The notes under the pieces: model-generated
Seen by the model: the letters and a program-made list of their open reading frames with translations, nothing else
The model's database searches: none
Told to the model about the DNA's origin: nothing
Origin: Candidatus Uhrbacteria bacterium RIFOXYC2_FULL_47_19
GTDB lineage: Bacteria; Patescibacteriota; Patescibacteriia; SG8-24
Assembly: GCA_001791745.1 (NCBI GenBank)
Contig: MGFG01000010.1
Location: 69,573-104,174 of the forward strand
Length of the DNA stretch: 34,602 nt
Direction: 5' to 3'
Made by a program: the position numbers and the translations under genes
Part shown: positions 1 through 34,602 of the stretch, piece by piece
Layout: each line of letters starts with the position of its first letter
Position numbering within the stretch: the stretch's first letter is position 1

Positions 1-450
1 CTCCGCCGCCACTTCCCTCTGTAGGAGGTTCAACCTGACAGCCTCACCTTCAACTTCCGCCAATCGATAGGTGGCCACCGACCAACGGTAGGCATTGCGC
101 CATTCACTACGACTCGGAGCATGCCTAAAAAATAGACAACGCATACGGGCATCGAACTGCCCATCATCCGTCCTCCTGTCGACTCGGTGTCCCCACATAT
201 ACTGATGCTCGGACCGAGCACCTTCACCACACCACGCCCCGCCATCATGTTCGATCAGATTCTGAGGAACAGACGGTACTGCCACCCGTTCCCAATGAGC
301 CCAGGCCGGATGTGGCGGACCATTACAATCCCCGTGTACATCCACGGTTTCAGTCCCGCCATTCATGCAGGTAGGACGGTTGTACCCTTGAGGGATGCAG
401 GCCGACGCCATAAAAAGTACAAAAAACACCACCATAACTGTCCAACGCAT
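1..450 (-). CDS. Putative lipoprotein, 3' end outside window (partial)
   Basis: The reading frame starts at ATG 450 and stays open for 150 codons to the window edge, so the C-terminus is missing. An AAGGAGAAGG ribosome binding site lies just upstream. The N-terminus has a short hydrophobic stretch (about residues 5-14) ending in a lipobox-like M-A-S-A-C, with Cys18 as the likely lipidated residue. The mature part is rich in Cys, Trp and His and then becomes charged and helix-like. It is probably exported and anchored to the membrane. I do not recognise the family. An overlapping frame at 30-248 is a shadow of this gene. Confidence 0.65.
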   Translation of the reverse strand, partial: MRWTVMVVFFVLFMASACIPQGYNRPTCMNGGTETVDVHGDCNGPPHPAWAHWERVAVPSVPQNLIEHDGGAWCGEGARSEHQYMWGHRVDRRTDDGQFDARMRCLFFRHAPSRSEWRNAYRWSVATYRLAEVEGEAVRLNLLQREVAAE

Positions 451-503
451 CGCCTTCTCCTTTTGTTGGATGGCCTAAAAAACTACACCAAAAAACCAAT
501 CCT

Positions 504-509
504 ATTATA
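504..509 (-). promoter_or_regulatory. -10 box (TATAAT) for the lipoprotein gene
   Basis: A perfect TATAAT on the minus strand lies about 55 bases upstream of ATG 450. A weak TTTATT sits 17 bp further upstream as a possible -35. Confidence 0.5.
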
Positions 510-540
510 GCTCATGCGAATTCAAGAATAAATTAACCAA

Positions 541-567
541 AAACCACCATTTCTAAAACGGTGGTTT
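541..567 (-). terminator. Rho-independent terminator after parB
   Basis: On the minus strand a 7-bp stem AACCACC/GGTGGTT is followed by TTTTTGGTT. It begins about 15 bases after the parB stop. Confidence 0.75.
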
Positions 568-582
568 ATCGACCCCATTCAA

Positions 583-1476
583 CTAGGCTAACAGTTTTTC
601 AATCAAATCGTTGTACTCCTCCTCAGAGAAAAATTGAAGTGTTACCTTACCCTTTCCTGTACGTTCAGTGATCGTAACCCTGGTTCCATACTTATCACGC
701 AATTCCTCTTCTGCTGCCATAAGCTGTGGTGATTTCCTGATTCTGGTTGAATCTCGTCTAGCACCCTCTTCAGCCTCTCGAACAGTTAAACCAGACCCAG
801 TCGTCATCTGATGAAACAATCTTGACCGTGCACCTGGATCAGTAATTGCTAATAATGCTCTAGCTCCGCCAGCTGAAATCTTACCAACCGCCACCGCATC
901 AAGCATCTCATCCGACAAATCCAATAAACGCAACGTATTAGCGACTGTCGATCGAGCCTTACCAACTTGTTTAGATACCGACTCTTGGGTTAAGCCAAAC
1001 TCATCCATTAATCGACGATAAGCCCTGGCCTCCTCAATCGGATTCAAATCCTCTCGTTGTATATTCTCAATCAGAGCCAACACCAACTTATCCCGACTGT
1101 CGGCCTGACGAATAACTGCTGGTACACTCTTTAATCCAGCCAACTGAGCCGCCCGGAACCTTCGCTCACCAGCAATAATTTCATAACTTCCGTCTGATTT
1201 TGGTGACAGAGCTAATGGCTGAATAATTCCATGCTCTCGAATTGAAGCAGCTAAATCTTCCATACCTTGATGACCAAATGATGTTCTGGGCTGATCTGGA
1301 TTGGCCGATATTTTATCCAGATTAATCTCAGATACAGCGGAGGACTCGGTGTCATCGGTGTTGGTCGGCGTGACTTTCTGAGCCACTCCAATGGCTACAG
1401 TCTTAGTGGGCTCGTCGGACTGCGGAATCAACGAACTGAGACCGCGGCCTAACCCTGTCTTTTTCTTGATGGCCAT
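583..1476 (-). CDS. parB: Chromosome-partitioning protein ParB
   Basis: ParB/Spo0J binds centromere-like parS sites and spreads as a CTP-dependent clamp; it works with ParA in origin segregation. The 297-residue protein has the basic N-terminal motif GLGRGLSSL that contacts ParA, the CTP-binding motif GERRFRAA (103-110), ENIQRE (137-142), and a helix-turn-helix at about 161-182. A C-terminal dimerisation region follows. I chose ATG 1476; an upstream TTG at 1482 would add two residues and overlap the parA stop. It is coupled to parA with 2 bases between the parA stop and this ATG. No matching parS site was seen in the window. Confidence 0.95.
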   Translation of the reverse strand: MAIKKKTGLGRGLSSLIPQSDEPTKTVAIGVAQKVTPTNTDDTESSAVSEINLDKISANPDQPRTSFGHQGMEDLAASIREHGIIQPLALSPKSDGSYEIIAGERRFRAAQLAGLKSVPAVIRQADSRDKLVLALIENIQREDLNPIEEARAYRRLMDEFGLTQESVSKQVGKARSTVANTLRLLDLSDEMLDAVAVGKISAGGARALLAITDPGARSRLFHQMTTGSGLTVREAEEGARRDSTRIRKSPQLMAAEEELRDKYGTRVTITERTGKGKVTLQFFSEEEYNDLIEKLLA

Positions 1477-1478
1477 AA

Positions 1479-2249
1479 TCAAAAAGAGTGTTCAAGGTCG
1501 AGTATTTCCTTAGCTAAACGTTCATATGCCTTGGCTCCTTTGGACCAAGGATCATATTCCATTATCGGACGACCAAAACTTGGCGCTTCGGCTAGTCTGA
1601 CATTTCTAGGAATAACGGATTTGAAAACACGGTCAGGAAAAAAACGATGCAGTTCGGCCATTACATCAGTCGAGAGGCGATTACGTCCATCATACATAGT
1701 TAGAACAGCGCCCAAAATCTCTAACTCAGGTTTAAGAGCCTGACGTACCATGCCAATGGTCCTAAGTAACTGGCTAAGTCCCTCCAAAGCATAATACTCA
1801 GCTTGTACAGGAATTAGCACCTTGTCTACTGCAACCAAGCCATTGATGGTCAATAAACCAAGTGAAGGTGGACAATCAATAATAATGTAATCGAAATCAT
1901 TACGAACTTCCAATAAAGCATCAGACAGACGATGTTCTCGCCTGTCCATGTCGACTAGGTCTACGGCCGCTCCAGCTAGAGCCTGTGTCGAAGGCGCCAG
2001 TTTTAATCCCTCAACCTGCGTCGGAATGATAACATCGCGCAAACTTTTCTCTCCTAATAATATCTCATAAGTTCCTACTTCCAAATCACGCGAATCAATA
2101 CCCAATCCAGAAGTAGCATTGGATTGTGGATCCAAATCGACCAATAAAACAAATTTTCCGTTCGACGCCAAATATGACCCCAAATTAATTGCGGTCGTAG
2201 TCTTACCCACTCCCCCTTTTTGGTTGACGACAGCGATTATGCAGGCCAT
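1479..2249 (-). CDS. parA: ParA/Soj-type partition ATPase
   Basis: ParA is a deviant Walker ATPase that binds nucleoid DNA and drives ParB-parS segregation. The 256-residue protein shows KGGVGKTT (11-18), the Walker A' segment DLDPQ (38-42) and the Walker B Asp125 in IIIDCPPS. I chose ATG 2249 (MACIIAVVNQ). The frame stays open upstream to 2489 only because it runs antisense through tRNA-Leu, and those residues should be discarded. A promoter (TTGTCA, 17 bp, TACAGT) ends 10 bases before the ATG, so the mRNA would be almost leaderless. Ends in TGA. Confidence 0.95.
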   Translation of the reverse strand: MACIIAVVNQKGGVGKTTTAINLGSYLASNGKFVLLVDLDPQSNATSGLGIDSRDLEVGTYEILLGEKSLRDVIIPTQVEGLKLAPSTQALAGAAVDLVDMDRREHRLSDALLEVRNDFDYIIIDCPPSLGLLTINGLVAVDKVLIPVQAEYYALEGLSQLLRTIGMVRQALKPELEILGAVLTMYDGRNRLSTDVMAELHRFFPDRVFKSVIPRNVRLAEAPSFGRPIMEYDPWSKGAKAYERLAKEILDLEHSF

Positions 2250-2259
2250 AACGACATAT

Positions 2260-2288
2260 ACTGTACAGGAAGGCCCCCCCTTTGACAA
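2260..2288 (-). promoter_or_regulatory. parAB promoter
   Basis: On the minus strand, TTGTCA (plus 2283-2288), a 17-bp spacer with a run of seven G, and TACAGT (plus 2260-2265). Transcription would start about 3-4 bases before ATG 2249. The -35 box shares five bases with that of the opposing tRNA-Leu promoter. Confidence 0.6.
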
Positions 2289-2311
2289 CACGGTTTCTAG
2301 ATGGTTAAAAT
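2282..2311 (+). promoter_or_regulatory. tRNA-Leu promoter
   Basis: Consensus TTGACA (2282-2287), an 18-bp spacer and TAAAAT (2306-2311), about 25 bases before the mature tRNA end. Confidence 0.65.
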
Positions 2312-2335
2312 AAGCCGTAACCAAAGTTACAATTA

Positions 2336-2422
2336 GCCGCGGTGGCGGAACTGGCAGACGCACACGACTCAAAATCGTGCGGGGGTAACCCCATGAGGGT
2401 TCAATTCCCTCCCGCGGCACCA
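2336..2422 (+). tRNA. tRNA-Leu (CAA)
   Basis: Class II tRNA of 87 nt with encoded CCA. The acceptor stem is GCCGCGG/CCGCGGC and the anticodon stem CACGA/TCGTG encloses loop CTCAAAA, giving anticodon CAA (codon UUG). It has a long variable arm (GGGGGTAACCCC), a TTCAATT T-loop and discriminator A. It is divergent from parA. Confidence 0.95.
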
Positions 2423-2465
2423 AACCCGAAATCCTATTAAAAATAGAAAGTCGGGTTTTTGTTTT
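2422..2465 (+). terminator. Terminator of tRNA-Leu
   Basis: Stem AAACCCGA/TCGGGTTT directly after the CCA end, followed by TTGTTTT. Confidence 0.8.
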
Positions 2466-2470
2466 AAACC

Positions 2471-2501
2471 AAACAAAAAACACCTTCATTACCTGAAGGT
2501 G
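2471..2501 (-). terminator. Terminator of the small membrane protein gene
   Basis: On the minus strand an 8-bp stem CACCTTCA/TGAAGGTG is followed by TTTTTTGTTT, just after the TAA at 2508-2510. Confidence 0.8.
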
Positions 2502-2507
2502 AGATAA

Positions 2508-2999
2508 TTACAATAACCAACGGACGACTAAGCCGAGAACTAATACTTGAACCACCAATCCAAATCTGGAAGATATATCACCACGAAAGAATTTCCTAAT
2601 TAGGAAGACATGATTGCGCATGTGAAGATCATTGAACTTCAACAACTGTCGTCCAGTCCATCTTCTTCCTTTGGGTTTGAACATCTCAAAAAGTCCAACT
2701 AATAAATCCGGTAATAGTCCACCAATAATACCTGCAATGACCCCGGTCTCCGACGCAAATGTGACAGTACTAAGTAAAACAAAAACTAAAATAGCAGTGA
2801 CTAAAGCATCTATTAGAACACGAATAACTGCTCGATTCACCTTGTCACCACGTTTATACTGATCGTAAAGATACTGATCACCATGTGGGATCATGTCCAA
2901 AAAAAAGTGCGATAGAAAACTCAAAGAGAAAGAGGTGGCCGGATCGACCACCACACTACCTAATAAAGCTCCAGCTGTCGCATGAACTGCTAGAAACAT
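2508..2999 (-). CDS. Small integral membrane protein, YdjM/DUF457-like
   Basis: A 163-residue protein with about four hydrophobic segments. Its N-terminus carries a histidine/aspartate pattern: His6, Ser30-His31, Asp35, and His39-Gly-Asp41 within FLDMIPHGD. That arrangement resembles the membrane-bound YdjM (DUF457) family, annotated as putative metal-dependent hydrolases; the assignment rests on motif resemblance only. It is monocistronic, with its own terminator at 2471-2501 and a weak candidate promoter at 3012-3040. It is divergent from the Cys-rich gene at 3190. Confidence 0.6.
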   Translation of the reverse strand: MFLAVHATAGALLGSVVVDPATSFSLSFLSHFFLDMIPHGDQYLYDQYKRGDKVNRAVIRVLIDALVTAILVFVLLSTVTFASETGVIAGIIGGLLPDLLVGLFEMFKPKGRRWTGRQLLKFNDLHMRNHVFLIRKFFRGDISSRFGLVVQVLVLGLVVRWLL

Positions 3000-3011
3000 A
3001 AATACGAAACA

Positions 3012-3040
3012 AGGATACCAAACCTAAGAGTAGATGGAAA
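3012..3040 (-). promoter_or_regulatory. Possible promoter of the small membrane protein gene
   Basis: On the minus strand, TTTCCA (plus 3035-3040), a 17-bp spacer and TATCCT (plus 3012-3017). Both boxes match 4 of 6 consensus bases. A TTGACA lies 9 bp further upstream but has no well-spaced -10. Confidence 0.3.
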
Positions 3041-3136
3041 ATGTCAAAAACAACCTAACTATGGAGATTCCAAAAAAATTACTTAAAACGGAGCTCAAAA
3101 TATCGATTTTAGGCCTAATCCTTGAAAAAAATAGGA

Positions 3137-3145
3137 TGGTATGCT
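3137..3145 (+). promoter_or_regulatory. Extended -10 promoter of the Cys-rich gene
   Basis: TGG-TATGCT, an extended -10 motif without a convincing -35, about 45 bases before ATG 3190. Confidence 0.4.
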
Positions 3146-3189
3146 AAGGTTCTTCCAGTAAAAGAAGAAACGGAATTTTTGGTAAAAAT

Positions 3190-3450
3190 ATGAGGAAAAA
3201 GAAGCACAATTCGGACGAAATTAGATTCTGCCAGTCGAGGCTACATAAGTGCCTCTACGAGTTTAAAGCTGGTGAGACATGTTTTTTGGTTGCAGTCGAA
3301 TGGGACGGCGGAAGACCATTGCGTATGGTTGTTTGCAACGAATGTTCTAAGGCTGGATTCGGAACTCTTATCAAAGAGATAGTCATCGATAATCCACGTG
3401 TTACCACAACTAAAACACGTAAAAGTACGGCTACTTCTGCTGCTGCCTAA
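3190..3450 (+). CDS. Hypothetical small Cys-rich protein
   Basis: An 86-residue protein with a basic start (MRKKK), five cysteines (14, 21, 31, 49, 52) including a C-N-E-C knuckle, and a Thr/Ser/Lys/Ala-rich tail. The spacing suggests a small zinc-binding fold, but no family is recognised. There is no strong Shine-Dalgarno sequence. The antisense frame at 3241-3495 is of similar length; the plus frame is preferred because of the upstream extended -10 and the paired cysteines. It is one of the few plus-strand protein genes here and lies just ahead of tRNA-Met. Confidence 0.6.
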   Translation: MRKKKHNSDEIRFCQSRLHKCLYEFKAGETCFLVAVEWDGGRPLRMVVCNECSKAGFGTLIKEIVIDNPRVTTTKTRKSTATSAAA

Positions 3451-3505
3451 CAGTAAAAAATGGTTAAAATATAAAAGTATTTTAGTCCGGCTCATATAGC
3501 CGGGC

Positions 3506-3533
3506 TTGCCATCTTAGCCGGGTCTGGTACCAT
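3506..3533 (+). promoter_or_regulatory. tRNA-Met promoter
   Basis: TTGCCA (3506-3511), a 16-bp spacer, and TACCAT (3528-3533) preceded by TGG (extended -10). The mature tRNA begins 26 bases further on. Confidence 0.55.
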
Positions 3534-3558
3534 TGGTCCCGCCGGAAAGAAACACTAC

Positions 3559-3635
3559 GGCGAGGTAGCTCAGTTGGTTAGAGCGAGGGACTCATAAGCC
3601 CTAGGTCGTGGGTTCAATTCCCACCCTCGCTACCA
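3559..3635 (+). tRNA. tRNA-Met (CAT), elongator type
   Basis: A 77-nt cloverleaf with encoded CCA. Acceptor GGCGAGG/CCTCGCT has a G1-U72 wobble, as in other bacterial elongator Met tRNAs ending GCUACCA. Loop CTCATAA gives anticodon CAT; the T arm is GTGGG-TTCAATT-CCCAC. It lacks initiator hallmarks. A tRNA-Ile2 whose C34 is modified to lysidine cannot be excluded from sequence alone. Its last 19 bases recur at 3821-3839. Confidence 0.85.
3617..3635 (+). repeat. Direct repeat copy 1 (tRNA-Met 3' end)
   Basis: ATTCCCACCCTCGCTACCA, the 3' half of the T arm, the acceptor strand and CCA of tRNA-Met. An identical 19-bp copy lies 204 bp downstream. Confidence 0.9.
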
Positions 3636-3643
3636 TGACGAAA

Positions 3644-3664
3644 GGCCCCCGAAGGGGGGCTTTT
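3644..3664 (+). terminator. Terminator of tRNA-Met
   Basis: GGCCCCC-GAA-GGGGGGC followed by TTTT, starting 9 bases after the CCA end. Confidence 0.75.
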
Positions 3665-3820
3665 GTCGTGGTGGAGATGGGGGGTGGGTAATTGAACGGA
3701 CAGGAGACGAGCCAGGTCCGTCGTCCAACGGACCGCAGCGAGTCGTAGCCGGACGAGAGCTGGCGAGCGTCCGGCTCTGCCCTGGGCAACGAAGCGGCGC
3801 ATTCGGTGCCGCGAGGCGAG

Positions 3821-3839
3821 ATTCCCACCCTCGCTACCA
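3821..3839 (+). repeat. Direct repeat copy 2 (detached tRNA-Met 3' end)
   Basis: Identical 19-bp copy of 3617-3635. No tRNA body precedes it. It could be an attachment-site scar or the relic of a tandem tRNA duplication. Confidence 0.85.
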
Positions 3840-3904
3840 GAGAGCATCTCCTTCGGGAGGCGCCTTTTCTTGTCATGTGAGATTAACTCTAGGATTAGTC
3901 CAAA

Positions 3905-3935
3905 ACAAACAAAAATGCCCGAGACCGACTCGGAC
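3905..3935 (-). terminator. Terminator of tRNA-fMet
   Basis: On the minus strand, stem GTCCGAG/CTCGGGC is followed by ATTTTTGTTTGTTTTG, just after the tRNA. Confidence 0.75.
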
Positions 3936-3943
3936 ACTTTTGT

Positions 3944-4018
3944 TGGTTGCGGGGCCAGGATTCGAACCCGGGGTCTCGAGGTTATGGGCCTCGCGAGATG
4001 CCACTTCTCCACCCCGCT
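3944..4018 (-). tRNA. Initiator tRNA-fMet (CAT)
   Basis: A 75-nt tRNA with encoded CCA. Initiator hallmarks are the unpaired 1:72 position (A1 x A72) and the A11:U24 pair in the D stem. The acceptor is GCGGGG/CCCCGC. The anticodon stem CGAGG/CCTCG encloses loop CCCATAA, anticodon CAT. Two features are odd: position 33 is C instead of the nearly universal U, and the usual three G:C pairs at 29-31/39-41 are reduced to two, because 29:41 is A:U. Confidence 0.93.
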
Positions 4019-4048
4019 ACAAACAGTGAAATCTAATCACCGGTTAGC

Positions 4049-4077
4049 AGTATAGATCAAGCTTAAATTATCGTCAA
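4049..4077 (-). promoter_or_regulatory. tRNA-fMet promoter
   Basis: On the minus strand, TTGACG (plus 4072-4077), a 17-bp spacer and TATACT (plus 4049-4054), about 30 bases before the mature tRNA. Confidence 0.8.
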
Positions 4078-4104
4078 GAACAGCTAACCTGACGCGACAC
4101 TACA

Positions 4105-4602
4105 TCAAATCGTCGGTTGTTTTAAGAGAAAATCCAAAAATGACAAAACTCCAGTTGTTATAAGTGTCACCACTAAAGCTGCCAAGCACATTCCTAAAAA
4201 GACGTACAAGCAGGCCCGACGCCAAGGCACACCAAACAAGAAAGCCGCTACTGATCCGGTTAACACTCCGGTCATAGGGAGTGGCACAGCCACGAAGACC
4301 GTCAAAGCCAACAGACCAAATTTTTCGTATTGTCCGTTTCCTAAAACACGTCGAGAACGATGTAATACAACATTGGTAAGACGACTCAAAAAACTACGAT
4401 GCGAATCCATGAGTTTAATCCACCAACCACCAACCAAATAAACAACAATAAACAACAAGATGTTTCCAAGTAGAGACAAGGCAACTGCTACTGGTATAGA
4501 CATGCCCAATACGCCAATAGCAAAAGGAATTGAACCACGGAGTTCAATAATTGGTGTCGCAGCTATACCAACAACTAGTAAATAGTCTGTAAATCCAGAC
4601 AT
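4105..4602 (-). CDS. Small multidrug-export family membrane protein
   Basis: A 165-residue protein with about four to five membrane segments. The opening pattern, PIIELRGSIPFAIG, and the later VPLPMTGVLTGS loop are characteristic of the small multidrug-export protein family (PF06695-like), whose transport role is poorly established. ATG 4602 (MSGFTD) is the preferred start; TTG 4611 would overlap the previous gene. It begins 5 bases after the dacA stop, so it is the last gene of that operon. No terminator is evident before the tRNA-fMet promoter. Confidence 0.75.
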   Translation of the reverse strand: MSGFTDYLLVVGIAATPIIELRGSIPFAIGVLGMSIPVAVALSLLGNILLFIVVYLVGGWWIKLMDSHRSFLSRLTNVVLHRSRRVLGNGQYEKFGLLALTVFVAVPLPMTGVLTGSVAAFLFGVPWRRACLYVFLGMCLAALVVTLITTGVLSFLDFLLKQPTI

Positions 4603-4607
4603 AAAAA

Positions 4608-5552
4608 TCAACTACCTACGGACCAACCAAAAGCATCAAAAGCCCAAAAAATTAAAGCACCAACATCATCAAATCGAATCTGCTTGGTTGGTGCACCTAA
4701 AACAACAGTCACAATACGATTTCCATCCTGATCTTCTGCTGCGGCTCCAAAACAATAACCAGCTTCTTCTAAATAACCAGTCTTACCACCTAGAAAAGAT
4801 AATGGTGGTCTAGACACCCAGCCGCCAAGCAACTCATCAGTACTCTGTAACCGATGACGGAATCCACTCACTGCATCAAAAGAATATTCCCCCATCACCA
4901 CAATACTATGTATAAAGTCATTTTGAAGACTACGTCTAACTAACAACGCCACATCTCTCGCACTAGATACATTCTCTGGATTCAAACCAGTTGGTTCGAC
5001 GAATCTAGTTTCGGTCATTCCTAAGTCTGAAGCCAACGAATTCATCCGAGCAACAAATTCTTCTTCTGACAATCCGGTCGAACGTGACAGGGTTACTGTG
5101 GCACCGTTGGCCGAAGCGATCAGTGAAGCGTGTAACAAATCGCTAACCCGAATCACCTCCCCTGGTGCAACGTACTGGATACCACCTGAACGCATATCTT
5201 GAGGCAATACCTCGATCGAACTATCTAACGAAACACCAGTGTCCATGACCACTAATGCAGTCATTAATTTGGTGATCGAAGCAATCGGATAAGCTGTATC
5301 GGCATTCTTCTTCATTAACGTCTGACCTGTCCTCCAATCCATAATGTAGGCGGCACGAGAAGAGGTTTCTACTCCGATACGCGCAGAATCCTTTTTGACC
5401 GGTACTCGCACAACACTAGCAATCTGGCGCTCAACGTTGGCTGCTATCGGCAAAAATGAGCGAGACTGCAAACTCAAATCTACCGGCATCATCGCTGGAT
5501 GAGCTTGAGCTGTAGCGACATAAATTGTCAGAGCTAGAAGAAATGTGAACAT
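4608..5552 (-). CDS. dacA: D-alanyl-D-alanine carboxypeptidase (peptidase S11)
   Basis: A penicillin-binding-protein-type serine peptidase that trims the terminal D-Ala from peptidoglycan stem peptides outside the membrane. The 314-residue protein has a signal peptide (residues 1-17). All three catalytic motifs are intact: S92-x-x-K95 (SITK), S147-A-N, and K257-T-G. The C-terminal DacA beta domain and amphipathic anchor are short or absent, so it may be soluble or anchored by its N-terminus. It follows scpB by 5 bases. The gene implies a peptidoglycan wall. Confidence 0.9.
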   Translation of the reverse strand: MFTFLLALTIYVATAQAHPAMMPVDLSLQSRSFLPIAANVERQIASVVRVPVKKDSARIGVETSSRAAYIMDWRTGQTLMKKNADTAYPIASITKLMTALVVMDTGVSLDSSIEVLPQDMRSGGIQYVAPGEVIRVSDLLHASLIASANGATVTLSRSTGLSEEEFVARMNSLASDLGMTETRFVEPTGLNPENVSSARDVALLVRRSLQNDFIHSIVVMGEYSFDAVSGFRHRLQSTDELLGGWVSRPPLSFLGGKTGYLEEAGYCFGAAAEDQDGNRIVTVVLGAPTKQIRFDDVGALIFWAFDAFGWSVGS

Positions 5553-5557
5553 AAAAA

Positions 5558-6160
5558 TTATTCTTCGCCTTCTTTTTTCGGGTCAACATCATCACTACCA
5601 GTCGACAATTCAACATTAGCAGCTGGACCAGCGTTCTCCATGGCCTTGGTTACATTCTCATCGGAATGCAATAACTCATAGTCTGGCAATTCCTCAACCG
5701 AGGAAACTCCCAAAAAACGAAGAAAATCCATAGTTACCTGAAACTGAGTCAGAGGATGCGAAACTTCACCTAATGACTCAACCAATCCGCGCATCATCAA
5801 ATTACGTAAAATAAGAGAACAATTAACCCCTCTAATCTGCTCAATTTCTGCTTTAGTTAGAGGTCCTCGATAAGCGACAATAGTCAAAGTCTCGAGAGAT
5901 GGTCTGGTCATCTCACCTGTAGTTTCATCCTTGAGGAAAGACCGTACTAGCTCGGCTGTTTCCTGAGAAGTCGACATCTGTACACTGTCACCATGCCGCA
6001 ACAACCTCAAACCAGACTTACCATTCGAATAAACCTCTGATAGCTCGTCGATTGCCTCTGCTGTTTCGGTCTTTTTTGCACCACAAATCTCGGCCAATTT
6101 AGCTAAGGTCAAGGGTCGATTAACAACAAAGAGAATACTTTCTACTTTCGCTCTCAACAT
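5558..6160 (-). CDS. scpB: Segregation and condensation protein B
   Basis: ScpB is a winged-helix subunit that binds ScpA and, with SMC, forms the bacterial condensin. The 200-residue protein has two winged-helix regions (about 1-75 and 85-160), with the family segments LRAKVESILFV at the start and ETLTIVAYRGPLTKAEIEQIRG in the middle. The acidic tail is probably disordered. It follows scpA by 18 bases. The smc gene is not in the window. Confidence 0.93.
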   Translation of the reverse strand: MLRAKVESILFVVNRPLTLAKLAEICGAKKTETAEAIDELSEVYSNGKSGLRLLRHGDSVQMSTSQETAELVRSFLKDETTGEMTRPSLETLTIVAYRGPLTKAEIEQIRGVNCSLILRNLMMRGLVESLGEVSHPLTQFQVTMDFLRFLGVSSVEELPDYELLHSDENVTKAMENAGPAANVELSTGSDDVDPKKEGEE

Positions 6161-6178
6161 ATAAAAAGAAGTTCAAGA

Positions 6179-6904
6179 TTACTTTCTAGATTGCGCACCC
6201 ACAACTGCGTCCAATCGAGTAATACTAATATCATCAAATCGTTCGGACTGTGCCACAGAAACGGTACGCTGCTTAACCAACTCGAGCAAGGCTAAAAAAC
6301 TAACAATCACTTCTAACCGAGAGGTTGAAGTCTGTATTAGCGATCTAAAACTGGTTCGTTTCGTACGAGCAATGAACTCCTTAATCTGTCTAATCTTATC
6401 GTGAATGGAAACAATGCGCTCAAGTGTTTGTTTTTGAACCTTCACAATCGGCTCGAGCCGTTTAGATACGGCAGCGAACAGCTCACGCATCTGTTCTAGT
6501 TTGAGTTTTTTTGGTGGAGAAAAACCAATTTCAGTTTGTGGCAATTTATCATGCACATACATAAATCGACGTTTCCCCACTAGTCTCTCGATAATCTTCG
6601 AAGCATCCAGATAAGCTTTATAGATACGCAACTGCTCCTCTAAATTGAATTCACTATCATCATCCGTCGATTGCAAATAAGGTAACAATAGCTTCGATTT
6701 GATTAATAACAACCTAGAAGCCACAACCAAAAAATCGGCTAATTCCTCAGGTGGTAACTCTGGATTTTCTTCTATTAGCCTTAAATAATCGTCTGTAACC
6801 TGTGCCAGCGAAATTTCCGAAATATCCAACTTCTCTGCTTCGATAAGCTGAAGCAAGAGATCTAACGGACCCTCGTACTGATCAAGTCTGACGGTGTAAG
6901 GCAT
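6179..6904 (-). CDS. scpA: Segregation and condensation protein A
   Basis: ScpA is the kleisin that bridges the two SMC heads. The 241-residue protein has the characteristic N-terminus YEGPLDLLLQLIEAEKLDI, followed by IAQVTDDYL-like and FLVVASRLLLIKSKLLLP segments, and a C-terminal winged helix for SMC binding. ATG 6904 is chosen; TTG 6910 would add two residues. It lies 15 bases after the YbaK-like gene and directly before scpB. Confidence 0.93.
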   Translation of the reverse strand: MPYTVRLDQYEGPLDLLLQLIEAEKLDISEISLAQVTDDYLRLIEENPELPPEELADFLVVASRLLLIKSKLLLPYLQSTDDDSEFNLEEQLRIYKAYLDASKIIERLVGKRRFMYVHDKLPQTEIGFSPPKKLKLEQMRELFAAVSKRLEPIVKVQKQTLERIVSIHDKIRQIKEFIARTKRTSFRSLIQTSTSRLEVIVSFLALLELVKQRTVSVAQSERFDDISITRLDAVVGAQSRK

Positions 6905-6919
6905 AACCAAAGCTAACGA

Positions 6920-7630
6920 TTACTTTCTACGAACGGATTTACTACCAACTATCTTCTTCTTAGTCGGCTTCTTTACCACCTTTTTGATCGACTTTTTTAC
7001 TATTTTCTTAACTGGCTTCTTTACCACCTTCTTGAGTGACTTACTCTTCAACAATTTAGCTTTAACTTTGGTCTTAACAGACTTCTTGACCGACGATTCT
7101 TTACGAACCTTCAATTTATTCTTTCGACCCACAATCGCCACCAGTGCCTGTTCTAAATCAATCAAATCCTTAGCCTTTAGTCTCAATGATTCAGTAAATG
7201 ACTCAGCGCCAACTAAAGCCTGTTTAGTCTTAAGCAAACCACTATCAACTAAAACACCGAACTTACGCAGAGAACCAAACGGCGACACTGCACCAGGTTC
7301 TAATCCCAACTTCTTAAAGACTTTCTCTGGGGCAATTTCAACCTTAGTAGCTTTTAATACTCGCTTAACTTTTTGCAAATCAACATTATAAGAGGCTGGC
7401 AATACCACTACAAAGTAAGCCCCCTTTTTCTTGAGCATGGGCAATTCAACTCTTAACAGTAAGGTTTTGGCAATCTCATCGAGCTTGGCTCCAGCGGTCT
7501 GAGCTAAGTCGTAGGCGGTATAAACTTTACGATGAGGAATGACGTCAAAGTTGATACCACTCTTCTTCAAATAGTTGATTATCTGTTTAGAAGCTGGCTT
7601 AGCTTTGGGTTTAGATTTAGGTTTAGGCAT
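6920..7630 (-). CDS. YbaK/ProX-type aminoacyl-tRNA deacylase with lysine-rich tail
   Basis: Residues 17-168 form a YbaK/EbsC editing domain. This family hydrolyses mischarged aminoacyl-tRNA such as Cys-tRNA(Pro). Visible signatures are AGAKLDEIAKTLLL, with the likely catalytic Lys55, and GAVSPFG (113-119). The N-terminus is a short K/P/S-rich segment. Residues 169-236 are a histone H1-like tail built from KKVVKKP-type repeats, highly positive and probably disordered, suited to binding RNA or DNA. It follows aspS, which fits a role in translation quality control. The specificity cannot be told from sequence. Confidence 0.85.
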   Translation of the reverse strand: MPKPKSKPKAKPASKQIINYLKKSGINFDVIPHRKVYTAYDLAQTAGAKLDEIAKTLLLRVELPMLKKKGAYFVVVLPASYNVDLQKVKRVLKATKVEIAPEKVFKKLGLEPGAVSPFGSLRKFGVLVDSGLLKTKQALVGAESFTESLRLKAKDLIDLEQALVAIVGRKNKLKVRKESSVKKSVKTKVKAKLLKSKSLKKVVKKPVKKIVKKSIKKVVKKPTKKKIVGSKSVRRK

Positions 7631-7672
7631 ATCTTTTTTCTAAGAGTCCATAGAAATGGACTGAGCCGACAT

Positions 7673-9055
7673 TCAAACGTCGGTACTAATATGAACATCC
7701 TTGAGTTGACTCAGGGGGAGAGTGGATGGTGCACCCATCATCGGATCACGTGCATCACCAGTTTTGGGAAAAGGAATAATTTCTCGAATGTTGGGTTCGT
7801 TGGCCAACAACATGACCAGACGGTCTATCCCTGGAGCCATACCACCATGTGGCGGAGCTCCATACTCGAATGCCTCTAACAAGTGACCAAAACGAACTTT
7901 AATTGTCTCCTCATCCAATCCCAACAACTCAAAGACTTTCTGTTGAAGACCTGGTTTATGAATTCTAATTGACCCAGACGACAATTCGTATCCGTTAAGC
8001 ACTAGATCATAAGTCCAACCTCGAACCTTAAGCGGTTCAGTATCGAGCAAATGAAGATCTTCTGGGTTTGGCATGCAGAACGGATGATGGGCTGCCTGAA
8101 TAGAACCATCGTCATTTTTCTCAAAAAGCGGAAAATCAACTATCCAACAAAAAGATAGCTCGTTAGGATCATTCTTATCCTGACGTAAATCTGGTTTATC
8201 GGTACCGTACTTCTCCAAAGACTCAAAGTAAGGAATACGGGGGAAGGGAGTGACAGCAATCCGCTTGTCCGGACAAACTTTCTTAATCAGTTCAATCATC
8301 ATTCGTTCGTTCAACTCCAGCACATCTTCCTGTTCAACAAAGGACATTTCTAGATCTAATTGTGTAAATTCCGGCTGTCGATCACCACGCTGGTCCTCAT
8401 CGCGGAAACAACGTGCTAATTGAAAGTATCTTTCTACACCAGCCACCATCAACAATTGTTTGAATTGTTGTGGCGACTGAGGTAGGACGTAAAAATTTCC
8501 GGAATGAATTCGCGACGGAACAACAAATTCGCGTGCTCCCTCAGGTGTACCCTTAGTGAGCATTGGTGTCTCGATCTCAATGAATCCTTCATTTCGTAAC
8601 CAATCACGAAAGAAACCAACAACCCGATCACGCAGTCTGATATTCTGTGCCATTCTCTCAGAACGCAAGTCTAAATAGCGATACTTTAAACGCAACTCCT
8701 CATTTACTGGCGTGGTATCCTTGTCGATCTCAAAGGGTGGAGTCTTGGCCTCATTCAATATCTCCAGACTCTCGGCCAACATCTCGACCGAACCAGTAAT
8801 TAGGTTTGGATTACGCATCTTCTCTGGTCGCTCATTGACCGTACCTCTAATTCGCACACAAAACTCTGGCCGTAAATTCATGGCCTGGGCTAGCAATTCC
8901 TGATTACTGGGAATAAAAACTACTTGCAGTAACCCAGTACTATCACGTAAATCGATAAAGACTATCTTCCCCATGTCCCGCCGAGCATGAACCCAGCCGG
9001 CCACCTCGACACTCTCCCCTACTGACTTCGAAATTTCTCCAATATATTTCTTCAT
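7673..9055 (-). CDS. aspS: Aspartyl-tRNA synthetase lacking the GAD domain
   Basis: A class II synthetase that charges tRNA-Asp. The 460 residues comprise an OB-fold anticodon-binding domain (about 1-110, with WVHARRDMGKIVFIDLRD), motif 2 (RCFRDEDQRGDRQPEFTQLD) and motif 3 (GGMAPGIDRLVMLLA). Bacterial AspRS is normally about 590 residues, with a GAD domain between motifs 2 and 3. Here GTDKPDLR is followed after about ten residues by CWIVDFPLFE, so that insertion is missing, not truncated. The rest of the sequence is bacterial in type. asnS is also present, so tRNA-Asn need not be charged indirectly. Confidence 0.95.
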   Translation of the reverse strand: MKKYIGEISKSVGESVEVAGWVHARRDMGKIVFIDLRDSTGLLQVVFIPSNQELLAQAMNLRPEFCVRIRGTVNERPEKMRNPNLITGSVEMLAESLEILNEAKTPPFEIDKDTTPVNEELRLKYRYLDLRSERMAQNIRLRDRVVGFFRDWLRNEGFIEIETPMLTKGTPEGAREFVVPSRIHSGNFYVLPQSPQQFKQLLMVAGVERYFQLARCFRDEDQRGDRQPEFTQLDLEMSFVEQEDVLELNERMMIELIKKVCPDKRIAVTPFPRIPYFESLEKYGTDKPDLRQDKNDPNELSFCWIVDFPLFEKNDDGSIQAAHHPFCMPNPEDLHLLDTEPLKVRGWTYDLVLNGYELSSGSIRIHKPGLQQKVFELLGLDEETIKVRFGHLLEAFEYGAPPHGGMAPGIDRLVMLLANEPNIREIIPFPKTGDARDPMMGAPSTLPLSQLKDVHISTDV

Positions 9056-9096
9056 ATGATTGTATTGAACCCTAACTACTTGAAACTTTCCTTAGT

Positions 9097-10296
9097 TTAC
9101 TTTTTGAAGACTATGCCAACATAGTCAACTCCATGAAAATCCTGATCTGGATAGCGACCCGATCGTCGATCCACTGAAAAAGTAGAACCATCCCTAACTG
9201 ATACCAATTGCAATTCATTATCTCGATCCACTACCAGGGATAAACCATCCGGTGTCCAATCGAGCATTGTTCCTGAGATCAATCGTTGCTCATGCCCACC
9301 TAAATCTAATCCACTAACCCAGATATCGGACTGTGCACCCACAGCTGTATAAGCGACTCTAGAACCGTCCGGTGAAATCTTGGGTCGGCTAAAGATTCGA
9401 TAATCCTCATTCTCACCTGCTAACTCGACCACTTCTCCGGAATTCAGATCCAGTAGGACCACCGAAGAAAAACCAATTGTGTTTTCGAGACCATTATCAT
9501 TAACAGTCGAGATTATCCCTACTAATTTACCAGACGCTGGATGCAAATCTATTTGATCGAAGTTCATTCTTCTAACAGACTCAATCTCGGTCAGACTATT
9601 AGCATCGAGATCCAGCAGATAAACACTGAGTGGTTGTCCGCCTATCTCAGGTACTGATACCAAATAAACTAAATTTTCATTCCAGACGATTGGTTTGACC
9701 GGCTCCGGCACCGGAAAGGATTTTAATGGACCTGAGGCCGCTCCCAGTACAACCTGTCTGCGGCCATTATCGTAATAAACTGTTAGATCATGGTTAGTAG
9801 ATGGTAGTCCTCCATACTTTAGATCCAATCCCCCCCAATCAAAATTCGGACGAAATTCATTACCCGAAGCATCAATCCAATCCACATCATTAACATCGTT
9901 GTGTCGATCTAGGAGTAGAGTATCGTTCGACACTCGACCCATCCATGGCTCACCATTCATATTCAACTTGCCATCCTGGATCATGCGAACCACACTTTCA
10001 CCTCGCAAAGCCGAACCGTCTAGCGGATAGCGGAAGAACTCGTACGAAACCGTGTCATCACTAGCACTGATACTATCGCCACGCGAAATGACTTTATAGC
10101 ATCTGTAGACCAAAAAACTATGACCAGTAATCGACACTGAATTACTTGGAGTCGCACCAACTTGGGTTGGATTAATAATGTGAGCGATGCGCCAACCTAA
10201 AATCAAAGTCAATACAGTCAATGACACAGTCAAAATCACTCCAGCTTTAATATAGGTCTGCTTGACTAATGGACCGGATGACTTTCTTCTCAACAT
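9097..10296 (-). CDS. Membrane-anchored TolB/WD40-like beta-propeller protein
   Basis: A 399-residue protein with a basic N-terminus and one membrane helix (about residues 15-41), followed by a large extracellular domain. It contains PD40/TolB-like blade motifs, most clearly KISPDGSRVAYTAVGAQSDI near residue 305 and TPDGLSLVVDRDNEL further on. This predicts a propeller scaffold for protein or ligand contacts outside the cell. I cannot assign a specific function. It lies between asnS and aspS in the same orientation, with gaps of 57 and 41 bases, and is probably co-transcribed. Confidence 0.7.
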   Translation of the reverse strand: MLRRKSSGPLVKQTYIKAGVILTVSLTVLTLILGWRIAHIINPTQVGATPSNSVSITGHSFLVYRCYKVISRGDSISASDDTVSYEFFRYPLDGSALRGESVVRMIQDGKLNMNGEPWMGRVSNDTLLLDRHNDVNDVDWIDASGNEFRPNFDWGGLDLKYGGLPSTNHDLTVYYDNGRRQVVLGAASGPLKSFPVPEPVKPIVWNENLVYLVSVPEIGGQPLSVYLLDLDANSLTEIESVRRMNFDQIDLHPASGKLVGIISTVNDNGLENTIGFSSVVLLDLNSGEVVELAGENEDYRIFSRPKISPDGSRVAYTAVGAQSDIWVSGLDLGGHEQRLISGTMLDWTPDGLSLVVDRDNELQLVSVRDGSTFSVDRRSGRYPDQDFHGVDYVGIVFKK

Positions 10297-10353
10297 AGGC
10301 GAATCACCATGTGAACGACTGTAGTTACAGCAACACTGTATCGAAAAATCGTA

Positions 10354-11646
10354 CTAAGGCTGAATTCGATTCATTAAACGTGGAAACGGAATTGTCTCGC
10401 GTACATGTTCCAAACCGCAGATCCAGGCCACAGTCCGTTCCAACCCAATACCAAAACCAGCGTGCGGTACTGAACCGTAACGACGTAGATCCATATACCA
10501 GTTAAACGCCTCGCTTGGTAACCCATGTTCGGCGATACGCTTCTCCAGCAAAGACTGATCGTAGATACGTTGCGAACCACCGATTATCTCACCATAACCT
10601 TCTGGAGCCAGTAAATCATCACACAAGGCTCGATCAGGACGTTCCGGATCAGCTTCCATGTAAAAAGCCTTGATTGCCGAAGGATAATGGTGAACAAAAA
10701 CTGGTCGATCGAATTCTTTGGTTAGAATTGTCTCATCGTCACCACCAAAATCATCACCGGATTTAATGTCTGAACCAGCCTTCTGAAGACGCTCAACTGC
10801 TTCGTCATAATCGATGCGTGGAAAGTTGCTTTCAGCAGTTCGTTCGATAGTCGCAATATCACGACCTAACTCTTTAAGTTCATAACTCCGCTCCTCTAGT
10901 ACACGTCCGGCAATGAAAGAGACAAGTTGTTCTTGCAGATCCATGTTTCCCTGCCAATTCATGAACGATGCCTCGGCCTCGAGCATCCAAAACTCAGTTA
11001 GGTGACGACGAGTCTTGGACTTCTCAGAACGAAAAGTTGGACCAAAACAATAAGTTTTTCCGAGAGCGGCCGAGGTGGCTTCCTGATAAAGTTGTCCAGA
11101 CTGTGAAAGATAGGCCTTATCATCAAAGTACTTCACTTCGAACAAATCAGTGGTCCCCTCACAGGCATTTGGAGTAAAAATTGGCGAATCGGTCAGTATG
11201 AAACCTTCTCGTCTCATAAAATCGCGCATGGCAAATTCAATCGAATCACGAACTCGTAGTATCGATGATTGTCGTTCAGAACGAATCCAAAGATGGCGAT
11301 AATTGAGCAAAAAATCTGGACCATGCTCCTTCTTGCCGATCGGATATTCGGCTGCAATTTGTATTGGTTCAACTTCCTCAACCGACAACTCAAAACCACT
11401 AGGCGCACGTTCATCTGTTCGAACGATTCCACGAATAACAACTGATGACTCAATAGTAAGTTGTTGGATGGATTCCCAGGTTTCATCACTCAACTGATCA
11501 CGAACTGCCACACCCTGAATTCTGCCGGTTCCGTCGCGCAATTGAAGAAAGGCGATTTTACCCGAAGATCGTAAATTATGACACCAACCTCTAATCTCTA
11601 CTTTTTGGCTCTCCTTAGCGGAAATTTTTGATATCGAAGTTACCAT
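10354..11646 (-). CDS. asnS: Asparaginyl-tRNA synthetase
   Basis: A class IIb synthetase that charges tRNA-Asn. The 430-residue protein has an N-terminal OB fold (VEIRGWCHNLRSSGKIAFLQ), the AsnRS-type segment LNYRHLWIRSERQ, motif 2 (PTFRSEKSKTRRHLTEFWML) and motif 3 (GFGIGLERTVAWICGL). FEVKYFDDKAYLSQSGQLY points to AsnRS, not AspRS. It has its own promoter at 11671-11699 behind the recO terminator, so it begins the operon running to 4105. Confidence 0.95.
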   Translation of the reverse strand: MVTSISKISAKESQKVEIRGWCHNLRSSGKIAFLQLRDGTGRIQGVAVRDQLSDETWESIQQLTIESSVVIRGIVRTDERAPSGFELSVEEVEPIQIAAEYPIGKKEHGPDFLLNYRHLWIRSERQSSILRVRDSIEFAMRDFMRREGFILTDSPIFTPNACEGTTDLFEVKYFDDKAYLSQSGQLYQEATSAALGKTYCFGPTFRSEKSKTRRHLTEFWMLEAEASFMNWQGNMDLQEQLVSFIAGRVLEERSYELKELGRDIATIERTAESNFPRIDYDEAVERLQKAGSDIKSGDDFGGDDETILTKEFDRPVFVHHYPSAIKAFYMEADPERPDRALCDDLLAPEGYGEIIGGSQRIYDQSLLEKRIAEHGLPSEAFNWYMDLRRYGSVPHAGFGIGLERTVAWICGLEHVRETIPFPRLMNRIQP

Positions 11647-11670
11647 ACTTTCGTTCTGAGTTACCGTTCA

Positions 11671-11699
11671 ATTGTGCCGAAATAAGCTAAAAAAAGCAA
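11671..11699 (-). promoter_or_regulatory. asnS operon promoter
   Basis: On the minus strand, TTGCTT (plus 11694-11699), a 17-bp spacer and CACAAT (plus 11671-11676), 25 bases before ATG 11646. Confidence 0.55.
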
Positions 11700-11727
11700 A
11701 AATAACGCTCGTCTAAATCTGCGGGAC

Positions 11728-11750
11728 AAAAAAAGACTCATTAATGAGTC
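11728..11750 (-). terminator. Terminator after recO
   Basis: On the minus strand, the perfect palindrome GACTCATTAATGAGTC is followed by TTTTTTT. It separates the map-ruvX-recO unit from the asnS operon. Confidence 0.85.
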
Positions 11751-11788
11751 AGCCCGAAACACGAAAAAAAATAATTTAAAACAAATCC

Positions 11789-12538
11789 CTAAAATCTAAC
11801 CGAGCTCATATACTGTAACGGATCAAAACGCGCTTCAAGATTAGAGGTAATCAAAACATCAATGATAAAAGCGACCTGGTCTCTGACTTGATCAGTTAGA
11901 CGTAATAATCCGACTTGAGAAAGTCGTTCACGTCGCAAAAAACGCAAAACCTTTACTGTATCACCCATAATTCCAGGAGTTGGACCAGACCGACATTTTC
12001 GACACTCTATCCCTCCACGTAATACATTTAGCGCGTTACCATCAAATCCAATAGGTTGCCGACAGCCCACACAGACATCGATCTCTAAACCGAAACCTAA
12101 TACATCAAATAATTTAATCATGGCAGCGTTAAAAATTGGACGCTGATCATAGGTGTCACCCTCGTTGTCCATAACCGTCATAAACTCCAACAATAACTCA
12201 AAGATTCGAGGCTCAGACAATTCCCAACGGGTCATGGAATCAACTGCTAGTAGCAGCGATTGAGCAATAGCAGTTCGTTCCAAAGAAGCGGACACCTGAC
12301 GAAACGACAAGTTCAAGTTAGCTCCGGCCAATCGATCCATTTGACGACCTTTGGCCACCATTAGATCAACTACGCCAAAAGCACCCATATGAGGTGACAT
12401 TTTACTACCTATCTTGCGTGTTCCTTTGGCTAGAAGTGAAATTTTGCCATGTAATTCGGTAAAGACGACATATTGACGATCATCCCCTCTAAGACCACGC
12501 GCCTTCAAAACTATGCCCATGTCACGATAGGTAGCCAT
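11789..12538 (-). CDS. recO: DNA repair protein RecO
   Basis: RecO loads RecA onto SSB-coated DNA together with RecR. The 249-residue protein has the N-terminal OB fold (YRDMGIVLKARGLRGDDRQYV...ELHGKISLLAKG) and a helical domain. A four-Cys zinc site is formed by CVGC and CRKC at about residues 156-183. Its ATG overlaps the ruvX stop (TAATG), so the two are translationally coupled. It ends the unit that starts at map. Confidence 0.92.
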   Translation of the reverse strand: MATYRDMGIVLKARGLRGDDRQYVVFTELHGKISLLAKGTRKIGSKMSPHMGAFGVVDLMVAKGRQMDRLAGANLNLSFRQVSASLERTAIAQSLLLAVDSMTRWELSEPRIFELLLEFMTVMDNEGDTYDQRPIFNAAMIKLFDVLGFGLEIDVCVGCRQPIGFDGNALNVLRGGIECRKCRSGPTPGIMGDTVKVLRFLRRERLSQVGLLRLTDQVRDQVAFIIDVLITSNLEARFDPLQYMSSVRF

Positions 12539-12993
12539 TAGAATTCTGTTGTCTTAGGCTGATCCGAGATTCGGTCTACAGCTGAGATCAACCTCTCGAT
12601 ATGAGATTCTAAGATTAGCGCAGCAGCTACAGCATCACGATCAAACTTTTTGCCGCTACTAACGCCATACTCGCGATGCATACGCTCAGCGAGAACCGAG
12701 GTGAAACGTTCATCCTCGGTGCTAACTGGAACCCCAGCTACTGCTGATAATCGACGAACAAAATCCATCACTTGTTCCAGTGTATCTCCACCTTCATGCC
12801 CCCGCAGACTGGTAGGTAAACCAACGACTACACCTTCAACAGCTTCAATCTGAATCTCTGCCGTCACCGCTCTAACGATCGATGCCATATCCTCGGTCGC
12901 AATAGTCTTTAATGGTTCGACAAAAAAAGGCGACGTGTCGCCGATAGCTAGTCCGGTTCGTTTCGAGCCAAAATCAACTCCCATCAAACGCAT
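12538..12993 (-). CDS. ruvX: Putative Holliday junction resolvase / 16S pre-rRNA nuclease
   Basis: An RNase H-like nuclease (YqgF/RuvX) implicated in 16S rRNA 5' processing and, by fold, in junction resolution. The 151-residue protein has the first catalytic Asp in MGVDFGSKRTGLA, then VVGLPTSLRG, DERFTS, and a final Asp in DRDAVAAALIL. ATG 12993 is preferred; TTG 12999 and ATG 12984 are alternatives. It lies 12 bases after map and overlaps recO by one base. Confidence 0.9.
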   Translation of the reverse strand: MRLMGVDFGSKRTGLAIGDTSPFFVEPLKTIATEDMASIVRAVTAEIQIEAVEGVVVGLPTSLRGHEGGDTLEQVMDFVRRLSAVAGVPVSTEDERFTSVLAERMHREYGVSSGKKFDRDAVAAALILESHIERLISAVDRISDQPKTTEF

Positions 12994-13005
12994 AGGCAAT
13001 GCTAA

Positions 13006-13791
13006 TCAAAGCCCAACGTCGGGCAGTGGAGTAAGTACTTCCGTGCCATTCTCGGTGATTGCCAAAGTCACCTCAAAATGAGCTGATGGTTGACCATCTG
13101 CAGTCACTATCGTCCATTCGTCCGGCATTAGTTGAACCTCATCACTGCCGGCGTTAACCATAGGTTCGATAGCTAAAACCATACCAGTCTGGATTCTAAC
13201 CGGACGTAATGACGGATCGAAATAGTTCGGTATCCGAGGCTCTTCATGAACTTCATACCCGACTCCATGACCAACCAAATCCTTCACTGTACTAAAACCA
13301 TTGCGTCGAACATGACGATCTACCCCCTTACCAATGTCGCTAATCCAATTACCAACTATGGCCTTTTCTAAACCGATTAACAGGGACTTGCGAGTAGTAA
13401 TCACTAATTTACGCAGTTTGTCATCGATGCCGCCGACTGGAACAGTAACTGCCATATCAGTACACAGACCGCCATACCACATACCGATATCCAACTTCAA
13501 TATATCGCCGGCATGTACCCGACGTCCCGGAATGGCTGGTGCATGAACCACCTCATGATTTATGCAAGTGCACATAGTCGAAGTAAAGGCACGTTCGTCA
13601 CCATCACTCTGATAGCCCTTAAAAGATGGACGTCCACCGGCTTGACGTATCAATTTCTCTGCTAGTTCATCCAATTCTCGAGTATCAGCCTCAGGACCTA
13701 TTTGGTTCACCACTTGCCCAAGGACCTGTGATAAAACAGCCCCCCCTTCACGTAAAACCTCAATTTCTTTCTTGTTCTTGAGTTTAATCAT
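13006..13791 (-). CDS. map: Methionine aminopeptidase, type I
   Basis: Removes the initiator Met from nascent proteins in the cytosol. The 261-residue protein shows His79 in the CINHEVVHA segment and the five metal ligands Asp101, Asp112, His175, Glu209 and Glu240. In most bacteria map is followed by infA-rpmJ-rpsM-rpsK; here it is followed by ruvX-recO. It is separated from adk by a 224-base palindromic spacer that carries a TATAAT box, so it probably has its own promoter. Confidence 0.96.
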   Translation of the reverse strand: MIKLKNKKEIEVLREGGAVLSQVLGQVVNQIGPEADTRELDELAEKLIRQAGGRPSFKGYQSDGDERAFTSTMCTCINHEVVHAPAIPGRRVHAGDILKLDIGMWYGGLCTDMAVTVPVGGIDDKLRKLVITTRKSLLIGLEKAIVGNWISDIGKGVDRHVRRNGFSTVKDLVGHGVGYEVHEEPRIPNYFDPSLRPVRIQTGMVLAIEPMVNAGSDEVQLMPDEWTIVTADGQPSAHFEVTLAITENGTEVLTPLPDVGL

Positions 13792-13847
13792 GCAATTAGT
13801 TTAAGGAAGAAAATAGTATAAAACAAGCCGGTCAAACACGGTTAAGG

Positions 13848-13853
13848 ATTATA
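13848..13853 (-). promoter_or_regulatory. -10 box (TATAAT) for map
   Basis: A perfect TATAAT on the minus strand, 56 bases before ATG 13791. No clear -35; the upstream side is a GC-rich hairpin. Confidence 0.4.
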
Positions 13854-13856
13854 GAT

Positions 13857-13931
13857 CCCCACGGGCAAGCCCGTGGTACTACTCCAGCACAAGCTTCGCT
13901 TGACCCATTCAACCACGCCCAAGGGCGTGGT
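13857..13931. repeat. Triple-hairpin palindromic cassette between adk and map
   Basis: Three inverted repeats in 75 bp: CCACGGGC-aa-GCCCGTGG, CAAGC-ttc-GCTTG, and CCACGCCC-aa-GGGCGTGG, the last followed on the plus strand by TCTTTT. The outer hairpins share CCACG/CGTGG ends. It may be a REP-like or small non-autonomous element, or a terminator pair for adk. It is more GC-rich than its surroundings. Confidence 0.6.
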
Positions 13932-14015
13932 CTTTTGGGTTAGTTGATAAAAACATCCAAAAATCAGCAAGTTTGATCACTATCACCATACCGAAACATC
14001 AACTAAAAACAGATG

Positions 14016-14672
14016 CTAATCCCTAAAATTCTCCATGATCGACTTAAAAACCTCGGTAATTGATTGTTCTCCATCAACCTCACGAAGCAATCCCCGTTCA
14101 CGGTAATACTCAATAAGTGGCGTAGTCTCCCTATTGTAGATAGCTAACCGTCGACTAATTGCCTCGGGTTTATCATCAGACCTATGGACCAATTCCGAAC
14201 CACAACGATCACACTTATCCGGATCGTGTTTGGATGGATGTAAATCGACGTGAAATTTAGTTTCACAATCTCGATTAGTGCAAACCCGCCGTCCTGAAAG
14301 TCGTCTCACGGCCTCCTCATCAGAAAGACGGATATAAACCACATCAGTCAACATCCGTCCGTTCTTGGATAACATTTCAGTTAGAGCCTCAGCTTGGTCC
14401 ACATTACGTGGAAACCCATCCAAAATAAAACCATCCCGAGCGGCTGGCGCATCCATCCAATTGGTAACAACCTGACAAACTATGTCTTTAGGTACTAAAT
14501 CACCCTGTTCCACATAACGAGCGATCTCATGACCAAGTTCCGTCCCTTCTTCTATTTTTGAACGAAAAAGTCGACCAGTGGAAACGGTAGGCAAAAAAAA
14601 CTCCTTAGCTAACATCTCGGCCTGTGTTCCTTTTCCAGACCCCTGAACCCCGAGCATGACTATGTTTCTCAT
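14016..14672 (-). CDS. adk: Adenylate kinase, zinc-type LID
   Basis: Interconverts ATP + AMP and 2 ADP. The 218-residue protein has the P-loop GVQGSGKGT (8-16) and the AMP-binding DGFPRN segment (85-90). Its long LID contains Cys131, Cys136, Cys154 and Cys157, which should bind structural zinc as in Gram-positive enzymes. It starts 6 bases after the presenilin-like gene, in the conserved secY-adk-map context. Confidence 0.96.
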   Translation of the reverse strand: MRNIVMLGVQGSGKGTQAEMLAKEFFLPTVSTGRLFRSKIEEGTELGHEIARYVEQGDLVPKDIVCQVVTNWMDAPAARDGFILDGFPRNVDQAEALTEMLSKNGRMLTDVVYIRLSDEEAVRRLSGRRVCTNRDCETKFHVDLHPSKHDPDKCDRCGSELVHRSDDKPEAISRRLAIYNRETTPLIEYYRERGLLREVDGEQSITEVFKSIMENFRD

Positions 14673-14678
14673 AAAGCA

Positions 14679-15551
14679 CTAGATAATAAGGAAAAAAGTT
14701 AAATAACCAATTACTGAACCAAGAGCCAAAGGCGGTAGAATCGACGTTAGACGAGGCCATGAAGTAGTTATATGCGTCAGAACCAAGAAGAGCGTCGCTC
14801 CCAACATCACTGATCCAGCTGCGGCTAACCCATAATGCCACATAACTGAGGCAGCGAACATTGTTGGTAACAACAATTCACCGATTCCCCGAAAACCAAA
14901 ATCATTAACATTGCGATTGGCCTTCCTCACTCTAACCAAAAAATTAGACCAATAAAAAGGAAAAAAAAAGTAAATAAATGATCGACGGGGCGGTAATTGA
15001 TGTGAAAATAGGACCGACCTACCGGAAAGATAAATTATCATCACATCATAGATAGCAACCAAACCCAAGACTAGTAATAACACCCAGGACTGAAAGGCCG
15101 GTCCAATCGCAGCACAAATTCCAGCCAAACCTAAACAAAGTACTAAATCGTAAAGCATAACCCAGGGATTGGAGTAGTAAACGACCACCGCCAGACAAAA
15201 AACGACTGTGCCTATAGCCGGACCAAAAAGTACATTAACCCCGAAGGTTAGACCAAAAATAATTGCTAGAAACATAACTGTTCCTAGTAGTTTAGTACTC
15301 CGTACGGAATTCATGGTTAGAAATACCAAAGCCATGACTCCAACCAAGGTCGTCAGAATCTTCCAGTTAGAGTATTGAGACGACACCGACGTTCCAATGA
15401 GCGACACCCCGGACTTAGAAGCTGTCACCATCACACCGGCCGCACACATCATGACTAGCAAACAAATCAAAGATTGCCAGAAAATAATTCCTTTAGAAGG
15501 ACCATTAGTCGGAGCAATAATACTATCTTCGTTCAGATCATTCTCTGGCAT
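14679..15551 (-). CDS. Presenilin/signal-peptide-peptidase-like intramembrane protease
   Basis: A 290-residue protein with about eight to nine membrane segments. Three signatures of the archaeal/bacterial presenilin homologue family are in the right order: Tyr168-Asp169 in LGLVAIYDVMIIYLSGRSV, a GxG motif at 222-225 in RGIGELLLPTMFAAS, and a PAL-like segment PPLA (273-276). The second catalytic motif is GIGE instead of GxGD, so the usual second aspartate is Glu225. The enzyme may have altered activity or be inactive. Families with this fold cleave transmembrane substrates such as leftover signal peptides, which fits its position between secY and adk. Homology is inferred from motifs. Confidence 0.7.
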   Translation of the reverse strand: MPENDLNEDSIIAPTNGPSKGIIFWQSLICLLVMMCAAGVMVTASKSGVSLIGTSVSSQYSNWKILTTLVGVMALVFLTMNSVRSTKLLGTVMFLAIIFGLTFGVNVLFGPAIGTVVFCLAVVVYYSNPWVMLYDLVLCLGLAGICAAIGPAFQSWVLLLVLGLVAIYDVMIIYLSGRSVLFSHQLPPRRSFIYFFFPFYWSNFLVRVRKANRNVNDFGFRGIGELLLPTMFAASVMWHYGLAAAGSVMLGATLFLVLTHITTSWPRLTSILPPLALGSVIGYLTFFLII

Positions 15552-15594
15552 ATCGAATATAATTCAAATTGTCTTGCAATAGACGCCGGCTGAA

Positions 15595-15615
15595 CACAAA
15601 AACCCTATCAAGGGT
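15595..15615 (-). terminator. Possible second terminator after secY
   Basis: On the minus strand, ACCCT-TGAT-AGGGT is followed by TTTTTGTG. Confidence 0.4.
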
Positions 15616-15631
15616 ACGAGCGAAAGACAAC

Positions 15632-15666
15632 GACAAACAAAGATGCTACCTGATTAGGCAGCATCT
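15632..15666 (-). terminator. Terminator or attenuator after secY
   Basis: On the minus strand, stem AGATGCT-g-CCT / AGG-t-AGCATCT is followed by TTGTTTGTCG, between secY and the presenilin-like gene. Confidence 0.6.
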
Positions 15667-15711
15667 AAACTTCTATCAAAAAATACTTTTAGACAACTTG
15701 ATAGCCCTAAT

Positions 15712-16989
15712 CTATAACGACTCGTACTCTCGCATGGTTAGCTGCGAATTGATCTGATTGACGATCTCAATCACTACAGACACAACGATTAGTAGACTTG
15801 TTCCACCGATAGCCATGGCCTGAGTACCGAGCGATTGCTGCATAACAATCGGTAGAATGGCAATGGCCGCCAAAAAGAAGGCACCAGCCGGCATAATCCG
15901 ATTGATGGTGCGTTGGATAAATTCGGCCGTCGGGCGTCCTGGACGAATTCCTGGAACATAACCACCTTGCTTTTGTAGATTCTCTGCAACCCGGTCAGGA
16001 TGAAAAATTACCGCCGTGTAGAAATAAGTAAATCCAAACACGAAGACAAAATAGAGAATGCCGTAGATCAACTGATTTTGAAACAGTTCAATGGTCTTCT
16101 GTGCAACCAACGCCAACCATTGAGTCTTAGCGTGCACAAAAAACTGACCGATCATTGGAGGCAATAAAATAATCGATATGGCGAAAATGATCGGGATAAC
16201 TCCAGCCATGTTGACTCGAAGCGGCAAAAAAGTCTCGGCACCGCCATAAGACCGATTGCCTCGCATCCTCTTAGCATAGACAACTGGAATGTTCCTCTGA
16301 CCCTCAGAAATCAAAACGACTCCGGCGATGGTGGCCAAAGCAATGGCAACATAAGCCACCCAAACTACGACTTGAGATGAATCATAAGTAACTAACGCCT
16401 GCTGAAGAGTGGTCGGCATACCAGAAATAATGCCAGCAAAAATCATGATAGATATACCATTGCCGATCTTTCGCTCCGAAATCAGCTCACCGATCCACAT
16501 CAAAAACACAGTGCCAGTGGTCATGGTAATAGCCATCATGGCCATTTGGAACAATGTTACACTCGGGGCGATGATACCATTACCGGTCTGACGTAGAAGT
16601 GAAATCATGGCATAGCCCTGCAACAATGCTAGTGGCACTGTCAGCAAGCGAGTGTACTGATTAATCTTCTCCTGTCCAGACTGACCTTCCTTCTGCATCT
16701 CTTCAAGACGCGGAACGATCATTGCTAACAATTGAAAAATAATCGAGGCAGTGATGTAGGGTCCAACTCCCAAGGCTACAATGGAGAACGACTCCATAGT
16801 TCCTCCAGAAAAGACATTAAACATGCCGAGAACCTGATTCTGATCGAAAAAGTCCTTTAGAGCGACCGTATCCACTCCGGGTATCGGGATATGGGCCGCG
16901 ACCCTAAAAATGACCAACATCAGGAGGACAAAAAGGACGCTGTAACGCAGGTCCGTCGTCTTCCATATTTGCCGCAGAATCTTCAGCAT
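15712..16989 (-). CDS. secY: Protein translocase subunit SecY
   Basis: The pore-forming subunit of the SecYEG translocon in the cytoplasmic membrane. The 425-residue protein has ten predicted membrane helices, an N-terminus typical of the family (RYSVLFVLLMLVIFRVAAHIPIPG), a plug region GGTMESFSIVALGVGPYI, and the conserved cytosolic loop RMRGNRSYGGAETFLPLRVN. It is separated from rplO by 120 bases that hold a candidate promoter, so it may be transcribed both with the ribosomal cluster and on its own. Confidence 0.97.
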   Translation of the reverse strand: MLKILRQIWKTTDLRYSVLFVLLMLVIFRVAAHIPIPGVDTVALKDFFDQNQVLGMFNVFSGGTMESFSIVALGVGPYITASIIFQLLAMIVPRLEEMQKEGQSGQEKINQYTRLLTVPLALLQGYAMISLLRQTGNGIIAPSVTLFQMAMMAITMTTGTVFLMWIGELISERKIGNGISIMIFAGIISGMPTTLQQALVTYDSSQVVVWVAYVAIALATIAGVVLISEGQRNIPVVYAKRMRGNRSYGGAETFLPLRVNMAGVIPIIFAISIILLPPMIGQFFVHAKTQWLALVAQKTIELFQNQLIYGILYFVFVFGFTYFYTAVIFHPDRVAENLQKQGGYVPGIRPGRPTAEFIQRTINRIMPAGAFFLAAIAILPIVMQQSLGTQAMAIGGTSLLIVVSVVIEIVNQINSQLTMREYESL

Positions 16990-17064
16990 ACAGTGGTTAC
17001 AAATTGATTTACCATTATCCCTGACTGAGACCCGTTTTACGGACTGAAATCAGTGATAGCCAAT

Positions 17065-17094
17065 ATGATAGCACGTAGTCGTATTCGCAGTGAA
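17065..17094 (-). promoter_or_regulatory. Candidate internal promoter for secY
   Basis: On the minus strand, TTCACT (plus 17089-17094), an 18-bp spacer and TATCAT (plus 17065-17070) preceded by TGC (extended -10). A palindrome ACTGATTTCAGT lies downstream in the leader. Confidence 0.5.
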
Positions 17095-17109
17095 CGAAAA
17101 AATCAAGAG

Positions 17110-17550
17110 TTATTTGATCTTTCCGCCAGCCTCTTCGATAGCCTTTCGAACACTGGCCGTTAACAAACAGCCAGAGACATGTATTTTCTTTTTAATCTCT
17201 CCACCACCAACGATTTTAACTCCGTTACGATGACTAGAAACCAATCCCTTCTTCGCTACGGAAGCTGGAGTTACACTCTCGCCAACCGCAAAAGCCTTAG
17301 CCAAATCACCTAACTTAACACGAGCAGGCTTCGCCTTCAGACTCTTAAAGCCACGTAATTTTGGAGTGGCCAACATAATCTGACGAAAACCGCGCAACTT
17401 GCGACGGTTGCGTCCACCGGTCCGAGCAGCCTGTCCTTTGGTGCCGCGTCCAGCGGTCGTACCCTTTCCAGAGGCGTTACCACGACCGACCCGCTTAGAC
17501 TTGGTCCGCGAACCGACAGCAGACTTTAAATTGTGCATCTCGAGTGCCAT
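17110..17550 (-). CDS. rplO: 50S ribosomal protein L15
   Basis: A 23S rRNA-binding protein of the large subunit. The 146-residue protein has the basic Gly-rich N-terminal extension (KRVGRGNASGKGTTAGRGTKG) and the C-terminal GGGEI/KKIHVSG-type domain of L15. AAGGA precedes the ATG. It directly follows rpsE by 12 bases; rpmD (L30), which usually lies between them, is absent. Confidence 0.96.
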   Translation of the reverse strand: MALEMHNLKSAVGSRTKSKRVGRGNASGKGTTAGRGTKGQAARTGGRNRRKLRGFRQIMLATPKLRGFKSLKAKPARVKLGDLAKAFAVGESVTPASVAKKGLVSSHRNGVKIVGGGEIKKKIHVSGCLLTASVRKAIEEAGGKIK

Positions 17551-17562
17551 ATATTCCTTTCT

Positions 17563-18198
17563 TTACTCAGCCTCTTCAACCTGACTCTCGACGGTCGGGA
17601 CGACGCCTTGCTCCAGCTTAGACTTTTTTGCCGAATTTGGACGCTCCTTAATGGTCTTAATACTGCTTAGAGCAGCCATGGTTGCCTTGGCGTTGTTGAT
17701 CTTGTTGTTCGAACCGAGAATCTTAGCTACTACATTCGGTACCCCGGCCAACTCTAATACCACACGAACCGCACCACCAGCTTTGACACCAGTACCTTCT
17801 GGAGCTGGTTTGATAATCACCTGAGCGGCTGCGAACTTACGACGAATCTCGTACGGTATTGTCTCATTAACAAAAGGCACTGTAATCATCACCTTCTTGG
17901 CTTTATTGGTGGCCTTGCTAACAGCCTGCTGTACATCCAAACCCTTAGCCACACCATAACCAACGCGCCCCTTGCGATCCCCTAGCACAACACAAGCTCG
18001 AAAACGCATGCGCTTACCACCCTTAGTGACACGGGTTACCCGAGCCAATTCCAAGATGCGAGAATCAAACTCTCCTTTTTCTTCTGACCGACGATTGCGT
18101 GGCGGACGACCTCCACTAGGTCTACCCCCACGTCCAGCTGGGCTACCCGGCCTCTGCTGGCCTTCGCTCGGTGCGTTGTTCTGCTGCTTATTATCCAT
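17563..18198 (-). CDS. rpsE: 30S ribosomal protein S5
   Basis: A small-subunit protein at the mRNA entry and decoding region. The 211-residue protein starts with an unusually long Gly/Arg/Pro-rich segment of about 45 residues (SPAGRGGRPSGGRPPRNRRS), followed by the double-stranded-RNA-binding fold (RVTKGGKRMRFRACVVLGD) and the C-terminal domain (VPNVVAKILGSNN). An acidic tail of about 25 residues follows. ATG 18198 is chosen; TTG 18207 would add three residues. Confidence 0.95.
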   Translation of the reverse strand: MDNKQQNNAPSEGQQRPGSPAGRGGRPSGGRPPRNRRSEEKGEFDSRILELARVTRVTKGGKRMRFRACVVLGDRKGRVGYGVAKGLDVQQAVSKATNKAKKVMITVPFVNETIPYEIRRKFAAAQVIIKPAPEGTGVKAGGAVRVVLELAGVPNVVAKILGSNNKINNAKATMAALSSIKTIKERPNSAKKSKLEQGVVPTVESQVEEAE

Positions 18199-18209
18199 AA
18201 TGTCCAACG

Positions 18210-18593
18210 TTAAAACGAAAGGCCGTTATCTCGAGCACCTTGAGCCAGAGCGGCGACCCTGCCAGCGAAAGAAAATCCGCCACGATCGAACACCACCGAC
18301 TTAATTCCGGCCTTGACTGCCCTCTCCGCTAGAAGCTTACCGATCGCGTAAGCTGCCGCTGTCTTACCTTTGCGCCCCCCTTCGTCCTCAACAATCTTGA
18401 GGTCAATGCCGTGCTCATCCGCAGATATCAAAGTACGGCCAGATACATCGTCGATCAACTGGGCATAAATATGTTTGAGACTCCTAAAGACCGCCAATCG
18501 TGGGCGTTCGGCCGTGCCAGAAACCTTGGCTCGGATGCGACGGTGGCGGCTAATACGGGCCTGCCTCTTCTTTGCTACTTTAATGTCTGCCAT
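18210..18593 (-). CDS. rplR: 50S ribosomal protein L18
   Basis: A 5S rRNA-binding protein. The 127-residue protein matches L18 in [29 protein letters not shown], and [18 protein letters not shown]. Start context CATATG without a Shine-Dalgarno sequence. It lies between rplF and rpsE as in the canonical spc operon. Confidence 0.95.
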
Positions 18594-18613
18594 ATGTCTC
18601 TTTAGCTCCTTAG

Positions 18614-19153
18614 CTAAGATTTCGAGGTCTTACCGGCCTTGCGCTGGATCGTCTCCTCGAGATACTTGATACCCTTACCTTTATATGGCTCGGGCTTCCT
18701 AACACGACGTATCTGCGCAGCGGTTTCCCCAACGAACTGCTTATCAATACCGGATACAGTAATCAAGTTTTTCTCTACCGTTATGTTGATACCATCAGGT
18801 ATAGGAAAATTGACCTCATGGGAAAAGCCCATATCCAGCTTCAGTATCTTGCCCTGAAGTGCAACCTTATAGCCAATACCATTCACCTCCAACTTTCTCT
18901 CGAAACCTGTAGTCACGCCGGTAATCATATTACCGATAAGACGAACAAACAGACCCCAGAGCGCTCGATCACTCACGTTAGTCTCGTCTTCGACTTTGAC
19001 GGTAATCAAACCATCAACCAAAGACACCTCCACGTGTGGGTGAATATCTAAATCAAGCGTACCTTTTGGACCCTTGACGATCACCTTCCGGTCGTCGATT
19101 TTTACCTCTACACCGGACGGGATCGAGATTGGTTTTTTTCCGATTCTGGACAT
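18614..19153 (-). CDS. rplF: 50S ribosomal protein L6
   Basis: A large-subunit protein near the factor-binding site. The 179 residues form two L6 repeats; [17 protein letters not shown] at the start and [16 protein letters not shown] near the end are diagnostic. The frame continues upstream to 19210 only because it overlaps the end of rpsH; ATG 19153 is the real start. Confidence 0.96.
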
Positions 19154-19181
19154 AAACTTTTCGTCACTACTGCTCCGTTCC

Positions 19182-19571
19182 TTAGAAGATCTCGCACAAC
19201 ACCTCACCACCGAGCTTTCGCTTTCTAGCTTCTCGATTGGTCATGATGCCTTGTGAGGTAGATACGATGGCGATGCCGTGGTTCGACCTAACCTGCGGCA
19301 AAAATCTGTACCCGGAGTAGGACCTGCGTCCTGGCCGAGAAACCCGTCTGATACTAGTAATGGCCGAACCATCCTGATCATACCGAAGAGAAAGACGAAT
19401 TTCACCAAATCCAGCGTCCACTTTTTCGATACTAGAAACGTACCCCTCTGTTGCGAGGATCTTGGCGATTGCGTATTTCATGTTCGAGTACGGAACGCGC
19501 ACCTCGGTCTTTTTGACCTTGTAAGCGTTACGTATTCTCGTGAGCATGTCTGAGATTGGATCTGTAATCAT
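19182..19571 (-). CDS. rpsH: 30S ribosomal protein S8
   Basis: A primary 16S rRNA-binding protein and, in E. coli, the translational regulator of the spc operon. The 129-residue protein has DPISDMLTRIRNA at the N-terminus and the C-terminal GIAIVSTSQGIMTNREARKRKLGGE. ATG 19571 fits the family length; the upstream in-frame start at 19595 would overlap rpsZ. Confidence 0.96.
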   Translation of the reverse strand: MITDPISDMLTRIRNAYKVKKTEVRVPYSNMKYAIAKILATEGYVSSIEKVDAGFGEIRLSLRYDQDGSAITSIRRVSRPGRRSYSGYRFLPQVRSNHGIAIVSTSQGIMTNREARKRKLGGEVLCEIF

Positions 19572-19588
19572 AGTCTTGCGTCCAATTC

Positions 19589-19774
19589 TTACCAAGATGC
19601 CTTCCTAATGCCTGGAATTTCACCATTCCTGGCCATCTCGCGAAAGCAGATTCGACAGAGCTTGAAGTCCCTCATGTAGCCATGTTTACGGCCGCACTTC
19701 CAGCAGCGTCTAACTAGCCGAGATGAGAACTTGGGCTCCTTGTTTGACTTTACGATTTGCGCTGTTGTAGCCAT
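19589..19774 (-). CDS. rpsZ: 30S ribosomal protein S14, zinc type
   Basis: The 61-residue short S14 form with an intact zinc ribbon (Cys24-x-x-Cys27 and Cys40-x-x-Cys43), as in Gram-positive bacteria and thermophiles, not the long zinc-free form. It assembles late in the 30S head. Position between L5 and S8 is canonical. Confidence 0.96.
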   Translation of the reverse strand: MATTAQIVKSNKEPKFSSRLVRRCWKCGRKHGYMRDFKLCRICFREMARNGEIPGIRKASW

Positions 19775-19783
19775 AGCTCGCTG

Positions 19784-20338
19784 CTATTTTTGCGTCGACC
19801 GGAATGGGAAACCGACCGTCTTAAATAAGGCCAATCCCCTTTCTCGAGTTCCAGCATTAGTGACCACGGTAATCTCGAGGCCATGTGTTGTTTCGCTGTC
19901 CTCCGGATTAATCTCCGGAAAAGCGATGAACTCACGAAATCCAATCGACATACTGCCATGTGCGTCGACCGACTTAGGTGGCAATCCACGAAAGTCTCGC
20001 ATTCGGGGCATGGTTAGATTGATCAACTTGTCGATGAAGTCGTACATCCGTCGGCCGCGCATAGTAACAGCCATTCCAACCGTATTACCCTCACGAATCT
20101 TGAAACCAGCGATTGACTTACGGGCCAATGTCTTGACCGGCTTCTGACCACTGATCTTAATGAGAGTCTTCTCGACAGCATCAACAAACTTGGAGTCCTT
20201 GATTCCGTGCTTGAGACCAACATTTATGGTCACCTTCACGAACTTGGGCACCGCATTGATGTTGGTCTCGCCCAGTTCCTTCTTTAGTGCGGGCACGACC
20301 TCCTTCTCGTATTTTTCTTGCATTCGTGTTTTCTGCAT
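19784..20338 (-). CDS. rplE: 50S ribosomal protein L5
   Basis: A 5S rRNA-binding protein of the central protuberance. The 184-residue protein includes KVTINVGLKHG, ARKSIAGFKIREGNTVGMAVTMRGRRMYDF (split L5 signatures), and FPEINPEDSETTHGLEITVVTNA. The frame is open upstream to 20488 because it overlaps rplX; ATG 20338 (or 20323) fits the family. Confidence 0.95.
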   Translation of the reverse strand: MQKTRMQEKYEKEVVPALKKELGETNINAVPKFVKVTINVGLKHGIKDSKFVDAVEKTLIKISGQKPVKTLARKSIAGFKIREGNTVGMAVTMRGRRMYDFIDKLINLTMPRMRDFRGLPPKSVDAHGSMSIGFREFIAFPEINPEDSETTHGLEITVVTNAGTRERGLALFKTVGFPFRSTQK

Positions 20339-20342
20339 AGGC

Positions 20343-20666
20343 TCACTCAATTGCTTCCTTGCATTTCTTGCAGATCCGGACCTTCTTAATGCCCTTACCC
20401 TCACTCTCGAGAGTCTGCATGCCGATCCGGGTCGGTTGAGCACACTTCGGGCAGACCAACTGCACGTTGGTGACGTTGAGTGGAGCACTATAAGAAATCT
20501 TCTGCCCCTTCTCGCCCTGTTTACGAACCTTCATGTGCTTAGTCATGGTATTGGCCCCTTCGACCACCACCTTACCTAGGGCTGGAAACGCCTGCATGAC
20601 CTTACCAGTCTTGCCCCGATCCTTGCCCGCCGTGACCTTTACATTGTCCCCTTTCTTTATTCTCAT
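20343..20666 (-). CDS. rplX: 50S ribosomal protein L24, with zinc-knuckle C-terminus
   Basis: An assembly-initiator protein of the 50S subunit. The 107-residue protein has the KOW motif near the N-terminus (KKGDNVKVTAGKDRGKTGKV). Its C-terminal half carries two Cys pairs, Cys72-x-x-Cys75 and Cys99-x-x-Cys102, which could bind zinc; many bacterial L24 proteins lack them. ATG 20666 is chosen; the longer frame to 20825 overlaps rplN. Confidence 0.95.
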   Translation of the reverse strand: MRIKKGDNVKVTAGKDRGKTGKVMQAFPALGKVVVEGANTMTKHMKVRKQGEKGQKISYSAPLNVTNVQLVCPKCAQPTRIGMQTLESEGKGIKKVRICKKCKEAIE

Positions 20667-20679
20667 ATCTTGCGGCGAG

Positions 20680-21051
20680 TTAGACGACCTCTGGAGCCAA
20701 GGAAATAATCTTAGTAAATCCCTTGGCACGCAATTCGCGGGCGATCGGTCCAAAGATGCGAGTACCCTTCGGCTCTTTGTTCTTACGGTCGATGATAACT
20801 GCGGCATTCTCGTCGAATCTGACATAAGATCCGTCGGTTCGCCGTGTCTCCTTCTTAGTACGAACTATAACCGCATGAACAACCTGACTCTTCTTCACTC
20901 CACTATGAGGTACGGCCACCTTAATAACCACAGTGACGACGTCACCTAAACCCGCATAATGCTTTTGATATCCACCCAGAACACGAATCACCTGGAGCTT
21001 TTTTGCACCAGAGTTATCGGCGACTGCTAGCATTGAACGATGTTGCACCAT
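20680..21051 (-). CDS. rplN: 50S ribosomal protein L14
   Basis: A large-subunit protein at the bridge to the 30S subunit and the RsfS binding site. The 123-residue protein is full length, with [20 protein letters not shown], the GDVVTVVIK segment and [23 protein letters not shown]. It starts 4 bases after rpsQ ends. Confidence 0.97.
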
Positions 21052-21055
21052 ATAA

Positions 21056-21316
21056 CTATGCGCTTACCTTACCGATGATTCTCCACTTCTTATCCTTGGA
21101 CATCGGCCTGGTTTCCTCAAAACGGACGGTTTCGCCGACCTTACACTCACCTTTCTCATCGTGCACCTTGAACCGATTCGACCGAATAGACCGTTTGCCA
21201 TACTTAGGATGAACCTTCACTTGGTCAACCCGCACAACTACAGTCTTCTCCATACGGTCCGACACGACCACTCCTTGGAAAATCCTCTTTTGCGTTTTCT
21301 TATTATTCTCTTCCAT
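21056..21316 (-). CDS. rpsQ: 30S ribosomal protein S17
   Basis: A primary 16S rRNA-binding OB-fold protein. The 86-residue protein carries [29 protein letters not shown] and the [16 protein letters not shown]-terminal motif. ATG 21316 is preferred; the upstream frame start at 21343 overlaps rpmC. Confidence 0.96.
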
Positions 21317-21342
21317 ATCATTTCGGCTTACGCACCGACGCA

Positions 21343-21558
21343 TTAGCGAACGGCCGTTTCACCATTACCGGACAGGGTCCGCTCGTGTCTAACATATAGA
21401 ATGCGAGCGATGTCCTTACGGATCGTACGCAATTCCCGGACCCGAGTGAGCCTCCGACCGACAGCGGCAAACCTATGGTCCTGCAACTGACTTTGTAGTT
21501 CAGCTAGCAGGCGACCTAGTTCGGCGTCGGACTTTTCTTTCAGTTCTTTCATCTTCAT
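21343..21558 (-). CDS. rpmC: 50S ribosomal protein L29
   Basis: A helical-hairpin protein at the peptide exit tunnel, next to the SRP and trigger-factor site. The 71-residue protein has the L29 pattern: KELKEKSDAELGRLLAELQSQLQDHRFAA, then a second helix with VRELRTIRKDIARILYV. Confidence 0.94.
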   Translation of the reverse strand: MKMKELKEKSDAELGRLLAELQSQLQDHRFAAVGRRLTRVRELRTIRKDIARILYVRHERTLSGNGETAVR

Positions 21559-21569
21559 AAGCCGTACTG

Positions 21570-21980
21570 TTATTTGACGATGAACTTGGTGCGCATGGGC
21601 AGCTTGTAACCAGCCAAACGCATGGCTTCTCGAGCCATCTCTTCGGAAATACCGTCCATCTCGAACATGACGGTCCCCGGACGGATGACGGCAACATAAT
21701 GATCAACCGCACCCTTTCCGCTACCCATCGTGTTCTCGTTACCATGGAAAGTAATTGGCTTATCGGGGAAAATGCGAATCCAAATCTTTCCACCACGCTT
21801 AATGTAGCGAGTCATAGCTCGACGAGCAGCCTCAATCTGTCTCGAGGTAACCCAAGCACCGTCCATGGCCTTAAGGCCATAGCCACCGAAACTAACATCA
21901 AGCTTGGTCGTAGCTTTTCGCTTATTGCGTCCGCGACCTTTATGCATTTTCCTAAATTTGACCTTGGATGGCAGCAACAT
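21570..21980 (-). CDS. rplP: 50S ribosomal protein L16
   Basis: A large-subunit protein near the A site and peptidyl-transferase centre. The 136-residue protein starts [17 protein letters not shown] and carries [32 protein letters not shown] and [23 protein letters not shown]. It is full length. Confidence 0.97.
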
Positions 21981-21992
21981 ATGGTCTCAATT

Positions 21993-22709
21993 TCAGACTT
22001 TTCCTGTTCTCGACACAACTTCGCCGAGCTTTTCTTGTCCAGAAACTTCACCGTTTTTGATGAAGACCTCACCACGGTAAATCCAAACCTTGATACCGAT
22101 CGCACCAAAAATGGTCCGAGCGGTTCCCTGGGCAAAATCAATGTCAGCTCTGAGATTATGTAACGGGATACTACCCCAGGCAAGCTTCTCTTCACGAGCA
22201 ATTTCTGCACCGTTTAGACGTCCTTTAATCATCATCTTGACGCCTTTAGCTCCGGCTTTCTGCACTCGATCCAAATTCAGCTTCATTACATGACGGAAGC
22301 GAACACGTCGCTCAATATCGGCAATCATCGACTGCAATACGATATTGGCCGATAGTGATGGCTTGGTTACCTCGATAATATTGAGGTTTAAGTTTCGCTT
22401 TTGATCATCGGATTTCCCTCGACTGACAATCTTCTTCAAATCAAGCTTCAAAGACTCGACACCAGTTCCACCACGACCAATAACAAAACCTGGCTTGGCG
22501 GTATGAACAGTGACTGTCACTGCTCGTGGAGTACGCTCAATTTCGACCCGATCAACCGATGCTTCTTTTAACTTCTTTTCGAGATAAGATCGAATCTGAA
22601 AATCTTCACGAAGCAAATCTGGCATAGTCCGTCTGGTGCCGAACCACTTCGACCCCCAAGAGTAGATTACGCCGATTCGGAAAATTTTTGGATGAATTTT
22701 CTGACCCAT
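21993..22709 (-). CDS. rpsC: 30S ribosomal protein S3
   Basis: An mRNA-entry-site protein with helicase function together with S4 and S5. The 238-residue protein begins MGQKIHPKIFRIGV and contains the KH domain motif VIGRGGTGVESL at about residue 75 and the C-terminal signature GRLNGAEIAREEKLAWGSIPLHNLRADIDF. It overlaps nothing and lies one base after rplV. Confidence 0.97.
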   Translation of the reverse strand: MGQKIHPKIFRIGVIYSWGSKWFGTRRTMPDLLREDFQIRSYLEKKLKEASVDRVEIERTPRAVTVTVHTAKPGFVIGRGGTGVESLKLDLKKIVSRGKSDDQKRNLNLNIIEVTKPSLSANIVLQSMIADIERRVRFRHVMKLNLDRVQKAGAKGVKMMIKGRLNGAEIAREEKLAWGSIPLHNLRADIDFAQGTARTIFGAIGIKVWIYRGEVFIKNGEVSGQEKLGEVVSRTGKV

Positions 22710-22710
22710 A

Positions 22711-23202
22711 TTATGCTTCGCTTTCGCCCTTCTTAGTTTCCGTCACGTCTTCGGTGGGTTCCGTCGACCTGGCCGACTCAGTCGGCACTTCTTTTGTGGC
22801 CTTGTTTTCGTTCTTTTTGCTGTCCTTCTTAACCACCGCTTTAGTAACGGCCTGAGGCAATCCCTCAGCCAATCTATCACCCAGAATAACTGTAATGTGA
22901 GAGGAACGCTTACGAAGTGGAGTAGCACGACCGAAGGCTCGTGGCATCCAACGATGTAATACCGGTCCACCATCAACAGTGATCGACTTAATGAACAAAC
23001 TTTCACCCTCCATCTTAAAGTTATGTTCGGCGTTGGCCTTGGCTGACATGACTACTTTAAGTACCGGACGAGCGGCAGCCTTCCGAATAAACTTCAATTG
23101 CGCCTCAGCCGATGACACATCCAAACCGCGAACCAAATCCGCGACCAAACGCACCTTCTTTGGCGAAATCCTGATAAACCTGGCTTTTGCTATTACCTCC
23201 AT
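22711..23202 (-). CDS. rplV: 50S ribosomal protein L22, with charged C-terminal tail
   Basis: Lines the peptide exit tunnel. The L22 core covers about residues 1-112 (ARFIRISPKKVRLVADLVRG, ILKVVMSAKANAEHN-like, RAFGRATPLRKRSSHITV). After it comes a Lys/Glu/Thr-rich tail of about 50 residues that is not part of the usual 110-residue protein and is probably disordered. The conserved beta-hairpin that projects into the tunnel is present. Confidence 0.95.
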   Translation of the reverse strand: MEVIAKARFIRISPKKVRLVADLVRGLDVSSAEAQLKFIRKAAARPVLKVVMSAKANAEHNFKMEGESLFIKSITVDGGPVLHRWMPRAFGRATPLRKRSSHITVILGDRLAEGLPQAVTKAVVKKDSKKNENKATKEVPTESARSTEPTEDVTETKKGESEA

Positions 23203-23207
23203 ATGCC

Positions 23208-23534
23208 TTACTTCTTGGTTGTGGAGGCTGCCTTGTTAGCAGTTCTCTCCGCTTCTTGTCGCTTCTGTTCGAGTTCCTTTTGCATCTTACCGCCATGACG
23301 GACGAACTTCCGTGTCGAAGCAAACTCACCTAATTTATGGCCGACCATGTTCTCCACAATTTTAACTGGTACATGCTCTTTACCATTGTGTACGCCAATA
23401 GTGTGACCCACCATAACCGGCGTGACATGTGACCAACGCGACCAGGTTTTTACTACCTTGCCGGGTTCGATCTTTGAGAGCCTGAGAACAAGCTTCTCAT
23501 CTACGATTGGTCCTTTCTTTAAACTGCGTGGCAT
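23208..23534 (-). CDS. rpsS: 30S ribosomal protein S19
   Basis: A 30S-head protein. The core [44 protein letters not shown] and [15 protein letters not shown] is intact within the 108 residues. The last 20 or so residues are a Lys/Glu/Ala-rich extension. Confidence 0.97.
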
Positions 23535-23546
23535 AAATTTGTCCGC

Positions 23547-24392
23547 TTACTTCTTCCGCTTCTTGTTGCGTCGCTGGACAATGAGCTTGTCCGAAGCGAG
23601 CTTAGTCCGACGAGTCTTAACTCCCAAAGCTGGTTTACCCCATGGTGTCTTAGGGTGCTTGAGACCGATCGGATGACGGCCTTCACCACCGCCATGCGGA
23701 TGATCAACTGGATTCATTGCCTTACCACGAACAGTTGGACGAATACCCAAATGTCGTGAACGACCAGCCTTGCCCCAACGGATCAACCGATAGTCTGGAT
23801 TGCTCACCACTCCAACAGTAGCCATGGACAGACGAGAGATCAGACGAATCTCACCTGACGGCATTTTGAGCTGAGCATACTTACCTTCAAGCGCCATGTA
23901 CCGAGCCGATAAACCAGCACCGCGCACCAACTGTCCACCATTTCCAGGAACCAACTCAATGCTATGAACTGTGATACCAACTGGAATCTGCTCGAGTGGC
24001 ATACGATTGCCAGGCTTAATTTCCACTCGATTCATTGAGGAAACGATGACATCACCGACCTTCAATCCTTGAGTAGCAACTACATATCTCTTCTCACCAT
24101 CACGGTAGTGCAATAAAGCTAAACGAGCACCACGGTTTGGATCATATTCAATAGCTGCAACCTTAGCCGGTACATCAAACTTGTCCTGCTTATAATCAAC
24201 CACACGGACGTAGCGTCTGGCACCACCGCCACGATGACGAACAGTGATTCTTCCTTGAGCATTGCGACCGCCAACACTTTTCCGGAAAACCGTAAGCTTC
24301 TTCTCTGGCTCGGTTTTGGTTATGTCGGCGAAAGCATCGACACTAGAAATGCGTCGTCCACTCGTCGTCGGATTGTACTTCTTGATCGGCAT
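23547..24392 (-). CDS. rplB: 50S ribosomal protein L2
   Basis: A conserved 23S rRNA-binding protein required for peptidyl-transferase activity and subunit association. The 281-residue protein is full length. It includes [28 protein letters not shown] at the N-terminal side and the signature [18 protein letters not shown], with the conserved His, near the C-terminus. Confidence 0.97.
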
Positions 24393-24396
24393 AGAT

Positions 24397-24819
24397 TTAT
24401 GCGCTTTCCGCTAGGCTGATCGAATCGCCTGCCTTCAGAGTAACAATAGCTTTCTTTCGGTCCTTACGCCGACCCTCCTGACGACCACGGCGCACGGCCT
24501 TACCTTTAACATTGAGTATCCGAACTGAAACCGGATTAACTCCGTAAATCACCTTGATGGCTCGCGCCACCTCAACCTTGTTGGTATCACCATCAACAAA
24601 GAAGGCGTATTTACTATTCATCTTTAGTAATTCACCCTTCTCAGTCAGAACTGGACCACAAATGACACGATAAGCGAAACCATCCTCAGAACGAACCGGA
24701 GTTTTCTTGATCTCACCAGCCTGAACCTTATTCGCATCGATCTGAGTCGCAACGTCTTTGGACTTTTTATCGGTCGCCTGGTCAGGCTTCTGGCTGGAGT
24801 TTTTCTTCAAAATTCCCAT
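24397..24819 (-). CDS. rplW: 50S ribosomal protein L23, with N-terminal extension
   Basis: An exit-tunnel-rim protein and docking site for trigger factor and SRP. The L23 core begins around residue 50 ([49 protein letters not shown]) and ends with a Lys/Arg-rich segment. Residues 1-45 are a Lys/Gln/Asp-rich extension not found in the usual protein of about 95-100 residues. Confidence 0.94.
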
Positions 24820-24829
24820 ATCAGTCAGC

Positions 24830-25474
24830 TTAAGCCTTAACAGCGGTAAACTTCTGCTCGATCTTGTCGGCAGCCTCTGGAGTCATGAGTAGATACTCAC
24901 TATTCAGTACATCCATGAAACCTAAATCACCAACATTACGCAGAGTAACACCAGGAATATTTCCAGTACTGCGACGTAATACAGCATCAGACTTATCGGA
25001 AACGGCCAATAACTTCTTTACGGTACTGAGTGGCAGTTTACCGATCACAGTAGCAAATTCCTTGGTCTTACCATCTTTCACTCCAAAAGACTCTATCAGT
25101 ATCAAGCGATCATTATTAACTAAATCAGATAAGGTCATCAGCATAGCCTGACGTTGTGTTTTGCGATTGACCTTCACTGAATAATCGCGCTCACTACGCG
25201 GACCAAAGGTTACACCGCCACCGACCCAGATCGGAGAACGAGACGAACCATGACGAGCTCGACCAGTCCCCTTCTGTTTCCACGGCTTCTTTCCACCACC
25301 AGATACATCACCCCTAGTCTTAGTATGAGCATACGAGCCGTGCGTGTTGGCCATCACACTAAGCATGACCTCGTGCACCACTTCAGGCTTCACATTGATG
25401 CCGAAAACATCATCGCGAAGATCCTTCTCCCCGACCGACTTACCTTCAGTATTGTAGATCTTTACTTTCGGCAT
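24830..25474 (-). CDS. rplD: 50S ribosomal protein L4
   Basis: An exit-tunnel protein and, in E. coli, the autoregulator of the S10 operon. The 214-residue protein has the tunnel loop motif THGSYAHTKTRGDVSGGGKKPWKQKGTGRARHGSSRSPIWVGGG. ATG 25474 (MPKVKIYN) is the family start; the frame is open to 25594 only through overlap with rplC. Confidence 0.95.
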   Translation of the reverse strand: MPKVKIYNTEGKSVGEKDLRDDVFGINVKPEVVHEVMLSVMANTHGSYAHTKTRGDVSGGGKKPWKQKGTGRARHGSSRSPIWVGGGVTFGPRSERDYSVKVNRKTQRQAMLMTLSDLVNNDRLILIESFGVKDGKTKEFATVIGKLPLSTVKKLLAVSDKSDAVLRRSTGNIPGVTLRNVGDLGFMDVLNSEYLLMTPEAADKIEQKFTAVKA

Positions 25475-25481
25475 ATGCTTA

Positions 25482-26120
25482 TCAGTTCCACGATTGACGC
25501 TTATCGAAACCACCAGAAACCAGTACCGACGCCCCACGAGCACCGGGTACTGCTCCTTTAATAGCCAAAACGCCGTTCTTGGTGTCGACGTCAATGATTT
25601 CCAGATTCTTTACGGTGACACGATCCGTACCCATACGACCAGCCATGCGCATACCTTTAAACACGCGCTCAATTCCACCAGAACCGATCGAACCAGGCAT
25701 ACGAAGATTATCCTTGTGTCCATGGGAGGCCGGACCACCCTTGAAACCGTGACGCTTAACCACACCTTGAAAGCCACACCCTTTCGAGGTGGCAGTAACA
25801 TGAACGAACTCACCAGGATTGAATTGCGCGACCTCAACTGTGTCTCCGATCTTAAAATCAGCGGCGGACTCAACCCGAAACTCACTTAGTTCCCGAGAGA
25901 GCTTACCACTGATCTTCATGTGTCCTTGCTGTGGCTTAGCCACGAGCTTCTGACGAATTTCGCCACAACCGAGTTGAACGGCCTCGTAGCCATCACTATC
26001 AGAGGTTTTAATCTGCGTAACCACACAGGGTGTAACTTGAAGCAGTGTAACCGGAACCACAGTACCGTCTGCACGGAACCGCTGTGTCATTTCCAGTTTC
26101 TTAGCGATGATGAACTTCAT
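25482..26120 (-). CDS. rplC: 50S ribosomal protein L3
   Basis: An assembly-initiator protein close to the peptidyl-transferase centre. The 212-residue protein begins MKFIIAKKLEMTQRF and contains the signature KGCGFQGVVKRHGFKGGPASHGHKDNLRMPGSIG. The frame remains open for another 145 codons upstream (to 26555), but that stretch has no L3-like sequence and contains hairpin repeats offset by 65 bases (not a multiple of 3). It is better read as leader. A GGAATAGGT element precedes ATG 26120. Confidence 0.95.
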   Translation of the reverse strand: MKFIIAKKLEMTQRFRADGTVVPVTLLQVTPCVVTQIKTSDSDGYEAVQLGCGEIRQKLVAKPQQGHMKISGKLSRELSEFRVESAADFKIGDTVEVAQFNPGEFVHVTATSKGCGFQGVVKRHGFKGGPASHGHKDNLRMPGSIGSGGIERVFKGMRMAGRMGTDRVTVKNLEIIDVDTKNGVLAIKGAVPGARGASVLVSGGFDKRQSWN

Positions 26121-26251
26121 ACCTATTCCATTATGCTCATGAACGTCTAACCAATGTTGATTCATGGTCGAGACTTCAGTGGAGCACTTATCTTGAAAGT
26201 AGTCTGTTTTTATTCGGTCGTTCTGACCGTAAATCGCCTTATAAACGAAAA

Positions 26252-26283
26252 GCCGGAACCCTCTTATTAGAGAAGCTTCCAGC
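26252..26283 (-). promoter_or_regulatory. Leader hairpin A (UAAUAAG loop, U-rich tail)
   Basis: On the minus strand, GCTGGAA/TTCCGGC closes an inner stem CTCT/AGAG around the loop; TTTTCGTTT follows, so it could act as an attenuator 132 bases before rplC. Confidence 0.5.
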
Positions 26284-26308
26284 CGTAGTCCGTCGGGAAT
26301 CGTATGCC

Positions 26309-26353
26309 GGACAGCTCGAGAGTCCACCTTATTAGTGAACTTTCCAGCCGTCC
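26309..26353 (-). promoter_or_regulatory. Leader hairpin B (UAAUAAG loop)
   Basis: On the minus strand, GGAC/GTCC, GCT/AGC and AGTTCAC/GTGGACT form an interrupted helix with loop TAATAAG. The 25-base segment around the loop is about 85% identical to hairpin A, while the stems differ. Confidence 0.5.
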
Positions 26354-26386
26354 GGTTCAGGATCACGGTCTTTGTAGGCCGTCCTG

Positions 26387-26448
26387 CCGACTCAGCGAAA
26401 CCTTGGCTTATTGTTCTTCGGAACGTTCCAATAGTGTAGGAGTTCCGG
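26387..26448 (-). promoter_or_regulatory. Leader hairpin C (AAUAAG loop), weaker
   Basis: On the minus strand, ACTC/GAGT and TTGG/CCAA can pair around a loop that contains ACAATAAG. It shares CTTATT and GAAC-TTCCA (plus strand) with hairpins A and B. Confidence 0.35.
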
Positions 26449-26700
26449 CGGTTTGATTGATCGAAGGCGGTTATTCTCCGTGGCCTATCAGGAGATGGCG
26501 GAGGTTTCCTTGACTCTTCCGTTCGTACAAACACGCACTGCGTATCTGTTTTCACTCAGCACCTACCCTGATACTTCTTTATTCCAAGGGCTGGTTTCTT
26601 GAACGACGCATCCGCGCCGCTCTACAAACAGTAAGATGTAAAGGTCTTTCTCCGTCTCTCCCGACAGACTTGATCTATTCGTTTCTCTATCTATCTACAA

Positions 26701-26809
26701 CGGCTTTCAGCATGGGATGAGCTGTGCCTGTCTGGAAGCAATTCTTTCAGCGAAGCGCACTTATCGGTGCGTTGAGCGAAGAATTGCTGAAGACGGGTGC
26801 AGATCGCCC
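26701..26809 (-). repeat. Shared hairpin element, copy 3 (rpsJ-rplC spacer)
   Basis: Conserved flanks on the plus strand are GGGATG-N4-TGTG-N2-TGTCTGG at one end and GAAGACGGGTGCA...CGCCC at the other. The core is a long stem AGCAATTCTT/AAGAATTGCT with an inner stem GCGCAC/GTGCGT. It begins about 20 bases after the rpsJ stop in the direction of transcription. Copies 1 and 2 lie after rpsG and fusA. Confidence 0.65.
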
Positions 26810-26828
26810 ATTATGGAAGCCAGATTCA

Positions 26829-27176
26829 CTACATTTTGATCTCTACGTCGACACCAGCCGGCAAATTCAAATTCGTCAGTGCTTCGACGGTCTTGGGGGT
26901 CGGATCATAGAGGTCAACCAAACGCTTGTGCACGCGCATCTCGTACTGATCACGAGAATCTTTGTGCACGAACGTAGAACGGTTGACCGTATATCTCCTT
27001 TTTTCCGTCGGAAGAGGCACTGGACCTCTGACTACCGCACCTGTCCTCTCCGCAGTCTCAATGATCGTGCGGGTGGTTTGGTCGATAATCTTATGGTCAT
27101 AAGCACGAATTCTAATACGAATTCTCTGCCTTGCCTCATCGTCAGTCTTCTTCGTTGTCTTCTTCTCAACGTCCAT
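26829..27176 (-). CDS. rpsJ: 30S ribosomal protein S10
   Basis: A 30S-head protein that also serves as NusE in antitermination. The 115-residue protein has the S10 core ([41 protein letters not shown], then [21 protein letters not shown]). A Lys/Thr/Asp-rich N-terminal extension of about 14 residues makes it slightly longer than usual. It follows tuf by 48 bases, in the str-cluster arrangement, and is cut off from rplC by a 708-base spacer. Confidence 0.96.
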
Positions 27177-27224
27177 CGCCGTAGAGTTTAGTGGTAAAGA
27201 CCGCTTTACGTCAATGGTCTACCG

Positions 27225-28412
27225 TTACTTCAGAATCTTGGTGACTGTGCCAGCTCCAACGGTCCGACCACCCTCACGGATAGCGAACCTCATCTTCTCC
27301 TCGAGAGCTACGACCGAAATCAGCTTGACGGTACAGTTAACAGTATCGCCAGGCATGACCATTTCAGTACCCTCCGGTAACACGACCTCACCGGTCACGT
27401 CCGTGGTTCGGATGTAGAACTGTGGCTTGTAACCCTTGAAGAATGGCTTGTGACGACCACCTTCTTCCTTAGTCAAGGCGTAGACCTGGGCCTCGAACTC
27501 AGTGTGTGGCTTAACTGAACCAGTCTTAGCTAGAACCATACCGCGTTCCACTTCATCCTTCTTGGTACCACGGAGTAGGATGCCAGCATTGTCTCCAGCA
27601 CGACCCTCGTCGAGCTGTTTGTTGAACATTTCGATACCGGTCACAGTTGTCTTTCTGGTATCTCCTAGACCAATAATCTCAACCTCTTCGCCAACTTTGA
27701 TCATACCGCGCTCGATACGACCGGTAACCACCGTGCCGCGACCCTCAATACTGAACACGTCCTCAATCGGCATCAAGAATGGCTTGTCAATATCGCGAGT
27801 TGGTTCTGGAATAAATTCGTCGAGCTTGTCTAAAAGCTCTAATACCGGCTTAGCATCGTCTCCGGCAGGGTTGTTCAGAGCCTTAAGCGCCGAACCACGC
27901 ACGATCGGGGTGGTGTCTCCCGGGAAATCATATTTCTTTAATAGATCACGAATTTCCTCTTCGACTAGATCGATGAGTTCCGGATCCTCTACCTGATCAA
28001 CTTTGTTCAAGAAGACGACAATGTGAGGCACGCCGACCTGATGGGCCAGCAGAATGTGCTCGCGAGTCTGAGGCATGGGGCCGTCAGCAGCCGAAACAAC
28101 CAAGATGGCACCATCCATCTGAGCGGCACCAGTGATCATGTTCTTGATGTAGTCGGCGTGGCCGGGGCAGTCAACGTGCGCGTAGTGACGCTTCGCAGTC
28201 TCATACTCGCAGTGAGCGGTAGCAATAGTGATACCACGAGCCTTTGACTCCGGAGCCTTGTCCAGGTCGTCGACGCTCTTGTCCTGAGCGATGCCGCCAG
28301 TAGTCTTCAATACCTGCAGGATAGCGGCCGTAAGAGTGGTCTTACCGTGGTCAACATGACCGATGGTGCCCACATTCACGTGCGGCTTACTGCGATCGAA
28401 TTTCTCCGCCAT
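27225..28412 (-). CDS. tuf: Translation elongation factor Tu
   Basis: A GTPase that delivers aminoacyl-tRNA to the ribosome. The 395-residue protein is full length, with G1 GHVDHGKT (18-25), the switch-[11 protein letters not shown]3 DCPGHADY and G4 NKVDQ. Domains 2 and 3 end with [11 protein letters not shown]. It has its own strong promoter (28549-28578) and a structured leader of about 130 nt, so it can be made in excess over fusA. Start context CATATG without a Shine-Dalgarno sequence. Confidence 0.98.
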
Positions 28413-28721
28413 ATGGCTTGCTTACGCGATTATTCTCCCTGAGGAGAGGCCGAACAGACCATCCTCGGGCTTGATATTTATAAGATAGTAGACTGTCCGA
28501 CCGTCCGGATGGGCTTTTTGTTCAGCACCAACCTGGAAAGCACAGCGCAGTATACACTGAAAAGAAAAAATTTGGCAAGGGGTCGGTTGGCGTACTCCGG
28601 ACCGTCTCCGACGACCCAGCTTGCCCTCCGTCTCCTGCCAAATGCTCATTCCCTTTTTTCGACAACGAAATGAGCTTGGGTAGGAGGACCGGAAATGCAT
28701 TTTTCCGCTCAACTAACAACC
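28413..28721 (-). other. tuf upstream region with promoter and leader
   Basis: A 309-base spacer between the Phd-like gene and tuf. Nearest the upstream gene is a hairpin GCTCATT/AATGAGC (28645-28676) without a T run. The tuf promoter follows. The leader can form GCCCATCCGGACGGTCGGAC-type and CTCCTCAGGGAG-type local hairpins. Short frames across it look like shadows. Confidence 0.6.
28549..28578 (-). promoter_or_regulatory. tuf promoter
   Basis: On the minus strand, TTGCCA (plus 28573-28578), an 18-bp AT-rich spacer and TATACT (plus 28549-28554). It gives a leader of about 130 nt. Confidence 0.75.
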
Positions 28722-29279
28722 CTATTCGATCGGCTCCAGATAGAACCGGGCTTCCTCTTCAGGCTCGTCTGACCACTGAGCCGCCGATTTGGCCGGTGGT
28801 GATACAGACTGCTGAACAGTAGCTTGGTTCTGAATCTGTGATTCGTTCTGAAACGATGACTTGGTCATCGACTCAATAACGTTCTTCACAGATGACTGGA
28901 TACCGATTTCGCGGTTTATATTAGCCCCGGTTTTGACTGCTGTCAAGTGTTCTAACCCGGACCGATCAGGTTCTGGAAATTGAGGATGAGATGACTCGGT
29001 CGAGCGGGCTGTTGATAGAGGTTCAACCGGAGCTGACTCGATCTTAGTTACTGGACGAACAACGTCATTGCGCGATGGTGTAGAACTCGGTTGTTCAGGA
29101 GTTGAAACAATTTCTGATTGAGAGCTCACCAGCTGCTCACCAGCCTGATTCAATAATCGTTCGTAAGCGGCCAAGTCCATGACCACTACTGCATTATCGC
29201 TCGATGGGTCGGCCAGAATCAACCGATCGCCAGTTTTCCTTACGAGTTCAATCAGTCTAAATACGAGTTGTGTATCCAT
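28722..29279 (-). CDS. Phd/YefM-like N-terminal domain with disordered tail
   Basis: A 185-residue protein. Residues about 8-45 (LIELVRKTGDRLILADPSSDNAVVVMDLAAYERLLN) resemble the fold signature of Phd/YefM antitoxin-type DNA-binding proteins, which usually ends in a V-V-x-M/S-x-x-x-Y-x-x-L pattern. The rest is Ser/Pro/Gln/Glu-rich, low complexity and probably disordered. No toxin gene adjoins it. It sits between fusA and tuf with its own promoter, whose spacer contains a perfect palindrome, which suggests autoregulation. Homology is by motif only; it could instead be a lineage-specific protein of unknown role. Confidence 0.6.
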   Translation of the reverse strand: MDTQLVFRLIELVRKTGDRLILADPSSDNAVVVMDLAAYERLLNQAGEQLVSSQSEIVSTPEQPSSTPSRNDVVRPVTKIESAPVEPLSTARSTESSHPQFPEPDRSGLEHLTAVKTGANINREIGIQSSVKNVIESMTKSSFQNESQIQNQATVQQSVSPPAKSAAQWSDEPEEEARFYLEPIE

Positions 29280-29305
29280 AAAAAAATATCCTTAATTGAA
29301 GACTT

Positions 29306-29333
29306 ATCTTAGATCATCGGGGGATGATGTCAA
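29306..29333 (-). promoter_or_regulatory. Promoter and palindromic operator of the Phd-like gene
   Basis: On the minus strand, TTGACA (plus 29328-29333), a 16-bp spacer and TAAGAT (plus 29306-29311). The spacer contains the perfect inverted repeat ATCATC-CCCC-GATGAT (29313-29328), well placed to act as an operator. Confidence 0.65.
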
Positions 29334-29410
29334 GCCGAGTGAAAAACAACTTTTTGCCAACTTTGACTGCCTGACCTGAGAAGGCAGCCGTTGTCACCCC
29401 GACAAAACCA

Positions 29411-29457
29411 AAAAACCGCCGGAGGTGGTGTCACCAAGACACCAACCGTCCGACGGT
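29411..29457 (-). terminator. Terminator after fusA
   Basis: A long stem of about 18 bp with two small bulges, GGTGTC-TTGGT-GACACC at its tip and ACCG/CGGT at its base. It is followed on the minus strand by TTTTTTGGTTTTG. The plus side has CTTTTTCATTTT, so it may work both ways. Confidence 0.85.
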
Positions 29458-29470
29458 CTTTTTCATTTTC

Positions 29471-29534
29471 TGAGCTAGCGAAGGACGAAGACAGGTGCAA
29501 TGCGCCCGCAGCGAAAACCGCAGCTACTTTTTAC
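29471..29534. repeat. 64-bp direct repeat, distal copy
   Basis: Identical over 64 bases to 29624-29687 and 153 bp from it. It contains the right end of hairpin element copy 2 and a copy of the fusA stop-codon region. Confidence 0.9.
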
Positions 29535-29549
29535 AATCCGATCTTCAAA

Positions 29550-29660
29550 GGCGGGTTTCGATACGGGATGCAGTGTGTTTGTCTGGAGTCCGTCGCGACG
29601 CGAGCCGTACTAGACAAGTACGGTGAGCTAGCGAAGGACGAAGACAGGTGCAATGCGCCC
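29550..29660 (-). repeat. Shared hairpin element, copy 2 (after fusA)
   Basis: Plus-strand flanks GCGGGTTTCGATACGGGATG, then TGTG and TGTCTGG; the other end is GAAGACAGGTGCA...CGCCC. The core pairs as GTCC/GGAC, CGC/GCG and CCGTAC/GTACGG. Confidence 0.65.
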
Positions 29661-29687
29661 GCAGCGAAAACCGCAGCTACTTTTTAC
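29624..29687. repeat. 64-bp direct repeat, copy overlapping the fusA 3' end
   Basis: Includes the last two codons (AAA AAG) and the TAG stop of fusA. Identical to 29471-29534. Confidence 0.9.
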
Positions 29688-31755
29688 CTTCTTTGATTTG
29701 CTCGGCAATGTTATTCGGCACCTCATCGTAGAAACTAAACTCCATCGAGTAGGAGGCGCGCCCTTGGGTCATGGACCGTAACTGAGTTGCATAACCAAAC
29801 ATCTCCGAAAGCGGTACCAAAGCGTCAACGATCTTAGCATTACCTCGATCGCGCATTTCTTTGATCTGTCCGCGTTTAGATGAAAGGTCACCAATAACGT
29901 CGCCCATGAAGTCTTCTGGTGTAATCACCTCAACACCCATGATCGGCTCGAGCATTACCGGACTTGCTTTGCGACAAGCATCTTGGAAAGCCATAGATGC
30001 CGCCACCTTGAAAGCGATTTCACTCGAGTCAACGTCATGATAAGAGCCGTCATACAACTCGACCTCGATGTCGACCAATGGATAACCGGCGATAACACCC
30101 TTGTCCATAGCCTCGCGACAACCCTTTTCAATAGCCGGAATAAATTCGCGTGGAATAACACCACCTTTAATTGCATCTTTGAACGTAAAGCCACTCCCCT
30201 TCACCTCAGACGGTCTAAGCTTCAAGTAACAATGACCATACTGACCACGACCACCAGACTGCTTGATGTACTTACCTTCAGCCTGAGCCTCGGTACGAAT
30301 AGTCTCACGATAAGCAACCTGAGGTTTACCGACAGTACACTCCACCTTGAACTCACGCTTCATGCGATCAACGATGATGTCGAGATGCAGCTCACCCATG
30401 CCAGAAATAATGGTCTGCAAAGTCTCGGTGTCAGTTCGTACTCGGAAAGTCGGATCTTCCTCAGCCAACTTCAAGAGAGCACCATCCATCTTCTCCTGAT
30501 CGACCTTAGTCTTCGGTTCCACAGCCAGCGAAATAACCGGCTCAGGGAAAGTCATCTTCTCTAAGACAATCGGATTCTTTTCGTCACACAAAGTGTCACC
30601 AGTGAAAGTCTTCTTGAAACCCACAGCTGCAGCAATATCGCCAGCCATGATCTCATCTACATCTTCACGCGAGTTAGCATGCAGACGAACAATCCGACCC
30701 ACACGCTCGCGGTCACCAGTCGTGGTGTTCAACACATAACTACCGGCCTTGATGATGCCAGAATAAACACGGAAAAAGCACAACTTACCAACAAACGGAT
30801 CAGCTGCAACCTTGAAGGCCAACGCAGCCAAAGGCTCGTTATCATCGGTTTTACGGAACAACTCTTTCTCCGGATTCTCTGGATCGATTCCTTTGACTGG
30901 CGGAACATCCAGAGGTGAAGGCAGATAATCATTCACTGCATCGAGCAACTTCTGAACACCCTTATTCTTGAGCGCTGTACCACAAAGCACGGGCACAATA
31001 TCCAAACTGATCGTTGCCTTACGCAGAACACGTTTCAGATCATCAATCGGAATTTCTTCACCAGCCAAATACTTATTCATCATCTCCTCATCATTTTCGA
31101 CGATGGCCTCGATCAACTTACCACGCCACTCTTCGGCCAGAGCCTTCATGTCTTCTGGTACATCTGTCTCCTCGACATCCTTCCCTAAGTCGTCCTTATA
31201 AATGAAGGCACGCATCTTAAGCAGATCGACGATGCCACTAAAATTGCTCTCTGTACCTATCGGCAGTTGGAGCGGATAAGCATTGGTAGTCAGACGATCA
31301 TGGATCGACTTGAGGTCGGCATAAAAGTCGGCTCCAGTTCGATCGAGCTTGTTAATGAAGCACATCCGCGGTACATGAAAATCATCGGCGTAATGCCAGT
31401 TGGTCTCGGACTGTGGCTCGACTCCAGCTACACCATCGAAGATAACAACTGCGCTATCCAGCACACGTAACGATCGTTTAACCTCGACTGTGAAGTCGAT
31501 ATGTCCAGGGGTGTCGATGATATTAATCTGATGGTCCTTCCAGAAACAGGTCGTCGCAGCGGCGGTAATAGTAATACCACGCTCGCGCTCCTGCTCCATC
31601 CAATCCATCTCGGCCGCACCCTCGTGTACTTCACCAATTTTGTGCTTTTTTCCGGTATAAAAGAGCACACGTTCAGACACTGTGGTCTTACCGGCATCAA
31701 TGTGAGCAATAATGCCGATGTTACGAATTTTCTCTAGTGGAAATTGCCTAGGCAT
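29677..31755 (-). CDS. fusA: Translation elongation factor G
   Basis: A GTPase that drives translocation and, with RRF, ribosome recycling. The 692-residue protein is full length with G1 AHIDAGKTT (17-25), G3 DTPGHIDF, G4 [10 protein letters not shown] and the C-terminal domains IV-V, including SGRGQYGH and [20 protein letters not shown] 31755 ([14 protein letters not shown]) is the family start; the frame runs on to 31806 without support. The last codons and TAG lie inside a 64-bp direct repeat. Confidence 0.98.
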
Positions 31756-31819
31756 AAGTTGAATGATTGAAAAATCTTGGCGCTCTCTCTCAAGCAGAAC
31801 TACCAAGGACTTTCGAAGT

Positions 31820-31863
31820 GGAATGAGATGCGTCTACTCTAATTTCCATTAGAATCTCATTCC
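31820..31863 (-). promoter_or_regulatory. Long intercistronic hairpin upstream of fusA
   Basis: On the minus strand, GGAATGAGAT-TCTAAT / ATTAGA-(8-nt bulge)-ATCTCATTCC forms 16 bp around a GGAA loop. It starts at an AGGAGG-like sequence and lies 65 bases before the fusA ATG. There is no T run, so it is not a terminator. It may be a regulatory or processing site. Confidence 0.6.
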
Positions 31864-31869
31864 CTCCTA

Positions 31870-31970
31870 GCGGTTTCCGAAACAGAATGAAGTGTATCTG
31901 GTTGAATTGGATGACGGCGTAAGTCGTACTGAAAGAACACGACGAAATAAGAACAGAAAGCCAGATGTAC
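31870..31970 (-). repeat. Shared hairpin element, copy 1 (rpsG-fusA spacer)
   Basis: On the plus strand, GAAGT-GT-ATCTGG pairs with CCAGAT-GT-ACTTC (11 bp with a 2x2 internal loop), and an inner stem GTCGT/ACGAC lies within. The flank GCGGTTTCCGAAACAGAATG matches the flank of copy 2. Confidence 0.6.
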
Positions 31971-31996
31971 TTCGTCTGTTATAAAAGCCACTATGA

Positions 31997-32464
31997 TTAA
32001 CGAGCAAAGTGAGCAAAGGCCCGATTGGCCTCAGCCATACGATGGACGTCCTGCCTCTTCTTGACAGCGTCACCTTCACCTTCGGCTGCAGCTAGAAGCT
32101 CAGCAGCGAGGCGATCAGACATTGGACGACCTTTTTTACTACGAGCGATCGATAATATCCAACGGAAAGCCAGTGCATAACGACGTTCGCCACGCACCTG
32201 CATCGGAATTTGATAGTTAGCGCCACCGACCCGTTTGGACTTAACCTCGACCGACGGCATAACGTTCTTGATAGCTAGATCGAATAACTCCAGCGGATCA
32301 CGACCAGTCTTTTCGCCCATCTTGTCGAACGCGCCGTAGACCACACGCTGAGCCACGGTCTTTTTGCCATCATGCATGACGTAATTAATGAATCGGGCGA
32401 CAGTCTCATTCCGGTACTTAGGATCCGGAGCGACGACGCGCCTTGGTGCCTTTTTACCTCTCAT
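31997..32464 (-). CDS. rpsG: 30S ribosomal protein S7
   Basis: A primary 16S 3'-domain binding protein and, in E. coli, the autoregulator of the str operon. The 155-residue protein is full length: MRGKKAPRRVVAPDPKYRNETVARFINYVMHDGKK, VGGANYQIPMQV and KKRQDVHRMAEANRAFAHF. It follows rpsL by 26 bases; the 241-base spacer to fusA is structured. Confidence 0.97.
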   Translation of the reverse strand: MRGKKAPRRVVAPDPKYRNETVARFINYVMHDGKKTVAQRVVYGAFDKMGEKTGRDPLELFDLAIKNVMPSVEVKSKRVGGANYQIPMQVRGERRYALAFRWILSIARSKKGRPMSDRLAAELLAAAEGEGDAVKKRQDVHRMAEANRAFAHFAR

Positions 32465-32490
32465 ATCAGTATTAGCTTGTGGAAGGTGAC

Positions 32491-32919
32491 TTAGGACTTA
32501 GCAGCCTTGGGCCGCTTGGTACCGTAAACCGATCGGCTACGCCGACGACCTTCGACACCCTGTGAATCGTAAACACCGCGAACAATGTGATAACGGACAC
32601 CAGGTAAGTCTTTGACCCGACCACCACGAAGCATGACGATCGAGTGCTCCTGTAGGTTGTGTCCAACACCTGGAATGTAAGCGGTCACCTCCATACCGTT
32701 CGACAAACGAACACGGGCGATCTTACGCAGGGCTGAGTTAGGTTTCTTTGGGGTCATGGTTGTGACCTTGACGCACACACCACGCTTGAATGGCGAACCC
32801 TTTGGCAGGTCGGTCTTCTTGCGGTGCAGAGTGTCGGCTGTGAACTGCAAAGCCGGAGTCTTGGACTTGACCTTGGTGGTTCGTCGGCCCTTTCTGACCA
32901 ATTGGTTAGTTGTAGGCAT
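32491..32919 (-). CDS. rpsL: 30S ribosomal protein S12
   Basis: A decoding-centre protein; mutations in this family confer streptomycin resistance. The 142-residue protein has [32 protein letters not shown] and [16 protein letters not shown]-type signatures (here [20 protein letters not shown]). The conserved lysines in [11 protein letters not shown] and in GGRVKDLPG are the wild-type, drug-sensitive residues. ATG 32919 is the family start. It is the first gene of the str cluster. Confidence 0.97.
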
Positions 32920-33079
32920 AAACAAAAAATCGCTTCATCGAACAGCGCCTAGCTTCCCCAACCTATCCGTTAAATCGGATCTGGTGAGTACTGCACCACT
33001 CGACTGCCGCCTGGAGATGGACCAAAGGCCAATTCTCGTCTGCGGACAAAGAAATTGTTAATTCGACTCGTGCGAAGAC

Positions 33080-33106
33080 GTTATCATGGACACCAAAACC
33101 GGTCAA
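33080..33106 (-). promoter_or_regulatory. Candidate str operon promoter
   Basis: On the minus strand, TTGACC (plus 33101-33106), a short 15-bp spacer and GATAAC (plus 33080-33085). It lies just after the site-2 protease stop and gives a leader of about 155 nt to rpsL. Confidence 0.45.
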
Positions 33107-33118
33107 GGTGTCTTACTG

Positions 33119-33763
33119 CTACAATCCACCTAAACGAAAAACTGTGTTTACAGCGGTGTTGAAGATCCGGCCCAAAATCGAAACCGGTAAAATGAAGTCG
33201 ACTAGGACGAGGCCCATTAGAATCAATGGTCCGCGAGTCTCAAGTGTGATTAACAGATTACGATACTGCGGCGCGTCAAGCAGAGCGTGCAACAACTTGG
33301 AGCCATCGAGTGGCGGCACCGGAATAAAGTTGAAGATGCCTAGAACGACATTGACGGTTACGAGCAGGAACAGGAACACCACCAAGAGGTTGCTTTGTGG
33401 TAGAGCAAAGTTGATCACTGCCAGACGTAGCAATCCCAAAAAGACGAAAGCCATTACGAAATTAGAGATCGGTCCGGCCAAAGCCACGGCCACCGAACCC
33501 CAGCGACTATTCTTTAAATTGTGTGGATTGAACGGCACTGGCTTAGCCCAACCAATCAACGGAAAACCAGACAAGGCGCCGAGGAGCGGCACTAACACCG
33601 TACCAACCGGATCGATGTGTGCCAGTGGATTGAGTGTCAGACGACCGGACCGCTGGGCTGTTTGGTCACCTTGCAAATAAGCCGAAAAAGCGTGACTAAA
33701 TTCATGCACGGTAAGTGAAACGTAGAGTGCTAACAAAGCAACTAGAATGAAAGTGAGGTCCAC
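33119..33763 (-). CDS. Site-2 protease family intramembrane metalloprotease
   Basis: A zinc metalloprotease that cleaves substrates within the membrane (M50 family). The 214-residue protein has His20-Glu21-x-x-His24 in VHEFSHA inside the first membrane helix and the third ligand Asp153 in FIPVPPLDGSK. Between them lie GWAKPVPFNP and AGPISN, as in the short group-III S2P proteins that lack a PDZ domain. Its substrates are unknown. It is the single gene of its transcript. Confidence 0.9.
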   Translation of the reverse strand: MDLTFILVALLALYVSLTVHEFSHAFSAYLQGDQTAQRSGRLTLNPLAHIDPVGTVLVPLLGALSGFPLIGWAKPVPFNPHNLKNSRWGSVAVALAGPISNFVMAFVFLGLLRLAVINFALPQSNLLVVFLFLLVTVNVVLGIFNFIPVPPLDGSKLLHALLDAPQYRNLLITLETRGPLILMGLVLVDFILPVSILGRIFNTAVNTVFRLGGL

Positions 33764-33827
33764 GGGATTGTAGGTTTGTGCTGGGTACTAAATGTCCCAG
33801 CCGTAGGGTCAGCCTACAACCGACCGA

Positions 33828-33856
33828 ATTAAATGTCGAGTCTCTATAAAGTACAA
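33828..33856 (-). promoter_or_regulatory. Promoter of the site-2 protease gene
   Basis: On the minus strand, TTGTAC (plus 33851-33856), a 17-bp spacer and TTTAAT (plus 33828-33833). A leader hairpin GCTGGG/CCCAGC lies at 33779-33800. Confidence 0.55.
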
Positions 33857-33926
33857 AAAAGAAAAATAAATTGATTTTGAAAAACAAACTTACTAACCTA
33901 GTCCCGGATCATTATAGGAAGTAAAG

Positions 33927-34337
33927 ATGAGTGATTAACGGGTTAAGACGAGACTAAGAAAGATCAGCCTATTCCTGTCGTTCGAGGCCGTCCAAACCGC
34001 GGTCGAAAACAGTGAGGACCTGACGAGCAGCCTGTTCTGCCTACCGCTGACCTGGTCCGTGATCATACAGCGGACCGACAAGCTGCAGCCAATCAGAGTC
34101 GAAATGGGCAGAGCACTCCTAAATGACCATCTGATGAAAGCCCAGCACGCGAGTGATAAGGTCGGCTAGAGTGACTTGCGGCATCTGCTGCAGTCCATGA
34201 ATCATTTTCAACTGTTGTACAACCAGCGTTGCAACGACGACGGGCAGGACATGGAACCGACCGAATTCACACCGGCCACCGTGAGACTATGGATCGAGTG
34301 GCAGGAACTGGCCGACCAAATCGAAGTAGTCGGCTAG
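33927..34337 (+). pseudogene. Probable pseudogene with two in-frame stops
   Basis: An AGGAAG ribosome binding site precedes ATG 33927, but codon 4 is TAA (33936-33938). The frame then stays open for 76 codons with protein-like sequence (KISLFLSFEAVQTAVENSED...), hits TAG at 34167-34169, and continues in frame for 55 codons (LLQSMNHFQLLYNQ...TPATVRLWIEWQELADQ) to TAG 34335-34337. Both internal stops could come from CAA/CAG by one C-to-T change. No family recognised. The open frame could also be chance, or recoding, though other genes use TAA and TAG as stops. Confidence 0.35.
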
Positions 34338-34390
34338 TCGACACCGACACAAATCGACCAAAAACACGAACTTCCTATCTCTATGACACG

Positions 34391-34435
34391 CCCAACCCGG
34401 ACGTTTTTTTGTTGGGGTCAAATTTTGACTTTTAA
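34391..34435 (+). terminator. Possible terminator after the pseudogene
   Basis: CCCAAC/GTTGGG enclosing a T7 run, then GTCAAA-T-TTTGAC followed by TTTTAACC. Weak. Confidence 0.3.
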
Positions 34436-34467
34436 CCTTTATGGTATCGTCCTCTTTTTACTTCTGG

Positions 34468-34602
34468 GTCCCGGGTCTCGGCCCGGGACGACAAAAGGAA
34501 TAATGTTCAGTTCGCAGTTCCGGGACGACAGTGTTTTTTGTCATCTCAATTCTTCTTACGTATTTGTCATCCCGAAAATCGCGAGTCTTTCCAGCTGTCA
34601 TC
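34468..34602. repeat. REP-like palindromic repeat cluster
   Basis: An 8-bp-arm palindrome GTCCCGGG-TCTCGG-CCCGGGAC (34468-34489) followed by ACGACA. The unit TGTC(A/G)TCCCGG then recurs in both orientations at 34520-34530 and 34565-34574, with shortened forms at 34539 and at the window edge. No gene is visible here. Confidence 0.55.

Follow-up and report, generated by a model that had tools for sequence, protein, structure and literature searches.

In GxGD proteases, a water molecule is activated between the two catalytic Asp residues, and A22-type enzymes are not known to use Glu at the second catalytic position. On the minus strand of the window, that is, the whole 34,602-nucleotide stretch of DNA analysed here, an intact ORF of 290 aa encodes a multi-pass membrane protein of the presenilin/PSH family (PF06550-like) in which the second motif reads GIGE (residues 222-225). 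The question raised by this locus is whether the protein is a catalytic variant or a membrane protein that no longer cuts. Our preferred answer, held as probable though far from certain, is that an archaeal-type presenilin/PSH protease, whose ancestral place in this order of Parcubacteria lies between secY and adk, degenerated in one genus.

Family membership and genomic setting

Searched alone, the window protein had no match in Pfam, NCBIfam or PDB sequence searches, and nothing came from PF06550 or NF041679; a weak Pfam match to CASP_dom (E 0.04, below the cut-off) is noise. The same-genus orthologue, from Parcubacteria group bacterium CG1_02_58_44 (G009, L002/L083; hereafter the sister), had no PF06550 match in the Pfam scan in which several homologues from outside the genus matched this archaeal-type presenilin/SPP family at E values of 5e-14 to 7e-20. 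A profile of 51 relatives, built without the window's genus, retrieved both genus members (E 3e-31 for the window protein, 2e-36 for the sister, at a nominal Z of 10000), and none of 200 shuffled controls was listed against it. In addition, the profile of the whole set matches archaeal PSH (4HYC) at E 9e-35, with the GMGD of 4HYC aligned to the GIGE of the window protein.

An AlphaFold model built on the 53-sequence alignment (pLDDT 86.8, pTM 0.86) adopts a predicted presenilin fold, and its best Foldseek matches in the PDB are PSH (4y6k/4hyg/4hyc), then PSEN1 in gamma-secretase and SPPL2a. With archaeal PSH/MCMJR1 (4HYC, 4HYG, 4Y6K; PF06550; NF041679), the window protein shares the predicted fold (TM score, normalised by query length, of up to 0.61), the sequence family, the YD and G-x-G motifs, and, with MCMJR1, an L-P-P-L before the last transmembrane helix; it differs by Glu in place of the second Asp, and identity in the structural alignment is 17-19%. 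Signal peptide peptidase/SPPL2a (A22B) and presenilin (A22A) are similar in fold and YD motif. However, the window protein has neither their canonical PAL nor their second Asp, and identity falls to 11-15% in structural alignments. A search of a viral structure library gave one giant-virus signal peptide peptidase, without bearing on this case. Profile, fold and gene order agree, hence the resemblance to presenilin exceeds chance, and membership by descent in the PF06550/archaeal-type presenilin (PSH) family is secure. Profile and fold rule out both a fortuitous similarity and membership of some other membrane protein family. The presenilin/SPP identity proposed in the earlier note, for which it had suggested a comparison with archaeal structures, is thus borne out. 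No second PF06550 copy was found in the genome, in a search that is weak for diverged copies; the PF06550 model misses the window gene too.

The position of the gene in the secY-adk interval, also noted earlier, was confirmed (Table 1). About 160 nt containing a terminator-like hairpin follow secY, and 6 nt separate the gene from adk, so that it probably shares a transcript with adk but not with secY, as judged from spacing and a consensus hairpin. A signal peptidase I gene is present in the genome. Elsewhere in the window, a perfect 64-nt direct repeat (29471-29534 and 29624-29687, 153 nt from start to start) closely follows fusA, the gene for elongation factor G.

Table 1 Features of the presenilin-like locus, in window coordinates.
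Feature	Coordinates	Strand	Basis
Presenilin-like gene	14679..15551	-	ORF, family profile and fold match
First catalytic motif, Y168-D169	15045..15050	-	Invariant in the 53-sequence alignment
Glu225 codon GAA, second catalytic Asp position (GIGE for GxGD)	14877..14879	-	Sister species has GAC
True PAL columns, residues 270-272 (S-I-L)	14736..14744	-	Family alignment; sister species Q-V-L
TM9, residues 272-288 (LPPLALGSVIGYLTFFL)	14688..14738	-	17/17 identical to sister species; 12 codons differ synonymously
secY, upstream neighbour	15712..16989	-	Gene order
Terminator-like hairpin with a T-rich tail, in the spacer that follows secY	15641..15666	-	Consensus match only
adk, downstream, starting 6 nt past the TAG that ends the presenilin-like gene	14016..14672	-	Gene order
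map (encodes methionine aminopeptidase), follows adk; also retained by relatives	13006..13791	-	Gene order

The second catalytic position and the PAL region

Of the features that define a GxGD diaspartyl protease, the window protein has the YD motif and lacks both the second Asp and the PAL before TM9. YD at 168-169 and Glu225 were read in the same way in the earlier note. The sister gene, of equal length and in the same secY-gene-adk-map position, encodes GIGD. More generally, apart from the window protein, every readable homologue, 69 in total, has Asp at the second catalytic position (class and phylum, sister included; three genes, one of them masked, one truncated and one split, were not counted separately). 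In the secY-adk interval, each close orthologue carries Asp, so Glu is not a conserved catalytic variant; this is the outcome that the earlier note had named as speaking against its proposal. A conserved GxGE subfamily is ruled out by the Asp in every other readable homologue. The Glu state was found in a single genome, and the genus comprises two known species in the collections searched; two contig scans for further species returned just the known sister. From these alignments, Glu225 is read as a change private to the window genome and not a family feature.

Only one other second motif is irregular. L072 (G128:C6, about 55095-55949), a distant homologue adjoining adk, has GAID for GxGD, with Asp kept and the PAL region disrupted; it is perhaps an independent erosion of the same family.

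The PAL motif requires a correction. The earlier note had seen a clear PAL-like motif at residues 273-276, which read PPLA, and the family alignment rejects this assignment. The true PAL columns, 270-272, hold P-A/G-L in nearly all other members, and the loop that contains most of them (263-271) has none of its nine residues in common between the window protein and the sister. MCMJR1 is active although it has PPL at that place and no canonical PAL (PMC2947513); a missing PAL by itself is therefore no proof of inactivity.

Erosion, rate and remaining constraint

Among the 26 positions conserved in at least 80% of the 51 other sequences, 14 persist in the window protein and 17 in the sister. The fraction kept by the window protein (0.54) is the lowest of the 53, against a median of 0.96 for the others; a few distant lineages are almost as low (0.63-0.72) and nonetheless keep the Asp. 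Losses common to both genus members include F93, G255, P268 and the first PAL residue, P270. Lost in the window protein alone are A172, V173 and D225, the first two of which the sister keeps. At positions conserved in at least 60%, six differ solely in the window protein and one solely in the sister.

The presenilin-like gene has also diverged more than its surroundings. The two species share 62% identity in this protein, against 83-96% for nine neighbouring genes, and dN is 0.26, against 0.02-0.09 (3-16 times). Overall dN/dS is well below 1, with dS at or near saturation, so that these ratios are rough. Relative to map+adk, the genus stem branch of the presenilin-like gene is 4.1 times as long and the two tips 3.1-3.2 times, the mean pairwise ratio for other members being 1.9. 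Some other terminal branches are also about 3 times as long, and some nodes are weakly supported; hence the rate acceleration in the genus is moderate. Base composition differs as well: third-position GC over window positions 10354-18593 is about 0.36-0.54, against 0.66-0.78 in the sister (L043), a gap that, given the 83-96% identity of most proteins, corresponds to a recent base-composition shift.

Some constraint remains. Both species have an intact ORF of equal length, TM7-TM9 are the most conserved segments between them, and the identity of TM9 despite 12 synonymous codon differences indicates that purifying selection has continued. On this codon comparison, purifying selection is seen to act, or to have acted until recently, on the fold and especially on TM9, and not on the substrate/active-site loop. 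Such constraint fits both a recent catalytic loss and a retained non-catalytic role.

The latter would make the protein a maintained pseudoprotease, in which catalysis was lost and a non-catalytic role kept or gained, perhaps in binding transmembrane segments close to SecY. The equal-length ORF, the conservation of TM7-TM9, with many synonymous changes in TM9, and the kept gene position all suit such a role. However, the sister has both Asp residues, so that a shared non-catalytic role is not indicated; Glu occurs in one genome, and recent catalytic loss would show equal constraint. We regard this explanation as unlikely, though worth keeping in sight. iRhoms are the rhomboid-family counterpart of such a pseudoprotease, and the stronger description, that of a catalytically dead bacterial presenilin-family protein beside secY whose fold is kept by selection as a prokaryotic iRhom analogue, is a shade more doubtful. 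If true, it would offer a natural snapshot of a pseudoenzyme arising from an active sister.

That the population in fact carries Asp, and that the Glu codon is a rare allele or a single-base error of the metagenome assembly, is improbable. A single transversion (GAY to GAA) in one genome, with Asp in the nearest relative, is what an error would look like. Nevertheless, A172 and V173 are also lost in the window protein alone, which suggests real relaxation and not an isolated miscall, and quality estimates for the assembly are 100% completeness and 0.15% contamination.

Catalysis and the distribution of the family

Asp-to-Glu replacement at the catalytic positions has been studied in two relatives. 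MCMJR1 carrying D162E or D220E gives no cleavage (PMC2947513), and D385E in human PS1 abolishes both endoproteolysis and gamma-secretase activity (PMC5669866, PMC1513133). By analogy with these inactive mutants, the window protein is most likely inactive or nearly so, although the mutated MCMJR1 and PS1 were otherwise unadapted proteins, and a Glu enzyme with compensating changes might behave differently. An active intramembrane protease with an Asp/Glu pair, in which local changes accommodate the longer Glu side chain, is very improbable: YD and both GxG glycines are kept, and the changes at A172, V173 and the PAL loop of the same protein could be compensatory, but D-to-E abolishes activity in both MCMJR1 and human PS1 and none of the 69 other homologues has Glu. 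No paper linking presenilin to 'GXGE' came up in a literature search, and a search for presenilin or SPP in Patescibacteria gave nothing relevant in the library covered. Between the two possibilities raised in the earlier note, the mutants and the lost conserved positions thus favour a non-catalytic protein and disfavour a catalytic variant.

Under the preferred reading, that of a degenerating protease, active relatives would cut transmembrane segments through the Asp pair of YD and GxGD; their substrates may include signal-peptide remnants left after SecY translocation. Clearance of signal peptides near SecY by these relatives is plausible from the gene position. The PAL loop and other class-invariant positions would have been lost first, in the common ancestor from which both known species of this genus descend, and the second catalytic Asp would have changed to Glu later, in the window lineage alone. 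The window copy most likely still folds in the membrane and yet no longer cuts, or cuts at a trace level only. Persistence of the ORF might reflect a recent loss, a useful fold or co-transcription with adk. If correct, this is an ordinary and clear case of enzyme-family erosion in a reduced genome, PAL going first and the catalytic Asp next.

Counting the genome of the window itself, homologues are present in 9 of 10 family genomes and in 11 of 12 from the order. In the class they occur in 59 of the 286 genomes sampled, and in the phylum sample in 17 of 380. Archaeal-type presenilin homologues are thus frequent in this Parcubacteria class, with the secY/adk location in this order. Both neighbours flank the gene in 12 rows and adk alone in 11, where the contig or flank often ended; 49 rows, mostly from other families, have neither secY nor adk within the flanks examined. 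No copy was detected in genus g4 of the same family (G003), where the secY-adk interval is about 280 nt; complete gene loss there would extend the erosion series. This interval (L044, G003:C23, about 4785-5070) holds repeated GTCATTCCGG...CCGGAATCC-type elements. At two other loci, L077 (G004) and L081 (G006), the presenilin-like gene is followed by a tandem pair of adk-like genes.
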